From positions 1,054,001 to 1,118,000 of the forward strand of contig NZ_LT629960.1 in the NCBI RefSeq assembly GCF_900104605.1: a DNA stretch of 64,000 bases, in the 5' to 3' direction. A program made the translations under genes and the position numbers. The notes below the pieces were generated by a model. That model ran no database searches, was not told where the DNA came from, and saw nothing but the letters and a program-made list of their open reading frames with translations. Origin of the DNA: Tidjanibacter massiliensis. Its GTDB lineage: Bacteria; Bacteroidota; Bacteroidia; Bacteroidales; Rikenellaceae. Of this stretch, positions 1-64,000 are shown piece after piece; position 1 is the stretch's first letter, and the number at the start of each line of letters is the position of its first letter.

Positions 1-852
1 CGGCGCGTCGAGCGACGCCTCGGCCACGATTTGCCCCAACAGAGGCGGACTGAGACGAGCCTGGGCGAACTTCATCATCGCATTGCGGAGCTGCATGTTT
101 CTCGTGATGACGGCACCTATCCGGATACCGCACTCCGAGTAGCGTTTCGATACGGAGTCGATAAGTACCACGTTCTCCTCGATACCTTCGAGGTGAAGAG
201 CCGACACATACGGTTCGTCGGTATAGTGAAACTCGCGGTACACCTCGTCGGAAAAGAGGAACAGGTCGTATTTCTTCACGATGTCGCGGATACGCATCAT
301 CTCCTCTTTCGTGTAGACATACCCCGTCGGATTGTTCGGATTGCAGATGAGGATGGCCTTCGTACGCTCGTCGATGAGCGCCTCGAAATCCTCTACGCTC
401 GGAAGCGCATAACCGTTGCGTATATCGGTCTTGATGGGCCGCACCTTCACCCCCGCCTGCATGGCGAACGAAATATAATTGGCGTATGTCGGCTCGGTCA
501 TGATAATTTCATCACCGGGATTGATACACGACGGGAAGGCGAGCTGCAACGCTTCCGAACCGCCCGTCGTTACGATGATGTTTTCCGGGCTGAGGTCGAT
601 GCCGAACCGGGCATAGTAACCGACGAGTTTGTTACGGTAAGAGGGGAGCCCGTCGCTGGGACTGTACTCCAACACTTTGCGGTCGATGTGTTTCAGGGCG
701 TCAAGTCCGACCTGCGGCGTCTCTATGTCCGGCTGTCCTATATTGAGGGAATATATCTTGATTCCCCTGTCCCTGGCCTGTACGGCATACGGAACGAGTT
801 TCCGTATCGGCGATGCGGGCATGCGCTCCGCGCGTTGTGATAATTTCGGCAT
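1..852 (-). CDS. Pyridoxal-phosphate aminotransferase, class I/II (3' end outside window)
   Basis: The first 284 residues of a fold-type I aminotransferase are present; the C-terminus is cut by the window edge. I read it directly from the minus strand. It has the fold-type I landmarks: an NPNNPTG motif at residues 171-177, the SDEVY segment around 201-205 whose Asp contacts the cofactor pyridine nitrogen, and SVSK at 233-236 with Lys236 as the likely Schiff-base lysine. The overall pattern is that of the aspartate/aromatic aminotransferase group, which moves an amino group between an amino acid and 2-oxoglutarate in the cytoplasm. The exact substrate cannot be read from the sequence. The start at 852 is the first ATG downstream of a consensus promoter at 930-960. 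Confidence 0.9.
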   Translation of the reverse strand, partial: MPKLSQRAERMPASPIRKLVPYAVQARDRGIKIYSLNIGQPDIETPQVGLDALKHIDRKVLEYSPSDGLPSYRNKLVGYYARFGIDLSPENIIVTTGGSEALQLAFPSCINPGDEIIMTEPTYANYISFAMQAGVKVRPIKTDIRNGYALPSVEDFEALIDERTKAILICNPNNPTGYVYTKEEMMRIRDIVKKYDLFLFSDEVYREFHYTDEPYVSALHLEGIEENVVLIDSVSKRYSECGIRIGAVITRNMQLRNAMMKFAQARLSPPLLGQIVAEASLDAP

Positions 853-929
853 TGTCGTCTTTAAGGTTTATTCATTTTTTCGCTGCCTCCCGGCTGCGGG
901 GACCGGTTACGCCCCCGTCGTGAAGCCTA

Positions 930-960
930 CAAAAATAGCGATTTTCACGAACTATCCAAA
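930..960 (-). promoter_or_regulatory. Bacteroidetes-type promoter for the aminotransferase
   Basis: On the minus strand, TTTG (960-957) is followed after 19 bp by TATTTTTG (937-930). This matches the -33/-7 consensus of the Bacteroidetes major sigma factor. It lies about 75 bp before the ATG at 852. Confidence 0.7.
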
Positions 961-996
961 CATGACGGCCTCGTATCCTCCCAAAAAACGCCCGTT

Positions 997-1671
997 TCAC
1001 TCCACGAACACCGAATCGGGCAGCAAAGGAAGCCCGATGGCCGCATGCAGCGAATCGGATGCGGCACGGCGGCTGCGTGGCACCCCCTGCAGCGCACGCA
1101 CCGCCCGGTAAGGTGAATTGAAAAGGGAATACCCTTCGTAAGTGACGAAATAGCGGTCGAGCGCCCAACCGAAGACCTCCGGGTTGAGCCTTCCTGCACG
1201 CACCTCGCCGCACAGCAGACGGAACGTCTCCGGCTCCAGCAAGCGCTGCGGATTATGCAGCATGACGACATAGCCGAGCATGCATACACATTCGCGGGAA
1301 AAGTTATCCTCCCCTACCAGTTCGGCGGTCGGAAATCCGTATTCCGAAACAAAAGCAAGAAACTGCCCGAACGTGAGGGAATCCGCACGCCGAATCGCCG
1401 CAACCTCTTCGCCCCTCAGCCCCAACATCCTCACCCCCTGGTCAAGTCCGTAAAGCTGGCTCAGGACGAAAGCCAGGCTGTCGGCACGATACGCCTCCGC
1501 CTCCTGCATCCGCCCCCCTCCACCGCAGGAACATACCGATACCGCAGCAACGAAAACAAGCGCCGCCTGACAGGCAGTCCGTAAAAAGCACCGGAGGCCG
1601 GTCAATACGCCCCCGGCACTTTCGTCTCTTTCCGCAACCATCTCCATCACAGATTTCAAAACGTCTCTCAA
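997..1671 (-). CDS. Small putative lipoprotein, function unknown
   Basis: A protein of up to 224 residues that I do not recognise. It has a hydrophobic segment at about residues 31-48 ending in a Cys-rich, Gly-rich stretch ([10 protein letters not shown]), which resembles a lipoprotein signal and lipobox. The first ATG gives a long, charged N-region before that segment, so the true start may be the internal Met at residue 9. The rest is a helical, acidic/hydrophobic domain with no catalytic motif I can name. Its ATG overlaps the ornithine aminotransferase stop by 4 bp (ATGA), so it is probably translated from the same mRNA as that gene. That coupling is the best evidence that it is real. A link to ornithine or arginine metabolism is only suggested by position. 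Confidence 0.6.
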
Positions 1672-2879
1672 TCGAATGAGCGGATGCTCCTTTCGATAAT
1701 ACCGCAGGCGTCGAGCAGCTCTTCTTCGCTAATTATCAAAGGCGGCGCGAAACGGATGATATGGTCATGAGTCGGTTTGGCCAGCAGACCGTTGTCACGC
1801 ATCCGCAGGCAGACATCCCACGCCTCACGACCGTTCTTCGGCCTTATCACCACGGCGTTGAGCAGCCCCTTTCCGCGCACCTCCGCTATCATGTCGGAAC
1901 CGATGGAGCGCATTCTGTCGCGGAATATCCGCCCCATCGCTTCAGCATTCTCCGTAAGCCGCTCCTCGCGCACCACCTCCAGTGCGGCCATCGAAGCCCG
2001 ACAGGCAACCGGATTGCCTCCGAAAGTGGAACCGTGTTCGCCGGGTTTGATGGTCAGCATGATTTCGTCGTCGGCCAGCACGGCGGAAATAGGCACGACA
2101 CCGCCTCCCAGCGCCTTGCCGAGAATAAGTATATCGGGACGCACCCCTTCGTGGTCGCAGGCCAGCATCCGTCCCGTACGGCCGATTCCGGTCTGCACTT
2201 CGTCGGCCATGAAGAGTACATTATGCGCATGGCAAAGGTCGCAGGCCCTGCGGAGGTATCCCTCGTCGGGCACATACACCCCCGCCTCGCCCTGTATCGG
2301 CTCCACCAGGAAACCGGCTACGTCAGGGTCTTCCAGGGCCCGTTCGAGTGCCGGAATGTCGTTGTAGGGAATCTTTACGAAACCGGGCGTATAGGGCCCG
2401 TAATCCCGATAGGCCTCCGGGTCGGCAGACATGGAGACGATGGTGATGGTACGGCCGTGGAAATTGCCGTCGCACACGATTATCTTCGCCATGCCGTCCT
2501 TTATCCCCTTCTTCAGATAGGCCCACTTGCGGCACAGTTTGAGGGCCGTCTCGTCGGCCTCCGCACCGGTATTCATGGGCAGTACCTTGTCGTAACCGAA
2601 AAACCGCGTCACATACTCTTCCCACTGACCGAGCACGTCGTTGTGGAACGCCCGCGAAGTCAGGGCGAGTTTGCCCGCCTGTTCGCACACCGCACCCACG
2701 ATTTTGTGATGGCAGTGCCCCTGATTCACTGCGGAATAGGCGGAGAGGAAGTCGAAATACTTCTTCCCGTCGGTATCCCATACGAAAATGCCCTTGCCGC
2801 GTTGCAGCACCACGGGCAGCGGATGGTAGTTGTGGGCGCCGTAACGGCTCTCCCGTTCGATATACTCCTGCTGTGTCAT
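1668..2879 (-). CDS. rocD: Ornithine--oxo-acid aminotransferase
   Basis: A 403-residue class III PLP aminotransferase converting ornithine and 2-oxoglutarate to glutamate-5-semialdehyde and glutamate in the cytoplasm, linking arginine breakdown with proline. The N-terminus ([13 protein letters not shown], residues 13-25) is characteristic of ornithine aminotransferases. Residues 102-108 (MNTGAEA) bind phosphate, DEVQTG at 227-232 carries the pyridine-contacting Asp, and Lys255 in LGKALGGG is the Schiff-base lysine. The length is typical of the family. A strong promoter lies at 2958-2988, and the small lipoprotein gene follows with a 4-bp overlap. Other class III transaminases such as acetylornithine aminotransferase are less likely given the N-terminal signature. 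Confidence 0.95.
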
Positions 2880-2957
2880 AAGATTGAAGCGTTTAAGTTT
2901 TTAGGATTTTATTTGGGTTCCGCCGGCGGCGCGGGAAGTCCCCGCTCCGCTGACATT

Positions 2958-2988
2958 CAAAGATACGGAATCCGGCGGCCGAATCCAA
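2958..2988 (-). promoter_or_regulatory. Promoter for the rocD operon
   Basis: On the minus strand, TTG (2988-2986), 20 bp, then TATCTTTG (2965-2958). The -7 element is an exact TAnnTTTG match and lies about 80 bp upstream of the rocD ATG. Confidence 0.7.
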
Positions 2989-3159
2989 CAGCCGATGCGT
3001 TTATTTCCCTCCTGCAGAGAGTCCGGCCCTTTGGCGTATTTTCGGCACGACAATTGCTGTTTTTCATATTTAATGCGCTCCGCAGCGTGTCGGTTCGGTA
3101 CGGCTGCCGGTTATCCGGCCGAAATGCCGCCGTACCTGTTTTGGAGACGGGACAAAAAC

Positions 3160-4128
3160 ATGAAACGACGAACAATCCTCCCGGAGGTACCGGGAATCCC
3201 GAACGGTTCCGCACCCCTGTCGGAAACGTACAGGCCGAACGAAATATACCGAGTCACGCTGACCGGAATATTCGTGAACATCCTGCTGTCGGCAGGCAAA
3301 CTCATCGCAGGAATCCTGGGACGCAGCGGCGCCATGCTTGCCGATGCCATCCATTCCATTTCGGACTTCGCCACCGACATCATCGTCCTGCTCTCCGTCA
3401 ATACCACCCCCACGGCGACGAAAGAGGAGAAACCGCGCTACGAATACGGCAAACACGAAACGGTCGTGACGGTCCTCATCGGTCTGGCGCTGCTCGGCGT
3501 GGCCATCGTCATCTTCGTCGACAGCGCACACCGCATCAGCTCGATACTCTCCGGCACCGCATTCCAGCGGCCGGGCCTGATAGCCGTCGTTGCCGCTGCC
3601 GTCTCCATCGCGGCGAAGGAGTGGCTCTACCGGTACACCCTCCGAACGGGACGACGGGTAAAGAGCCGGGCCGTTATCGCCAACGCCTGGCATCACCGCA
3701 GCGACGCATTCTCCTCTATAGCCACCTTGCTCGGCATAGGCGCCGCCCGAGCCTTCGGAGGCAAATGGGTCATCATGGACCCGGTGGCGGCCATTGTGGT
3801 AGGCGCCCTCATCGTTAAAATCAGCATCGAACTCGTCATCCCCAATCTCGGCGACCTGCTCGAAAAACGGCTTCCTGTTTCCGAAGAACACCGTATCCTG
3901 GAGATGATATCGTCCATATCCGGCATTCAAGACCCCCACCGACTGCGTGCACGGAATCTGGGGACCCGCATAGCCGTCGAAATGAGCATCCGGCTCAGCC
4001 CCGACATGACGGTAGACGCCTCGCACCTGGTAACTGCCGAAATCGAAGAGCTGCTCCGCCGGGAATACGGCCCCGAAACGCAGGTCACCGTCAACGTGGA
4101 GCCGTTCCGCCCCATACGCTGGAAATGA
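3160..4128 (+). CDS. Cation diffusion facilitator family transporter
   Basis: A 322-residue CDF (ZnT-type) exporter of divalent metals, probably zinc or manganese/iron, exchanged for protons at the inner membrane. The first transmembrane helices carry the family signature, ending in MLADAIHSISDF (Asp, His and Asp in the DxxxHxxxD spacing), and helix 5 has the HHRSD motif of the transport site. The cytoplasmic C-terminal domain (about residues 230-322) has the usual ferredoxin-like pattern ending in VNVEPF. An upstream in-frame ATG at 2995 would add 55 residues that do not fit the family, so the start at 3160 is preferred. The gene is divergent from rocD. Which metal it exports cannot be decided here. 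Confidence 0.9.
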   Translation: MKRRTILPEVPGIPNGSAPLSETYRPNEIYRVTLTGIFVNILLSAGKLIAGILGRSGAMLADAIHSISDFATDIIVLLSVNTTPTATKEEKPRYEYGKHETVVTVLIGLALLGVAIVIFVDSAHRISSILSGTAFQRPGLIAVVAAAVSIAAKEWLYRYTLRTGRRVKSRAVIANAWHHRSDAFSSIATLLGIGAARAFGGKWVIMDPVAAIVVGALIVKISIELVIPNLGDLLEKRLPVSEEHRILEMISSISGIQDPHRLRARNLGTRIAVEMSIRLSPDMTVDASHLVTAEIEELLRREYGPETQVTVNVEPFRPIRWK

Positions 4129-4231
4129 CTCCGGCCGAATACCGCTCCCGCCCCACGACCATCCGGTTCCCGCCCACAGGAACGTACCGCTTCCGCGAGC
4201 CGGAAAACTGTGAAAAATTCCCTGCTTCCTA

Positions 4232-4261
4232 TTGAAATACTTGTATTTAGTCGTATCTTTG
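4232..4261 (+). promoter_or_regulatory. Strong promoter for rpsA
   Basis: TTG (4232-4234), 19 bp, then TATCTTTG (4254-4261): a near-perfect Bacteroidetes promoter, as expected for a ribosomal protein gene. The predicted leader to the ATG at 4333 is about 65 nt. Confidence 0.8.
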
Positions 4262-4332
4262 TGCGTTCCTTCCCGCCAGGGAAGCTTACAAATAAAGTCT
4301 AACTGTTTAATTGCAAGACATTTTAAACAAAC

Positions 4333-6255
4333 ATGGAAGAAAACAAAGTAATCGAGGGCGCAGCCGTTGAGAACGCTGCCCTGGAGGCGGAAGCCAAACC
4401 TGCGAAACCCGCGAAAGAGGCAAAACCCGCCAAGGAAGCCAAGCCGGCAGAAGAGGCGCCGAAGCGAGTGGCCAACGAAGACTTCAACTGGGATGCGTTC
4501 GAGAACGACCTCGACCTGTACGGCGGCAACAAGGAAGCCGTAGAACAGAAATACGACGAATCACTCTCCAACGTACAGGTGGGCGAAGTGGTGGAAGGTA
4601 CCGTCGTAGGCATCACCAAGCGTGAAGTCATCGTGAACATCGGCTACAAATCGGAGGGTATCATCCCGATAGCCGAATTCCGCTACAACCCCGAACTCGC
4701 GGTAGGCGAAAAGGTGGAGGTTTACGTGGAAAGCGCCGAGGACAAGAAGGGACAGTTGGTGCTCTCGCACAAGAATGCCCGCCAGCTCAAGTCCTGGGAC
4801 AGGGTGAACCAGGCCCTCGAAAACGACGAGATAATCAAGGGTTATATCAAGTGCCGCACCAAGGGCGGTATGATTGTGGACGTATTCGGCATCGAAGCGT
4901 TCCTGCCCGGCTCACAGATAGACGTGAAGCCCATCCGCGACTACGACATGTACGTGGACAAAACCATGGAGTTCAAGGTGGTGAAAATCAACCAGGAGTT
5001 CCGTAACGTGGTCGTATCGCACAAGGCGCTCATCGAAGAGGAGCTCGAAGCGCAGAAGAAGGAAATCATGTCCAAGCTCGAAAAAGGTCAGATACTCGAA
5101 GGTACGGTCAAGAACATTACCTCCTACGGCGTATTCATCGACTTGGGCGGCGTAGACGGACTTATCCATATCACCGACCTCAGCTGGGGCCGCGTGAACC
5201 ATCCGGAGGAGGTCGTACAGCTCGACCAGAAACTCAACGTGGTCATCCTCGACTTCGACGACACGAAGAAACGTATCGCCCTCGGCCTCAAGCAGCTCTC
5301 GCCCCATCCGTGGGAAGCGCTCGACCCGAACCTCAAGGTGGGCGACGTGGTGAAGGGCAAGGTCGTGATGATGTACGACTACGGCGCATTCATCGAAATC
5401 GCACCCGGCGTAGAGGGTCTCATCCACGTATCGGAGATGTCGTGGAACCAGCACCTGCGTTCGGCACAGGACTTCATGAAGATAGGCGACGAGGTGGAAG
5501 CGGTTATCCTCACCCTCGACCGTGAGGAGCGGAAGATGTCGCTCGGCATCAAGCAGCTCACCTCCGACCCGTGGGAAGGTATCGAAGAGCGCTACCCGGT
5601 AGGCTCGCGCCACACCGCCAAGGTGCGCAACTTCACCAATTTCGGCATCTTCGTAGAGATAGCGGACGGCATCGACGGCCTCATCCACATCTCCGACCTG
5701 AGCTGGACCAAGAAAATCAAGCATCCGGCCGAAATCACCCAGATAGGAGCCGATATCGATGTCGTAGTGCTCGGCATCGACAAGGAGAACCGCCGTCTGA
5801 GTCTGGGTCACAAACAACTCGAAGAGAATCCGTGGAACGAATTCGAAAGCAAGTTCCCGATTGATTCCGTACACGAAGGTACCATCACCGAAATGACCGA
5901 CCGCGGCGCAGTGGTCTCGCTCGGCGACAACATCGAAGGCTTTGCGCCCTCGCGCCAGCTTGCCAAGGAAGACGGCACGACCGCCAAGGTAGGCGAAACG
6001 CTTCCCTTCAAGGTAACGGAATTCTCCAAGATGACACGCCACATCACCCTCTCGCACACGCGCACTTTCGAGGATGCACGCCGCGCGGAGGAGAAGGCCG
6101 CCAAGGATGAGAAACGTGCTTCAGCCGACGCTACCAAAGCCAATGTCAAGAAGATAAACGCTTCGGTAGAGAAGACGACGCTCGGTGACATCACCGGACT
6201 GGCCGAACTCAAGGCACGCCTCGAAGAAGCGGAGAGCGACAAGAAAGCTGAATAA
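4333..6255 (+). CDS. rpsA: 30S ribosomal protein S1
   Basis: A 640-residue ribosomal protein S1, the mRNA-binding protein of the small subunit. Six S1/OB-fold repeats run from about residue 80 to 590; the repeats in the second half show the canonical FGIFVEI..GIDGLIHISDLSW pattern and the family-typical linker KQL...PWE. The N-terminal extension (about residues 15-50) is a low-complexity Ala/Lys/Pro/Glu stretch with a repeated AKPAKE unit, and the C-terminus is a charged, probably helical tail. S1 matters more than usual in this phylum because mRNAs largely lack Shine-Dalgarno sequences (established for Bacteroidetes). It is transcribed from its own strong promoter at 4232-4261. Confidence 0.97.
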   Translation: MEENKVIEGAAVENAALEAEAKPAKPAKEAKPAKEAKPAEEAPKRVANEDFNWDAFENDLDLYGGNKEAVEQKYDESLSNVQVGEVVEGTVVGITKREVIVNIGYKSEGIIPIAEFRYNPELAVGEKVEVYVESAEDKKGQLVLSHKNARQLKSWDRVNQALENDEIIKGYIKCRTKGGMIVDVFGIEAFLPGSQIDVKPIRDYDMYVDKTMEFKVVKINQEFRNVVVSHKALIEEELEAQKKEIMSKLEKGQILEGTVKNITSYGVFIDLGGVDGLIHITDLSWGRVNHPEEVVQLDQKLNVVILDFDDTKKRIALGLKQLSPHPWEALDPNLKVGDVVKGKVVMMYDYGAFIEIAPGVEGLIHVSEMSWNQHLRSAQDFMKIGDEVEAVILTLDREERKMSLGIKQLTSDPWEGIEERYPVGSRHTAKVRNFTNFGIFVEIADGIDGLIHISDLSWTKKIKHPAEITQIGADIDVVVLGIDKENRRLSLGHKQLEENPWNEFESKFPIDSVHEGTITEMTDRGAVVSLGDNIEGFAPSRQLAKEDGTTAKVGETLPFKVTEFSKMTRHITLSHTRTFEDARRAEEKAAKDEKRASADATKANVKKINASVEKTTLGDITGLAELKARLEEAESDKKAE

Positions 6256-6339
6256 ACGACGACTCGAACGTATCGGGGGCCGCACCGGGTTCGGGGCGAA
6301 CATTCCCGTGACAGGCCGGCTGCCGCAAACAATGGTACC

Positions 6340-7269
6340 ATGACTTTCAAAGTGACCGTACTCGGCAACGGTTCGGCAAGGCCGACGATACAAAGACACC
6401 ACTCTGCTCATGCACTCAACGTGCATGAGCAGTTTTATTTGGTAGATTGCGGGGAGGGCACGCAGTCCAGACTCATCGAATGCGGCATCCATCCCCTCAG
6501 GCTAAACGCGGTTTTCCTGTCACACCTTCACGGCGACCACGTCTACGGACTTTTCCCGCTCATATCGTCCATGGGACTCATGGGACGGCGGACACCGCTC
6601 ACGGTCTTCGCGCCGGCTCCGCTGGGTGAGGTTCTGGAGTACCATTACCGCTACTTCGACACGAACCTGCCCTTCGAGATAATCTATCGCGAGGTGGATA
6701 CCCGAAAACACCTGCCGATATTCGAAAACAGTGTCATGGAGGTATGGAGCATCCCGTTGCGACACCGTGTTCCGGCAGCAGGATATCTTTTCCGGGAAAA
6801 GAGGCCGGAGCTCAACGTACACAAGGAGGCCATCGAACGCTACGGTCTCGGTATCGCACAGATAACCGCCGCCAAGCGCGGCGAAGACATTTCCGGACCG
6901 AACGGCTACACGATACCCAACGGCGAACTGACCTATCTCCCCTATGCACCGCGCAGTTACGCATATTGCAGCGATACGATGGTTTCGGGCAAAGTGGCGG
7001 ACATCGCCCATGGTGTAAACCTGCTCTACCACGAGGCCACCTTTGCCGACGCGGAACGGGCGCTCGCCCGGGAGACAGGGCACTCCACTGCCCTGCAGGC
7101 CGCAAAAACCGCCGCGAAAGCCCAGGCCGGCCGGTTGCTGATAGGGCATTTCTCCTCGCGCTACAAAGACGCGGCACCCCTCGTCGAAGAGGCACGCACC
7201 CTCTTTCCCGCTACGGAAGAGGCCAAAGAGATGCACACATACGAAATACCGGCGGTAAAACACCAGTGA
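6340..7269 (+). CDS. rnz: Ribonuclease Z (tRNA 3' processing endonuclease)
   Basis: A 309-residue metallo-beta-lactamase-fold nuclease that cuts precursor tRNAs 3' of the discriminator base. The zinc motif SHLHGDH is at residues 61-67, preceded by the strand YLVDCGEGTQ (33-42). The later motifs YCSDT (metal-bridging Asp), YHEATF and the final GHFSSRY match RNase Z. The length is that of the short (RNase Z-S) form. It follows rpsA by 84 bp on the same strand with no clear promoter of its own, so readthrough is likely. The pairing of S1 and RNase Z is compatible with an RNA/translation gene group. Confidence 0.93.
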   Translation: MTFKVTVLGNGSARPTIQRHHSAHALNVHEQFYLVDCGEGTQSRLIECGIHPLRLNAVFLSHLHGDHVYGLFPLISSMGLMGRRTPLTVFAPAPLGEVLEYHYRYFDTNLPFEIIYREVDTRKHLPIFENSVMEVWSIPLRHRVPAAGYLFREKRPELNVHKEAIERYGLGIAQITAAKRGEDISGPNGYTIPNGELTYLPYAPRSYAYCSDTMVSGKVADIAHGVNLLYHEATFADAERALARETGHSTALQAAKTAAKAQAGRLLIGHFSSRYKDAAPLVEEARTLFPATEEAKEMHTYEIPAVKHQ

Positions 7270-7425
7270 CTCCGCACGCGTCAGCCGCACGCCTCCGCAT
7301 CGAACCGGAACGGCCAGGTCCGACCGGAGACACCAATCGGCGCCATACACCCGTCCGGGTCGGACAGTCGGACGTTGCCGGCATCGTCCGTTATCCGGTC
7401 ACGGTCAAATCATGTCAAAACGAAA

Positions 7426-8082
7426 ATGAAAGGCATCTACAAACGAACCGAATACCCCACCGCTGCCCGTTCCGCCCGGGAAGAGCTCGGTCCGCCGCCG
7501 CAAGAGCGGATTGATAAGGAGACGCTGCAAGGCATCCTGTCCGCGGGCGGTCTGACCAAACAGACGAACCGTATGCTGGGCCGGCTCATCGCAGAGGAGA
7601 AGCTATGGGACGAAGCCATGGAGCTCGCCCGCTCGGACGAGGCACAGGTGGCTTTCCGCTCGGCATGGGCACTCGAATGGGCCTACACGATGGATGCACA
7701 CCCCATAGAGGCACGCTTCCGTCGTTTTTTCGAGGATTTTCTGCGTTCCGACAATACGAGCGTACAACGCATCTACTCCAAAATGCTCTGCGACATGGTC
7801 CGCCGCGGTGCCGTCGCTACCGACGCCCTGCAGGCCGAAGAACTCGCAGGCAAATGTTTCGACCTGCTGACGGACGAAAAGACACCGGTAGCCGTCAAGA
7901 TTTGGCAGATAGAACTGCTGGACGACCTACGCACCCGTATCGGATGGATAGAGGAGAACCTCACGGAGATGGTACGCAGCCTGTCCGAAAATCCGGAATG
8001 CCGGCCGGCCATGGCCGCCTATGCACGACGGTACCTCAGACGTGTGACTGCAGGGAGAGCCGGAGGCAAAAGAAACGGATAG
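7426..8082 (+). CDS. Conserved helical hypothetical protein (HEAT-like)
   Basis: A 218-residue protein with no signal peptide and no catalytic motif I can name. Nearly the whole sequence is alpha-helical in character, with amphipathic segments of about 30-35 residues resembling short HEAT/ARM-type repeats. Small Bacteroidetes proteins of this kind are sometimes mislabelled adenylosuccinate lyase in databases (from memory), but nothing here supports an enzyme. The ATG at 7426 was chosen because the upstream in-frame start at 7375 adds a sequence with no helical pattern. The basic tail (residues 205-218) ends in RAGGKRNG. It stands alone between rnz and the phosphatase gene. Confidence 0.7.
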   Translation: MKGIYKRTEYPTAARSAREELGPPPQERIDKETLQGILSAGGLTKQTNRMLGRLIAEEKLWDEAMELARSDEAQVAFRSAWALEWAYTMDAHPIEARFRRFFEDFLRSDNTSVQRIYSKMLCDMVRRGAVATDALQAEELAGKCFDLLTDEKTPVAVKIWQIELLDDLRTRIGWIEENLTEMVRSLSENPECRPAMAAYARRYLRRVTAGRAGGKRNG

Positions 8083-8167
8083 GAGATACGCCGCCGGACC
8101 GCTGCAGTCAGGCACCGGATTTGTACCGTATCATCACGCAGCCCTTCGGCCGCTGCCGCAAAAATGC

Positions 8168-8175
8168 TATCTTTG
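8168..8175 (+). promoter_or_regulatory. -7 element of the phosphatase promoter
   Basis: TATCTTTG at 8168-8175, with only a weak -33 match (TTC at 8145-8147, 20 bp away). It sits just downstream of the in-frame ATG at 8164, so transcripts from here could not use that start. This favours the ATG at 8200. Confidence 0.55.
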
Positions 8176-8199
8176 CACCCCAGAAGAATGACCCGAGGT

Positions 8200-8679
8200 A
8201 TGAAAAAGAGGATACTTTTCGTCTGCATGGGCAACATTTGCCGCTCCCCGGCTGCAGAAGGAATCCTACGAAGCAAGGCCGAAAAAGCCGGTCTTGCCGA
8301 ACATTACGCAATAGATTCAGCGGGAACTTACTCCGGCCACAGCGGCGACCTGCCCGACCCGCGCATGCGCGAAGCGGCCCAACGGAGGGGTTATCGCCTC
8401 ACGCACCGGGCCCGTCCCGTTCTCGACGAAGACTTCTCCCGTTTCGACATGCTCATTGCCATGGACGAACGCAACTACGACGCCCTCGACCGCCTGGCCT
8501 TTACCCTCGAAGACAAAGCCAAAATTTACCGTATGACGGATTTCAGCAGCCGGCACGACTACGACCATGTTCCGGACCCCTACTATGAAGGCAGGGAAGG
8601 TTTCGAACTGGTGCTCGACCTGCTGGAGGATGCCTGCACCGGCCTGCTCAAATACACTGCCAAAGAGACGAAATCCTGA
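8200..8679 (+). CDS. Low-molecular-weight protein-tyrosine phosphatase
   Basis: A 159-residue cytoplasmic phosphatase with the active-site P-loop CX5R at residues 9-15 (CMGNICR) right after the N-terminal strand, and the general-acid DPYYEG motif near residue 127. Length and layout are typical. In bacteria these enzymes often dephosphorylate BY-type tyrosine kinases and control exopolysaccharide. A BY-kinase gene is present at 32.9-35.3 kb in this window, so it is a plausible but unproven substrate. The start follows the family consensus (MKKRILFVC) and the position of the promoter. Confidence 0.93.
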   Translation: MKKRILFVCMGNICRSPAAEGILRSKAEKAGLAEHYAIDSAGTYSGHSGDLPDPRMREAAQRRGYRLTHRARPVLDEDFSRFDMLIAMDERNYDALDRLAFTLEDKAKIYRMTDFSSRHDYDHVPDPYYEGREGFELVLDLLEDACTGLLKYTAKETKS

Positions 8680-8830
8680 CGGAAACAAGACGGCACAAGA
8701 GGGAACAAATACCCGTTGCGGCCGAACCGAAAAGACGTTCCCCGCAAGTCCGTGCCCCTGAGTAACACGCCAACGAAACAGGCGAACGAGAGATAAAAGC
8801 CCAAGGCTTCCCAGGTTCACGCCCCTGACG

Positions 8831-8856
8831 GAGACGCAACAAAGAGACGCAACAAA
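8831..8856 (+). repeat. Tandem 13-bp direct repeat
   Basis: Two exact head-to-tail copies of GAGACGCAACAAA with no spacer, in non-coding DNA. Confidence 0.85.
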
Positions 8857-9163
8857 AACAGATAACGTTCTGCCGAACCGAAAAAGACCGACTCCTCACA
8901 CGGCTCCCCTTTCCACAGGGAAGAGGCCCGCACCATCTGCAATCTCCATATTTCACCACAGTTATCGCGGCCGTTACTTCGAACCGCACCAGTACAAAAC
9001 GACATGTACACCCGCAGGGAGGTGTACATATCCGACCCCGCTCCGTATCGCCAGACATTGACATGCACTGCAAAAGATGTTTTTGCCAACGACCAAGCAC
9101 CAGCCCCCGACAATAACGCAACTGTCCGCAATCAGGACACACCGTCTCTTTTCGTCCTTCTCC

Positions 9164-9184
9164 CGTCCTGTTCCGAACAGGACG
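9164..9184. repeat. Perfect dyad, 10-bp arms around one base
   Basis: CGTCCTGTTC, a central C, then GAACAGGACG. The one-base centre leaves no room for an RNA loop, so it looks more like a dimeric protein-binding site than a terminator. No gene starts nearby. Confidence 0.5.
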
Positions 9185-9469
9185 AATACCGGGCGGCGCT
9201 TCCGTCCCGCATCCGAACCATATCGGGCCCGGCCCTTTGCCGTCTCCTGCACTGCCATGACCGGGCATCCGCTCATTCGCCCCTTTCGGTACACGGTACA
9301 GCCGGGAAAGTTCCGTTAGGGATTATAAACGCATACGGCCCGCCTCCGCACAGGACGGACTATCCCATGAACATTCACGAAGCAGTTACCTCCAAGAGAC
9401 AGAGGCAGATAATAAAGAGAAAGACAGGCAGACGAAACGCTGCCGGACGGGCTGCCACGGGGAGTTTAC

Positions 9470-9509
9470 AAAAAAGAAGTCTCCGCAAGAATGCATCCCG
9501 CGGAGACTT
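9470..9509 (-). terminator. Intrinsic terminator after butyrate kinase
   Basis: A perfect 10-bp stem (9477-9486 with 9500-9509) around a 13-nt loop, followed on the minus strand by a T-rich run (9476-9470). It lies 20 bp beyond the buk stop codon. Confidence 0.8.
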
Positions 9510-9528
9510 ATGGAGAATTGCCGTATCG

Positions 9529-10596
9529 TTATTCGTACACTCTCGGGGTCAGTTTCCCTTCGAGCACACGCAACGCATTGCCTGCCAAGGCTTCAAGCTC
9601 GTTCTCGCCCGGCATGACCACCACTTCGGCAATGAACGACACCATGTCGCCGATATACTTGCAGACATACTTGTCATGGGCGATACCGCCCGTCAGGATA
9701 ATGGCATCCACCTGCCCTTTCAGCACGGTTGCCATCGCACCGACAGCCTTGCCGACATTGTAGCACATGGCATCCTGCACAAGTGCGGCACGCTGGTCGC
9801 CCTCTTCGGCACGTTTGGATATCTCCATTGCACTGTTCGTACCGAAATGCGCCACGAAACCGCCGCGGCTGTTGATGAACTTGGCTATCTGCCTGATGTC
9901 ATATTTGCCGCTCGCAGCCCACTTGGCAACAGCCAGCGCAGGAAGTCCGCCGGCACGCTCCGGAGAGAAAGGCCCTTCGCCGTCGAGCGCATTGTTCACG
10001 TCGATGACCTCGCCCTTGCGGTGAGCCCCGACCGAAATGCCGCCGCCCAGATGCACGACGATAAGGTTCAGGTCTTCGTACCTCACACCCCTCTTTTCGG
10101 CATAGGCACGTGCCATCGCCTTCTGGTTCAAGGCATGGAAGATGGATACCCGCTCGATATCGGGATGGCCGGTAATCCGCGCCACGTCCTGCAGCTCGTC
10201 CACCACGACCGGGTCGGCCATATAGGCTTTCGCTCCGGCTTCCCTGGCGATATCATAGGCAAGAAGCGCACCGAGGTTGGAAGCATGCTGCCCCACCGGA
10301 CGATGACGGATATCGTCTATCATCGTCTCGTTCACTTCGTAAACGCCCGACTTGACGGGCTTGATGAGCCCGCCCCGCCCGATGACCGCATCGATGTCGG
10401 AGAGCGTCACGCCGGCCTCCTTCATGGCATCGAGAATGATTTGTTTACGGAAGTCGAACTGGTCGAGCACACCCGCGAAAGGAGCAAGCTCTTCGGTCGA
10501 GTGACGGAGCGTGAGTTCACGCACGGCCTTGTCGTCCTGATATATCGCAACCTTGGTCGAGGTAGAACCCGGATTTATCGCTAATATGGTGTACAT
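9529..10596 (-). CDS. buk: Butyrate (branched-chain acid) kinase
   Basis: A 355-residue acetokinase-superfamily enzyme that makes ATP from butyryl-phosphate (or isobutyryl/isovaleryl-phosphate) and ADP. The N-terminal ATPase motif ILAINPGSTSTKVA (residues 4-17), GRGGL (around 93), HLGGGIS (around 183) and the late ILTGGIA motif are all in place, and the length is usual for Buk rather than the longer acetate kinase. It follows ptb by 10 bp, forming the standard Ptb-Buk module of substrate-level phosphorylation from acyl-CoA. Substrate preference between straight and branched acyl groups cannot be told from the sequence. A good terminator follows. Confidence 0.95.
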   Translation of the reverse strand: MYTILAINPGSTSTKVAIYQDDKAVRELTLRHSTEELAPFAGVLDQFDFRKQIILDAMKEAGVTLSDIDAVIGRGGLIKPVKSGVYEVNETMIDDIRHRPVGQHASNLGALLAYDIAREAGAKAYMADPVVVDELQDVARITGHPDIERVSIFHALNQKAMARAYAEKRGVRYEDLNLIVVHLGGGISVGAHRKGEVIDVNNALDGEGPFSPERAGGLPALAVAKWAASGKYDIRQIAKFINSRGGFVAHFGTNSAMEISKRAEEGDQRAALVQDAMCYNVGKAVGAMATVLKGQVDAIILTGGIAHDKYVCKYIGDMVSFIAEVVVMPGENELEALAGNALRVLEGKLTPRVYE

Positions 10597-10606
10597 TGCT
10601 CCCTCG

Positions 10607-11512
10607 TTATTTTGCAGACAGACACGCGAGTGCTATCGAATACATCTTGGTCTTCTTGGAATCGCCGCGCGACGTCAGTACGCACGGTACCTTCGCCCCC
10701 ATCACCATGGCAGCGAGCTCGGCACCGCCGAACTTCGTGCAGGATTTGAAGAAGACGTTACCCGCGTCGATGTTCGGGAAGACGAGGCAGTCGGCATCGC
10801 CCACTACCGGGTTGTCGAGCTTCTTCGTGGCTGCCGCCTCCTTGTTGATGGCTACGTCGAGCGCCAGCGGGCCGTCGATATAGACTTTCGTACCGAGCTG
10901 GCCGCGCTCGCCCATCTTGGCCAGAAGCGTCGCCTCTACGGAAGACTGCACGCCGGGCAGGAGCTGCTCGCTCGGAGCGATGCAGGCCACCTTGGGGACG
11001 TCGATTTCCAGCTTCTTGGCGGTCTGTATGATATATTTGGCAATGGCCGTCTTCTGTGCGAAATCCGGATAGGGAATGACCGCCACGTCGCCGATGGTCA
11101 GGAGCTTGTGGTAAGCCGGTATCTCCATCACGGTCACGTGGCTGAGCACGCCCTTCGGGGGCACGAGGCCGAACTCCTTGTTCAGAATACCCCTCATGTA
11201 CTTGTCAGTGGATACGAGGCCCTTCATCAGAACGTCGCCCTTGCCCTCGCTCACCATCTGCACGGCGATGCGGACGCAGTTCACATCCACATTCTCGGCT
11301 ACGATGGTGAAACGGGACATGTCGATGCCCTCGGCCTTGCATACCTTTTCGATTTCTTCCGGATTGCCGACCAGCGTGGCATCCACAATACCTGCCTCAA
11401 CGGCATCATTGACAGCTTCGAGCGTGTGCGAATCCTGTCCGTAAGCTACGATGAGCCTACGTTTTCCCCTCGCCTTAGCCTTGGCTACGAGGTCATCTAA
11501 ATGCTGAATCAT
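10607..11512 (-). CDS. ptb: Phosphate butyryltransferase
   Basis: A 301-residue member of the PTA_PTB family exchanging CoA for phosphate on butyryl-CoA or related acyl-CoAs. Family features include the early AYGQDSHTLEAV segment, GDVLMKGLVSTDKYMRGIL (about residues 93-111) and the C-terminal NIDAGNVFFKSCTKF segment (about 247-261) lining the CoA site. It is the first gene of a two-gene operon with buk and has its own consensus promoter 35-65 bp upstream. Because no pta gene is next to ackA, this enzyme might also supply acetyl-phosphate; that is an inference. Confidence 0.94.
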   Translation of the reverse strand: MIQHLDDLVAKAKARGKRRLIVAYGQDSHTLEAVNDAVEAGIVDATLVGNPEEIEKVCKAEGIDMSRFTIVAENVDVNCVRIAVQMVSEGKGDVLMKGLVSTDKYMRGILNKEFGLVPPKGVLSHVTVMEIPAYHKLLTIGDVAVIPYPDFAQKTAIAKYIIQTAKKLEIDVPKVACIAPSEQLLPGVQSSVEATLLAKMGERGQLGTKVYIDGPLALDVAINKEAAATKKLDNPVVGDADCLVFPNIDAGNVFFKSCTKFGGAELAAMVMGAKVPCVLTSRGDSKKTKMYSIALACLSAK

Positions 11513-11546
11513 GACTATTAAATCTGCGGTTTATACAAAGAGTTGC

Positions 11547-11577
11547 CAAAAATACCGATTGTCCCGCAAATAACAAA
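11547..11577 (-). promoter_or_regulatory. Promoter for ptb-buk
   Basis: On the minus strand, TTTG (11577-11574), 19 bp, then TATTTTTG (11554-11547). It matches the consensus at both elements and spacing, and gives a leader of about 30 nt. Confidence 0.75.
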
Positions 11578-11630
11578 GTTTTCTGCGAATTTATTCCGTG
11601 GGACAACCGATTCGTACCGAATTGAAACAG

Positions 11631-12845
11631 TTACCGGAGTTTTTCTACGATATCGAAAGTATCGGTGGCGATGACCAGCTCCTCGTTCGTGGCGATAAGG
11701 GCCGCCTTGACACGCGACGCGGGTTTCGTCAGTATCGTATCCTTGCCGCGCAGGCCGCGGTTCACGTCGGCGTCGAATTCGAGACCGAGGAATTCCATAC
11801 CGCTGCACACATATTCGCGCAGCGCAGGGTCGTTTTCGCCCACTCCGCCGGTAAACACCACGAGGTCGAGCCCGCCCATGGCGGCTGCATAGGCTCCCAC
11901 GTACTTCTTCACGCGGTAATAGTAGACATCCAGCGCCAGCTTCGCCCGTTCGTTCCCCTCTGCGGCGGCATTTTCGATGTCGCGCATGTCGGAGGAGAGA
12001 CCCGTGATGCCGAGTACGCCCGCCTGCTTGTTTATCATGCCCCACACCTCGTTGCCGGTCATGTGCTCCTTATCGGCGATGTAGGTCAGCGCACCCGGGT
12101 CCACCTCGCCGCAGCGCGTTCCCATCAGCAGGCCGTCCACCGGCGTGAATCCCATCGAAGTATCGATGCTCCGCCCGCCGTCCACGGCGGCCACCGAGGC
12201 ACCGTTGCCGATATGGCAGGTCACCACCTTCGCCTTCGCGAAATCGAGACCGGCGAGTTCGCACCCTTTCTGCGCCACGAACTTGTGGCTCGTACCGTGA
12301 AAACCGTAACGCCTTACGCGGTACTGCTCGTAATATTTATAGGGAAGCCCGTAGATGTAGCTGCGGGGCGGCATGGACTGGTGGAACGACGTATCGAAAC
12401 ATACCACCTGCGGTATGGCCGGACAGAGCTCCTTCACGGCGTAGATACCTTTCAGGTTGGCCGGGTTGTGCAGCGGGGCCAGCTCCACGAGCTGTTCTAT
12501 CCGATTTATCACCTCGTCGTCCACGAGCACGCTCCGGTCGAAGAAATCACCGCCGTGCGCCACACGGTGTCCGACCGCCCGGATATCGTCCAGGGAGGCT
12601 ATCACGCCCGATTCGGAATCGGTGATGGCCTTGAAGATAAGGTCTATCCCTTTCGTATGGTTGGGAATGTCCGTCGTGAGCTCCAGACGCGGTTTGCCCG
12701 TCGGCTTATGGGTGATGATGCCGCCTTCGATACCGATGCGTTCTACGAGCCCCTTGGCAAGAAGCGAGTTCTCGCGCGGGGAGACCATGTCGATAACCTG
12801 ATACTTTATCGACGAGCTGCCGCAGTTCAATACAAGAATTACCAT
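11631..12845 (-). CDS. ackA: Acetate kinase
   Basis: A 404-residue acetate kinase, forming ATP and acetate from acetyl-phosphate. The N-terminal VLNCGSSSIKYQVI motif (residues 5-18), VGHRVAHGG (around 90), HNPANLKGI (around 127), CFDTSFH and the FHGTSHK motif are all present, and the length is exactly that of AckA. It lies upstream of ptb-buk on the same strand, separated by 118 bp containing the ptb promoter. The usual partner pta is not adjacent. crcB lies 65 bp upstream on the same strand, so ackA may share its transcript; I found no clear promoter in that gap. Confidence 0.97.
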   Translation of the reverse strand: MVILVLNCGSSSIKYQVIDMVSPRENSLLAKGLVERIGIEGGIITHKPTGKPRLELTTDIPNHTKGIDLIFKAITDSESGVIASLDDIRAVGHRVAHGGDFFDRSVLVDDEVINRIEQLVELAPLHNPANLKGIYAVKELCPAIPQVVCFDTSFHQSMPPRSYIYGLPYKYYEQYRVRRYGFHGTSHKFVAQKGCELAGLDFAKAKVVTCHIGNGASVAAVDGGRSIDTSMGFTPVDGLLMGTRCGEVDPGALTYIADKEHMTGNEVWGMINKQAGVLGITGLSSDMRDIENAAAEGNERAKLALDVYYYRVKKYVGAYAAAMGGLDLVVFTGGVGENDPALREYVCSGMEFLGLEFDADVNRGLRGKDTILTKPASRVKAALIATNEELVIATDTFDIVEKLR

Positions 12846-12910
12846 TTCTCCGTTAAAATGTGTAGGTTAGAATATATTAATTACATGTCATTCACAACCG
12901 CCCCTCTCCC

Positions 12911-13285
12911 TCACCGGGAGAGTTTGCCGCCCAGCCACAGGCCGAGACCCGCAAAAAGCAGGCATACGATTACACTGCCGGCCGCATAAGCCGCAGCCAT
13001 CCCGACCTGCCCGCTACGCATCAGCCTCACCGTTTCGAGCGAGAAGGCGGAAAAAGTGGTGAATCCGCCGCAAAAACCCGCCATGGCGAACACCTGCCAT
13101 CCTCCCGGCGGCTGCCAGGCAGCCAGCACTCCGATGGCGAGGGAACCCGCCGCATTGACGGCGAAAGTCCCGACAGGCAATCCGCCCCGGAGCGGCAGCG
13201 ACACGACGGCAGCCGAAACGGCATATCTCAACGCACTGCCCGCAAAGCCGCCCGCACCCGCGAGCAATATCTCCTTTACCATCAT
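12911..13285 (-). CDS. crcB: Fluoride exporter CrcB/Fluc
   Basis: A 124-residue, four-helix membrane protein of the Fluc family, which forms dual-topology dimeric fluoride channels in the inner membrane. Signature motifs seen are GGFAGSALRY (about residues 12-21), the helix-2 segment GTFAVNAAGS containing the pore Asn, and GFCGGFTTFSAFS with the conserved Phe and Ser/Thr box. The two adjacent ATGs at 13285 and 13282 cannot be separated. No fluoride riboswitch consensus was found in the short leader. A possible -7 element lies at 13320-13327. Confidence 0.93.
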   Translation of the reverse strand: MMVKEILLAGAGGFAGSALRYAVSAAVVSLPLRGGLPVGTFAVNAAGSLAIGVLAAWQPPGGWQVFAMAGFCGGFTTFSAFSLETVRLMRSGQVGMAAAYAAGSVIVCLLFAGLGLWLGGKLSR

Positions 13286-13319
13286 CTATCCGGGTGAAAC
13301 CGCCCTAATTACGCAGGTG

Positions 13320-13327
13320 CAAATGTA
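13320..13327 (-). promoter_or_regulatory. Possible -7 element for crcB
   Basis: TACATTTG on the minus strand, about 35 bp before the ATG, without a matching -33 element. Confidence 0.4.
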
Positions 13328-13437
13328 ATGAAAAAAACGTGTCGCAGGCCGGGCCTGCGGGAATATTTGCACCGACGCGGCCTGTCGGCGGCAAACGACG
13401 GAAAAATGAAGACCTTCGGCCGATTCGCCGCTCCGTC

Positions 13438-13469
13438 TTGGAATTTTTTGCAAAAAAGAAGTACTTTTG
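13438..13469 (+). promoter_or_regulatory. Promoter for the DUF349-pyrG-yidC group
   Basis: TTG (13438-13440), 21 bp, then TACTTTTG (13462-13469), about 50 bp upstream of the ATG at 13519. A second TTG at 13448 is too close to be the -33 element. Confidence 0.6.
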
Positions 13470-13518
13470 TAGGTTGCCTGAATAGTGCCGGGCAAAGTAA
13501 CGAATAAAATCCTTGAAG

Positions 13519-15546
13519 ATGGCTACCGAGAAAACCAACATCCCTGTTCCCGAGGAACATGTCGGCGAGGCCGAAGATGTGAAGAACGTAACCGAAAGCG
13601 GGGGACGCACCGCTGTCGCAGAGGCGCCCGCCGTTCCCGCGACGGCGGGGGAGGAATCCGCGTCCGTCAAACACGAAGGGCCCGACGGGGCCGACGAAAA
13701 CGAAACCGTCAATTTCGCCGACGAAGATGCGGCGCTCGATGCGGCCCAGCCCGAACTCGACATGGGCGAGGCGACCGACGAAGAACGCGCGCAGGAGGAG
13801 CACGCCGACGCGGAAACGGCCCGGAATCTGGAAGATATCTCGCGGCTGGACAAGCACCGGCTGGTGGAGCTGTTCGCCTCGCTGCTGCAATCCAAACCCG
13901 TACAGCAGATAAGGCGCGAAGCCGAAGCCATCAAGGTGGCCTTCTATAAACTCCACCGCGCCGAGAACGAACAGAAGAGGCGCGAATTCACCGAAGGAGG
14001 CGGTGCACCGGAAGATTTCGTACCGCAGCCCGATGCCGACGAAGCACGCCTCAAGGAGCTGTTCGCCGAATACCGCAGGCGCAGGGCGGAGTATCTGGCC
14101 AACATCGAAAAGGAGAAGGAGGAGAACCTCCGCACGAAACTCCAGATAATCGAGGAGCTGAAGGAGCTCGTAAACGGCAACGAAACGATGAACAGCACCT
14201 TCAACGCCTTCCGCGAACTTCAGCAGCGCTGGAGGGAGACGGGCATCGTCCCCCAGGCGAACATCAAGGAGCTGTGGGAGACCTACAACCTGCACGTAGA
14301 GAACTTTTACAATTATATCAAGATAAACAAGGAGCTGCGCGACCTCGACCTCAAACGCAACTACGAGGCCAAGGTACAGCTCTGCGAAGCGGCCGAGGCA
14401 CTCATGCTCGAACCCTCGATAGTGACGGCCTTCCGCAAGCTGCAGGACCTGCATGACCAGTGGCGCGAAACGGGCCCCGTAGCCAACGAATACAAGGAGG
14501 CGCTTTGGGAACGTTTCAAGGAGGCGAGCACGCGTATCAACAAACAGCACCAGGAGTATTTCGAAAAACTCAAGGAGGAGCAGCGACACAACCTCGAACT
14601 GAAGACGGAACTTTGCGTCAAGGTAGAGGAACTCTCCTCGGAGATACTCACCACCCGCAAGGAGTGGAACAAAGCGTCCGAACGGCTCATCGAGATACAG
14701 AAGGTGTGGAAAACAATAGGCTTCGCACCGCAGAAGGACAACGCCCGCATCTACGAACGCTTCCGCAACGCCTGCGACAAATTCTTCGAGCAGAAACGCG
14801 AATTCTACGAACAGCTCAAGACCGAGATGGACACCAACCTGCAGCTCAAGACCGAAATATGCGAACAGGCCGAATCGCTGCAGGAGAGCGAACAGTGGAA
14901 GAAGACGACCGACGAACTGATAGCGCTCCAGAAAAGATGGAAAGAGATTGGTCCCGTACCGCGCCGCTATTCGGATGCTGTCTGGAAGCGGTTCCGCGCA
15001 GCGTGCGACCGTTTCTTCGAACGCAAGTCAGCCCACTTCTCCGGCGTGGACGCCCAGCACGAGGAGAACCTGCAGGCGAAACTGGCGCTGCTGACGGAGA
15101 TGGAAGCGGCTGACATCAGCGAAGGCGGATTCGAAATGATAAAGGAGTTCCAAAGACGCTGGAACGAAATCGGGTTCGTACCCCTGCGGCAGAAAGACGA
15201 GGTACAGCAGCGTTACCGGGCCGTGGTGGACGGCATGTTCGCCACCCTGCGGGGCGGCGAACGCGAACGCAGCATGGACCGTTTCCGGGTGAAGGTCTCC
15301 GACATGAAGGGCAGCGGCGACAAACGGCTGCGCTTCGAACGCGACAGGCTCTACAACAAGGTGAAACAGCTCGAGAGCGACATCGCCACACTGGAGAACA
15401 ACATCGGGTTCTTCTCGCGTTCCAAAAACGCCGAAGCCATGATACGCGAAGTGGAGGCCAAGATAACCAAAGCGAAACAGGAGATGGCCGATACCATCGA
15501 AAAGATAAAGTTAATCGATTCACAACAGGAGCAAGGGGATAAATAG
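13519..15546 (+). CDS. DUF349 coiled-coil protein
   Basis: A protein of 675 residues. Residues 1 to about 95 are acidic, Ala/Glu/Asp-rich and probably disordered. The rest is built from repeated DUF349 helical units, visible as recurring W+x(I/T)G.(V/A)P stretches such as [39 protein letters not shown] and [10 protein letters not shown], ending in a coiled coil. The function is unknown; DUF349 proteins are widespread in Bacteroidetes. I chose the ATG at 13519 rather than the in-frame TTG two codons earlier. The stop is 2 bp before the pyrG ATG, so the two are almost certainly co-translated. No enzyme motif is visible. Confidence 0.88.
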
Positions 15547-15548
15547 TC

Positions 15549-17177
15549 ATGGCTGAAAAAAGTGCACCGACCAAGTACATATTCGTCACGGGAGGCGTGG
15601 CATCGTCTCTCGGGAAAGGTATAATTTCATCGTCCATAGCACGCCTGCTGCAGGCACGCGGTTATTCGGTAACCATCCAGAAACTCGACCCGTACATCAA
15701 CGTGGACCCGGGAACGCTCAATCCCTACGAACACGGCGAGTGCTACGTCACCGAGGACGGAGCCGAAACCGACCTCGATTTGGGACACTACGAGCGTTTC
15801 ACCTCGATAACCACCTCGAAGGCCAACAACGTCACCACAGGCAAGATTTACCAGACGGTCATCAACAAGGAACGCCGCGGCGATTTCCTCGGCAAGACGG
15901 TACAGGTCGTACCGCACATCACCGACGAAATCAAACGCCGCATCAAACTGCTGGGCAGCAAGAAGGAGTACGACGTGGTCATCACCGAGGTGGGCGGTAC
16001 GGTAGGCGACATCGAGTCGCTTCCCTATATCGAGGCGGTACGCCAGCTGCGATACGAACTCGGCCTGCGGAACTCGGCCGTGGTGCACCTGACGCTCGTA
16101 CCCTACATGTCCGCTTCGGGTGAACTCAAGACCAAACCGACGCAGCACTCGGTGAAGATGATGCTGGAGAACGGGCTCCAGCCCGACATCCTCGTCCTGC
16201 GCACCGAAAAGGAGCTCAGCCAGGACATCCGCCGCAAGGTGGCGCTCTTCTGCAACGTGGAACCCCGGGCGGTGGTCGAGTCCATCGACGTCCCGACCAT
16301 CTACGAGGTACCCCTGCGAATGCATGCACAGCACCTGGACGAAACGATACTCGAAAAGCTCGACCTGCCGCTCGACAGAGAACCCGACCTGAAGGAATGG
16401 GAAGAGTTCGTGAACAAGGTCAAACATTACGACCGGACGGTGAAGATAGCCCTCGTAGGCAAATACACCGAACTGCCGGACGCCTACAAATCCATCGTCG
16501 AATCCTTCGTACACGCCGGAGCCGCCAACCATGTGCATGTCAATCTCACATATGTCAATTCCGAAATGATAACTCCGGAAAATGTCGGCGAGGCACTGGA
16601 GGGGATGAGCGGTATCCTCGTGGCTCCCGGATTCGGGCACAGGGGCATCGAAGGCAAGATTACGGCCGTGCGGTACGCCCGCGAGAACGGCATCCCGTTC
16701 CTGGGTATCTGCCTGGGCATGCAGTGCGCCGTCATCGAATTCGCCCGCAACGTGCTGGGCTACGAAGACGCGGACTCCACCGAGATGCGCAAGACAACCC
16801 ATCCGGTCATCGACCTGATGGAGGAGCAGAAAGGCGTCATGGAGAAGGGCGGAACCATGCGGCTCGGAGCCTATCCGTGCCGTATTTCGCAGCCCTCGAA
16901 ACTCTACGACGCATACGCCTCGGGGCTCGTTCACGAACGGCACAGGCACCGTTACGAATTCAACAACGATTACATCGACGCCTTCGAGAAGGCCGGCATG
17001 AAGCCGGTCGGCATCAACCCCGACTCGAACCTCGTCGAAGCGGTCGAACTCGAAGGACATCCGTGGTTCATCGGCGTACAGTACCATCCGGAATACAAAA
17101 GCACGGTCAGCAGGCCGCACCCGCTCTTCCGGGCGTTCGTCGCAGCTGCGGTAGCCTACGAAGCCCGGCAGGCATAA
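15549..17177 (+). CDS. pyrG: CTP synthase
   Basis: A 542-residue glutamine-hydrolysing CTP synthase (UTP + ATP + Gln to CTP). The N-terminal amidoligase domain begins [17 protein letters not shown] with the P-loop-like SLGKG, and contains [19 protein letters not shown]; the C-terminal class I glutaminase has the nucleophile in LGICLGMQ (Cys around residue 393) and the His-Glu pair in YHPEYKS near the end. It completes the pyrimidine pathway that the pyr cluster at 55-61 kb starts. It follows the DUF349 gene by 2 bp and precedes yidC by 135 bp, a neighbour order also seen in other Bacteroidetes (from memory). Confidence 0.98.
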
Positions 17178-17312
17178 GGCCTGCCGGGGCATTCACGCAC
17201 GGCCTGCGGAGAACACAGGCCGTGCGCATGACCGCCAAGAGAACAAGATTCCGATAATTAACCCTGCGGACCGCAGTCCGCGCAACCGTTACTCAAACAC
17301 GAAACATCAAGA

Positions 17313-19316
17313 ATGGATAAGAAGACACTCATCGGCCTCCTGATAGTCGGCGTCATCCTGTTCGGATACGTATTCTACAACTCCAAACAAGTTGCCAAAT
17401 ATCAGCAGGAACAGTACAGGGCCGACTCCATAGCACGCGCCGAACACCCCGAACGATATGTGGAAGAGGTCCCGCTCAGCGATACGGGCAAAGCAGTACG
17501 CGACGAGCTGGAGGCCCGGCAGGCGGAACAGGCCCGACAGGACTCCATCGTCATCGCCAATATCGGACAGTCGCTCGTAGATGCATCCAGGGCCGAAGCC
17601 CGCACCTACACCCTCGAAAACGAGGTCATCAAGGTGTGGGTATCCTCCAAGGGAGCCACGGTCACCAACGTAGAGCTCAAGGATTACAAACGTTACGACG
17701 GGCAGCCGCTGATGATATACAAGGAGGGTACGGCGAAGTTCGACATGGAACTCTTCATCAAACGCGCCTACAACTTCGCCCAGCTCAATACGAAAGACTA
17801 TGTCTTCACCGAAGCGGAGATGACCGAAACGCCCCTGCCCGAAGGAGGCTTTGCACAGAGCCTGCACCTGAAACTGCCGGTGGATGCCGAGACGGGAGCG
17901 GCCATAGAGTATGTCTATACGCTGCGGCCGGACAACTACATGGTCGATTTCGACATCAACTTCATCGGCATGCAGGAGTACACCTCCAACCTTACCTTCT
18001 TCAACTTCGACTGGGGGGCCACCACGCTCCAGAATGAAAAGGGGTACAAGAATGAGAACATGAACACTACCCTCGCCTACCGGTATCCCGGCGCGAAGAA
18101 GATAGAACAGCTCGGTGCATCCGAAGGACATCGCGGCAAGGAAATCAAGACCAAGGTCAATTGGGTGAGCTTCAAACAGCAGTTCTTCTCTTCGGTGCTC
18201 ATTGCCCGGGAAGACTTTACGGCGGATGCCGTAGGTTTCGACACCAAATCGGAGGGAACGGGCGAGATCAAAGATTTCTCGGCAACCTTCTCCGTACCCT
18301 ACGACCCGGCGCAGACGAGCTACCGCTTCCAATACTACTTCGGCCCCAACCAGTACACCATCATGCGGTCGTACGACATGAAGCTGGAAAAAGTCATCCC
18401 CCTGGGCGGCAGTCTCATCAGCTGGATCAACACCGGTCTGACCATCAACGTCTTCAACTGGCTCAGCAAATTTATCAGCAACTACGGCATCATCATCCTG
18501 ATACTGACCGTCATCATCAAACTGATTATCCTGCCGCTGACCTACAAGTCCTATATGTCGAGCGCGAAAATGCGGGTACTCCAGCCGCAGCTCAACGAGA
18601 TAAACGAACGCTATCCCAACCAGGAGGATGCGCTCAAGAAACAGCAGGCGGTCATGGAACTCTACAAGAAGTGCGGCGTGAGCCCCATGGGCGGCTGTAT
18701 CCCCATGCTGATACAGATGCCTATCCTCATCGCCATGTTCCGTTTCCTGCCGGCCTCCATCGAGCTGCGCGGGCAGCACTTCCTGTGGGCCGAGGACCTC
18801 TCCTCCTATGACAGTGTCCTGCAACTGCCCTTTAAAATTCCCTTCTACGGCGACCACGTCAGCATGTTCGCCCTGCTCATGGCACTCGCCATGTTCTTCT
18901 ACTCGCGCATGACCTACAAACAGACCGCATCGGCCGGGCCCCAGATGGCCGGCATGAAGTTCATGACCGTCTATCTGATGCCTATTCTGATGCTCTGCTG
19001 GTTCAACAGCTATGCCAGCGGCCTGACCTACTACTACCTGCTCTCGCAGCTCTTCACCATGTTGATAATGTATATCATCCGTTATTCGGTGAACGAGGAG
19101 AAGCTCCTGGCCAAGCTGCAGAGCAACGCCGCGAAGGCCGACCGCAGTGCCGCGACCAAAAAGAAAAGCAAATGGCAGATGCGCTATGAAGAGGCGCTCC
19201 GCCAACAGCAGCAGATGCAGCGCCAGCAGCAACAGAAAGCCTACGGCGGCAGCCAGAAGACGCATACGGCCAAGCCGCAGAGCACCAAGAACCAGCCTCC
19301 CAAAAAACGCCGTTAG
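17313..19316 (+). CDS. yidC: Membrane protein insertase YidC
   Basis: A 667-residue YidC/Oxa1 insertase of the inner membrane. One N-terminal transmembrane helix (about residues 5-22) is followed by a large periplasmic beta-sandwich domain (about 90-350) and the conserved C-terminal insertase core (about 375-595), which carries the family pattern CGVSPMGGCIPMLIQMPI around residues 452-469. The C-terminal tail is highly basic and Gln-rich (residues 610-667), as expected for ribosome contact. It works with the Sec translocon, whose motor SecA is encoded nearby at 22.2-25.5 kb. A strong hairpin terminator follows. Confidence 0.97.
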   Translation: MDKKTLIGLLIVGVILFGYVFYNSKQVAKYQQEQYRADSIARAEHPERYVEEVPLSDTGKAVRDELEARQAEQARQDSIVIANIGQSLVDASRAEARTYTLENEVIKVWVSSKGATVTNVELKDYKRYDGQPLMIYKEGTAKFDMELFIKRAYNFAQLNTKDYVFTEAEMTETPLPEGGFAQSLHLKLPVDAETGAAIEYVYTLRPDNYMVDFDINFIGMQEYTSNLTFFNFDWGATTLQNEKGYKNENMNTTLAYRYPGAKKIEQLGASEGHRGKEIKTKVNWVSFKQQFFSSVLIAREDFTADAVGFDTKSEGTGEIKDFSATFSVPYDPAQTSYRFQYYFGPNQYTIMRSYDMKLEKVIPLGGSLISWINTGLTINVFNWLSKFISNYGIIILILTVIIKLIILPLTYKSYMSSAKMRVLQPQLNEINERYPNQEDALKKQQAVMELYKKCGVSPMGGCIPMLIQMPILIAMFRFLPASIELRGQHFLWAEDLSSYDSVLQLPFKIPFYGDHVSMFALLMALAMFFYSRMTYKQTASAGPQMAGMKFMTVYLMPILMLCWFNSYASGLTYYYLLSQLFTMLIMYIIRYSVNEEKLLAKLQSNAAKADRSAATKKKSKWQMRYEEALRQQQQMQRQQQQKAYGGSQKTHTAKPQSTKNQPPKKRR

Positions 19317-19332
19317 CGGGAGCATGAAGCCA

Positions 19333-19376
19333 CGAGCAAGGGCGGAACATTGTGTTCCGCCCTTGCTCGTTTTCCC
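19333..19376 (+). terminator. Terminator after yidC
   Basis: A perfect 17-bp stem (19333-19349 with 19353-19369) and 3-nt loop, followed by a T-rich run GTTTTCCC. It lies 17 bp beyond the yidC stop. Confidence 0.85.
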
Positions 19377-19461
19377 TATTTCCCTCACGCCTCCTTTCCC
19401 CGACATGCGCTTTCCTCCGGCGAAAGGGCTTATGCTGCAAAAATATATCTAAAGAAATACA

Positions 19462-19469
19462 TATCTTTG
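19462..19469 (+). promoter_or_regulatory. -7 element before the DUF4932-like gene
   Basis: TATCTTTG at 19462-19469, 20 bp before the ATG at 19489; no good -33 match is visible. Confidence 0.5.
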
Positions 19470-19488
19470 TTCATACAGGATAGGGACC

Positions 19489-20623
19489 ATGCGTTCCGCT
19501 TCCGACAAACTCATACGAAAGATGAAGACGATGAAGACACTCCTGCTGTGGCTGTATACTGCTGACAGCCGCAACGGCACGCACCGCGGCACAATCCATC
19601 GAGCCGCGCGTAAGCGAAGAGGTGGAACTGATGTCGGCTCTCGCCCGGACGGCCGGTTACGAAGAGTATGCCATGAACCTGGGCGGAAGCTACACCGCCG
19701 ATATAGACTCCTGCATGGGTCCCTGCCGCACCCATCCGGCCGTCGCCTTCATGCAGGAGATACGGCGCACGAACGGCATCTCGTACGACGCGGTCATGTC
19801 GATGGCGCTGCTGCTAAAGTACTGCGACGGCCGGTTCGTCCTGATGCCGCAACAGGAAACCATGCTCGACAAACGATGGGCGACGGTGGACAAGGAGCGT
19901 TTTCTCGCGCTGCTTTCCGATTTCCATGCCCGGAGTCGGTTCCGCGACTTCTTCGTCGCACACGAACCGCTCTATGCCGCCAGAATCGCAGCATTCCGGG
20001 AGAGCATCATGACGGGTTTCGACCAGACGTGGTATGCCGATTTTTACGGTACGGAAGCACAGGAAACCTTCACCGTCGTCATCGGTTTTTGCAACGGAGG
20101 ACAGAACTACGGCATCCGACGACATCCGGAGGGAGGCCCGGAGGAGGCGGTATCCGTCATAGGGTACGTCGTGGACAGCAACGGCGTACCGCAGTACGAC
20201 GGCTCCTACCTCGCCCTGCTGATACACGAATTCAACCACTCGTTCGTCAATCCGCTGCTGACGGACCATGCCGCTCTGCTGGAGCGTTCCGGGAAAATCC
20301 TGCTGGCCACTACCCGGTATGCAATGGCTGTACAGGCCTACGGCAACTGGCAGACGCTCCTCAACGAATCACTGGTACGGGCCGCCACGATATGTTACAT
20401 GCAAGCACACGACTATCCTCTCCGCACCGTAAAGGCCATGCTGGTGGAAGAACTCTCCCGAAATTTCTACTGGATGCCGGAGCTGGTCGGCCTGCTGCAC
20501 GAATACGAACGGGAACGCAGCGCATACCCGACCTTCGCATCTTTCTGTCCGCGTATCGCGGCCTTCTTCGACGGAGTAGCCGAAACACAAGTGAACCGTA
20601 TAGAAGCTGTGCTGCAACAATGA
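19489..20623 (+). CDS. DUF4932-like putative secreted metalloprotease, apparent frameshift in signal peptide
   Basis: The main reading frame (19622-20623, 333 residues from its first ATG) resembles DUF4932 proteins and has a zinc-protease-like HEFNHSF motif (around residue 202). The protein should be secreted, but its frame lacks a start and signal peptide. A start and hydrophobic segment (MKTLLLWLY, from 19531) lie in another frame just upstream. Removing a single base near 19558 joins that segment to LLTAATARTAAQS in the main frame and gives a normal signal peptide ending in an Ala-rich cleavage region. Either the read has one extra base, the gene is broken, or a cytoplasmic form starts at 19622. 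Codon use inside the body looks normal. Confidence 0.7.
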
Positions 20624-20631
20624 CACCCCAC

Positions 20632-20677
20632 CAAGGCAACAGGCGATGGCGGCGTGCCGCCATCGCCTGTTGCCTTG
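20632..20677. terminator. Long hairpin between convergent genes
   Basis: A perfect 22-bp inverted repeat (20632-20653 with 20656-20677) separated by only 2 nt, 8 bp after the plus-strand stop. The U-tract is poor on both sides. It probably ends the plus-strand gene and may work from both directions. Confidence 0.65.
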
Positions 20678-20866
20678 TACTCTCCGCCCTACCCGAACCA
20701 CTGGCCAGAATCTCCGCCACTCTGTGCGCTTTTCCGACCCGCTACAGCCATAGCAGCGCCTCTCGCCCAGGCACTCGGTTGAAGAGATGCAAGCACGCCA
20801 TCGTCGCAGACCGTTTCTTCCGGACACTCTCCGAGGCAGTCTTTCAGCCCGATTGGCAACGGCCCC

Positions 20867-21598
20867 TTACTCCTCCGCGCCCAAAGCCGCACGGAGCGTC
20901 TCTGCCAGACCGGTCAGGTGGTCGTAACAGGCCATGTAGTTCTCTTTCACCAACCGATAATAATCATCGGTAGCGGTAAACCAATCGGCCGTCTGCTGAA
21001 GCTCCTGTTCGTACCGGCGCAGCCGACTCCTGCCGTATTCGGAGACATCTTCGGCCAGCATCTTCTCCAGCTCGCCGCGTAGCCGGGCTCGCTCCCGGTA
21101 GGCATCGTCCATCAAAACGACGTAATCGCCCGGCAGCGATATATAGACGCTGTCCACTATCTCATACTCCGTACCGGAGGTCTCCTCCTCCGCGAAGGGA
21201 ACAAGCGTCACCACATAGGCTCCCACATCGTCGATGCTGTACGCATAACGGTAATCATCGCAGACTACGGTCACCGCATAAGCCATGAGTTCCATCACGG
21301 TATTCAGGTTCTCCTGCTCCTCTTCGGCAATCAGAAAACTCCCCGATACACGGAGACTCCCTGACGAGGCATCCTCGTCGATGGTCGCCTCCTCGAAATT
21401 ATCGTATATCCACTCCTTCGTACGGGAGACCATCTCCTGACGCGTCAGTGCACTGCCTCCGGCACCGGCTATCTCTATCCGTCCCGCCTCGTCCAACGGA
21501 AACGCCGGCACAGGCAGCGTATCGTTATCGGCCCGCACCGCCGGCGGGAACAAGAGTGCGAACGCAACGACCGCAAAAAACAACAAACTCCTTCTCAT
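20867..21598 (-). CDS. DUF4468 domain protein, exported
   Basis: A 243-residue protein with a clear Sec signal peptide (MRRSLLFFAVVAFALLFPPAVRAD, cleavage after about residue 22). The N-terminal domain (about residues 28-130) matches DUF4468, a TBP-like fold common in Bacteroidetes exported proteins: proline-rich entry, TRQEMVSRTKEWIYDNF, and a strand pair around SGSLRVSGSFLI. The C-terminal half is helical and highly charged. The role is unknown. The ATG at 21598 was chosen because it begins the signal peptide; the open frame extends 53 codons further without plausible sequence. Confidence 0.8.
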   Translation of the reverse strand: MRRSLLFFAVVAFALLFPPAVRADNDTLPVPAFPLDEAGRIEIAGAGGSALTRQEMVSRTKEWIYDNFEEATIDEDASSGSLRVSGSFLIAEEEQENLNTVMELMAYAVTVVCDDYRYAYSIDDVGAYVVTLVPFAEEETSGTEYEIVDSVYISLPGDYVVLMDDAYRERARLRGELEKMLAEDVSEYGRSRLRRYEQELQQTADWFTATDDYYRLVKENYMACYDHLTGLAETLRAALGAEE

Positions 21599-22109
21599 AT
21601 CACGACAATATATATAAGCCAACATCCGACTGCTCAACCCCGCTTCGGTCCCCGGCCGCATCGCCGCATGAACACCGAAAACGCTTTTTCCCTTTCGGAA
21701 GCGGGATGCAAGCCTACCGCCACCGTACCAAAAAGCATTCCAACCTCCTCCCTGCACCCCGTTGCGGACACATTTTCCGCCGCACGGCAGTCACCGCTTT
21801 CCGCATCGGAACGCTTTCTCCGACCTTCCCCACAATACACTCCGCATAAGCAACCGGAACAACCGGAGAAAAACCCGGCCCTGCCTCTACGCCTCCGCCA
21901 CACATCCCCGCACGGACAACCGGCACCCGTCTCCGATATGCTCCCTGCATAGCTGCATAACAGCCAAACCGAACGGACTTCCTCCATTTATCCGCAACGC
22001 AAAAACCGCCTTTCGCAAAGCATAAAAGAAGGATACAGACAACCGGAAGGGAAAAACCAACCCTTTCCGACCCGCTCGCCTGCGCAGTACATTCCGCAGG
22101 CAGTCGAAA
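21599..22109. other. Gene-free stretch between DUF4468 gene and secA terminator
   Basis: About 510 bp; the open frames are short, overlap each other on both strands and have no family features. I see no RNA gene or strong repeat. Confidence 0.5.
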
Positions 22110-22152
22110 TATAAAAGACTGCCGCAGGGCATCGCAGCACCCGCGGCAGTTT
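22110..22152 (-). terminator. Terminator after secA
   Basis: An 8-bp stem (ACTGCCGC with GCGGCAGT, 22118-22125 and 22143-22150) followed on the minus strand by a T-rich run. It lies about 60 bp beyond the secA stop. Confidence 0.65.
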
Positions 22153-22210
22153 ATCCGGTTTCGTTCGCCTGCCCTGCGGCCGGCTGGAAGCACCCCGAAA
22201 TACCGGAGCA

Positions 22211-25513
<3,303 letters not shown>

Positions 25514-25555
25514 TGCTGTCTCATGTTTCCTGTTGAGCCGGTAAATATACCGATT

Positions 25556-26854
25556 TTATCGGAAACTGAACGCCTTGTCCCGGACTTTTATTATACTTTT
25601 CCCCACCTTGCAGTCGGTGCACCGGCCCCGGGTGCAGTATTCGTTCCTCAACTGCAGCAACGCCTGCGAATCGAGGGCGCTGCGCACCGGCACCCCCATT
25701 CCGCTCCAACTGCGCACGATGGCATTGTTCTCCGCCGGAATATCTCCCAACAGGTCGAAAGCGGCATCTTTCAGCGCTCCTTTCCCGGTAGTCTGTCCGT
25801 AAGCGAACATGACCGGCACGACGGCATTGATTGCGAGCAGGTCGGCCTTCTCCGCCCCGATGCGCCGCGGGCACCGTTCGCCCGAACCGTCGGGCACGTA
25901 ATGCGTGGCCCAATAGCCCGACACCTCGGTATCGAAGAGCGCATGCACATCCTCCCGTGTCCGGCATCCCGCCACCCGGTCGAAGATGAAATCGTTGCGG
26001 GCGACGAACGAGGCGAGCTGCACGATTCTCGTGACGGGCCTGTTCTGCGCCCGGATACCCGCACGCGCCCACTCCCCGGCCCGCATGGGCACGATACCGT
26101 ATTTGCGGGCGAGATAGAGGTAATGGTCATGGAGCCGGGCAATGTAATCGTCGAAATAGCACCCCTCCAACATTCCGGCCGTACCGAGCAGCAGCGCCTC
26201 CACCAGCTCGATATCGCCCCGTTCCCGCAGAACCATCTGATAGGTAGCCCGCGAGGCAAGGTCGATGTAGGATTCGCGATTGCGGTTACCGCCCATGGCC
26301 CGGAAAAGCATGGTGTACAGTGCCTGGGCCCAATCGCCGCCGCACCTCTCCAACACGTTCAGCACGTCCCGACACTTCCGGTCGAGACGCTCCACCACGA
26401 GCCTGTCCAGAAAGGAAATACGTTTGGCAGCGGGCAAATCGCCCAGCCATATCCCGCACTCATACCGACCTGCCCCGGTCCTCAGGGAAGCCACCGCATC
26501 CCGCAACCGCTGCGGAACGGATACGACCAACTGCGGAATGCGTTCACCGCCCGCATCGTACAACGGTGCTGCGGGGGCGGAAACGACATGCAGCACCGCC
26601 CACTGCAAAGCCGCCGGCAACAGACCGTTCCCGTGCTCCCGGCCCTCGACGGAATCTCCGCCGAAAAGGACATCGCCCCGGCGGCGAACACCGTTCACTT
26701 CGATATCCGCTGCACGGTAAATCCCGTACCCGGCATCCTCTTCGCCCGGCTTCACGATTCGCAGGGTGCCGCCGTCGTCCAGCACGAACGTTCCTCCGCC
26801 GGCATCCGCCATATACGGCCACGCGAGCCGCAATATATCGCCATCAGCTCCCAT
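25556..26854 (-). CDS. Divergent DUF2851 family protein
   Basis: About 432 residues. The C-terminal part is typical of DUF2851, a Bacteroidetes/Chlorobi family of unknown function, ending in the four-Cys-like segment EYCTRGRCTDCKVGKS. The middle (FRAMGGNRN around residue 206, then helical repeats) also fits. The N-terminal part is unusual: the family normally shows a GPDF...W.GNVEIH..SDW..H pattern near residues 40-80, and here the aligned stretch (GIYRAADIEVNGVRRRGDV) has lost most of it. I start at 26854 because a -7 element at 26876-26883 would place the transcript start after the ATG at 26887. secA follows by 42 bp. Confidence 0.75.
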   Translation of the reverse strand: MGADGDILRLAWPYMADAGGGTFVLDDGGTLRIVKPGEEDAGYGIYRAADIEVNGVRRRGDVLFGGDSVEGREHGNGLLPAALQWAVLHVVSAPAAPLYDAGGERIPQLVVSVPQRLRDAVASLRTGAGRYECGIWLGDLPAAKRISFLDRLVVERLDRKCRDVLNVLERCGGDWAQALYTMLFRAMGGNRNRESYIDLASRATYQMVLRERGDIELVEALLLGTAGMLEGCYFDDYIARLHDHYLYLARKYGIVPMRAGEWARAGIRAQNRPVTRIVQLASFVARNDFIFDRVAGCRTREDVHALFDTEVSGYWATHYVPDGSGERCPRRIGAEKADLLAINAVVPVMFAYGQTTGKGALKDAAFDLLGDIPAENNAIVRSWSGMGVPVRSALDSQALLQLRNEYCTRGRCTDCKVGKSIIKVRDKAFSFR

Positions 26855-26875
26855 CGAACATAACATATACAGCCC

Positions 26876-26883
26876 CAAATATA
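26876..26883 (-). promoter_or_regulatory. -7 element for the DUF2851-secA unit
   Basis: TATATTTG on the minus strand, a full TAnnTTTG match, without a recognisable -33 element at the usual distance. Confidence 0.45.
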
Positions 26884-26887
26884 ACAC

Positions 26888-27333
26888 AAATCAATGAAAA
26901 GATAGCGGTACAGCCGAACCGTTTCCGGTCTGCGGCGGCGAAACGAACGGGATATCCCGCCGCACAGGACGGAGCGCGGTACTGCCCATCCGAAAGCACA
27001 ATGCACCCGATACGGGCTGCCGGGCTGCCCGGGCAGCGAAACATGCCGGCCCCCCCCGAGACCGCTATCCAAAAGATGACGACGCATGACAAAAAGACGA
27101 ACGGCATCCACGACAGTATGTCATCGGCACCAACCGCCGGGGCGCGTCCGGTGGCAGGTTCATGCCCTTTATGAGGGCAAACTTCCCGGCTCGAACTTCA
27201 ATCCCCTGCATCCTCCGGTTCCCGCCCGACGACAGGAGGCCGTACCGAACCGGCCGAATCAAGCGGCATGAAGCGGCCTTCCGCCGCCCTGTCATATCAT
27301 CCGCCCTTATACATTCTATCCCTCTTAAACACA
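26888..27333. other. Gene-free stretch
   Basis: About 445 bp; open frames on both strands are short and without family features. No RNA gene recognised. Confidence 0.5.
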
Positions 27334-27383
27334 AGCGAACATGCACAGGGAGCGGCACTTGCCGCTCCCTGTGCATGTTCGCT
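27334..27383 (-). terminator. Long hairpin after the SufT-type gene
   Basis: A perfect 23-bp stem (27334-27356 with 27361-27383) and a 4-nt loop, about 75 bp past the stop. The run after the stem on the minus strand is only moderately T-rich. Confidence 0.65.
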
Positions 27384-27400
27384 ATTCATGTTCGCTATTA
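27375..27400 (+). repeat. Tandem 13-bp direct repeat overlapping a hairpin arm
   Basis: CATGTTCGCTATT occurs twice head to tail (27375-27387 and 27388-27400). The first copy overlaps the right arm of the 23-bp hairpin. Confidence 0.8.
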
Positions 27401-27457
27401 CCGGACGGAACGCATCCGGCCCCCGCGCTGTGCGGACCGGAAAAATACCCGCGACCG

Positions 27458-27787
27458 CTACATGAAACCGAGTTCCAGCTTGGCCTCGTCACTCATCATA
27501 TCCTTGTCCCACGGCGGGTCGAAAACCAGCGCAACGTTCACACGCTCCACACCCGGTATTTTCGCTACCTGCGTCCTGACATCCTCCACGAGCATATCGG
27601 CCATGGGACAGTTGGGAGCCGTCAGCGTCATCTGTATCTCCGCCGTCCCGTCGGGCATATAGTCGATGTTGTACACGAGCCCCAGGTCATAGACATTGAC
27701 CGGAATTTCCGGGTCGTATATATTCTTGAGCGTAGCGATTATGTCCTGCTCCACCCGCAATATGTCGTTCGGTTCCATCTTCTTCAT
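27458..27787 (-). CDS. MIP18/DUF59 family Fe-S assembly protein (SufT-like)
   Basis: A 109-residue MIP18-family protein (DUF59, Fe-S protein maturation). The family motif DPEIPVNVYDLGLVY is at residues 25-39, and the conserved Cys sits in TLTAPNCPM (about residues 54-62). Such proteins help deliver Fe-S clusters to client proteins (SufT, Cia2/MIP18). It is the last gene of a three-gene minus-strand unit, 7 bp after sufE, and sufE supplies sulfur for the same pathway. No other suf genes lie in the window. Confidence 0.9.
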   Translation of the reverse strand: MKKMEPNDILRVEQDIIATLKNIYDPEIPVNVYDLGLVYNIDYMPDGTAEIQMTLTAPNCPMADMLVEDVRTQVAKIPGVERVNVALVFDPPWDKDMMSDEAKLELGFM

Positions 27788-27794
27788 CTCCCTT

Positions 27795-28223
27795 TCACTC
27801 CTTTCCGCCCGCCGCGAATGCCAGGGCGTAGAGCCTCATTTGCTTTATCATCGCCGCCAAGCCGTTGGCCCGCGTAGGCGACAGGTTCTCGCGCAACCCG
27901 ATGCGGTCGATGAAATAGAGGTCCGTATCAAGCACCTGCTGCGGAGTGCGTCCGTTCAGCACGCGAATGAGCAGCGCAATTATCCCTTTGGTGATGATGG
28001 CATCGCTGTCGGCCGAATAGTACACCTTGCCCTCTTCGAGCCGCGCATCCACCCACACGCGCGACTGGCACCCCTCTATCAGGTGCTGTTCGTCCCGGTG
28101 GGCCGGGGCGATGGCGGGCAGTTCGTTGCCCAGCCCTATCAACACTTCGTACCGGTCGAGCCACTCGTCGAACGCCGAGAACTCCTCTATTATCTCCTCC
28201 TGTACCTTGTCCGTACCTGCCAT
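27795..28223 (-). CDS. sufE: SufE family sulfur acceptor
   Basis: A 142-residue SufE protein, which accepts persulfide from the cysteine desulfurase SufS and passes it on for Fe-S cluster assembly. The acceptor Cys52 is in the family motif LIEGCQSRVW. Length and fold pattern (N-terminal helices, then the GCQS loop, then SDAIITKGI) are typical. It lies 11 bp after the phosphatase-fold gene and 7 bp before the SufT-like gene, so all three are probably one transcript. SufS is not in the window. Confidence 0.93.
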   Translation of the reverse strand: MAGTDKVQEEIIEEFSAFDEWLDRYEVLIGLGNELPAIAPAHRDEQHLIEGCQSRVWVDARLEEGKVYYSADSDAIITKGIIALLIRVLNGRTPQQVLDTDLYFIDRIGLRENLSPTRANGLAAMIKQMRLYALAFAAGGKE

Positions 28224-28234
28224 AAGATTTCCGA

Positions 28235-29872
28235 TTATTCCACATATTCCACAATGGGCGCTATCGCTTCGGCGGTAGCCGCCTCCGGTCTCTGTATCCC
28301 CAAAATCCGCGCCAATGTGACGGGAAGCGACGCCATGTCAACCGGCTCCTCGACAACGGCATGCGGAAGCCCGCATCCGGCCATCAGCAGCGGCACGTGT
28401 ATGTCGTAGTCGTAGGCCGAACCGGCCGACGAACGTATCCCCGCCCGCTCCTCTATCCTGCCCGGCACGAGGTCTACGAGCAGGTCGCCCGAACGCTTCG
28501 GGAAATAGCCGTTCCGCAGCCGCTGCATGTATGCATCGCTGGCGGCTCCACCCCGCAAGTCGCAGGCGGGGACAACACGGGAAATGCCCCGGAACTGGAG
28601 CGCGAAATCCGCCGCGCGACGCTGTACCTCGCCGAGCGAAAGGTTGCGGTTGAAAGCTTCGCGACGGTTGATATAGAGCCGCCGGTTCGCATATCCCGCC
28701 ACCCACTCCTCGCCGCCGTACTGGGCACACAGGAAGCTGTTGATGATGGTTCGGAACTGCTCCCCGTTGAAACGCTCCTGCGAAGGCGCGGCGGCATCGA
28801 AAGCCTGGCTGCTGCCGTGGTCGGAGGTCAATACGAAGAGTACCCGCTCCTGGCCGACCTGCGACACGATGAAAGATATCAGGCTGCCGACCGTCCTGTC
28901 GAGCTGATAGAACATATCTTCGGCCTCGACCGATTCGGGGCCGTAATGGGCGATGATGTCGCGCGGCGCATCGAAACAGATGTTCAGGATATCCGGAGCT
29001 TCATCCTGCCCCAGCTCCTCGCGCACGACGGCCTGCATGGCGAAATCGGCCACCAGGTCGCTCGCCAGCGGCGTGGCGAATACCGGAACGTACCGTCCTC
29101 CGCCGGCTGTGCACGGCAGACCGCCGATTGGGGCCAGTTCCCGGAAACGCGCATCCTCCGGCAGGTCGATACGACCGTACCGCCTGTTCACATAGCGTTC
29201 CGGCCCCAGATGCAGCGTCCAGAACCAGTCGGCCAGATAGCTGTTGCCCCTATACTGGTCGTTGAAACGCTCCACCCATCCGGGCAGGTAAAGCATGTAA
29301 CGGCTGGAAGAAGTCCATCCCGCCGTGGCGGTATTCACCCAATAGGCCTCGGTGCCCAGCCCCGCCATGACGATAGCCGAAACGGGGTCGGCCGCAATGC
29401 TGACCACTTTGCTCGCCGGACTCTCGGCCCGCAGCCGGTCGCCCAGCGTGGGGGCAATGAGATTCACGTTGGAATAACATCCCTGCCCGTATTCGCAGTC
29501 GAAACCCGCCGCTTCGGAATCGGCGATAAGTTCCACCTCCTCGCCCGTCAGCACGTCGCACCACCGCTCGCCGACCACCCCGTGTACGGACGGATAGGTG
29601 CCGGTAGTTATCGTGGCAAGCGACGAAGCCCGGTCGGTGGGCATATAATCGTAACGGGCCGAGGTAAAGGAGACCCCGCTTTCGGCCAGACGGCGGAACC
29701 CGCCCTCGGAAAGGTTATGGCCGTAACGGGTGACGAAATCATAGGGCAGCCCCCCGACTACCATATTGACCACCAGTGCCGGCCGCTCCGGCCGCGGAGC
29801 CTGCTGTGCGGCGGCGGTCTGAAAAGCGAATACTCCCCCTACCAGCAAAGGGACCAGTCTGCATACCATCAT
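28235..29872 (-). CDS. Alkaline-phosphatase-superfamily protein lacking the nucleophile (likely pseudoenzyme)
   Basis: A 545-residue exported protein (signal peptide residues 1-22, ending AAAQ) with the fold of PafA-type alkaline phosphatases and nucleotide pyrophosphatases. Three late metal motifs are intact: Asp and His in APRDIIAHYGPES, the DHG of LTSDHGS, and the His of YDYDIHVPLL. However, the first metal-binding Asp (PafA VVDQMRYDYL) is Gly40 in VVGGLPYDF, and the catalytic Thr of PTxTGPGHAS is Arg81 in PTDRASSLAT. The spacing to the flanking YTGT..P.VHG motif is unchanged, so this is substitution, not a gap. Hydrolysis by the usual mechanism is therefore unlikely; a binding or scaffold role is an inference. 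It heads the sufE operon. Confidence 0.85.
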   Translation of the reverse strand: MMVCRLVPLLVGGVFAFQTAAAQQAPRPERPALVVNMVVGGLPYDFVTRYGHNLSEGGFRRLAESGVSFTSARYDYMPTDRASSLATITTGTYPSVHGVVGERWCDVLTGEEVELIADSEAAGFDCEYGQGCYSNVNLIAPTLGDRLRAESPASKVVSIAADPVSAIVMAGLGTEAYWVNTATAGWTSSSRYMLYLPGWVERFNDQYRGNSYLADWFWTLHLGPERYVNRRYGRIDLPEDARFRELAPIGGLPCTAGGGRYVPVFATPLASDLVADFAMQAVVREELGQDEAPDILNICFDAPRDIIAHYGPESVEAEDMFYQLDRTVGSLISFIVSQVGQERVLFVLTSDHGSSQAFDAAAPSQERFNGEQFRTIINSFLCAQYGGEEWVAGYANRRLYINRREAFNRNLSLGEVQRRAADFALQFRGISRVVPACDLRGGAASDAYMQRLRNGYFPKRSGDLLVDLVPGRIEERAGIRSSAGSAYDYDIHVPLLMAGCGLPHAVVEEPVDMASLPVTLARILGIQRPEAATAEAIAPIVEYVE

Positions 29873-29898
29873 CTCTCAACGGATAAATTTAGGACGGA

Positions 29899-29906
29899 CA
29901 AAGATA
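29899..29906 (-). promoter_or_regulatory. -7 element for the phosphatase-fold/sufE operon
   Basis: TATCTTTG on the minus strand, 27 bp before the ATG at 29872; no good -33 match. Confidence 0.6.
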
Positions 29907-30020
29907 ATACAAATCGGCATATTTTTACCGTCCCTCCATGACGTCCTTCCGGAAACGGGCTCCCTGTCGCCGCAGGTCCGTCCTTGCTGCGGCGCCCCGG
30001 CAGCCCACAGCACGCCCGCC

Positions 30021-30992
30021 TCAGAGCCCTGCGGTAAAATAGGCGCGCTCCGCACTGAAATCCACCCCCGGAAGCGCCTCCTGAAGCTCATCCACCAGTT
30101 TCAGGGAACACTCCCTGAAGACCTCCACCGCAGCACTGCCCGCATGCAGCACCCGATGGTGCAGCGCGGCATCGAGCTTCCCCAGCCGCGGCAGCAGGGC
30201 ACGCGTATCGGGGTCCATGGCGAACTCGGTGAACTTGCCCCAGATATAGTCCACCGCCTGCGCGGAGGGATGAACCATATCCTCCTCATAGAAGCGGTAA
30301 TCCCGCAGGTCATCATTCATTATCTCGAAGGAGGGGAAATAATAGACGTCGCGAAACCCTTCGGCCAGCGAAGCGGCCGCCGTGCGGAGTATCGCCTTGC
30401 TGAGCGAATTGCCTTCAAGGCCATCCTTCACATGCCGCACGGGACTTACGGTCAGCAGCACCTGCTTTCCGGCCAGGGGCCCGGACAGCAGCTCGCCGTA
30501 CTCCCGCACAATCTCCGCAACAGAGAGCCGTTCGCGGCGGAAACAGCCCGAAGGCTGTTTGTGGCAGTTGGCCGCTATCCGGCCGCTATCGGCCAGACGG
30601 TAGACCCACGCGGTACCGAAAGTCAGGACGACATAATCGGCAGCGGCCAATGCTCCGGCCCCGGCCGTCAGCGACGCATTCATCGCCTCCAACGCCTCCT
30701 TGGCCGACGCACGCGCAAAGGAACCGTGATGGTCGTAGCTGAACCACAATCCGCCTCCACAGGAGAGCTCCCCGACCTCGTAGGGCCTGCCTTCGGCCAG
30801 ACGGCGAATCATGCCGGCGATGGAAGCCGGATTGAAGAGGATGCCGGTCGGATTGGCCGCGACGGAAAACTTCGCCGCCGCCAGCCGCCCGAAGATATGT
30901 TCCGAAAAGCACGACCCCGCAAGGAAGCCGCGGCGCCCATGGTCCACCGTAAACCCCGAACGGCACAACGCTATCTCTGTCCTGAACTTCAT
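30021..30992 (-). CDS. GSCFA domain protein
   Basis: A 323-residue protein of the GSCFA family, named for its N-terminal signature, present here as LAGSCFSEHIF (about residues 25-35). Later conserved segments include LTFGTAWVY (about 122-130), LLTVSPVRH (about 179-187) and the C-terminal DMVHPSAQAVDYIW. The Gly-Ser N-terminal block, the SPVRH block and the final Asp-x-x-His resemble a GDSL/SGNH hydrolase triad, so an esterase-like activity is possible; this is an inference. In Bacteroidetes the family is common but poorly characterised. It is divergent from ispE, with paired -7 elements between the two. Confidence 0.9.
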   Translation of the reverse strand: MKFRTEIALCRSGFTVDHGRRGFLAGSCFSEHIFGRLAAAKFSVAANPTGILFNPASIAGMIRRLAEGRPYEVGELSCGGGLWFSYDHHGSFARASAKEALEAMNASLTAGAGALAAADYVVLTFGTAWVYRLADSGRIAANCHKQPSGCFRRERLSVAEIVREYGELLSGPLAGKQVLLTVSPVRHVKDGLEGNSLSKAILRTAAASLAEGFRDVYYFPSFEIMNDDLRDYRFYEEDMVHPSAQAVDYIWGKFTEFAMDPDTRALLPRLGKLDAALHHRVLHAGSAAVEVFRECSLKLVDELQEALPGVDFSAERAYFTAGL

Positions 30993-31020
30993 ATCGAATT
31001 AAAAAGGTACCAACGGTCCG

Positions 31021-31028
31021 CAAAATTA
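31021..31028 (-). promoter_or_regulatory. -7 element for the GSCFA gene
   Basis: TAATTTTG on the minus strand, 28 bp before the ATG. It forms a back-to-back pair with the ispE element at 31051-31058. Confidence 0.5.
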
Positions 31029-31050
31029 GGAAATTTACCCCATTCATACA

Positions 31051-31058
31051 TACCTTTG
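31051..31058 (+). promoter_or_regulatory. -7 element for ispE
   Basis: TACCTTTG, 28 bp before the ispE ATG; the -33 region (TTTA near 31034) is weak. Confidence 0.5.
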
Positions 31059-31086
31059 CCCAATCATAACCATCTGAACGGCACAA

Positions 31087-31899
31087 ATGATAAGTTTTCC
31101 CCACTGCAAGATAAATCTCGGGCTGGACGTCCTGCGCAAACGTCCGGACGGCTACCACGACATAGAGACGGTCATGTTCCCCGTACGGGACTTATGCGAC
31201 AGCCTGGAAATCATCGTTCCGGAGGAGGAGAAGGAAGCGACGGAACTGACCGAATCCGGTCTCCGGACCGGGTGTCCGCCGCAGGAGAATATCGTCATGA
31301 AAGCATGGCGGCTCATGCACGAAACCTACGGCATAGGCAACGTCAGGATGCACCTGCACAAAGCCGTCCCCTCCGGGGCCGGCCTCGGAGGAGGGTCGGC
31401 GGACGGAGCGGCGGCGCTGCGCATGTTAGACACCCTCTTTTCCGTCGGAGCCGGTATCCGGCGCCTCGAGGCGCTGGCCCTGAAACTCGGCAGCGACGTC
31501 CCATTTTTCCTCCACGATGCCCCGCAGTTGTGCAGCGGACGCGGCGAGGTCATGCGTCCTGCGGAAATAGACCTGAAAGGGTATTGGATGGTGCTCGTCA
31601 AGCCCGCCATCTGCATCCCGACTGCGGAAGCCTATGCGGGAATCACTCCCCGGATTCCGGAAGAACCGCTGGCGAAACGCCTCTCCCGTCCGATAGCGAC
31701 ATGGCGGGACAATCTTCCGAACGCTTTTGAAACATCCCTCTTCCGCAAACACCCCGAACTGTCCGCAATCAAACGGTCGCTCTACGATGCAGGAGCCCTC
31801 TACGCCTCCATGTCGGGGTCGGGTTCCGCGATATTCGGTCTGTTCGACACCCGGCCCGAATACGAGACGGGCACCGGAATATGGCACTTGCAACTCTGA
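31087..31899 (+). CDS. ispE: 4-diphosphocytidyl-2-C-methyl-D-erythritol kinase
   Basis: A 270-residue GHMP kinase that phosphorylates CDP-methylerythritol at the 2-position, step four of the non-mevalonate (MEP) isoprenoid pathway. The N-terminus CKINLGLDVLRKRPDGYHDIETV (residues 7 onward) is diagnostic, with the ATP-binding PSGAGLGGGSADGAAAL (about residues 95-111) and the C-terminal SMSGSGSAIFGLF (about 239-251). It stands alone downstream of its own promoter element. Other GHMP kinases are excluded by the N-terminal signature. Confidence 0.97.
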   Translation: MISFPHCKINLGLDVLRKRPDGYHDIETVMFPVRDLCDSLEIIVPEEEKEATELTESGLRTGCPPQENIVMKAWRLMHETYGIGNVRMHLHKAVPSGAGLGGGSADGAAALRMLDTLFSVGAGIRRLEALALKLGSDVPFFLHDAPQLCSGRGEVMRPAEIDLKGYWMVLVKPAICIPTAEAYAGITPRIPEEPLAKRLSRPIATWRDNLPNAFETSLFRKHPELSAIKRSLYDAGALYASMSGSGSAIFGLFDTRPEYETGTGIWHLQL

Positions 31900-31974
31900 T
31901 GCCGACGGCCCCGAGGGAAAGCAGAACCGGACCCCAAAAATCACGCCTGTAACCCGATAAAAACCCGCCGGGGT

Positions 31975-32004
31975 TTGCCGGTCGGGGAAAATAACGTATA
32001 TTTG
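31975..32004 (+). promoter_or_regulatory. Promoter for the polysaccharide export pair
   Basis: TTTG (31975-31978), 18 bp, then TATATTTG (31997-32004). It lies about 45 bp before the ATG at 32049 and overlaps a small AAACCC/GGGTTT inverted repeat that could end ispE transcription. Confidence 0.7.
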
Positions 32005-32048
32005 TGTCCTGTTGAATGATAATTAACCACCCTGAATACGGAAACGAC

Positions 32049-32843
32049 ATGCTTAAACGACTCTTGAGCCTCTGCACGGTAGCCGCCGTCATGCTGTCCT
32101 GCGGCTCGGCGAAAAACATAGCCTATCTCCAGGATGCCGCAGCAGGCGAAATGGAAGAGCTCAATCCCTACACCAATATCATCAAGCCCGGCGACCTGCT
32201 CTCCATCATCGTGTCGTCATCGAAACCGGAACTGGCCGTTCCCTTCAACCTTTACAGCGTCAAAGCGCAGATGTCGGCGGTAACGCCGCAGGCACAGTCG
32301 CGGCAGGAGCTCGAAAGCTACACGGTGAACCCGGAAGGCAACATCGACTTCCCGACGCTCGGTACCCTCCACATAGCCGGCATGACGCGCAACGAGGTGG
32401 CCGACATGATAAAGGGAATGCTCACACAGTATATGCCCGACCCCATCGTGACCATCAACTTCCTCAACTTCAACATCACCGTGATAGGCGAAGTGGAAAA
32501 ACCCGGCAACTTCCGGATTACGGGCGACAGGGTCTCCATCCTCGAAGCGCTGGGCATGGCCGGCGACATGACCGAATTCGGCGACCGGGAAAACGTCGTG
32601 GTGATAAGGGAAACGGACGGCGTACGCGAAATAGGCCGTCTCAACATCAAATCGAAAAAGATATTCGAATCGCCCTATTACTATCTGCAGCAGAACGATG
32701 TGGTCTACGTGGACCCCATCAACGCCAGGGCCCGCGAAACATCGGCTTTCCAGATGAACTTCCCGACCATCGTATCGCTCGGTTCCCTCGCAAGCTCCAT
32801 CGCGATGCTCATCTTCTACATAACCAGCGTAAGCGGCAGATAA
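32049..32843 (+). CDS. Polysaccharide export lipoprotein (Wza-type)
   Basis: A 264-residue outer-membrane polysaccharide export protein. Residues 1-19 form a lipoprotein signal with lipobox VMLSCGS. The poly-export domain (about residues 38-130) is followed by an SLBB domain with VIGEVEKPGNFRITG (about 150-164), and a single transmembrane helix closes the C-terminus (about 240-262), an arrangement typical of Bacteroidetes. The open frame continues 11 codons upstream, but the ATG at 32049 starts the signal. It pairs with the tyrosine kinase 31 bp downstream to move capsule or exopolysaccharide across the envelope. No glycosyltransferase genes are next to them. Confidence 0.9.
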   Translation: MLKRLLSLCTVAAVMLSCGSAKNIAYLQDAAAGEMEELNPYTNIIKPGDLLSIIVSSSKPELAVPFNLYSVKAQMSAVTPQAQSRQELESYTVNPEGNIDFPTLGTLHIAGMTRNEVADMIKGMLTQYMPDPIVTINFLNFNITVIGEVEKPGNFRITGDRVSILEALGMAGDMTEFGDRENVVVIRETDGVREIGRLNIKSKKIFESPYYYLQQNDVVYVDPINARARETSAFQMNFPTIVSLGSLASSIAMLIFYITSVSGR

Positions 32844-32874
32844 CAGACCCCCAATCCTAAACCAAGGCTTTGCA

Positions 32875-35322
32875 ATGACCGAGAATAACAAAGACATCAT
32901 CGACGGCAGGAAAGAGGAGGAAAACAAATCCATCACCCTGCGGGATATTTTCGATTTCATCGTATTCAATTGGTATTGGTTCGCCCTCTCGGCAATCGCA
33001 TTCGCGGGCATCGGTATCGTATATGCCCTCTCGCGGCCCGACGTATACCGCTCCTCCGCCATGGTGCTCATCGACGAACAGTACAACCGTTCGTCGAACA
33101 GCGACCTGACAGGATTCATGCCCGGCCGCATGATGTACCGTACCAACAGCGGAGTCGAGGACGAACTGCTCATCATGGGCTCGCGCTCCATCATGGAACG
33201 CGTGGTAGCCGAACTGGACGCCAACATCGTCTACGCCACCAAATCGAAACTCCGGTACAGCTACCTGACTGCCGAAAGTTCTCCTCTGAAACTGACGGCA
33301 GATACCATCCGCTATACCTTCAACATTCATATCAAATCGATAGAAGATGCAGACGGAAGCTTCAAGGCACTCCTCGAATACCGGCTGCCGGGGCAGAAGA
33401 CTACGGAAAAGACCATTACCGGAGCCTTCGGAGAGACAATCCGCGACACGGTCGGAGTCTTCCGGCTCGAACGGGCCGTGGCGACGGCCGGATACAACCC
33501 GAAAGCTGCAAACTCCCTGAGAATTTATGTCCGTCCCGTACGGAACGCCGCCGAAGCATACGCCAAAGCGCTGCACGTAGCGCAGGCCCAGAAATTTTCC
33601 AATATCGTCAATGTCTCCATCTCCGACCATAACCCGCAGAAGGCGGCGGCGCTGACGAACAAGCTCATCGAGGTCTATAACGAAGACGCCATCAACAGCA
33701 AGCGCCGGACGGCCGAAGCGACCATGCGGTTCATCGACGAACGCCTGCAGGCAGTGGAAGGTGAACTCTCCGACGTCGATACGGCCATCGAAAAGTTCAA
33801 AAGCGACAACTCCGCGGTAGACATCATTTCGGAGACGAAACTCTCGCTCGAAACCTCCCGTCAATACGAAGACGACCTGCTCAAGACGGAAATACAGTTG
33901 GAGATGCTCTCCGCCATAGGCGACATCCTCAACGGAAAGGAGGAAATCGGCATCCTGCCGGTCAATATCGGAATAGAGAACCAGGCCCTGTCGAACGCCA
34001 TCAACAAATACAACGAACTGGTACTCGAAAGGATGCGGCTGGGAACGGAGACTTCGGACGACAACCCCGTCATCCGGGAGATGAACGCACAGATAATCTC
34101 CATGCAGCATTCGCTGAAAAAATCCATAGAGAATGTCGCCAACTCCCTCCAGATACAGAACGAGTCACTCCGGCAACAGCTCGCCCAGGTATCCGACAAG
34201 GTCAGCAACATCCCCTATCTGGAACGCGAAACCGTTTCGATAGAACGGAACCAGGAAATCAAGGCAGCCCTCTACACCTACCTCCTCAACAAACGTGAGG
34301 AGACGGCCCTCTCCATGGTGGCCACCACCCCGGTCGCCCAAGTCATCGACAAGGCGCTGGTAAACCCCATCCACGTCGCACCGCACAGGTCCATGATTGT
34401 CCTGCTGTTTTTCGCCATCGGACTCATCCTTCCGGCCATCGTCATCTACCTGATAGAGCAACTGCGGGTGAAGGTCGGAAGCGTCAGCGAAGTGGAAGAC
34501 AACATCCATGTCCCGATAATAGGTGCCATTCCCTCCAAAACCGCCGGCATGCACAACGACAAGATAGTCTCCCCGAACAGCCGGGATGTCGTCACGGAGG
34601 CCTTCCGAATGGTACGTACCAACTTGGACTTCACCATGCCGCAGGGCGGTAAGGTCATCATGGTCACTTCGTCCATGCCGGGCGAGGGGAAGAGTTTCGT
34701 ATCCATCAACCTCTCCCTGACGCTGGGCATCGCCGGAAAACGGGTACTGCTGGTAGACCTCGACCTACGCAAAGCCTCCCTTTCGGAGAAAATCAGCGGA
34801 CGCAGGCAGACCAAGGGATTGGTCAATTATCTGGTGAAAAAGGAGGAGAATCTCGACAACCTCATCAGCCACAACGCCATGCACAACGTCGATGTGCTTT
34901 ATGTCGGCGTCATTCCCCCGAACCCGGCCGAACTGCTCATGGGCGACCGGATAACACAGACTTTCGAGGAGCTGAAACAGATGTACGACTACGTCGTCGT
35001 CGATACTCCGCCTATCGGACTGGTAACCGACACCATGCTCATCAACCGGATAGCCGACCTGACCGTATTCTCGGTACGCGTAGGCAAATCGTTCAAACGC
35101 AACCTGGTGGGTATCAACATACTCAACGACCGCAAGACGCTGCGTAACATGAATGTCATCATCACCGATATCGGTGCAGCCAGACGATACACCCGCGAAA
35201 CCTCCACCTATGGTTACGGCTATGGGTACGGATACGGTTACGGATACGGCAACGAAAAGAAAATGACCCTCAAGACCCGGTTCCGGCTGTTCTGGAAAAA
35301 TCTGAAAAAGAGGAAAGAATAA
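32875..35322 (+). CDS. Polysaccharide co-polymerase with BY-type tyrosine kinase domain (Wzc-like)
   Basis: An 815-residue fused chain-length regulator and tyrosine autokinase. Two inner-membrane helices (about residues 26-49 and 503-523) flank a periplasmic Wzz domain with coiled coils. The cytoplasmic kinase domain has Walker A SSMPGEGKS (about 599-607), Walker A' VLLVDLDLRKA (about 623-633) and Walker B VVVDTPP (about 705-711). The C-terminal tyrosine cluster, autophosphorylated in this family, is seven consecutive Tyr-Gly units at residues 779-792. It controls polymer length and export together with the Wza-type protein 31 bp upstream. The low-molecular-weight phosphatase at 8.2 kb is a candidate counter-acting enzyme. 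Confidence 0.93.
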   Translation: MTENNKDIIDGRKEEENKSITLRDIFDFIVFNWYWFALSAIAFAGIGIVYALSRPDVYRSSAMVLIDEQYNRSSNSDLTGFMPGRMMYRTNSGVEDELLIMGSRSIMERVVAELDANIVYATKSKLRYSYLTAESSPLKLTADTIRYTFNIHIKSIEDADGSFKALLEYRLPGQKTTEKTITGAFGETIRDTVGVFRLERAVATAGYNPKAANSLRIYVRPVRNAAEAYAKALHVAQAQKFSNIVNVSISDHNPQKAAALTNKLIEVYNEDAINSKRRTAEATMRFIDERLQAVEGELSDVDTAIEKFKSDNSAVDIISETKLSLETSRQYEDDLLKTEIQLEMLSAIGDILNGKEEIGILPVNIGIENQALSNAINKYNELVLERMRLGTETSDDNPVIREMNAQIISMQHSLKKSIENVANSLQIQNESLRQQLAQVSDKVSNIPYLERETVSIERNQEIKAALYTYLLNKREETALSMVATTPVAQVIDKALVNPIHVAPHRSMIVLLFFAIGLILPAIVIYLIEQLRVKVGSVSEVEDNIHVPIIGAIPSKTAGMHNDKIVSPNSRDVVTEAFRMVRTNLDFTMPQGGKVIMVTSSMPGEGKSFVSINLSLTLGIAGKRVLLVDLDLRKASLSEKISGRRQTKGLVNYLVKKEENLDNLISHNAMHNVDVLYVGVIPPNPAELLMGDRITQTFEELKQMYDYVVVDTPPIGLVTDTMLINRIADLTVFSVRVGKSFKRNLVGINILNDRKTLRNMNVIITDIGAARRYTRETSTYGYGYGYGYGYGYGNEKKMTLKTRFRLFWKNLKKRKE
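35209..35250 (+). repeat. (Tyr-Gly)x7 coding repeat
   Basis: Seven TAY-GGN units in frame in the kinase tail. All four Gly codons occur and both Tyr codons are used, so the repeat is kept at protein level rather than being fresh DNA slippage. Confidence 0.9.
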
Positions 35323-35373
35323 GGTTCAACTGAAGGTTAACTTCGTTCAGTACCGTAAATCAGGCTGTAACTC

Positions 35374-35403
35374 TTGGGAAAACCGTTTTTTTATATAATT
35401 TTG
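35374..35403 (+). promoter_or_regulatory. Strong promoter for the H1-like gene
   Basis: TTG (35374-35376), 19 bp, then TAATTTTG (35396-35403): consensus at both elements and spacing. Confidence 0.8.
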
Positions 35404-35442
35404 TAGGAGAGAAGTAACCTAAATCTTAAAAACTATAGAACT

Positions 35443-35616
35443 ATGCAGACATTAGTAGACAAAATCAACGAACAAATCGAAATCTTCCAGACGAACGCGA
35501 ACCTTCAACTGACCAAGAACAACAAGGCTGCCGGTACGCGTGCACGCAAAGCGGCTTTGGAGATTTCCAAACTCATGAAAGAATTCCGGAAAGAATCGGT
35601 AGAAGCTTCCAAATAA
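35443..35616 (+). CDS. Histone H1-like small DNA-binding protein
   Basis: A 57-residue protein with the conserved Bacteroidetes H1-like pattern: MQTLVDKINEQIEIF at the N-terminus, then LTKNNKAAGTRARKAAL and EISKLMKEFRKES. It is helical and Lys/Arg-rich and is believed to be a nucleoid-associated protein resembling the chlamydial/eukaryotic H1 tail; the DNA-binding role is inferred from family naming. It is a single gene with a very strong promoter and a strong terminator, as expected for an abundant protein. Confidence 0.9.
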   Translation: MQTLVDKINEQIEIFQTNANLQLTKNNKAAGTRARKAALEISKLMKEFRKESVEASK

Positions 35617-35627
35617 GAGCATTCGAA

Positions 35628-35682
35628 CAACATAAAGGGCCGTCCTTTGCAAGGACGGCCCTTTATGTTGCCTCTTCTTTAC
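35628..35682 (+). terminator. Terminator after the H1-like gene
   Basis: A perfect 20-bp stem (35628-35647 with 35651-35670), 3-nt loop, then a pyrimidine-rich run CCTCTTCTTT. Confidence 0.85.
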
Positions 35683-35829
35683 CCGTTACGTCTTCTCTCC
35701 CTTCCCCTCGCTGCTGCAGCCGGCACCCGGGACATCCCGGCTCTCCATGCACGCCATCTCCGAGCCACTACCGGTAATTAAGGTAATACAATCCGTAATT
35801 CATCTATCATACGGCACCGCATGCCTCCC

Positions 35830-35837
35830 TACCTTTG
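35830..35837 (+). promoter_or_regulatory. -7 element for the alpha/beta hydrolase gene
   Basis: TACCTTTG, 70 bp before the ATG at 35908. It lies downstream of the in-frame ATG at 35821, which argues against that longer start. Confidence 0.45.
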
Positions 35838-35907
35838 CCATACCGGTTCCGGGAAGAAGTTTCCCGAATCCGGCAACACATTCCAACACACCCAATATAT
35901 CGGCAAC

Positions 35908-36927
35908 ATGAAAAAACGCATTATTCTTATCACAATTCTAACAACGACGATTATGAATGGGATTCATGCTCAGGAAAACGGAAAGACCTTCAAGGTCAGC
36001 GACAAGGTAACGGTTGAAAATGTACGGTACGACAACCGTTTCGGTATAACGGTCGCAGCAGACATGTACCTGCCCAAAGGGCTGGATACGACGAAAAAAT
36101 ATCCGGCCATCGTTATCGGCACCCCCTACGGAGGCGTAAAGGAACAAGGTGCCGGCATCTATGCGATGGTGCTTGCCGAACGCGGATTCGTAACACTTGC
36201 ATTCGACGAATCATACAACGGGGAGAGCGGCGGAGAACCCCGCCATGTCTCCTCGCCGGACATCTTCGTCGAGGATTTCAGCGCCAGCGTCGATTTCATC
36301 GGTACGCGGCCCTTCGTGGACAGGGAGCGTATCGGAGCGATAGGACTCTGCGGAGCGGGCGGTTTCGCAGTCACCGCCGCACAGGTAGACAAACGCATCA
36401 AGGCCGTTGCGACGGCAAGCATGTACGACATCAGCCGGGCCGACCATTACGGTTGGAAGGATTCCATGACCAAGGATGAGTACGATGCCATGCTCGAACG
36501 GCTCGGCGAACAGCGCTGGAAAGATTTCGAGAAGGGGGAACCGGAATACCTCCCCTCATTTCCGCCCGATGCGACCACCGCGGTACCGGAAGAACTCGAC
36601 GCCATCAGCGCGGAATTCTGGGAATACTATGCCATGGAACGCGGCCACCATCCCCGTGCCCGGGGCGGATTCACCACCACCAGCCACCTTTCATTCATCA
36701 ACTTTCCGCTGATGGAGTATATCGAGACCATCGCGCCCCGACCTCTGTTGTTCATCATCGGCGAAGAGGCACACTCCCGTTACTTCAGCGAGGACGCCTA
36801 CGAGAGGGCTGCGGAGCCGAAAGAGCTTTACGTCGTTCCGGGAGCCCGCCATATCGACCTATACGACCGCACGGAGATGATTCCTTTCGACAAACTCGAA
36901 AGTTTCTTCACGGAATACCTGAAATAA
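35908..36927 (+). CDS. Exported alpha/beta hydrolase
   Basis: A 339-residue protein. Residues 1 to about 22 are a signal peptide (MKKRIILITILTTTIMNGIHAQ). The fold is an alpha/beta hydrolase of the dienelactone hydrolase/YcjY-like group: the strand YPAIVIGTPYGG, the nucleophile elbow GLCGAGGF (about residues 151-158), where the nucleophile position is Cys rather than Ser, as in dienelactone hydrolase, and a C-terminal GARHIDLYD with the catalytic His. A conserved acidic residue lies in the FIIGEEAH segment. The substrate is unknown. The start was chosen at the signal peptide. The gene stands alone between two hairpins. Confidence 0.88.
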   Translation: MKKRIILITILTTTIMNGIHAQENGKTFKVSDKVTVENVRYDNRFGITVAADMYLPKGLDTTKKYPAIVIGTPYGGVKEQGAGIYAMVLAERGFVTLAFDESYNGESGGEPRHVSSPDIFVEDFSASVDFIGTRPFVDRERIGAIGLCGAGGFAVTAAQVDKRIKAVATASMYDISRADHYGWKDSMTKDEYDAMLERLGEQRWKDFEKGEPEYLPSFPPDATTAVPEELDAISAEFWEYYAMERGHHPRARGGFTTTSHLSFINFPLMEYIETIAPRPLLFIIGEEAHSRYFSEDAYERAAEPKELYVVPGARHIDLYDRTEMIPFDKLESFFTEYLK

Positions 36928-37046
36928 ACCCGCTCCGGGAGCCTCCTCCCGTGTTTTACGGAGAGAACGCAGGCAACGCCCCTTTACCATCCGGCCCTCT
37001 CCGCCCGCAAATACACTCCGCAGATACGGGACAGCGGCACCGCACA

Positions 37047-37091
37047 AACAAGACGGGGATGCACTTTTCCGTGCATCCCCGCAATCTTGTT
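37047..37091 (-). terminator. Terminator after the AspT/YidE-type transporter
   Basis: Nested inverted repeat AACAAGA...TCTTGTT around a GGGGATGCAC/GTGCATCCCC stem. It lies 15 bp past the minus-strand stop at 37106 and could also end plus-strand transcripts of the hydrolase gene. Confidence 0.7.
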
Positions 37092-37105
37092 CCCGGATTC
37101 AGCCG

Positions 37106-38773
37106 CTATACCGCAAGCAGAATAAGCATCTGGGCCGTGATAATTCGCAGAAACATGGTAAGCGGATAGACCGTCGTATATCCCACTGCCGGAAGGTCGT
37201 TGGGCGATATGCTGGAGGCGAAGGAGAGTGCGGGCGGGTCGGTCGTTCCGCCGGCCATCATCCCCATCAGCGTAAAGAAATCCACCTTTCCCCATTTGTG
37301 TGCGATGAACCCGGTGATGAGCAGGGGCAGGACGGTAATGATGAAACCGTACCCAATCCACTTCCAGCCGCCGCCGACAATCGTCTCCACGAATCCGCTG
37401 CCGGCGCCGAGCCCTACGGCCGCCAGGAACATCGAAATACCTATCTCCCTCAGCATGAGGTTCGCACTGACAGTGGTATAGGTTATCATCCGGATTTTCG
37501 GCCCGAAACGGCCCACGAGTATGGCTACCACGAGTGTACCGCCGGCGAGGCCGAGCTTCACCGGCTGGGGAATATTGCCGAAGTAGAAAGGAATGCTGCC
37601 GAGCAGTGCACCGAGCAGCAGGCAGACGAATATCGGAATGATATTGGGATGGCGGAGCCGCTTGAGCTGGTTGCCGAGCATGTTGGCCACATCCTGGAGG
37701 GCCGCCTCCTCGCCCACCACCGTGAGCCGGTCGCCCATCTGGAGCTGAAGGTTGGCTGTTGCCGCAAGGTCGATACCCGCACGGTTCACCCGGACAACGT
37801 TCACGCCGAAATTGTTTCTCAACTTGAGGTCGCCGAGATAGCGGCCGTTAATCTGCGGTTTGGTAATCACGATACGGCGCGAAACGTACTTCTGGTTCTC
37901 CTCGCGCCATTTGTCATCATCCACGGTCACCTCTTCGCCGATAAACGATGCCACACGGGCGGAATCCTTGGCGGAAACGACCATGTAAAGGACGTCATCC
38001 AGATTGATGACCGAATGGCCGGCCGCAATGTCCACCGTCCCGTCCGGATGCATGATACGCGAAATGACGAACCTGTTCGTACAGAGTTTCTTCATATCGG
38101 CGATTTTCTTGCCCGAGAAGACGGGATTCGTCACCTTCACGGAAACGGTGTTCGTAGCGGAAGGGTCGTCGCGGCGGGCCTCTTCGAGCCGTTTGTTCTC
38201 AGCCTCTATATTGACGCGGAAAATCACGCGGAGCAGTATCATCGAAAGGATGATGCCGATAACGCCCAACGGATAGGCCACCGCATACCCCATGGCAATG
38301 GAGGGGTCACTGACACCGGTCGCATCATGATACGCCTCCTGCGCTGCACCGAGACCGGGGGTATTGGTCACGGCACCGCAGAGAATACCGGTCATCGTAG
38401 TCAGCTTCACATCCGCCACCTTGCAGAGGATTAAGGCGATACCCACGCTCAAAGCGATACTCAGCACGGCGAAGCCGTTGAGCTTGAGGCCGCCTTTTCT
38501 GAACGAAGAGAAGAAGCTCGGCCCTACCTGCATGCCCACGGCGAAGATGAAGACGATGAGGCCGAAATCCCTGATGAAGCCCAGCACCACCGGGTCGAGC
38601 ACCAGGCCGAAATGGCTGGCAACGATACCTACGAAGAGTATCCACGTCATGCCCAAAGAAACGCCGGCCACCTTGATTTTAGCCAATGCCGCTCCCACGG
38701 CTATCACAAGGGCCAGCAACAGAATAGAATGAGCTATCCCCGTTCCGAAGACGAGCTCCCTGAACCACTCCAT
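37106..38773 (-). CDS. AspT/YidE-type transporter with two TrkA_C domains
   Basis: A 555-residue inner-membrane protein of the aspartate-alanine exchanger superfamily. The N-terminal transporter repeat (about residues 10-195) contains five to six helices with the conserved GAVTNTPGLGAAQEA motif (about 133-147). Two TrkA_C ligand-sensing domains sit at about 205-290 and 295-375. The C-terminal repeat (about 380-555) ends in GMMAGGTTDPPALSFA, the pseudo-symmetric match of the first motif. The family includes AspT; most members such as YidE and YbjL have unknown substrates, so the name here stays general. The promoter element TATCTTTG is at 38844-38851. Confidence 0.9.
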   Translation of the reverse strand: MEWFRELVFGTGIAHSILLLALVIAVGAALAKIKVAGVSLGMTWILFVGIVASHFGLVLDPVVLGFIRDFGLIVFIFAVGMQVGPSFFSSFRKGGLKLNGFAVLSIALSVGIALILCKVADVKLTTMTGILCGAVTNTPGLGAAQEAYHDATGVSDPSIAMGYAVAYPLGVIGIILSMILLRVIFRVNIEAENKRLEEARRDDPSATNTVSVKVTNPVFSGKKIADMKKLCTNRFVISRIMHPDGTVDIAAGHSVINLDDVLYMVVSAKDSARVASFIGEEVTVDDDKWREENQKYVSRRIVITKPQINGRYLGDLKLRNNFGVNVVRVNRAGIDLAATANLQLQMGDRLTVVGEEAALQDVANMLGNQLKRLRHPNIIPIFVCLLLGALLGSIPFYFGNIPQPVKLGLAGGTLVVAILVGRFGPKIRMITYTTVSANLMLREIGISMFLAAVGLGAGSGFVETIVGGGWKWIGYGFIITVLPLLITGFIAHKWGKVDFFTLMGMMAGGTTDPPALSFASSISPNDLPAVGYTTVYPLTMFLRIITAQMLILLAV

Positions 38774-38843
38774 AAATTAAGTTTAAGTTTGCGCGGTCGC
38801 GCGGTTAGTCGATTAAACGGTTTTTTAATTGCTTAAAACGGCG

Positions 38844-38851
38844 CAAAGATA
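38844..38851 (-). promoter_or_regulatory. -7 element for the transporter gene
   Basis: TATCTTTG on the minus strand, about 70 bp before the ATG; no clear -33 element. Confidence 0.55.
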
Positions 38852-38959
38852 CCGCCTTTATTTGAAAGAAAGAAAAATATGCCGAAAATCCTCCCCTGAT
38901 TGTAACATGCGGCCTCAGCGGAAACCAATTTCATCCATGCACCTGCTATGCAGAAGCGG

Positions 38960-38992
38960 AGCGGCGCCGTGCATCTTCTGCACGGCGCCGCT
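38960..38992 (-). terminator. Hairpin after folD
   Basis: A perfect 14-bp GC-rich stem (38960-38973 with 38979-38992), 5-nt loop, 36 bp past the folD stop. It has a weak U-tract and is the likely end of the purine transcript. Confidence 0.6.
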
Positions 38993-39027
38993 TCACGCCT
39001 TAGCCGCAGACAAGGCCCTGCCGCCAA

Positions 39028-39879
39028 TCAGCCTCTCATACGCCGTTCAAAAGCCTCTATCGTATTTTCCAACAATATCGTGATAGTCATGGGGCCCACC
39101 CCTCCCGGCACTTTCGTTATCATGCCGGCAACCGGTTCGCAGGCGGCGAAATCGACATCACCGCACAGTTTGCCGGTTTCCGGGTCGCGGTTCACGCCAA
39201 CGTCTATCACCACGGCGCCCGGTTTCACCATATCGGCCGTGACGAACTTCGGACGGCCTATGGCCACCACCAGGATGTCGGCCTCGCGCGTCACTTCCGG
39301 CAGGTTCTTCGTCCGGCTGTGGGCTATCGTCACGGTCGCATTCTCGTCGAGCAGCAGTTTAGCGACCGGCAAACCGACGATATTGCTTCTTCCTATGACG
39401 ACCGCACGCTTTCCCGCTATTTCCGTGCCCGTACTCTTCAGCAGCCGGATGATGCCTTTCGGAGTACACGGCAGCAGGCACTCCTGCCTGAGCCAGAGGG
39501 AGGCCACATTGAGCGGATGGAAACCGTCCACATCCTTCCCGCGGTCGATGGCTGCGATGACCTTGTCGGAGTCGATGTGTTTCGGAAGAGGCAACTGCAC
39601 GAGGATACCGTCCACCTCCTTATCGGCATTCAGCTCCTCTATCAACGCCAGCATCTCCGCTTCGGTAATCGTCTCCGGACGGCGGATGGTGGTATTCCGT
39701 ATCCCTATCTCGTCTGCCGCCTTGGCCTTGCCCGCCACATACGACACACTGCCCGGGTCCTCGCCGACAAGCACCACCACCAGATGCGGTACCCTGCCGT
39801 ATTTCTGTTCAAGTTCCTTCACTCTGACGGCCATCTGCCGCTTCATCTCCATCGAAAGTTCTTTCCCGCTTATTACCAT
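39028..39879 (-). CDS. folD: Bifunctional methylenetetrahydrofolate dehydrogenase/cyclohydrolase
   Basis: A 283-residue FolD, interconverting methylene-, methenyl- and 10-formyl-tetrahydrofolate with NADP. The N-terminal substrate domain has [14 protein letters not shown] with the catalytic Lys (about residue 51) and [13 protein letters not shown]; the Rossmann half has [16 protein letters not shown] and the C-terminal signature [16 protein letters not shown]. It is the last gene of the purine run (112 bp after purD), where its product 10-formyl-THF is the formyl donor for PurN and PurH, so the position makes metabolic sense. Confidence 0.97.
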
Positions 39880-39991
39880 AATCGCTTGTCAATTTATTCT
39901 TTCCGCCACCGCAATGACGTTCAATTCGAATCGATTCCCCTCGCCGCCTTTCCAGAAAGAGAGCCGGCGTAGGGAGGCACCTCCGTCCCCC

Positions 39992-41251
39992 TCAATGTTC
40001 CAGTGCCGCAGCGCCGATATCGGTGCGGTAAAACAGGTTGTCGCACGCTACCCTGCCCACACCCTGTATGGCTTTCAGCCGCGCCTCGGCGAGCGTATCC
40101 CCGCGCCCTACCACTATCAGCACCCGGCCGCCCGCCGTCACCAATCCGTCTCCGGACCACGCCGTTCCCATATGGTAGACCCGGATATCGGGGTCATTCA
40201 ACGCATCGAGCCCCCCGATGGGGAAGCCTTTTTCGCACGAGCCCGGATAACCTTTGGAAGCCAGCACGATACCGAGTGCGGCACGGTCGTCCCATACGGG
40301 CTCTTCCACCGGACTCCCGTCGGCCACCCCGGCAAAAATATCGTATATGTCGCTCTTCAGGCGCGGCAATACCACCTCCGTCTCGGGGTCGCCGAAACGG
40401 GCATTGAATTCGATTACCTTGATGCCGTCCCGCGTCTTCATCAGGCCGCCGTAGAGGACACCCGTAAAGGGGAGCCCCTCGAGCACCATGGCCGCCGCCG
40501 TCTTCTTCATGATATTGTCCAGTGCAAACCGGCGTTCATCCTCGCTGATGAACGGAACGGGCGAATAGGCGCCCATACCGCCCGTATTGGGCCCCCGGTC
40601 GCCGTCGTAGGCCCGCTTATGGTCCTGGGCCAACGGCATCGGCCAGACATCGGAACCCGACACGAAACACATAAACGAGAACTCCGGCCCTTCGAGATAA
40701 TCCTCTACGATGACGCGCCCGTGGCCGAACTTGTCGTCGAGAAGCATGTCCCGCAGAGCAGCCTCCGCCTCCTCCATACTCCGGGCGATGACCACCCCTT
40801 TCCCGGCCGCCAGGCCGTCGTACTTGAGCACCGCAGGCAACGGCCGCGATGCCACGTAGTCCAACGCCTCCCGGTAGTCGTCGAACGGACGATAAGCGGC
40901 CGTCGGAATATCGTACCGCATCATCAGCTCCTTAGCGAACTCCTTGCTCGTCTCGATACGGGCAGCGGCAGCGGTCGGCCCGAAGATGCGAAGGCCATGA
41001 CTACGGAATTCGTCCACGATTCCGGCCTGAAGGGCGGCTTCCGGTCCGACCACCGTCAAGTCGATGTCCTTCTTCTGCGCGAAAGCCAGCAGTCCCTGCA
41101 CGTCGGTATCCTTCAGCGGCACATTCTCCGCCACTTCCGCCGTACCGGCATTGCCCGGTGCGACGTATATCTTTTCCACTTTAGGCGAACGGCGAAGCGC
41201 ATCCGCTATCGCATGGCAGCGTCCGCCGCCCCCTACTACAAGCACTTTCAT
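39992..41251 (-). CDS. purD: Phosphoribosylamine--glycine ligase
   Basis: A 419-residue GAR synthetase joining glycine to phosphoribosylamine with ATP (purine step 2). It has the ATP-grasp pattern: PAVLKYDGLAAGKGV, GPNTGGMGAYSP (about residues 222-233) and EFNARFGDPETE near the metal site. The N-terminal motif reads VGGGGRCHAIA where most homologues have GREHA, so the usual Glu is Cys. This is probably a tolerated change, since nearby residues and the active-site motifs are normal. It follows purH by 87 bp. Confidence 0.97.
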   Translation of the reverse strand: MKVLVVGGGGRCHAIADALRRSPKVEKIYVAPGNAGTAEVAENVPLKDTDVQGLLAFAQKKDIDLTVVGPEAALQAGIVDEFRSHGLRIFGPTAAAARIETSKEFAKELMMRYDIPTAAYRPFDDYREALDYVASRPLPAVLKYDGLAAGKGVVIARSMEEAEAALRDMLLDDKFGHGRVIVEDYLEGPEFSFMCFVSGSDVWPMPLAQDHKRAYDGDRGPNTGGMGAYSPVPFISEDERRFALDNIMKKTAAAMVLEGLPFTGVLYGGLMKTRDGIKVIEFNARFGDPETEVVLPRLKSDIYDIFAGVADGSPVEEPVWDDRAALGIVLASKGYPGSCEKGFPIGGLDALNDPDIRVYHMGTAWSGDGLVTAGGRVLIVVGRGDTLAEARLKAIQGVGRVACDNLFYRTDIGAAALEH

Positions 41252-41338
41252 CTTTTTCTCTCTCTTTTCGTTTCCAAAAGCAGGTCTCCGGATTCCGCGG
41301 AACGAACCGTCTGCCGCACCGCCTCCTTCGGACCGGCG

Positions 41339-42868
41339 TCAGTGTTTGAAATGGCGTTCGCCGGTGAATACCATGGCGATACCGAGTTCATCGGCCTTCA
41401 CGACGGAATCCTCGTCATGAATGCTGCCGCCGGGCTGCACGATGGCCGACACACCATAACCCGCCGCCAGCGTCACCGTATCGTCGAAGGGCAGGAAACC
41501 GTCCGACGCGAGCACGAGCCCTTCGGTCAACCCCTTCTCCCGGGCCTCCCGCAGGGCGATTTCAGCCGACCCCACGCGGTTCATCTGTCCCGCGCCGATG
41601 CCTGCCGTACACCCGTCCTTCACCACCACGATGGCGTTGGACTTCACATGCTTCACGATACGCCAAGCGAAATCCATATCCGCAAGCAGAGCCGCTTCGG
41701 GCCGCCGCTTCGTTACGGCCATCTCCGCCGTGACGGTACAGGTCTCCGTATCGAGGTCCTGTACGAGCAGACCGCCGTTCACGCTCACGAGCTGGCGTTC
41801 GCGGACGCCCGTGCGCCGCATGTCCACTTCGAGCAGACGCAGGTTCTTCTTTTTGGTCAATATTTCGAGCGCCTCCTTCGAAAACGAGGGTGCGATGATG
41901 ATTTCCAGAAAGACGGGCTTCATCGCCAACGCCGTCGCGGCATCCACTTCGCGGTTCACCGCTACGATACCGCCGTAGATGCTCACCTTGTCTGCCTCGT
42001 AAGCCTTGCTCCATGCCTGGGCAATGTCCCGGCCCACAGCAGCTCCGCACGGATTCATGTGCTTGAGCCCCACGCAAAACGGCGCATCGAACTCCCGAAC
42101 GATATTGAGCGCCGCATTGGCATCCTGTATATTATTATAGGAGAGCTCCTTGCCGTTGAGCTGGCGGGCGAACGCCAGGGAGAAGGGCACGGGTTCGGCC
42201 CCGCGGTAGAACCTGGCCTGCTGGTGGGGATTCTCGCCGTAACGCAGCGGCTGCACGATGTCGAAATCCAGGAAGAGCTTCTCCGGCAGACCGGCTTTTT
42301 CCCGCAGGTAGGTCGCAATGCAGGCATCGTACTGCGCCGTATGGGTAAATGCCTTAGCCGAAAGCATGAGCCGCGTTTCGGAGCGGGTATTGCCGCCCGC
42401 GCGTATCTCGTCGAGCACCCGTCCGTAATCCTGCGGGTCGCATACCACCGTCACGTCGCGGTAGTTCTTGGCGGCGCTGCGGAGCATGGAAGGACCGCCT
42501 ATGTCGATATTCTCTATCGCATCCTCCATCGAAACGCCCTCTTTGGCTATCGTCTGGCGGAAGGGATAAAGGTTCACGCAGACCATGTCGATGAACTCGA
42601 TGCCGTTTTCGCGCAGCGCCTCCAGATGCGAGGGCAGGTCGCGGCGGGCGAGCAGCCCCCCGTGTACCTTGGGATGGAGCGTCTTCACGCGCCCGTCGCA
42701 TATCTCCGGGAATCCCGTCACGTCGCTGATATTGATTACTTCCAGCCCCGCATCGCGCAGCAGCTTCATGGTACCGCCCGTGGCGATGATGTCCCAACCC
42801 AGTCTCTTCAAACCGTCCGCAAACTCCACGACGCCCGTTTTGTCGCTAACGCTGATAAGTGCTCTCAT
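41339..42868 (-). CDS. purH: Bifunctional AICAR formyltransferase/IMP cyclohydrolase
   Basis: A 509-residue enzyme for the last two steps of IMP synthesis. The N-terminal MGS-like cyclohydrolase domain (residues 1 to about 195) begins RALISVSDKTGVVEFA and contains HPKVHGGLL; the formyltransferase domain carries the catalytic Lys-His in GLKHMNPCGAA (about residues 265-275) and the late segment PGGSIHDEDSV. It depends on 10-formyl-THF from FolD. It lies 87 bp after purN in the purine run. Confidence 0.97.
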   Translation of the reverse strand: MRALISVSDKTGVVEFADGLKRLGWDIIATGGTMKLLRDAGLEVINISDVTGFPEICDGRVKTLHPKVHGGLLARRDLPSHLEALRENGIEFIDMVCVNLYPFRQTIAKEGVSMEDAIENIDIGGPSMLRSAAKNYRDVTVVCDPQDYGRVLDEIRAGGNTRSETRLMLSAKAFTHTAQYDACIATYLREKAGLPEKLFLDFDIVQPLRYGENPHQQARFYRGAEPVPFSLAFARQLNGKELSYNNIQDANAALNIVREFDAPFCVGLKHMNPCGAAVGRDIAQAWSKAYEADKVSIYGGIVAVNREVDAATALAMKPVFLEIIIAPSFSKEALEILTKKKNLRLLEVDMRRTGVRERQLVSVNGGLLVQDLDTETCTVTAEMAVTKRRPEAALLADMDFAWRIVKHVKSNAIVVVKDGCTAGIGAGQMNRVGSAEIALREAREKGLTEGLVLASDGFLPFDDTVTLAAGYGVSAIVQPGGSIHDEDSVVKADELGIAMVFTGERHFKH

Positions 42869-42955
42869 TTTCTATCGTTTTATATTTCCAAATCTCTGTT
42901 TCCACCTGCCCGCCCAGACGACCGACCGCCATACCGGCGGCCAATCGAACGGACG

Positions 42956-43558
42956 TTACCTGTTCCGTCCGGCGAGCAGGCCGGCTATCGCCTCCACATA
43001 GAGCGGATGTTCCACCGCATGTACCATCGCCTCCAGCTCCTGCACATCGGCACCGGTATAGTCGAAAGCCCGCTGGGCAATAATCTTCCCGCCGTCCAAC
43101 TCGTCATTCACATAATGCACCGTCACGCCGTACACCTTCACGCCGTATTCGAAAGCGTCCCGAATGGCATGGGCGCCCTTGAAAGCGGGCAGCAGCGAGG
43201 GATGTATGTTGACGATGCGCCCGCCATAGGCATCGAGCATCACACGGGAGAGTATCCGCATGTATCCGGCCAGGCAGACCAGTTCCACACCGCGCTCGTC
43301 GAGCATGCGCACGATGTCCTGTTCATAAGCCTCCTTCGAGACATAATCCTTCGGACGAAAGGCGAACGTCTCTACACCCAGCCGTGCGGCCCGTTCGCAG
43401 ACGTAAGCGCCCGGCCTGTCGCATACGAGCAGTACCACCCGCGCATCGAGACGGCCGTCGGCGCACGCCGCGGCTATCGCCTCGAAATTGCTGCCGTTAC
43501 CGCTGGCGAATACGGCGAGCCTGTGTCCTTTACCCACATTTCTCTCCATCGGCAGCAT
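42956..43558 (-). CDS. purN: Phosphoribosylglycinamide formyltransferase
   Basis: A 200-residue GAR transformylase using 10-formyl-THF. The core motifs are FASGNGSNFEAI near the N-terminus (phosphate site), LAGYMRIL, the catalytic Asn-His region NIHPSLLPAFKGAHA (about residues 107-121), and the Asp in TVHYVNDELDGGKII. It starts 1 bp after the purM stop, so it is translationally coupled to purM. No formate-dependent PurT is seen. Confidence 0.95.
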   Translation of the reverse strand: MLPMERNVGKGHRLAVFASGNGSNFEAIAAACADGRLDARVVLLVCDRPGAYVCERAARLGVETFAFRPKDYVSKEAYEQDIVRMLDERGVELVCLAGYMRILSRVMLDAYGGRIVNIHPSLLPAFKGAHAIRDAFEYGVKVYGVTVHYVNDELDGGKIIAQRAFDYTGADVQELEAMVHAVEHPLYVEAIAGLLAGRNR

Positions 43559-43559
43559 G

Positions 43560-44585
43560 TTATTTTATCACGACGCCCTCCCGGTCGGTGACACGGCCGA
43601 TGACCGACGCCCGTTCGCCGTATCCCTCGAGTATCGCCACGGCCTTCGCCGCATCCTCCTCGGGCAAGGCGATGACCATGCCGATGCCCATATTGAAGAT
43701 ATTGAACATCTCGCGGTGCGCTATCCGGCCGTACTTCTCCAGAAAACGGAACACGGGGAGTATCTCCCACGAACCTTCCGTCACCTCGATTCCCTGCCCC
43801 TCCTTCAGGATGCGGGGAATATTCTCGTCGAAACCGCCGCCCGTAATGTGACTGATGCCGTGCACATCGCACTGTGCAATCACATCGAGCACCTGCTTCA
43901 CATAGATTTTCGTCGGCGTCAGCAGTACTTCGCCGAGCGTGCGCTCCCCAAGTTCGGGATAGACCTTATCCAACTCGAAACCATTGTCCGACACAATCTT
44001 GCGCACAAGACTGAAACCGTTGGAGTGTACGCCGCTCGACGCAATCCCCACCAGCACATCGCCCGCCGCCACCTTGGAACAGTCGATAAGACGCGCCTTC
44101 TCCACCACGCCGCACGTAAACCCGGCAATATCGTAATCGTCACCGGCATACATCCCCGGCATCTCGGCCGTCTCGCCGCCCACGAGAGCGCACCCTGCCT
44201 GGCGGCAGCCGTCGGCAACGCCCGAAACGATGGCCTCTACCTTCACCGGGTCATTGATGCCGAGCGCGATATAGTCGAGGAAGAAGATGGGTTCGGCCCC
44301 CTGTGCGAGAACGTCGTTCACGCACATGGCCACGGCATCGATACCGATAGTATCGTGCCGGTCCATCTGAATGGCTATTTTCAGCTTGGTACCCACGCCG
44401 TCTGTCCCGCTCACGAGCACCGGTTCGGCCACTCCGAGCCTGGACAGGTCGAACATGCCGCCGAAGGCACCTATGTTGCCCATCACGCCGGTACGTGCCG
44501 TGGATGCGACGTGTTTCTTGATACGCCTCACCCCTTCGTAGCCCGCTTCGAGGTTCACACCCGCTTCTTCATAACTCTTTGCCAT
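43560..44585 (-). CDS. purM: Phosphoribosylformylglycinamidine cyclo-ligase
   Basis: A 341-residue AIR synthetase (FGAM to AIR). Typical segments are [30 protein letters not shown] (about residues 57-71), [32 protein letters not shown] and the late [15 protein letters not shown]. The length is usual. It is co-transcribed between purF (24 bp upstream) and purN (1 bp downstream). Confidence 0.97.
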
Positions 44586-44609
44586 AAATATCTTGTTTTT
44601 CGTATGTTA

Positions 44610-46022
44610 TCAGCATTTTTTATCCTTGTTCACATCGTGTATCGACTGGTAGAGCGCCGTGGGATAACGGCCGTTAAAGCAGGCGATGCACAACTCTTTC
44701 CGGCCGCCGGCCGCCTTGTAGAGCGCCTCGGGCGAGAGCCATACCAGCGAATCGGCCCCGATGAGCCGGCGTACCGCTTCGAGGTCCTTCTCCCGGGCGC
44801 ATATCAATTCGTCATAGGTAGACATGTCTACCCCGTAGAAACAGGGATGGGTGATGGCCGGACTGGCAATACGCATGTGTATCTCCTTGGCGCCCGACTG
44901 GCGGAGCATCTTCACGATACGGCGCGAGGTCGTACCGCGCACGATGGAGTCGTCTACGATGACCAGCCTCTTGCCCTCGACGATGCTGCGCACCGGCGAG
45001 AGTTTCATCCGTACCCCCTTCTCCCGCAGCTCCTGCGAGGGTTGGATGAAGGTACGCCCCACGTATTTGTTCTTGATGAGTCCCATCTCGTAGGGAATGC
45101 CGCTCGCCTCGCTGTAACCGATGGCGGCACTGAGACTCGAATCGGGCACGCCCACCACGATATCGGCATCCACCGGGGCCTCCTCGTAGAGCATACGCCC
45201 GGTCTCCTTACGGAAAGCATGGACGTTCGTACCCTCGATATCGCTGTCGGGACGGGCGAAATAGACATACTCCATCGCGCACATGTTGTAGTGTTTGAAC
45301 TTGGAGTAGTCCACGCTCTGCAGGCCGTTCACGTCGATGATGACCACCTCGCCGGGAGCCACGTCGCGGATGAACTCGGCTCCTACCACCTCGAAGGCGC
45401 AGGTTTCGCTGCTGACCACATAGCCGTCGCCGAGTTTCCCTATCGAGAGCGGCCGCAGGCCGTGCTTGTCGCGGCATGCGTATATCTTGCTGGCCGTCAT
45501 GATGAGCAGCGCGAAGGCCCCCTCGACCATGTTCAGCGCTTCGAGGATGGGGAAGATGCGGTCACGGCTGTCGGTCTCCTTCTTGATGAGGTGGGCGAAT
45601 ATCTCGCTGTCGGAAGTGGAGTGGAACAGACTGCCCCGCTCCTCAAGGAACGTTTTCAGTTGGAAGGAGTTGACGAGATTGCCGTTATGAGCCAGCGCGA
45701 AGTCGCCCGTACTGTGCATGAACATGAAGGGCTGGACATTGTCGATGCCGCCCCCTCCCGTGGTCGAGTAGCGCACGTGTCCTATCGCCATGTTTCCCGT
45801 CAGCGTCCGGAGGTTGTCTTCGTTGAAGACCTCCGTCACGAGTCCCTCGCCCTTGACACGGTGGAACGTGCGGTTGTCCACGCTCACGATGCCGCACCCT
45901 TCCTGGCCGCGGTGCTGGAGCGAATGAAGTCCATAATAGGTGAGCGACGCGGCCTTCTCCACGCCGAACACGCCGAACACGCCACACTCCTCATGGATTT
46001 GCCTGTCCTGATAATTAGCCAT
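44610..46022 (-). CDS. purF: Amidophosphoribosyltransferase
   Basis: A 470-residue enzyme for the first committed purine step (PRPP + Gln to phosphoribosylamine). The start at 46022 gives a 12-residue propeptide (MANYQDRQIHEE) before Cys13 of CGVFGVFG, the N-terminal nucleophile freed by processing. The glutaminase domain has LQHRGQEGCG and NGNLVNS; the PRTase domain has the PRPP loop LVIVDDSIVRGTT. The open frame extends 40 codons upstream through a T-rich stretch with an internal promoter and a terminator-like hairpin, which is very unlikely to be coding. Confidence 0.96.
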   Translation of the reverse strand: MANYQDRQIHEECGVFGVFGVEKAASLTYYGLHSLQHRGQEGCGIVSVDNRTFHRVKGEGLVTEVFNEDNLRTLTGNMAIGHVRYSTTGGGGIDNVQPFMFMHSTGDFALAHNGNLVNSFQLKTFLEERGSLFHSTSDSEIFAHLIKKETDSRDRIFPILEALNMVEGAFALLIMTASKIYACRDKHGLRPLSIGKLGDGYVVSSETCAFEVVGAEFIRDVAPGEVVIIDVNGLQSVDYSKFKHYNMCAMEYVYFARPDSDIEGTNVHAFRKETGRMLYEEAPVDADIVVGVPDSSLSAAIGYSEASGIPYEMGLIKNKYVGRTFIQPSQELREKGVRMKLSPVRSIVEGKRLVIVDDSIVRGTTSRRIVKMLRQSGAKEIHMRIASPAITHPCFYGVDMSTYDELICAREKDLEAVRRLIGADSLVWLSPEALYKAAGGRKELCIACFNGRYPTALYQSIHDVNKDKKC

Positions 46023-46093
46023 TTGTCTTGTCCTCCCAATAAAAATACCGTTCCGGCCCCCTCCCTGCGGAAGCCCGTACGTCATATATTCGT

Positions 46094-46124
46094 CAAAAAT
46101 AAAAAAAGGGAAGCACACACGCAA
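46094..46124 (-). promoter_or_regulatory. Internal promoter before purF
   Basis: On the minus strand, TTG (46124-46122), 20 bp, then TATTTTTG (46101-46094) inside the 212-bp purC-purF gap. The -7 element lies in a T-rich run following a possible 6-bp hairpin, so an end and a new start may lie side by side here. Confidence 0.5.
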
Positions 46125-46234
46125 GGAAAAAACTCCCCGCACATGCGCACTTTCGGTCCCTTATCCGAAAAAGCCATCCGGCCCCATAATCACAAACGTC
46201 CTTACGGGACCGGAATCGTATTCCCCGCTTCCGC

Positions 46235-46942
46235 TTATTTCGTAAGCCTGTGGAGTATCTCCTCGTATGCTTCGCGCACCTTACCCAGGTCGCGGCGGAA
46301 CCTGTCCTTATCGAGTTTCTCGTTCGTCTGGGAATCCCACAGACGGCAGGTATCCGGACTGATTTCATCGGCCAGCACGATTTTGCCGTCGCTCGTCTTG
46401 CCGAACTCGATTTTGAAGTCCACGAGCGTGATGCCCAACTTCTTGAACAGGTCGGTCAGCAGTACGTTGATGCGGCGCGTCAGTTCGAACATCTCGTCGA
46501 GCTCCTCGTAGGTGGCGATGCCGAGGGCTACCGCATGGTCGTTGTTGATGAGCGGGTCGCCGAGCTCGTCCTTCTTGTAACAGATGTCGATGATGGTGTT
46601 CGACGGCTTCGTTCCCTCCGGGATGTCGAGCCGCTTGGCCATCGAACCCGCGATGACGTTGCGCACGATAACCTCCAGGGGGAATATCGTGACGCGGCGG
46701 CAGAGCTGGTCGCGGTCGTTGAGCTGTTCGATGAAATGGGTCGGTATACCGTTCTCAATCAGATATTTGAATATGATAGTGGATATCTGGTTGTTAAGCA
46801 ACCCCTTCGCCTCTATCGTCGCCTTCTTGACGTTGTTGTATGCCGTGGCGTCGTCCTTGTAATGGATAACGATAAGGTCGGGGTCGTCCGTCAGGAACAC
46901 CTGTTTTGCCTTGCCCTCGTAGAGCATTTCGCGCTTTTCCAT
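46235..46942 (-). CDS. purC: SAICAR synthase
   Basis: A 235-residue phosphoribosylaminoimidazole-succinocarboxamide synthase. It begins with the family signature [11 protein letters not shown] (residues 6-16), with [21 protein letters not shown] (about 92-104), and [25 protein letters not shown] (about 175-203). The length is of the short bacterial type. It follows purL by 76 bp and precedes purF by a 212-bp gap with its own promoter. Confidence 0.97.
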
Positions 46943-47018
46943 AGTTGTTGGGAATTATTTATCCGTTTTTTATGTATTGTCATTCGCCGCGCCTGCCGTC
47001 GACTGGCGCTTACCTGAA

Positions 47019-50000
47019 TCATCTTTTCCTGAAATACCGCACGGCATTGCCGAAGATATCCTGCACTTTGTTGCCCGCTATGTTGCGGAACAGGTTGGGC
47101 TCGTAACGCTCCGTATGCCCCATCTTGCCAAGTATCTGCCCGTCGCGGCTCACGATGCCCTCGATGGCATAATAGGAACCGTTGGGATTGAACGGCGCCC
47201 TGCCCGTGGGCACCCCCTCGGCGTCGGCATACTGGAAAGCCACCTGTCCAGCCTCGAAAAGCTCCCGCGCCTGCCGCTCGTTTACCACGAACTTTCCTTC
47301 GCCGTGGCTCACGGCGATGGTGTGCAGGTCGCCCACCTCGAACCCGGCCAGCCACGGGGAGTTCGTCGAAGCTACCCGCGTGCATACCGTCTGCGAAATG
47401 TGGCGGTTCACGTCGTTGCGGAAAAGCGTCGGCGACTCGGGCGTCAGCCGGCCCAACCGGCCGTAGGGCAGCAGACCCGACTTGACGAGTGCCTGGAAGC
47501 CGTTGCAGATGCCGAGTATCAGGCCGCCGCGGTCGAGCAGCCGGTGTATCTCTTCCGCAACGCGGGCGTTGTTCAGCACGCTCACGATGAACTTGCCGCT
47601 GCCGTCGGGTTCGTCACCCGAAGAGAAGCCGCCGCTCAGCACGAAGATGTCGCAGGCGGCTATCCGGCCGCACATCTCGTCGATGGACTCCATCACATCG
47701 GCACCGGAGAGGTTGCGGAATACACTCGTCGTGACCTCCGCACCCGCCCGGCGGAACGCCTTGGCCGTATCGTAATCGCAGTTCGTCCCGGGAAACGAGG
47801 GCAGATAAGCAACCGGATGCCCCTTCGCAGGCCCCGGATACTCGAACCGAACGGGACGGGGCATACACTGCATGACGGTCGGTTCGGTCGTTCCCCGGTC
47901 GGGATAGACCGTGGCGAACTTCACCGTATTGGCCTCCAGCAAGCGGTCGATAGGCATCCGCTCTCCATTGACCGTCACCGTCTCTGCCGCCACGGTCCGG
48001 CCTAGCTCGACGGCTCCCGGCCAATCGAGCTCTCCGCGGCTCTCGACCACTATCGAACCGTAGCCGCAGCCGAAGAGCTCCTGTTCGTTTATTTTGATTT
48101 CGGCCCCTATCCGGTTACCGAACGACATTTTGGCAACGGCTTCCGCCACGCCTCCGAAACCGACGGCCCATCCGGAAACGATGTTGCCCGCCGCGATTTC
48201 CCGATGCACATATTCCCAGTTCTTCTTCAGGGCATCGGTATCGGGCATGAAATTGTGCAGCGGAAGGTGTTTCATAAGGTAAATACGATGGCCCGCCTCC
48301 TTGAACTCCGGGCTTATCACCCGCCCCGCATCGACCGTCGTGATACCGAACGCAATGAGCGTCGGCGGTACGTCGATATCCTTGAACGTCCCGCTCATGG
48401 AATCCTTGCCGCCGATGGAAGGGAGTCCGAGAGCCTCCTGCATCTTCAGCGCACCGAGCAGAGCCGCCAGCGGCTTACCCCACGTATGGGGGTCGTCGGT
48501 CATGCGTTCGAAATACTCCTGATACGAGAAACGCATCCGCTCGAAACGGGCGCCCGCCGCAACCGCTTTCGACACCGCCTCCACGACCGCATAGGCCGCA
48601 CCGTGATAAGGGCTCCATTTGGAGATGAAAGGATTGAAACCGAAAGCCATGATGCTCGCCGTATCGGTGTACCCTTCCCCTACGGGAATCTTCTGCACCG
48701 ACACCTGCGTCTCGGTCTGCTGCGTCCGGCCGCCGTAGGGCATCAGTACCGTCGAGGCGCCTATCGTGGAGTCGAACATCTCCACCATGCCCTTCTGCGA
48801 CACGACATTGTCGTCCGACAGAAGCGCCCGCATCTTCTCCGCGATGCCCGTCCCCGCCACTTCGCGCAGGAACGGATTGCGACGTTCGACACCGGCCACG
48901 GCTGCCTTCGCGCGGTGCTCGGCTCCGGCACTGTCTATGAATTCGCGGGAGAGGTCTACGATGAGCTCTCCCTTATGATACATTCTCATCCGGCGGGTAT
49001 CGGTCACATCCGCCACATGCGTCACCTCTACATTCTCCTCGGCACAGTAACGCTCGAACTCCTCCCGGGCCGCCTCCTCTATCACGACGGCCATACGCTC
49101 CTGCGACTCGCTGATGGCGAGTTCCGTGGCGTTCAGGCCGCTGTATTTGGTCGGCACACGGTCGAGATAGATGTCCAGCCCGTCGGTCAGCTCGCCGATG
49201 GCCACGCTGACACCCCCCGCACCGAAGTCGTTTGACTTCTTGATGAGGCGTGCCACCTCCGGCCGGCGGAACAGCCGCTGCAGCTTGCGCTCCTCCGGGG
49301 CATTGCCTTTCTGCACCTCGCTGCCGCACTCCTCGAGCGACTGCGCATTGTGCTCCTTCGAGGAACCCGTCGCCCCGCCTATGCCGTCGCGGCCGGTACG
49401 CCCGCCCAGCAGCAGCACGATGTCGCCCGGCACAGGACTCTCCCGGCGGACGTTATCCGCCTTTACCGCGCCCACGACCGCACCCACCTCCAGGCGCTTG
49501 GCCACGTAATCGGGATGGTATATCTCCCGTACATGCGTGGTAGCCAACCCTATCTGATTACCGTAGCTCGAATAGCCGGCCGCAGCCTTGGTACTGATGA
49601 TACGCTGCGGAAGTTTGCCTTCGAGCGTCTCCCCCACAGGTTGGTATATGTTGCCCGCACCCGTCACACGCATCGCCTGGTAGACATACGCCCGGCCCGA
49701 AAGCGGGTCGCGGATGGCGCCGCCCAGGCAGGTGGAGGCACCGCCGAAAGGCTCTATTTCGGTCGGATGGTTGTGCGTTTCGTTCTTGAACTGAAGCAGC
49801 CACTTCTGCGGCTCTCCGTCCACATCGACGTTGATGAAAATGCTGCAGGCGTTATTTTCCTCACTCTCCTCCTGGTCGTCGAGCAGTCCTTTCTTCTTCA
49901 GGTAACGGGCGCCGATGGTCGCCATGTCCATCAGGCAGACCGGCTTGCCGGTACGCCCCAGCTCTTCACGCATGCGGCGGTAGAGGGCCAGAGACTCCTC

Positions 50001-50729
50001 CATCTCGCCCTTCATGAACGACTCGTCCACGGTAATCTCCTCCAGCACGGTCGTAAAGGTGGTATGGCGGCAATGGTCGCTCCAATAGGTATCCAATATC
50101 CGGAGCTCCGTTTCGGAAGGGTCTCGTCCTTCGCGGCGGAAATAGGCCACTACCTCACGCAGGTCGTCGGCATTCATTGCCAGACCGTTGGCCTTGCAGT
50201 AAGGGGCGAGTGCCGCCTCGCCCATCCGGGTAAAGCCCTCCAGCACGGGTACCGGCCTCACTTCGGCGTTCTCCGCCAGGCCGAGCACAGCGAGGTTCTT
50301 CTCGCGCGACTCCACGCCGTTGATATAGTATTTGCGGATACGCGACAGGTCGGCATCCGTCACGCCGTCGTCAAATATCAGCAGCCTCGCACTGCGTATC
50401 TTCACTTTGGCCTCGGGCTCCAGCAGCATGACGCACTCCTCGGCCGAAGAGGCCCGCTGGTCGAACTGCCCCGGCAGGTACTCCACAGCCAGGTATCTCT
50501 TCCCCGTCAGGTCGCACGTATCCGTCACGACATCCGTCACCACTTCGCCGAACACCCCGTAACGGCTCTTTTCAAGCAGTTCCGGCGTAAAGCCGAACAG
50601 GTCGTACACGTTCAGCAGACGCAGCTCCCCGAGCGACAGACCGAGATTGCCGTTCAGCTCTTCCCGAAGGCTCTGCGCCTCTACCCTGAATTCCGGTTTC
50701 TTCTCTACGTAAATACGATAACTCTCCAT
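47019..50729 (-). CDS. purL: Phosphoribosylformylglycinamidine synthase, single-chain
   Basis: A 1236-residue large-type FGAM synthase that contains the PurS-like N-terminus, two synthetase halves and the glutaminase on one chain, so no separate purS or purQ is needed. Seen features: NNACSIFINVDVDGEP and KNETHNHPTEIEPFGGA in the synthetase, IGGKDSMSGTF in the second half, and the C-terminal class I glutaminase with PSFPGTNCDYDTA, LSGGFSSGDEP and the nucleophile in LGICNGFQALV. The length is typical of the Gram-negative form. It lies 42 bp after purK. Confidence 0.98.
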   Translation of the reverse strand: MESYRIYVEKKPEFRVEAQSLREELNGNLGLSLGELRLLNVYDLFGFTPELLEKSRYGVFGEVVTDVVTDTCDLTGKRYLAVEYLPGQFDQRASSAEECVMLLEPEAKVKIRSARLLIFDDGVTDADLSRIRKYYINGVESREKNLAVLGLAENAEVRPVPVLEGFTRMGEAALAPYCKANGLAMNADDLREVVAYFRREGRDPSETELRILDTYWSDHCRHTTFTTVLEEITVDESFMKGEMEESLALYRRMREELGRTGKPVCLMDMATIGARYLKKKGLLDDQEESEENNACSIFINVDVDGEPQKWLLQFKNETHNHPTEIEPFGGASTCLGGAIRDPLSGRAYVYQAMRVTGAGNIYQPVGETLEGKLPQRIISTKAAAGYSSYGNQIGLATTHVREIYHPDYVAKRLEVGAVVGAVKADNVRRESPVPGDIVLLLGGRTGRDGIGGATGSSKEHNAQSLEECGSEVQKGNAPEERKLQRLFRRPEVARLIKKSNDFGAGGVSVAIGELTDGLDIYLDRVPTKYSGLNATELAISESQERMAVVIEEAAREEFERYCAEENVEVTHVADVTDTRRMRMYHKGELIVDLSREFIDSAGAEHRAKAAVAGVERRNPFLREVAGTGIAEKMRALLSDDNVVSQKGMVEMFDSTIGASTVLMPYGGRTQQTETQVSVQKIPVGEGYTDTASIMAFGFNPFISKWSPYHGAAYAVVEAVSKAVAAGARFERMRFSYQEYFERMTDDPHTWGKPLAALLGALKMQEALGLPSIGGKDSMSGTFKDIDVPPTLIAFGITTVDAGRVISPEFKEAGHRIYLMKHLPLHNFMPDTDALKKNWEYVHREIAAGNIVSGWAVGFGGVAEAVAKMSFGNRIGAEIKINEQELFGCGYGSIVVESRGELDWPGAVELGRTVAAETVTVNGERMPIDRLLEANTVKFATVYPDRGTTEPTVMQCMPRPVRFEYPGPAKGHPVAYLPSFPGTNCDYDTAKAFRRAGAEVTTSVFRNLSGADVMESIDEMCGRIAACDIFVLSGGFSSGDEPDGSGKFIVSVLNNARVAEEIHRLLDRGGLILGICNGFQALVKSGLLPYGRLGRLTPESPTLFRNDVNRHISQTVCTRVASTNSPWLAGFEVGDLHTIAVSHGEGKFVVNERQARELFEAGQVAFQYADAEGVPTGRAPFNPNGSYYAIEGIVSRDGQILGKMGHTERYEPNLFRNIAGNKVQDIFGNAVRYFRKR

Positions 50730-50771
50730 TATCTTGCGCTTTTCTCCGTTTCCATTTTCAAAATCCGGCGG

Positions 50772-51899
50772 CTACTCCACGAACCGCCCCCGCCAACGGG
50801 CATCGTACTCCCCGGCGGTCATCCCCACGAAGGTGATATGCCCCATCTTGCGTTTGGGCTTGCTGACGCTCTTGCCGTAAAGGTGGACATAGACGCCCTC
50901 CTCCGGCGACTGCGCCCCCTCTGCTCCGGTTTCGGCCGCCACGGCCTCCGCCGCGGCCAAATCCTCGCCGAGGATATTTTTCATGACCGTCGGCGCCACC
51001 AGGCGAGGTTCCTGCAAAGGCTCGCCCAGCAGATAGCGGCAGAGCTCGCGGAACTGGTTGGTCGTACACCCCTCGATGGTGTAATGACCGCTGTTATGGG
51101 GCCGCGGAGCCATCTCGTTGAAGTACAGCTCCCCGCCCTTCACGAAATACTCGATAGCCAGAATCCCCGTATAACCGCACCGGCGCATGAACGCCTCGCT
51201 CTGTTCGACGAGCCTGGCTCGCACGGCATCGTCCATGCGCGGGGCCGGCACGATGCACAGGTCGAGGATGCCGTCGCGGTGGATGTTCTGCCCTATCGGG
51301 AAACTCACGATTCGCTCGCCGTCGTTCACCATGACGATGCTCGCCTCGTAATCGAACGGCACGAACTCCTCCAGAATGGCCGGTACCCCCAGATAGGGTT
51401 CCGCCCGGGCGATATCCTCCGGAGTACGTATCACCGCCTGTCCGTGCCCGTCATATCCCAGCGTCCGCGTTTTGAAGACACACGGATAGCCTATCTCGAA
51501 AATCCCCTTCATCAGCGATTCGCGGTCGTGCACCTCGGCGAAACGGGGCACGCGCAGGCCGTTGTCGCGGGCATTGGTCTTCTCTCTTATCCGGTCCTGC
51601 GAATCGAACAGCGGCCGGTAGCCCTGCGGAATATTGTACCGTTCGGTCAGGGGAATGAGTATCTCCCCCGGAACGTTCTCGAATTCGTAGGTCACCGCAT
51701 CGCTGCGGCGGCACAACTCCTCCAGCGCGGCGGCATCGTCGAAAGCGGCCACGATATGGTCGTCGCACACCCGAAAGGCCGGCGCATCCGCCGAAGGGTC
51801 GAGACACACCGTCCGTGCCCCGAGCACGGCGGCCTGCTCGGCTATCATCAGCCCCAACTGTCCACCGCCTATGATTCCTATGGTCTTCACCCTTTTCAA
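50772..51899 (-). CDS. purK: N5-carboxyaminoimidazole ribonucleotide synthase
   Basis: A 375-residue ATP-grasp enzyme converting AIR, bicarbonate and ATP to N5-CAIR. Family features: IGIIGGGQLGLMIAE (residues 7-21), VTYEFENVP, VFKTRTLGYDGHGQ (about residues 146-159), and RPHNSGHYTIEGCTTNQF (about 267-284). It starts 13 bp after purE, and the two act in sequence. Its presence shows that PurE here is the class I (mutase) type. Confidence 0.97.
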   Translation of the reverse strand: MKRVKTIGIIGGGQLGLMIAEQAAVLGARTVCLDPSADAPAFRVCDDHIVAAFDDAAALEELCRRSDAVTYEFENVPGEILIPLTERYNIPQGYRPLFDSQDRIREKTNARDNGLRVPRFAEVHDRESLMKGIFEIGYPCVFKTRTLGYDGHGQAVIRTPEDIARAEPYLGVPAILEEFVPFDYEASIVMVNDGERIVSFPIGQNIHRDGILDLCIVPAPRMDDAVRARLVEQSEAFMRRCGYTGILAIEYFVKGGELYFNEMAPRPHNSGHYTIEGCTTNQFRELCRYLLGEPLQEPRLVAPTVMKNILGEDLAAAEAVAAETGAEGAQSPEEGVYVHLYGKSVSKPKRKMGHITFVGMTAGEYDARWRGRFVE

Positions 51900-51912
51900 A
51901 ACCGGTTCGTAG

Positions 51913-52386
51913 TTACTGCAGTTCCGTCATCAGCACCGTTTCGGTCTGACGGCGGCGGAAATCCTCCAGCGCCAGCGCCAGCGCCTCGTCGTGCAGGGCA
52001 AGAATGCTCACCGCCACGAGGGCGGCGTTCTTCGCGCCGTTGATGGCAACGGTCGCCACCGGCACGCCGGCAGGCATCTGCACAATGGAGAGCAGGGAAT
52101 CGAGCCCGTTCAACGCCTTCGATTTCACCGGCACTCCCACTACCGGGAGCGTCGTCATCGAAGCGACCATGCCGGGCAGGTGCGCCGCGCCTCCGGCACC
52201 GGCGATGATGACCTCTATGCCGCGGGATTTGGCCGTCTTGGCATACTCGGCCAGCAGGTCGGGCGTGCGATGCGCCGACACAATCCGCTTTTCATACGCT
52301 ACGCCGAACGTTTCGAGCGTCTCGGCGGCCGCCGACATCACCTCCCAGTCGCTCACCGACCCCATGATGACTCCTACCTTTACCAT
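51913..52386 (-). CDS. purE: N5-CAIR mutase
   Basis: A 157-residue class I PurE moving the carboxylate of N5-CAIR to give CAIR. The signature [14 protein letters not shown] (residues 4-17), the catalytic His in VSAHRTPD (about 39-46), and [15 protein letters not shown] (about 66-80) are all intact. It is the first gene of the purine run, behind a leader of about 260 nt with several inverted repeats. Confidence 0.97.
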
Positions 52387-52654
52387 ATTTCTTTCATTCT
52401 AAAATAATCCGCTCTAACGACAAACCGCTACAACACGACCATGTCATAGCGGCTTATTCCACCCCGGGGTCTGCGGCCATTCTCCGCAAGGGTTCCGTCA
52501 CCCTCTCCGCCCCCGCATCCGAACTTTCCGGCCGGAAAAAACAGAGACACGACCCTTGTCGTACAAATACCAAAAGAGTCTTTACGGGCATAAATAAAAT
52601 CACCGGAACCTTTGCGGCCGCCCCCGCGGCCAAACCATTCGTTCTTTAAAGGCG
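52387..52654 (-). promoter_or_regulatory. Long purE leader with inverted repeats
   Basis: About 265 nt of presumed 5' leader. Inverted repeats include CCGCTA/TAGCGG (52425-52430 and 52447-52452), TGCGG/CCGCA (52472-52476 and 52484-52488), ACCCCGGGGT (52461-52470) and TTTCCGGCCGGAAA (52525-52538). A 12-codon ORF (52638-52600, starting MVWPRG) occurs near the 5' end. No known purine riboswitch core was found. Some purine-responsive control is plausible but not shown. Confidence 0.45.
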
Positions 52655-52685
52655 TAAAGATAATATATATTTACGGAAAATACAA
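52655..52685 (-). promoter_or_regulatory. Probable promoter of the purine operon
   Basis: On the minus strand, TTG (52685-52683), 20 bp, then TATCTTTA (52662-52655); the last base departs from the consensus TAnnTTTG. Confidence 0.5.
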
Positions 52686-52820
52686 TGCCGCGCCCTTTTT
52701 TCGCGTCGTAACCTCCCGCAGCGGACCGCCGGAGCCGTTGCCGCACCGCCCGAATCGGCATCATGGCATCGGAACGGCCCCGTGCAGTACGGACAGAAGG
52801 CGGCACGCCTTCCCCATACA

Positions 52821-52858
52821 TGCGTTACGGCAGGGGAAAATTCCCCTGCCGTAACGCA
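52821..52858 (-). terminator. Hairpin after the LRR lipoprotein gene
   Basis: A perfect 18-bp inverted repeat (52821-52838 with 52841-52858) with a minimal loop and a poor U-tract, about 50 bp past the stop at 52907. Confidence 0.65.
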
Positions 52859-52906
52859 ACCACCGCTTTCCTTAGCCGCCGACGCACGGGCTGCCGGCGG
52901 CGACGG

Positions 52907-55066
52907 TCACTTCCAGATGACGTTCACATACGAATCGCAGACAAGGCCGGAGGCATCCAGGTCCGGGTTGTTCCGCAGGTCGAGCGTCGTAATGTTGTTC
53001 TTCCCGCAGTCGAGGTACTCGAGATAGGTATTGTGCGATACGTCCAGCGAGACGAGCGCATTGGTATTGCAGACGAGCGTCGTAAGCCGCACCGCATCGC
53101 TCAGGTCGAGCGACGGAAGGCGGTTCTGGCTGCAGTTCAGGAAGTCGAGAACGGCAAGGCCGTCGGTCCGGAGCTCTGCAAGTTCATTGCCGTAGCACAT
53201 CAGCGATTCGAGTGCCGTACAGCCCGAAACGTCCAGCAAGGTCAATGCGTTCTGTTCGCAGCGCACGGAGACCAGGAGAGGATTGTCCGAAAGGTCGAGC
53301 TCCGCAATACGGTTCTTGGCACAATCCACGCGTTCGAGTTTTTTACACCGACTCAGGTCGAGTGCGGCGATGGTCTCGTTGTACCCGCAGTCGAGGTCGC
53401 GCAGCTCCGTCGCACGGGAAACATCGAGCGACGCCAGGCTGTTGAAACGGCAGGAGAGGTCGGTCAGAGCGGTACAGTTCGATATTTCGAGAAGGGTCAG
53501 GCCGTTGTCGCTACAGTACAGGTCGGTCAGTTTCGGATTGGCCGACAGGTCGAGCGAGGTCAGCTTGCAATTCGCACAATAGAGTTTCGTCAGCTCCGGA
53601 TTATCGCCGAGGTCGAGCGCAGTCAGGGGATTGCTCATACACGACAGCTCCTCCAACCGGCCGTTCGCCCCGAGGTCGAGGCTCCGCAGCATGTTGTCGT
53701 CGCAGTCGAGGTCTCTCAAGGCTGGGAGGCCTGAGACATCCAGGTCGGTCAGCAGATTGCCGGAACAGTCGAGCATCTCCAACATCTCCAGTTCCCCGTC
53801 TCCCAAGACGAGGGCGGTCAGTCTATTGCCGCTGCACTCCACATTGAACAGTTTCGGATTGCCGCTGATGTCAAGCTCCGTTATCTGGTTGTCCCGACAG
53901 CGGATAACGGCCAGATTCGGGAAATTTTCGATGCCCTTCAACGAAGTGATGTTCCGGCCGGACAAATCGTCCATATAGGAGACATCGACCGCCTCGCGCC
54001 GGGAGACCTTACCGTCGCCGTTCTTATCGAATTTGGCGACGAGATACGCGGCGAAAACCGCATCCGGCACCTCGAAGAACTCGTCGGCCTCATAGGTGGT
54101 GAACATCTCCTCCGCCCCATAATAGAGGCGCTCTCCGTCCACTGCGTGCGGAAGCACCACGTAAGGACGAATGTAGTAGTCGGTGGCCGGCTGCAACCCT
54201 TCAATCCGCACCTCCAGGGTCCCTTCGACCGAACCGTCGTCGGTCATCGCGTCATCCACCGTAGGCTCCGGCTCCGTCGCCCAGCACAGCCCGCGGCGAA
54301 CGATATGCTCCTCGTACACTCCGTAAATGACATCCGCATAGGTATCCTCTTTCCCGATGGGCATGATAATCTGCATGTCGGGCACGTAAACGCCCTCCGT
54401 ACGGAAATCCGCTTCGCCGTCGGAAAAATAGGTATAGCCGTCGTCCGTCCGGACGAACCCCCTGAGATAATAGTGCGTCGACTCACTGAGGCCGGTCACG
54501 GTCGCCCGGTAAAGGTCGTTCCCGGCATCGTACGTACAAAGCCGGAACTCCCCGTTTTCGGTGCTGGGCGAACCGTCGGTATTCCAGCACACGCCGACCT
54601 CCTTGATGCGGGGGCCCCATGCCCTGCACACCACCTCAACGGACTGGTCGTACACCGTGAGACCCTCGACCGTTACTTTGGGCCGCTCGCGGTCGGTCGT
54701 AAACTGCACCTCGCCGCCGAACGTCGTCTTACCGTTCCCGCCGCGCGCATAGCTACGTGCGTAATATTCGGTCTGGGGAGCAAGCCCGTCAATTTCGACC
54801 GCCATCCCCGGACCGGACAGGGCAATGGTCTGTTCGGTTCCCGGCGCAGGGTGTTCCGCCCAGCAGATGCCGACCTCGGCCTCTGTCGTTTCATCATAAT
54901 ATCCCACCTCGACATAGGCCATCACATCGGTCACGGCCACCACCCTTATCTCCGGCGGCGTCACGGTACTTCCCCCGTCCCCGCCGAACAGCTCGCCTAT
55001 CTTCTCGCATGCGGTCAGCAGCAACGGCAGCAGAAACAGCGGCATTACGCTTTTCATCTTCTTCAT
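52907..55066 (-). CDS. Surface lipoprotein with fibronectin-like, EF-hand-like and leucine-rich repeats
   Basis: A 719-residue predicted lipoprotein (signal with lipobox LLTAC, Cys20). Residues about 40-340 form three beta-sandwich (fibronectin type III-like) repeats marked by EVGICWAE, EVGVCWNT and RRGLCWAT. At about residues 355-366 there is a calcium-loop-like FDKNGDGKVSRREA. Residues about 375-719 are bacterial leucine-rich repeats of some 21 residues with consensus L..LDCS.N.L..LD.S. Such proteins are anchored on the cell surface and often bind proteins or host components; the ligand is unknown. It has its own promoter (55098-55128) and hairpin, so it is an independent unit between the purine and pyrimidine runs. 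Confidence 0.88.
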   Translation of the reverse strand: MKKMKSVMPLFLLPLLLTACEKIGELFGGDGGSTVTPPEIRVVAVTDVMAYVEVGYYDETTEAEVGICWAEHPAPGTEQTIALSGPGMAVEIDGLAPQTEYYARSYARGGNGKTTFGGEVQFTTDRERPKVTVEGLTVYDQSVEVVCRAWGPRIKEVGVCWNTDGSPSTENGEFRLCTYDAGNDLYRATVTGLSESTHYYLRGFVRTDDGYTYFSDGEADFRTEGVYVPDMQIIMPIGKEDTYADVIYGVYEEHIVRRGLCWATEPEPTVDDAMTDDGSVEGTLEVRIEGLQPATDYYIRPYVVLPHAVDGERLYYGAEEMFTTYEADEFFEVPDAVFAAYLVAKFDKNGDGKVSRREAVDVSYMDDLSGRNITSLKGIENFPNLAVIRCRDNQITELDISGNPKLFNVECSGNRLTALVLGDGELEMLEMLDCSGNLLTDLDVSGLPALRDLDCDDNMLRSLDLGANGRLEELSCMSNPLTALDLGDNPELTKLYCANCKLTSLDLSANPKLTDLYCSDNGLTLLEISNCTALTDLSCRFNSLASLDVSRATELRDLDCGYNETIAALDLSRCKKLERVDCAKNRIAELDLSDNPLLVSVRCEQNALTLLDVSGCTALESLMCYGNELAELRTDGLAVLDFLNCSQNRLPSLDLSDAVRLTTLVCNTNALVSLDVSHNTYLEYLDCGKNNITTLDLRNNPDLDASGLVCDSYVNVIWK

Positions 55067-55097
55067 ACGCTTCGTCTTTTTACACGATTCCGTGCCG

Positions 55098-55128
55098 CAA
55101 AATTATCGTTTTCTTCCCCGTCGGTCAA
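55098..55128 (-). promoter_or_regulatory. Promoter for the LRR lipoprotein gene
   Basis: On the minus strand, TTG (55128-55126), 20 bp, then TAATTTTG (55105-55098), about 30 bp before the ATG at 55066. Confidence 0.7.
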
Positions 55129-55186
55129 TATTATTATAAAAAATCGGACGGCAACGGGAAAAATGCACGGCCACCGGCAGACGAAA

Positions 55187-55218
55187 GCCGTCCGGGAAAC
55201 GCACGTTTCCCGGACGGC
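55187..55218 (-). terminator. Hairpin after pyrB
   Basis: A perfect 15-bp stem (55187-55201 with 55204-55218) with a 2-nt gap, 28 bp past the pyrB stop; followed by CTTTCG only. Confidence 0.65.
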
Positions 55219-55245
55219 CGAATCGTATCGCAAAGAACCGAAAGG

Positions 55246-56331
55246 TTACTTTCTGACAAGTGTTTCGCAGTAAGCGCAACGGTATGCACCCTCTTCGCCC
55301 TCGACGGGACGCATGAGCTGGGGCACGTTCTCCGAGTTGCAGATGCAGCGCTTATTGGGGCACTTCACACCTGCGGGATTCTCCTCCACGCCGACCAGCT
55401 GCGGATTCTCCATGCGTTTGTTCTCCCACTCGAACAGTTTGCAGATAAGGGCCATACGCATGAACTTACCGTTCTCTACCTCACGGAAATAAGCCGCACG
55501 CGGGTCCTTATCCACCTCCACGGCGATTTCGTTCACGCGGGGCAGCGGGTGCAGTACGGCCATGTTCTTCTTGGCGAGCTTCATCTTCTCCGCATCGAGG
55601 ATATAGGTATCCTTCAGCGCCTCGTACACGGCCGGGTCGTCGAAACGCTCCCGCTGCACGCGCGTCATGTAGAGGATGTCGAGCTCCGGCATCACGCTCT
55701 CCATATCCCGCACCTCGGTGTAGGGAATACCCGCCTCGCGCAGCTCCTCGAGCACGTGCTCCGGCATCCTCAGCTCGTCGGGCGAAATCATCACGAAACG
55801 GATGTTGTCGTAACGCATCATCGCCTTGGTGAGCGAATGTACCGTACGGCCGAATTTCAGGTCGCCGCACATACCGATGACGAGGTTGTCCAGCCGGCGC
55901 ATTTCGCGCTTGATGGTGAGCAGGTCGGCAAGCGTCTGCGTCGGATGGCAGTGCGAACCGTCGCCGCCGTTGATAATCGGTATGTCGGTCACGCGCGACG
56001 CCACGAGCGGAGCGCCGTCTTTGGGGTGACGCATGGCGATGATGTCGGCGAATTTATTGATGGTCATTATGGTGTCGGCAAGCGACTCGCCTTTCGTTAC
56101 CGAAGAGGTGCTTGCATCCGAGAATCCGAGAACATTACCGCCGAGTTCGAGCATCGCGGCCTCGAAGCTGAGGCGGGTGCGCGTACTGGGTTCGTAGAAG
56201 AGAGTGGCCAGCGTCTTGTTCTTGCATCTTTCAGTGTAAGCCGGACGGTCTGCGATGATGTCGAGCGCGAGATCAATAATCTCCTGCAGTTCCTGCATGC
56301 TCAGGTCGGTGATGTCGATAAGGTGATGCAT
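55246..56331 (-). CDS. pyrB: Aspartate carbamoyltransferase fused to a PyrI-type zinc domain
   Basis: A 361-residue protein. Residues 1 to about 305 are a complete catalytic chain for carbamoyl-aspartate synthesis: [13 protein letters not shown] (STRTR at 49-53), [15 protein letters not shown] and HPLPRVNEI are intact. A short linker leads to a C-terminal domain with Cys324, Cys329, Cys352 and Cys355, spaced C-x4-C-x22-C-x2-C. This is the zinc-binding half of the regulatory subunit PyrI (C-x4-C-x23-C-x2-C in E. coli). The nucleotide-binding half of PyrI is missing and no separate pyrI is in the window. The zinc part may hold catalytic trimers together without CTP control; that is an inference. 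It is last in the pyr run. Confidence 0.93.
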
Positions 56332-56428
56332 AATAAACCTGTTTTATAAATTATGGTAACTGATGTTCTTCTTTCCATTCCGCCTGTGCGCCGGCGGCCT
56401 GCGGCGGCACCTTGCCGCACCGAAAGGA

Positions 56429-57148
56429 CTACCGAATCGTCCCAATCCACGACTCGTCGCGCGGATTCGCACGGAAGGCCATCAGGCGTTCGATATCTTC
56501 CGGACGTATATATCCCTGCTCGGCAGCTACCTCGACAAGGGTATCGAAGTTCGAGAGGCTGTGGTTACGCACCTCCGCTTCGCGCAGATGGTCGAGACCG
56601 GTCTGCATGCCGTACGTGAATATGCTCGCTATGCCCAGCACTTCGGCTCCCGCTTCGCGGAGCGCCTTCACCACCTCGATGCAACTGTCGCCCGTAGAGA
56701 TAAGGTCTTCTATAACAACCGCTTTCTGTCCTCTCTCCAGCCGGCCTTCGATGCGGTTCGTCCGGCCATGGTCCTTGGCGCTGCTGCGCACGTACCCCAT
56801 CGGCAGGTCGAGCAGGGTGGCCGTAATGGCCGCATGGGCAATGCCGGCGGTACTCGTTCCCATCAACACTTCGCATTCGGGATAGAGTTCCTTCACCACA
56901 CGGGCAAGGCCCGCCTCGATGTGGTCGCGCACCCGCGGTGCAGTCAGTGTCAGGCGGTTGTCGCAGTAAATCGGACTCTTTATCCCGCTCGCCCACGTAA
57001 AGGGCTCCCCGGGCCTGAGGAATACCGCCCCTATCGAAAGAAGGTCCTTCGCAATCTGTCTTTCGAGTTCTTTCAGTTCACCGGCCATGCCGCAGCAGCA
57101 CCCGGCAGCATCAGCGGGTTTCCGGTCCATTTCCAAAGCCAAATCCAT
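56429..57148 (-). CDS. pyrE: Orotate phosphoribosyltransferase
   Basis: About 219-239 residues. OPRTase adds ribose-5-phosphate from PRPP to orotate. The N-terminal pattern PFTWASGIKSPIYCDNR (about residues 48-64) and the PRPP motif AVVIEDLISTGDS (about 163-175) are typical. The first ATG gives an extra Cys-rich 20 residues (AGCCCG), so the real start may be 57088 (MAGELKELERQ), which fits the family better. It lies downstream of pyrF by about 50-110 bp depending on start choice. Confidence 0.95.
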   Translation of the reverse strand: MDLALEMDRKPADAAGCCCGMAGELKELERQIAKDLLSIGAVFLRPGEPFTWASGIKSPIYCDNRLTLTAPRVRDHIEAGLARVVKELYPECEVLMGTSTAGIAHAAITATLLDLPMGYVRSSAKDHGRTNRIEGRLERGQKAVVIEDLISTGDSCIEVVKALREAGAEVLGIASIFTYGMQTGLDHLREAEVRNHSLSNFDTLVEVAAEQGYIRPEDIERLMAFRANPRDESWIGTIR

Positions 57149-57195
57149 TTTTATGTCGGTTTAATTATTTAAAGTCAGGGTTATCTTCCGGCTGC

Positions 57196-57897
57196 CTACT
57201 GCATCATGAACTCCTTCACGCACCGGCGGTATGCCCCCACCGGGTCGGCAGCCTCCGTGATGGGACGCCCCACCACGATGTAGTCGGTGCCTATCTCCGC
57301 CGCACGGGCCGGGGTGGTCACCCGTACCTGGTCCCCCTTCGCACCGTCGGCAAAACGGACACCGGGCGTTACGGTCACAAAATCCGTCCCGCACGCCTCC
57401 TTCACCATGCCGGCTTCGAGCGGCGAGCAGACCACGCCGTCGAGCCCCGCCTCCTTCGTATTGCGGGCATACTGCACGATGGTATCGTTTATCGGAGCCT
57501 GGATAAGCAGCTCGCGCTGCATGCGCTCCTCGCTGGTGGAGGTGAGCTGCGTCACGGCGATGAGCAGCGGCCGCGTACCGTCCGGACGGGTAAGTCCCTC
57601 CAGCGCGGCACGCATCATCTCTATCGTACCGGCAGCATGCACGTTGGTCATGTCCACGTCCAGCCGTGCGAGCACCGACATCGCCTTCTTCACCGTATTG
57701 GGAATATCGTGCAGCTTGAGGTCGAGGAATATCCTGTGACCGCGCCGCTTTATCTCCTTCACTATCGAGGGGCCCTCCGCATAGAAGAGCTCCATGCCTA
57801 TCTTCAGAAAAGGTTTCTCCTGGGTGAACAGGTCGAGAAACCGGAAAGTCTCTTTCGCGCCCGGAAAGTCGCACGCGATAATCACGTCTTTTGCCAT
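57196..57897 (-). CDS. pyrF: Orotidine 5'-phosphate decarboxylase
   Basis: A 233-residue enzyme making UMP from OMP. The N-terminal VIIACDFP (residues 5-12), the catalytic cluster [13 protein letters not shown] (Asp-x-Lys-x-x-Asp, about residues 57-69) and the C-terminal [10 protein letters not shown] motif are in place. The open frame extends far upstream, but MAKDVIIA at 57897 is the family start. A -7-like TAATTTTG at 57919-57926 could be a weak internal promoter. It follows pyrD by 98 bp. Confidence 0.96.
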
Positions 57898-57995
57898 TGT
57901 ATTTATCTGTACTTTACTCAAAATTATCATCCGTTCCACTGCCGGGGACTCCCCCGTCGGCTCCCGCCTCCGGCAGCCGTTTCCCGCACACGCTG

Positions 57996-58934
57996 TCAGG
58001 CCACCCCGATGATGTCCCGCAGGCGGGCGATTCCCAACCGCTCCATCTCGGCCGGAAGCGCCTCGATGATTTCCTTGCAGGCATACGGATTGCGCAGATT
58101 CTCGGCTCCCACCTGCACCGCCGTGGCTCCGGCCATCATCATCTCGATGACGTCGCGGGCCGTCGCCACCCCGCCGCACCCCATGACCGGAATCCGGCAC
58201 GCTTTGGCCACCTGATAAACCATGCGCAGCGCTACCGGGAAGATGGCCGGCCCCGAAAAACCGCCCATGGTATTGGCGATGACGGGCCTGCGCGTACGCA
58301 GGTCGATACGCATGCCCAGCAGCGTATTGATGAGCGTCAGCCCGTCCGCTCCACCCTCCTCGCACGCCTTGGCGATGGACACGATATCGGTCACGTTGGG
58401 ACTCAGTTTCATATATACGGGCTTTGTCGTGACGGCCTTCACGGCCCTGGTCACTTCATAGGCGCTTTCGGGTACCGTGCCGAAACTCATCCCGCCGTGC
58501 TTTACGTTCGGGCAACTGATGTTCACCTCAATGATACCCACCTGCTCCTGCGCATCGATTTTCTCGCAGCAGTAGGCGTAATCCTCCACCGAAAACCCGC
58601 TGATATTGGCCACCACCGGTTTGTGGAATATCTTCGCGATATGCGGCAGCTCCTCCGCTATCACAGTCTCGACGCCGGGATTCTGAAGCCCGACGGCATT
58701 TATCATTCCCTCGCGGCACTCCGCGATGCGGGGCGTCGGATTCCCGAAACGCGCCTCCCGCGTCGTCCCCTTGAAAGAGAACGAACCGAGTATGTCCAGG
58801 TCGTAAAACTCGGCGAATTCCGCACCGAAACCGAACGTGCCGCTCGCGGGTATCACCGGATTGTCGAGCCGGAGTCCGCTGAGCTCCACCGACATATCCG
58901 GGCGGCACGCCGTATCCATTCCTTCCATCTTCAT
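57996..58934 (-). CDS. pyrD: Dihydroorotate dehydrogenase, class 1B catalytic subunit
   Basis: A 312-residue FMN enzyme oxidising dihydroorotate. Key segments: [13 protein letters not shown], the substrate loop NAVGLQNPG, the catalytic Cys in [12 protein letters not shown] (about residue 137) and C-terminal [25 protein letters not shown]. The presence of pyrK next door shows it is the NAD-dependent class 1B type. The start at 58934 overlaps the pyrK stop by 4 bp (ATGA), which I prefer to the ATG at 58946. Confidence 0.97.
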
Positions 58935-59680
58935 CGTTCCTCCCATATGATTTCGTCCGTCGTCAGCACCGGGCCCTCCTTGCAGATACGCTTGTTGCCG
59001 TTACGCGTATGGCAGGTGCATCCCATGCAGCCGCCGAAACCGCATCCCATCCGCTCCTCGAAGCTGAACTGCCCCGGCACCCGAATGGCCCCCGACAGCG
59101 CACGGAGCATCGGCATGGGGCCGCAGGCATACACGTAATCATAATCCGTACATCCGTCCGCAAGCACATCGGTGACGAAGCCTCGCATGCCGCGCGAACC
59201 GTCCGCCGTAGCGACCGTCACATCGACGCCGAGCGCCTCGAACTCCTCGGCATAGAAGACTTCCGAAGCCGTATTGAAACCGAGCACCACCGACACCCGA
59301 CGTCCTTCGGCCAACAGCCTCTTGGCCAGGTTGTAGAGCGGAGGCACCCCCACGCCGCCGCCCACCAGCAGCGGCCGTTCGGTTTTCACGGCGGTCGAGA
59401 AACCGTTTCCCAGTCCGGTCAGCATATCGAGCTCCCCGCCCGCCGCCATACCGGCCATCTGCGCGGTACCTTCGCCGATTACCTTATAAATAAGCGTTAT
59501 CGTATGCCCGTCGTAATCGCACACCGAAATGGGTCTGCGGAGAAACCGGCCCGGCAGCTCGATGTTCACGAACTGCCCCGGCGCCGTCAGGTACTGCGTA
59601 TCGCCCTCTACCACCATCCGGTAAACCGTCTCCGTCAGCGGCTCGTTTGAACGTATCCTGTATGTCGCACGTTTATACAT
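58931..59680 (-). CDS. pyrK: Dihydroorotate dehydrogenase electron-transfer subunit
   Basis: A 249-residue FAD/[2Fe-2S] subunit passing electrons from PyrD to NAD. The FAD site reads RFLRRPISVCDYD (about residues 49-61), the NAD site GGGVGVPPLYNLAK (about 107-120), and four Cys near the C-terminus, in CGFGGCMGC and, further on, RICKEG, bind the iron-sulfur cluster. It overlaps pyrD by 4 bp and follows pyrC by 43 bp. Confidence 0.96.
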   Translation of the reverse strand: MYKRATYRIRSNEPLTETVYRMVVEGDTQYLTAPGQFVNIELPGRFLRRPISVCDYDGHTITLIYKVIGEGTAQMAGMAAGGELDMLTGLGNGFSTAVKTERPLLVGGGVGVPPLYNLAKRLLAEGRRVSVVLGFNTASEVFYAEEFEALGVDVTVATADGSRGMRGFVTDVLADGCTDYDYVYACGPMPMLRALSGAIRVPGQFSFEERMGCGFGGCMGCTCHTRNGNKRICKEGPVLTTDEIIWEER

Positions 59681-59723
59681 CGTCTTTCCCTTCTGAAATA
59701 AATCCGTTCTTTACGCCGCCCAA

Positions 59724-61016
59724 TCATGCGCCGACAATGCCGCAGCCGCCCAAGGATGCGTCGCGGTAAACCTCGCGCCCGTCCACGAGCGTCATCACGT
59801 TCCGGCCCTGCACTTCCCAGCCCTCGAACGGCGTCGCATGTCCCTTGGAAAGGAAATCGGCGCTCTCTATCCGGTACCGCGCCCCGAGGTCGAAGACGGC
59901 AATGTCGGCCGGAGCGCCCGGAGCGATTGTCCCGCCCAGGCCGAACAGCCTGCCAGGGCCGACGCTCATCAGCTCCACAAGTCTTTCGAGCGACAGAACA
60001 TCTTCCAGCACGAGACGCGTGTAGAGCACCGGGAAAGCGGTCTCCAGCCCTACGATACCGAATGCGCTGCCCGCAAGCCCCTTGGCCTTCTCGGCCTCGG
60101 AATGGGGCGCATGGTCGGTGGCAACGACCTCTATGGTACCGTCCTGTATTCCGCGGACAAGTGCGGCTCGGTCTTCGGCGCTCCGGATGGGCGGATTCAT
60201 CTTGAAGCGCCCCTCCTCCCGCAAGTCCATGTCGGTCAGCACGAGATAGTGCGGAGCCGTCTCACAGCTCACCGGAAGCCCTTCCGCCTTGGCCCTGCGG
60301 ACGAGTTCCACGCTCTCCCTGGTAGAGACATGGCAGACATGGTAGCGGCACCCCGTACGGCGAACGAGCTCGATGTCGCGCTCTACCTGCTTCCACTCGC
60401 TTTCGGAGCATATTCCCCGATGGCCGTGCAAGCGGGCATATTCACCGTCGTGTATATATCCTCCGTGCAGCAGGGAATTCACCTCGCAGTGGGCCACTAT
60501 CGGTTTGCCCAGCCGGGCTGCCTCCCGCATCGCCGCCTCCATGACAGCATCTTCCTGCACACCGCGTCCGTCGTCCGAAAAGCCGACCACCTCATCGCGC
60601 ATGGCCGCCATATCCGACAATTCCCCGCCGCCGTTCTGCCGCATGGTGATGGTACCGTAAGGAACGACCTTCACGACCGCCCCCTGTCGTATCATTTCAA
60701 GCTGCACCCCCAGATGCTCCGCCGTATCGGGCGCCGGATTGAGGTTGGGCATCGTGCAGACCGTCGTATAGCCGCCCCGGGCCGCCGCACTGCTTCCCGT
60801 AGCGATGGTCTCCTTGTATGAGAAACCCGGCTCGCGGAAATGAACATGCACATCCACCAATCCGGGCAGCAAGTGCTTGCCGGAGACATCCACCGTCTCG
60901 GCCTGCGAAACGGACAGGTCGCCCACTCCGGCCACGACGCCGTCCTCCACCAAGACATCGGCACGGACAAACGCTCCGCCGGTATACACTTTTCCCCCTT
61001 TGAGCAGCTTTTTCAT
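59724..61016 (-). CDS. pyrC: Dihydroorotase (multifunctional-type)
   Basis: A 430-residue amidohydrolase cyclising carbamoyl-aspartate. The metal motifs are DVHVHFREPG (about residues 56-65), HCEVNSL, HVSTRESVEL and ATDHAPHSEAEK (about residues 304-315). It is the first gene of the pyr run and is preceded by a leader ORF and a terminator that together look like an attenuator. Related hydantoinases and allantoinases are excluded by context and motifs. Confidence 0.96.
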   Translation of the reverse strand: MKKLLKGGKVYTGGAFVRADVLVEDGVVAGVGDLSVSQAETVDVSGKHLLPGLVDVHVHFREPGFSYKETIATGSSAAARGGYTTVCTMPNLNPAPDTAEHLGVQLEMIRQGAVVKVVPYGTITMRQNGGGELSDMAAMRDEVVGFSDDGRGVQEDAVMEAAMREAARLGKPIVAHCEVNSLLHGGYIHDGEYARLHGHRGICSESEWKQVERDIELVRRTGCRYHVCHVSTRESVELVRRAKAEGLPVSCETAPHYLVLTDMDLREEGRFKMNPPIRSAEDRAALVRGIQDGTIEVVATDHAPHSEAEKAKGLAGSAFGIVGLETAFPVLYTRLVLEDVLSLERLVELMSVGPGRLFGLGGTIAPGAPADIAVFDLGARYRIESADFLSKGHATPFEGWEVQGRNVMTLVDGREVYRDASLGGCGIVGA

Positions 61017-61072
61017 CCAGATATGTTTTTAAAAGAAATCTCCAAACGCAAGAGCGACCGGAACGCCTACCC

Positions 61073-61100
61073 AAAAAAAAGGCAGCTTGATTAGCTGCCT
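61073..61100 (-). terminator. Intrinsic terminator in the pyrC leader (attenuator)
   Basis: On the minus strand, AGGCAGCT, a 5-nt loop, AGCTGCCT, then a run of T (61080-61073). It is among the best intrinsic terminators in the window, yet it lies upstream of pyrC, 56 nt before its ATG. The stem's first bases overlap the stop codon of the leader ORF. Confidence 0.85.
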
Positions 61101-61200
61101 AAAAATTATCGGGAACGATGAGGGAAACGGCGATTGCGTAACCGGCGAAAAAGCTCTTGACACCGTTTTCCGCACGTTTATCTCTCTCCTTTTCCATCAT
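61099..61200 (-). CDS. Putative pyr attenuator leader peptide
   Basis: A 33-codon ORF beginning ATGATG about 20 nt after the predicted transcript start. It starts MMEKERDKRAENG, has a hydrophobic second half (SFFAGYAIAVSLIV) and ends PDNF-stop, with the TAG on the first bases of the terminator stem. U-rich stretches occur at AGCTTTTTC and AATTTTTAG, as in E. coli pyrBI, where UTP-sensitive pausing lets the ribosome reach and block the hairpin. Whether it is translated, and whether it acts this way, is an inference; it could instead be a small independent membrane peptide with its own terminator. Confidence 0.6.
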   Translation of the reverse strand: MMEKERDKRAENGVKSFFAGYAIAVSLIVPDNF

Positions 61201-61227
61201 CTCGTTTTCGTATCGCTTAAATTGGGA

Positions 61228-61258
61228 CAAAGTTAGCACATTTCATACTCGATTCAAA
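61228..61258 (-). promoter_or_regulatory. Promoter of the pyr operon
   Basis: On the minus strand, TTTG (61258-61255), 19 bp, then TAACTTTG (61235-61228): consensus at both elements. The predicted start near 61221 leaves a leader of about 205 nt before pyrC. Confidence 0.8.
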
Positions 61259-61388
61259 ATTTTCCGGTTATTTTTTCAGCCGGACCTCCATTCTCTTCCA
61301 TCCACCTTCCCAACGACACACAGCCGGATTACGTCTCCGACAGCGTCCGCCCGACGTACCGGCCCTTTCCGGAGGCAGCCGAAAACAC

Positions 61389-61434
61389 ACGGAACGGACA
61401 GGTGCTCCGCTCTGCGGCCCCCTGTCCGTTCCGT
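61389..61434 (-). terminator. Terminator after the pirin gene
   Basis: A perfect 14-bp stem (61389-61402 with 61421-61434) around an 18-nt loop that can itself fold; followed on the minus strand by GTGTTTTC. Confidence 0.75.
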
Positions 61435-61450
61435 CAAATCCATTCCGGCG

Positions 61451-62182
61451 TCAACCCTCGGAAGAGTTGCTCCACTGCCGCATGGGCACCTCTATGACGA
61501 GTATTTTCGCATCGGTCTCCGCCTCCACATCCGCATACTCCAGACCGGTCAGACCTATCGCATCGTTCTCGTGGAGCGACGAACCCGCTATCAGCACATC
61601 GCCGGACACCACAAAGATATAGACGCCGTTCGTGTCGATACGTACCTCGTACCGAATGGACGTACCGGCATCCAGCGCCGCCATCTCCACCCATGCCCGC
61701 TGGTTTATCTTCAGCACATGTTCGCCTCCCTCGGGAGAGGCGACGGGCTGCCACCGGTTCCGCCCCACCTCCTCCAGTTTCACCTTGGAGTAGGCCGGTT
61801 CCAGCTCATACTCCTGCGGAAATATCCACATCTGTATGTAGGAAAGGGGGGTGTTTCGGTCATGATTATAGGAGTTATGCACCATTCCGCGCCCTGCGCT
61901 TATGATTTGCGCCTCGCCGGTGGAAACGGTCGTAATGTTGCCGATGTTGTCACCGTGGTCGATAGCCCCTTCGGTAGGGATGAACACGATTTCCATATTG
62001 TCGTGGGGGTGCGATTTAAAGCCTTCGCCGCCTTCAATCGTATCGTTGTTCAACACTCGAAGCGCTCCGAAGTTGATACGGCGCGGATCGTAGTAATTTG
62101 CAAAACTGAAGGTGAAATAGCTCTTCAGCCAACCGTTGTCGGAAAACCCCCTGCTCCCCGAACGGTGAATTACTTTCTCCAT
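61451..62182 (-). CDS. Pirin family protein (YhhW-like)
   Basis: A 243-residue bicupin of the short bacterial pirin type. The N-terminal cupin carries the metal ligands in FKSHPHDNMEIV (about residues 55-66, two His), the SAGRGMVHNSYN segment with a third His (about 95-106), and the Glu in the PHDNME stretch. Bacterial members such as YhhW can oxidise quercetin in vitro; the physiological role is unknown. It ends in its own terminator before the pyr promoter, so it is a separate unit on the same strand. A TACATTTG at 62344-62351 may be its -7 element. Confidence 0.9.
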   Translation of the reverse strand: MEKVIHRSGSRGFSDNGWLKSYFTFSFANYYDPRRINFGALRVLNNDTIEGGEGFKSHPHDNMEIVFIPTEGAIDHGDNIGNITTVSTGEAQIISAGRGMVHNSYNHDRNTPLSYIQMWIFPQEYELEPAYSKVKLEEVGRNRWQPVASPEGGEHVLKINQRAWVEMAALDAGTSIRYEVRIDTNGVYIFVVSGDVLIAGSSLHENDAIGLTGLEYADVEAETDAKILVIEVPMRQWSNSSEG

Positions 62183-62491
62183 ATGTACTCTATCTACGAC
62201 ACCATTAAATACAAAAATCGTTCCACTCGCATCAAAAGAGGAAGGCTAAATACACATCCAGACAATTAAAATCCTATAAATAAGCAATTTATCAGAAAAC
62301 ATACCGTATCGTTCCATACCGGAACGCCGGGTGAAATCCGGTGCAAATGTAACGTTTTTCGAATATTTTCCGGCCCGAAAGGAGAATCGGAAAGACAAAA
62401 AACGGCCACCGCCGATAAAAGTGGCACGGTTTTTATAACGACCGATTCATAACGGCAACCCGCTAAAAGTCATAACCAAAACAAAGACATT
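62183..62491. other. Gap between pirin and DUF3078 genes
   Basis: About 310 bp holding the two divergent 5' regions. One minus-strand -7-like element (TACATTTG, 62351-62344) is visible; for the plus-strand gene I see no consensus promoter. No ORF or RNA gene recognised. Confidence 0.5.
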
Positions 62492-63439
62492 ATGAAGAAA
62501 TTGTACACGACAGCAACCGCCCTGCTCCTGGCAGCGGCCTCGTTCGCACAGACGCCGGCCATCACCGACGACATCGAAAAAACCACCAAAGCCGTCATGG
62601 AACAGGCCGCGACGGAGGCCGATTCGCTGCAAAAAGCCTCACCTTGGAAAAGCAGCGGTACGGCCGGGCTCAGTTTATCGCAGGCATCGTTCTCCAACTG
62701 GAACGCGGGCGGCGACCCGGCAATTGCCGTGAACGCCTCCTTCAACTACAGCCTCGACTACAACGACGGCAGCAACCTTTGGACGAACCGTCTGGAACTC
62801 GCCTACGGCATCAACCGCACGAGCACGGACGGAACGCGCAAAACCAACGACAAGATATACCTCTCCTCCAACTACGGCCGGCTGATAGCCCGGAAACTGT
62901 ACGCCGGTGCGACGGCTACTTTCAACACCCAGTTCGCCAAAGGATACGACTACAAGGTCTCCTCCACGGAATACATCTCCGACTTCATGGCCCCCGGCTA
63001 CCTCTCCGTCGGCCTCGGCCTGACCTACACCCCGACGGCATGGCTGACCGTCATCGTCTCCCCGGCGACCTACCGGGCCACGTTCGTGTGCAACGACAGG
63101 CTCTCCGACACGGGTGCGTTCGGAGTAAAAAGCGGCCGCCGCGTCCTCAACGAGTTCGGCGCGAACATCCGGGCGGAGGCGAAAACGACGCTCTGGAAAA
63201 AACTGTCGCTCTACTCGCGCCTGGAACTCTACTCCAACTACCTGCACAATCCGCAGAACATCGACATCAATTGGGACATACAGCTCGATTACGCCCTGAC
63301 CGGATGGCTCACCGCCAACCTCTATGTCAATATGATATACGACGACGACATCCTCTTCGGCAAGACGGCCGATACGCCCGGTTCGCCGCGCCTCCAGATA
63401 AAAGAGGTGCTCGGCATCGGTTTTCAGGTGAATTTCTGA
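62492..63439 (+). CDS. DUF3078 outer-membrane-type protein
   Basis: A 315-residue exported protein (signal residues 1-19, MKKLYTTATALLLAAASFA) of the DUF3078 family. After a helical spacer (25-50) come repeated amphipathic beta strands from GLSLSQASFSNWNAGGDPA onward, and the chain ends in the outer-membrane-protein pattern GIGFQVNF with a terminal Phe. It therefore probably forms a beta-barrel in the outer membrane. No transport or enzyme role is known to me. A 17-bp hairpin follows at 63504-63541. Confidence 0.88.
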   Translation: MKKLYTTATALLLAAASFAQTPAITDDIEKTTKAVMEQAATEADSLQKASPWKSSGTAGLSLSQASFSNWNAGGDPAIAVNASFNYSLDYNDGSNLWTNRLELAYGINRTSTDGTRKTNDKIYLSSNYGRLIARKLYAGATATFNTQFAKGYDYKVSSTEYISDFMAPGYLSVGLGLTYTPTAWLTVIVSPATYRATFVCNDRLSDTGAFGVKSGRRVLNEFGANIRAEAKTTLWKKLSLYSRLELYSNYLHNPQNIDINWDIQLDYALTGWLTANLYVNMIYDDDILFGKTADTPGSPRLQIKEVLGIGFQVNF

Positions 63440-63503
63440 TGCCGGCACAAAGGAAGGAAACGCCGCAGGGAACACACGGCAGCGGACGATTCCCTAACCG
63501 GCC

Positions 63504-63541
63504 GGAACAGGGGACGGGATTGCAATCCCGTCCCCTGTTCC
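63504..63541 (+). terminator. Hairpin after the DUF3078 gene
   Basis: A perfect 17-bp stem (63504-63520 with 63525-63541) and 4-nt loop, 65 bp past the stop; poor U-tract. Confidence 0.65.
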
Positions 63542-63602
63542 TTGTACGGAAAACGGACGGACAGGAGAGGAATATCCGCAAAGTTGCGTTACTTTGTACT
63601 CC

Positions 63603-64000
63603 ATGAAATTGTTCTACATCATTCTCGGAAGCACGGCGCTCGCTCTCGGTATGCTGGGCATCTTTCTGCCGCTGCTTCCCACCACCCCTTTCCTGCTGCT
63701 CTCCGCATGGTTCTACTGCAAAGGGTCGGACAGGCTCTACGGATGGCTCATGAGCCACCCTTATCTCGGCTCCTACATACGCAACTACCGCGAAAAAAGG
63801 GCCATCACGCTGCAAAGCAAGGCGACGGCCGTCTCGCTGATGTTCGTCACCATTCTCATCTGCATCCTTTTCGTGGCGGAATCCCTGTGGCTCAAAATCC
63901 TGTTGGCCGCAATATTCGCGGCGGTCTCGTGGCACATCCTCTCCTTCCGCACGATGCGCCGCGACGAAAACCTCCGCCTCTTCCGTGTCAGAAAAGCAGG
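63603..64000 (+). CDS. DUF454 membrane protein (YbaN-like), 3' end outside window
   Basis: At least 132 residues are visible before the window edge. It begins MKLFYIILGSTALALGMLGI with the family motif FLPLLPTTPFLLLSAW (about residues 21-36), then YCKGSDRLYGWLMSHP and a second hydrophobic stretch (about 78-110). DUF454/YbaN proteins are small inner-membrane proteins of unknown role. A weak -7-like TTACTTTG at 63589-63596 lies so close to the ATG that the transcript may be nearly leaderless. Confidence 0.88.
   Translation, partial: MKLFYIILGSTALALGMLGIFLPLLPTTPFLLLSAWFYCKGSDRLYGWLMSHPYLGSYIRNYREKRAITLQSKATAVSLMFVTILICILFVAESLWLKILLAAIFAAVSWHILSFRTMRRDENLRLFRVRKA

Follow-up and report, generated by a model that had tools for sequence, protein, structure and literature searches.

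A probable pseudoenzyme branch of the PafA alkaline phosphatase family in Bacteroidales

Results

The locus

The window – the whole stretch of 64,000 nucleotides of Tidjanibacter massiliensis DNA that was analysed – carries a gene whose product, hereafter the window protein, is a relative of PafA, the phosphate-insensitive alkaline phosphatase of Bacteroidota (Table 1). The original prediction described a full-length frame with a signal peptide, heading an operon with sufE and a SufT-like gene, and the sequence agrees with this: the frame is single and intact, the N-terminus (MMVCRLVPLLVGGVFAFQTAAA followed by QQ) resembles a signal peptide and, as read from sequence, has no lipobox, and the genes share a strand and are separated by short gaps, with a -7 box at a fitting position upstream. 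The DUF59 gene scores 139.4 bits against TIGR02945, slightly below the cut-off of 143.4 bits. The genome is 2.39 Mb in size and the genus is a member of the Rikenellaceae, within the Bacteroidales; the nearest named relatives are Candidatus Tidjanibacter gallistercoris (79% identity) and Ca. T. faecipullorum (64%). The window protein belongs to a group of PafA-family paralogues in Bacteroidales, a branch that we label PAFL.

Table 1. Features of the locus, in positions of the window.
Feature	Position	Strand	Basis or remark
Putative PafA-like pseudophosphatase gene, 545 aa (545 codons)	28235..29872	-	one intact, complete frame; AlphaFold2 model and PafA alignment
Signal-peptide-like N-terminus, residues 1-22	29807..29872	-	read from sequence; model has helix 7-21, then a lower-confidence linker
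Gly40 codon (metal ligand D38 in PafA)	29753..29755	-	alignment
Arg81 codon (nucleophile T79 in PafA)	29630..29632	-	alignment
Arg304 codon (metal ligand D305 in PafA)	28961..28963	-	alignment; Arg in 72/83 Rikenellaceae
Ala308 codon (metal ligand H309 in PafA)	28949..28951	-	alignment; usually Glu in Rikenellaceae
Asp351-His352 codons, positions of PafA D352/H353, sole retained catalytic residues	28817..28822	-	alignment
Ala483 codon (metal ligand H486 in PafA)	28424..28426	-	alignment
GSCFA-domain gene, upstream conserved neighbour	30021..30992	-	PF08885, 281.5 bits
-7 box TATCTTTG, Bacteroidota-type TAnnTTTG, 34 nt upstream of start	29899..29906	-	upstream sequence
SufE, 11 nt downstream of PAFL, same operon	27795..28223	-	PF02657, 157.8 bits
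DUF59/SUF-associated (SufT-like) assembly protein, 7 nt after SufE	27458..27787	-	PF01883, 72 bits
DUF2851 protein, with DUF59 and SecA as conserved neighbours	25556..26887	-	PF11013, 229 bits; conserved order
SecA, downstream end of conserved block	22211..25513	-	conserved cluster; identity by sequence inspection

Fold and family

The window protein matches PF01663 with 79.3 bits (Pfam gathering cut-off, 23 bits), and its best matches among solved structures are to PafA (5too and 5tj3, E ~1e-53). An AlphaFold2 model built from an alignment of 109 family members has a mean pLDDT of 92.4 and a pTM of 0.91; the top Foldseek match of this model is again PafA (5tj3, TM 0.85/0.89), so that the full-length PafA fold is predicted for the window protein. 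The likeness extends to export and to identical conserved structural residues, at an overall identity of 25-27%. The two nonetheless differ: the window protein has only two of the ten active-site residues, falls on a separate branch and lies in other gene neighbourhoods, and against the PafA equivalog model NF042991 it scores 303.9 bits, less than half the cut-off of 650.

Other members of the superfamily are more distant. PhoK/SPAP, an active alkaline phosphatase of Sphingomonas (3q3q, 5xwi), has the same fold (TM ~0.78), but is further from the window protein than is PafA (E 5e-24 versus ~1e-53). The ectonucleotide pyrophosphatase/phosphodiesterases (NPP), to which PF01663 also extends, have the core fold in common with it, but TM is just 0.5-0.57 over the query, and the catalytic Thr and two-metal site of that family are not found: the Thr nucleophile is absent, as are most of the metal ligands. 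A search of PHROGs gave no match, and a plasmid search returned distant PafA-type matches only.

The active site

The active site was read from an alignment of 182 full-length proteins: the window protein, PafA and 180 others of the family, drawn from across the phylum, Rikenellaceae and other Bacteroidales included. The PafA numbering was checked: T79, N100, K162 and R164 are as named in the 5too entry, and D38, D305, H309, D352, H353 and H486, the six established metal ligands of PafA, carry the expected letters. All six ligand positions are invariant in the 50 proteins with an intact site.

Across the seven metal and nucleophile positions and three helper positions the window protein reads GRRADHA+EDV, as against DTDHDHH+NKR in PafA. 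The six metal-ligand positions, in the order given above, are thus G/R/A/D/H/A, and N100, K162 and R164 are replaced by E102, D162 and V164; eight of the ten catalytic residues are lost and two, Asp351 and His352, are kept. The gene, its operon context and the placing of Gly40 and Arg81 at the positions of the first metal Asp and the nucleophile Thr, at unchanged spacing, were all correctly anticipated, the two residues aligning with PafA D38 and T79. The accompanying claim that three later metal motifs remain does not hold: the D352-H353 pair alone is kept, and the site is more degraded than had been proposed. Two candidate motifs were considered and rejected. In RDIIAH, a possible D...H metal motif, D and H are each off by one residue; the register is fixed by an ungapped family alignment bridged by intact relatives (SATDYIGHRF in L044), in which Arg304 and Ala308 stand where PafA has D305 and H309. 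The His of YDIHVPLL, a possible third ligand, is likewise not equivalent, since H486 (TTHS in PafA) sits nine residues upstream, where the window protein has Ala483.

Loss of the site across Rikenellaceae and other Bacteroidales

Family members fall into two sharply separated sets: all ten residues are present in 50 of the 182 proteins and between zero and five in the other 132, with none retaining six to nine. All 83 Rikenellaceae proteins have a degenerate site, and PAFL proteins over a large part of Bacteroidales are degenerate too. The first-metal ligands D305, H309 and H486 are retained in one, none and none of them, respectively, and D38 of the second metal in one; the phosphate-positioning residues N100, K162 and R164 are also lost. 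The other positions are far better preserved (T79 in 58 of the 83, D352 in 72, H353 in 74), and a few proteins (for example L179, L184 and L191) lack even the DH pair.

These figures bear on the order of events. Retention of Asp/Thr by homologues in the same operon had been named as one observation that would refute a pseudoenzyme, and here the two residues part company: the Asp is absent from all but one of the Rikenellaceae proteins, whereas the Thr is widely kept. Because T79 persists in most of the family, the change to Arg81 came late, within the lineage of the window itself; indeed, in the six-member clade that holds the window protein the position is occupied by Arg, Arg, Ser, Ser, Ser and Gln. 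Judged from the alignment, it is the loss of the metal ligands D38, D305, H309 and H486 – an old loss – that defines the branch, and not Arg81.

The emptied pocket of the Rikenellaceae proteins is not in random decay, for new residues are conserved there: Asp301 (92%), Arg304 (87%) and Glu at 308 (73%). The window's own lineage has Ala, Ser or Arg at 308, and PAFL proteins of other Bacteroidales carry wholly different residues at these pocket positions.

PAFL is widespread in the family. Full-length frames occur across 22 genera, and matches were found in 110 of 120 Rikenellaceae genomes, including 70 of the 72 that are at least 90% complete; three weak matches among the 110 (G083, G101 and G067) were discounted as PAFL, none of them within the 72. 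No clear copy was found in G071, a 95% complete genome of the window's own genus, nor in G096, and since PAFL was not found in some genomes of this genus it is not essential everywhere. Four weak matches from g1 genomes (L166-L169) were rejected as PAFL: they are a different PF01663-like lipoprotein with motifs of its own, of alkaline-phosphatase type (TDHVGH, ADHGG). Three of the genomes carrying this lipoprotein have no clear PAFL, and G103 also has a partial PAFL.

Selection

Comparison of the window gene with its 79%-identical relative gave a dN/dS of 0.149, close to the values for the neighbouring GSCFA (0.163) and DUF2851 (0.161) genes and higher than those for SufE (0.075) and SecA (0.024). 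Other Rikenellaceae PAFL pairs ranged from 0.026 to 0.234 and active PafA pairs from 0.031 to 0.091, two ranges that overlap; all values are Nei-Gojobori estimates, of which some rest on high and rough dS. The window protein shows several marks of a pseudoenzyme – homology to an enzyme, loss of the catalytic residues and purifying selection – and is predicted to have no catalytic turnover. Low dN/dS together with the newly conserved positions 301, 304 and 308 has the look of a protein whose job has changed rather than of a decaying gene.

Origin of the branch

Four Bacteroidales genomes (G121, G238, G176 and G198) have an intact PafA at one locus and a degenerate PAFL at another, from which it follows that the two are paralogues. 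In a tree from which the ten active-site columns had been removed the strict PafA clade received support of 100/100, and two Bacteroidales proteins with all ten active-site residues, L044 (388-2031) and L048 (1501-3144), were placed outside it, on the PAFL side. Residues away from the active site agree: at 14 PAFL-typical columns, which were chosen from the same data and make the comparison a descriptive one, L044 has the PAFL residue at 13 and L048 at 11, against one to five in most PafA proteins. The existence of two intact proteins in the PAFL branch means that its ancestor was probably an active enzyme, and the simplest reading of the sequences would be an active PAFL ancestor followed by more than one loss. 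The best tree and the 14 columns favour this placement, but a tree in which all intact proteins form one clade is also compatible with the data (AU p 0.605 and 0.314 in two analyses), as are one loss and several.

Gene neighbourhoods

Rikenellaceae PAFL genes mostly lie between GSCFA and SufE. SufE and DUF59 follow downstream in 44 of the 48 loci with enough flank (38 of 42 without six double-counted loci), and a TAnnTTTG box precedes PAFL in 29 of 49 Rikenellaceae loci other than that of the window (26 of 43 without doubles). The DUF2851 gene is retained between DUF59 and SecA in most of these loci.

In other families the company is different. The order Lnb>PAFL>SecA occurs at ten loci and Lnb>PAFL alone at two more; a third group has the order YchF-M14-PAFL-PcrB-PPTase-GldD-GldE. 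(Lnb, GldD and DUF2851 were named by Pfam, other neighbours by sequence inspection.) At the two loci checked, L081 (7462-10253) and L112 (6418-9179), the Lnb and PAFL genes share 4 nt and SecA comes next; the arrangement is as if the two genes, the first of which is lipoprotein N-acyltransferase-like, were translationally coupled. None of these PAFL neighbours was found around 17 intact PafA loci with long flanks, save for one YchF 7 kb away. Searches of the window's own genome gave no match for Lnb and none for SprA_N, a link to the T9SS for which the control genomes gave no match either.

Discussion

We predict with high confidence that the window protein is not a phosphatase. The core of the original prediction, a phosphatase-fold pseudoenzyme kept under selection, is strongly supported, given the loss of eight of ten catalytic residues, the degenerate site of every Rikenellaceae homologue and the low dN/dS. 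Arg81 is not the defining loss, and a position beside sufE is no evidence of a common pathway.

What, then, is being preserved? A gene that stays intact under selection while its catalytic residues are lost probably does a job other than phosphate removal. We consider it probable that the window protein is an exported, non-phosphatase paralogue of PafA whose ancestor was an active alkaline phosphatase and whose own use is binding or scaffolding, though we have little confidence in any one role. In such a protein the charged residues of the pocket may stand in electrostatically for the zinc ions and so hold the fold together, the remaining pocket could hold an anionic ligand, or a protein partner, that is not turned over, and the binding or scaffolding would take place at the cell surface or in the periplasm. 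Three points weigh against this reading: a metal site with unusual ligands would be compatible with the sequence, Asp351 and His352 are kept in most members, which goes beyond the needs of pure scaffolding, and PAFL was not found in some genomes of the window's genus. A wider version – that an order-wide branch of PafA, repeatedly and differently degraded, has become a conserved part of the Bacteroidales envelope with no catalytic role, with a salt-bridged pocket replacing the two zinc ions in Rikenellaceae – we put forward tentatively, as an idea that may well prove wrong.

SufE and DUF59/SufT are cytosolic Fe-S proteins and the PAFL protein is apparently exported, which makes a direct partnership doubtful; as the neighbours also differ in other families, sufE adjacency marks the locus and is not evidence for a shared pathway. 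The operon is best read as one of shared transcription. That PAFL lies next to SecA in several families, and near Lnb or GldD/GldE, hints at a role in the cell envelope. A more specific proposal, compatible with the binding or scaffold reading, is that PAFL is specialised for envelope biogenesis and works in connection with secretion or the maturation of lipoproteins. The Lnb-PAFL-SecA loci with their 4-nt overlaps, the SecA gene that closes the Rikenellaceae block and the near-absence of all such neighbours from intact PafA loci speak for it. We nevertheless think it rather unlikely: the window's genome has no match for Lnb, the third group has PcrB, PPTase, GldD and GldE beside PAFL instead, and the Lnb-linked proteins sit on long branches whose placing relative to the Rikenellaceae proteins is uncertain. 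Since the window's genome gave no Lnb match and the neighbourhoods are of a housekeeping kind, we treat the envelope hint as no more than a lead.

Conservation within the pocket admits a further reading, that PAFL is an enzyme with new chemistry, in which Asp301, Arg304, Glu308, Asp351 and His352 form a one-metal or metal-free centre in the old pocket. The set is indeed conserved in Rikenellaceae as an active site would be, but this conservation does not travel. The window's lineage has abandoned Glu308 and varies at the Thr position (Arg, Ser or Gln) with no visible relaxation of selection on the whole gene, and other Bacteroidales PAFL proteins have none of the same residues at those positions; we regard new chemistry as improbable. 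Still less probable is that the protein remains a phosphatase, and so no pseudoenzyme at all, through an active site that has moved or been substituted, using, for instance, another Ser or Thr as nucleophile. Such an enzyme might account for the 58 Rikenellaceae proteins with the nucleophile Thr and for the persistence of D352 and H353 in most, but it would have to work with the first-metal ligands gone in every Rikenellaceae protein save one D305, with N100, K162 and R164 gone too and, in the window protein, with Arg in place of the nucleophile. That the gene is decaying towards loss, with no present function, is very improbable and largely refuted by low dN/dS over deep divergence: the genomes with no clear copy and the few proteins that have lost the DH pair fit it, but full-length frames in 22 genera, a match in nearly every good genome and a conserved position do not.

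PafA is now ranked among the main enzymes by which Bacteroidota release phosphate. Among the papers searched we found no paper on a PafA pseudoenzyme, no published description of the PAFL branch and none naming BT4362-BT4364, presumably the Lnb/SecA locus of B. thetaiotaomicron. A 2022 PNAS survey of PafA discarded every sequence that lacked residues required for activity (PMC8812569), a filter which implies that homologues lacking key residues were seen or expected and would have been set aside without description. In the present data such homologues appear as a coherent, conserved branch that is near-universal in one gut family and, on present sequence evidence, is best regarded as a conserved branch of pseudoenzymes within the PafA family. 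Annotation by homology will probably call its members 'alkaline phosphatase'. The branch also provides a natural series, from the intact L044 and L048 – good active controls – through partly degraded proteins to the window protein, with which one can ask why a phosphatase fold persists after its chemistry is lost and how often the change has occurred.

Elsewhere in the window, a Wza-like gene (32016-32843) lies beside a gene on the plus strand (32875-35322) for what is by inspection a Wzc-like chain-length/BY-kinase protein, with the C-terminal run YGYGYGYGYGYGYG.

Follow-up and report, generated by a model that had tools for sequence, protein, structure and literature searches.

How does a pyrimidine biosynthesis operon make use of a terminator that stands between its promoter and its first gene? 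The question is raised by a leader on the minus strand of the window (the whole 64,000-nucleotide stretch of DNA analysed here), for which the original prediction, made from the letters alone, had proposed translation-coupled transcription attenuation of the kind known from pyrBI/pyrL in Escherichia coli.

The pyr leader and the operon behind it

The promoter upstream of the leader ORF has the -33/-7 form of the Bacteroidetes promoter (TTG N19 TAACTTTG), placing the likely transcription start near 61222. A terminator scan returned an 8-bp stem (AGGCAGC TAATCAA GCTGCC) followed by eight T, with a stem hairpin energy of -11.2 kcal/mol in the window. Its first two bases are also the A and G of the TAG stop codon that closes the leader ORF, and the pyrC ATG is found at 61016, 56 nt past the T run. 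Promoter, 33-codon ORF, overlap of terminator and stop codon, and distance to pyrC had all been described in advance, and base for base correctly (Table 1). A pirin gene is located upstream of the promoter on the same strand.

Table 1. Features of the pyr leader and operon in the window
Feature	Position	Strand	Basis and remarks
Bacteroidetes-type promoter	61228-61257	-	TTG 61257-61255, 19 nt spacer, TAACTTTG 61235-61228; sequence
Predicted P1 5' arm (5' UTR and leader start codon)	61184-61211	-	Duplex -17.8 kcal/mol, z -0.02 in window
Leader ORF, 33 codons	61099-61200	-	Peptide MMEKERDKRAENGVKSFFAGYAIAVSLIVPDNF*; stop TAG 61101-61099; short 5' UTR before ORF
U-rich tract, immediately 5' of terminator stem	61101-61140	-	35% U in window; family mean 42%
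Predicted P1 3' arm, inside U-rich tract	61109-61134	-	Duplex with 5' arm -17.8 kcal/mol, z -0.02 in window
Intrinsic terminator	61073-61100	-	Stem 61100-61080, T run to 61073; terminator scan
pyrC, dihydroorotase, first structural gene	59724-61016	-	TIGR00857 over cut-off
pyrK, dihydroorotate dehydrogenase electron transfer subunit	58931-59680	-	Best NCBIfam match NF000799, E 2.6e-72, below curated cut-off
pyrD, dihydroorotate dehydrogenase	57996-58946	-	NF005574 and TIGR01037 over cut-off
pyrF, orotidine-5'-phosphate decarboxylase	57196-57900 (start somewhere inside)	-	TIGR01740 over cut-off
pyrE, orotate phosphoribosyltransferase	56429-57148	-	TIGR00336 over cut-off
pyrB, aspartate carbamoyltransferase with C-terminal PyrI_C zinc domain	55246-56331	-	TIGR00670 over cut-off; PF02748

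The operon, pyrC-K-D-F-E-B, encodes all steps of UMP synthesis starting from carbamoyl phosphate. Neither carA, nor carB above cut-off, nor uraA was found in this genome (G000), and carA was also missing in six of the seven other congeners tested. A carbamate kinase gene (arcC) is present over cut-off. Together with the lack of carA and of carB above cut-off, this suggests that the carbamoyl phosphate used for pyrimidines may have a source other than CPSase. The PyrI_C zinc domain of PyrB covers residues 322-359, and the PyrI nucleotide-binding domain is missing, so that nucleotide feedback on the enzyme itself may be absent. The gene upstream of pyrG in this genome extends nearly to the pyrG start, leaving no space for a leader there. 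For the PyrC matches of genomes G004 and G021 (leaders L012 and L014) one in-frame TAG was reported, which may merely be the gene end read through.

Conservation of the layout and of the reading frame

A PyrC search found the gene in 22 further congeneric genomes and in two from a second genus of the family, which gives 25 leaders, counting the window. Alignment was used to gather named relatives, of which 20 Bacteroidota-labelled loci were screened, adding leaders from Alistipes muris, other Alistipes, Porphyromonas canoris and uncultured Bacteroidales. The order of promoter, short ORF, terminator and pyrC was found in 40 leaders including the window (25 from the PyrC search and 15 from the named relatives), as had been predicted for relatives; it is missing in five of the 20 screened loci (L030, L066, L083, L086 and L099). 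The TAnnTTTG box is present in all 40 leaders, and the -33 TTG in most. No such leader was seen in the Clostridia PyrC relatives that were looked at. Upstream of pyrB in other Bacteroidales families, three loci (L138, L141 and L146) have terminators and nearby short ORFs in no uniform pattern; in L146 the short ORF apparently extends through the terminator.

The leader ORF is unlikely to be a product of chance. For the 35 leaders with an automatically found stem, the sequence from promoter to stem was shuffled with dinucleotides kept, and an ORF was scored if it began with ATG, had at least 20 codons and stopped within -11 to +10 nt of the stem. Such an ORF is present in 33 of the 35, compared with 3.2 expected from the shuffles. 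The frame of the first ATG in L072 and L097 passes through the terminator, as it does in the pyrL leader of E. coli. Because the set includes near-duplicates (L013/L015, L023/L026, L054/L078 and L059/L087), its effective size is nearer 30.

The original prediction had also anticipated synonymous-biased change in the ORF, and this was not borne out: no clear bias was observed when close pairs were pooled (pS 0.23, pN 0.16, pN/pS about 0.7), and the window leader differs from its nearest relative with pS 0.14 and pN 0.19. The frame and the position of the stop hold in close pairs while the peptide changes nearly at the rate of silent sites, so that the open reading frame, and not the peptide sequence, appears to be under selection. 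The lack of a clear synonymous bias is what would be expected of a coupling device whose peptide has no function. Since the peptide is without clear purifying selection, the frame test is the sole evidence for translation of the leader.

The promoter-ORF-terminator shape would equally fit a separate small gene with a terminator of its own, pyrC being served by another promoter. We consider this highly improbable. None of the 40 leaders has a TAnnTTTG box between terminator and pyrC, and in four leaders the gap is only 15-21 nt. With no box in between and little room in those four, transcription most likely enters pyrC by reading through the terminator. Furthermore, the peptide is not conserved, and the stop codon lies closer to the terminator than in ordinary genes of this genome, which keep at least 23 nt. 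On these three grounds the reading was rejected.

The spacing was examined in a sample of 864 kb (36%) of G000, taken as two sets of 20 stretches. None of the 37 strong terminators located after ORFs of at least 150 codons begins less than 23 nt downstream, counted from the stop codon's first base, whereas the stem of the pyr leaders begins about -10 to +11 nt relative to the stop. In E. coli reporters, ribosomes were found to silence almost completely a terminator placed a few bp past a stop codon, and its strength recovers with distance and is full beyond 27 nt (PMC4824070). Ordinary genes in the sampled genome thus stay clear of the interval in which the pyr leaders have their terminators. 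A short distance between stop and terminator has served as a sign of uncoupled, or runaway, transcription (PMC7858274). By this measure the genome looks as if its transcription and translation may be coupled, and the same possibly applies to the genus.

The sampled 864 kb contain 15 promoter-terminator pairs, and only that of pyr has an ATG leader ORF of at least 15 codons reaching the stem. A 14-codon ORF (MVFFYIVEPVVKRR) on the minus strand of the joined stretches L187 and L237, at position 22255, follows a promoter box and stops 6 nt before a terminator-like stem; no further layout of this kind occurs in the sample.

Candidate signals and pairing within the leader

A leader ORF followed by a terminator is also what an amino-acid attenuator of the trp/his type would present, where a ribosome stalling at scarce codons toggles between antiterminator and terminator. 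However, no regulatory codon run was found, most leaders being without a residue run of three, and upstream complementarity to the 5' arm of the stem does not exceed chance (mean z +0.16, 35 leaders). With both defining features, codon run and antiterminator, absent, this reading was rejected as the least probable of those considered.

Translation-coupled attenuation of the pyrimidine operon is strongly supported by sequence comparison. As a signal, UTP is probably what is sensed. The last 40 nt before the stem contain 42% U compared with 22% in the earlier leader (35 scored leaders), and runs of at least three U are four times denser there, while C is not enriched. The enrichment is modest in the window itself (35%), and three leaders (L013, L015 and L020) have no U-rich end. 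UTP-dependent pausing at pyrBI was reported by Donahue and Turnbough in 1994, as cited in PMC9291695, and the U-rich tract would fit pausing of that kind.

A translation-coupled attenuator could instead sense general translation capacity, i.e. ribosome supply, growth rate or ppGpp. The layout requires coupling only, the U-rich tract is the one element tied to UTP, and the three leaders without it would be accommodated more readily. Against this, every instance of the layout seen stands ahead of a pyrimidine operon, with no other in the 864 kb, and it is U and not C that is enriched exactly where the polymerase must slow. We regard sensing of general capacity as rather unlikely, though as the strongest competitor of UTP sensing.

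In minimum-energy folds of most leaders, the 5' UTR and the start codon pair with the U-rich tract, a predicted long-range helix (P1) that was absent from the original prediction. Compared with segment-wise dinucleotide shuffles, the duplex of the 5' and 3' segments has a mean z of -1.61, with p<0.05 in 20 of the 40 leaders; control duplexes were no stronger than shuffles (5' with middle +0.32, middle with 3' +0.28). Because RNAalifold on clade alignments missed P1 in some clades, an arm-swap permutation was chosen, in which the 3' arms were exchanged among 34 leaders, near-duplicates left out. Own arms pair at -19.9 kcal/mol and swapped arms at -14.3 kcal/mol (z -8.5, p at most 1e-5), p values in this test being optimistic because related sequences do not share arms independently. 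The test was also positive inside two clades (p 0.0002 and 0.0005), and gave p 0.30 within the window's own clade. P1 of the window (-17.8 kcal/mol) is no stronger than its base composition gives, and six leaders (L054, L072, L074, L075, L078 and L084) carry no P1 signal. In 35 of the 40 leaders the AUG of the ORF is partly or fully paired. Co-changing arms are exemplified by TATGACCA/TGGTCGTA in L016 compared with TATGACTA/TAGTCGTG in L018, and by TGACAGAAG/CTTTTGTCG in L012 compared with TGACTCAAG/CTTTGGTCA in L021.

For the leader of E. coli K-12 pyrL (L209), a duplex between the ribosome-binding site and the U-rich tract is likewise predicted (-28.6 kcal/mol; z -2.7 and p 0.009 from shuffles of this one sequence).

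A structured domain that P1 could enclose, together with folding of the leaders that is slightly more stable than in shuffled sequences (mean z -1.4), could point to a riboswitch, to PyrR or to another repressor controlling the terminator, with the ORF being incidental. No conserved core was seen inside P1, however, and no Rfam family reached its gathering score in the leader, the best matches (18.2 and 17.4 bits) lying far below. PyrR was over cut-off in none of 10 genomes, although six control genomes pass the same cut-off; the original prediction had noted that the PyrR-binding consensus is absent. The ORF, moreover, is present in 33 of 35 leaders. On these grounds the PyrR and riboswitch readings were rejected, and control by any such factor seems improbable.

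A model for the leader and its relation to known attenuators

Our preferred explanation, to which we give a probability of roughly 0.8 from sequence comparison, is that the pyrC-K-D-F-E-B operon is controlled by translation-coupled transcription attenuation in the manner of E. coli pyrBI/pyrL. The proposal in its original form is mostly supported, by the layout in 40 leaders, the failed part being synonymous bias. When UTP is plentiful, RNA polymerase would cross the U-rich end of the ORF fast, with no ribosome close behind; the terminator would fold, and the transcript would end at a length of about 150 nt. At low UTP, the polymerase would slow in the U-rich tract and the ribosome translating the leader could catch up. 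Positioned at the stop codon, i.e. at the foot of the stem, this ribosome would keep the terminator from folding and the operon would be transcribed.

P1 may add to this as a lock on leader translation, as the folding predictions suggest. In this less certain refinement, a U-rich tract made with no ribosome aboard would pair with the start region, shutting off leader translation and locking in termination. The tract would then be both sensor, where the polymerase slows at low UTP, and lock, as the P1 strand that pairs with the start region; the UTP level would determine how long a ribosome has to start on the leader. E. coli pyrL may be built in this way too, and we know of no description of such a design there. 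We put this forward tentatively and hold it to be rather less probable than its alternatives taken together.

The leader shares with E. coli pyrBI/pyrL the promoter, the leader ORF, the U-rich stretch and an intrinsic terminator that a ribosome could cover ahead of pyr genes; neither has an antiterminator or regulatory codons, and both are predicted to pair the start region or ribosome-binding site with the U-rich tract. The phylum, the promoter type and the operon (pyrC-K-D-F-E-B here, pyrBI there) are different. The ORF described here is 33 codons long and stops at the foot of the stem, PyrL is longer (44 codons) and continues through the terminator nearly to pyrB, and the two peptides have no evident similarity. 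Tight coupling across PyrL is required in E. coli to block formation of the terminator (PMC5021804). The trp, his and leu attenuators also combine a leader ORF with an intrinsic terminator, but differ in their regulatory codon run and antiterminator. The PyrR-dependent pyr attenuators of Bacillus likewise have a leader terminator ahead of their pyr genes; here, in contrast, no PyrR and no antiterminator were found, and a predicted translated ORF spans the leader. To our knowledge, UTP-sensing translation-coupled attenuation is known from enterobacteria only.

Within the same phylum, leader-peptide attenuators, likewise a leader ORF with a terminator, have been proposed for Flavobacterium psychrophilum, where they precede amino-acid operons and no pyr case is described (PMC9723704). 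No pyr attenuator of the present type in Bacteroidota was found in the open-access literature searched, a search beyond whose reach most subscription papers lie. We thus found no earlier report from this phylum of an attenuator of the pyrBI kind.

Should the proposed reading hold, pyrimidine synthesis in a dominant gut phylum would be controlled through the coupling of ribosome and polymerase. It would also be evidence for transcription-translation coupling in Bacteroidota, at a time when such coupling in bacteria generally is debated, and the pyr leaders would be a natural reporter for that question. Furthermore, the pairing of the start region with the U-rich tract suggests a kinetic design that is open to direct testing.
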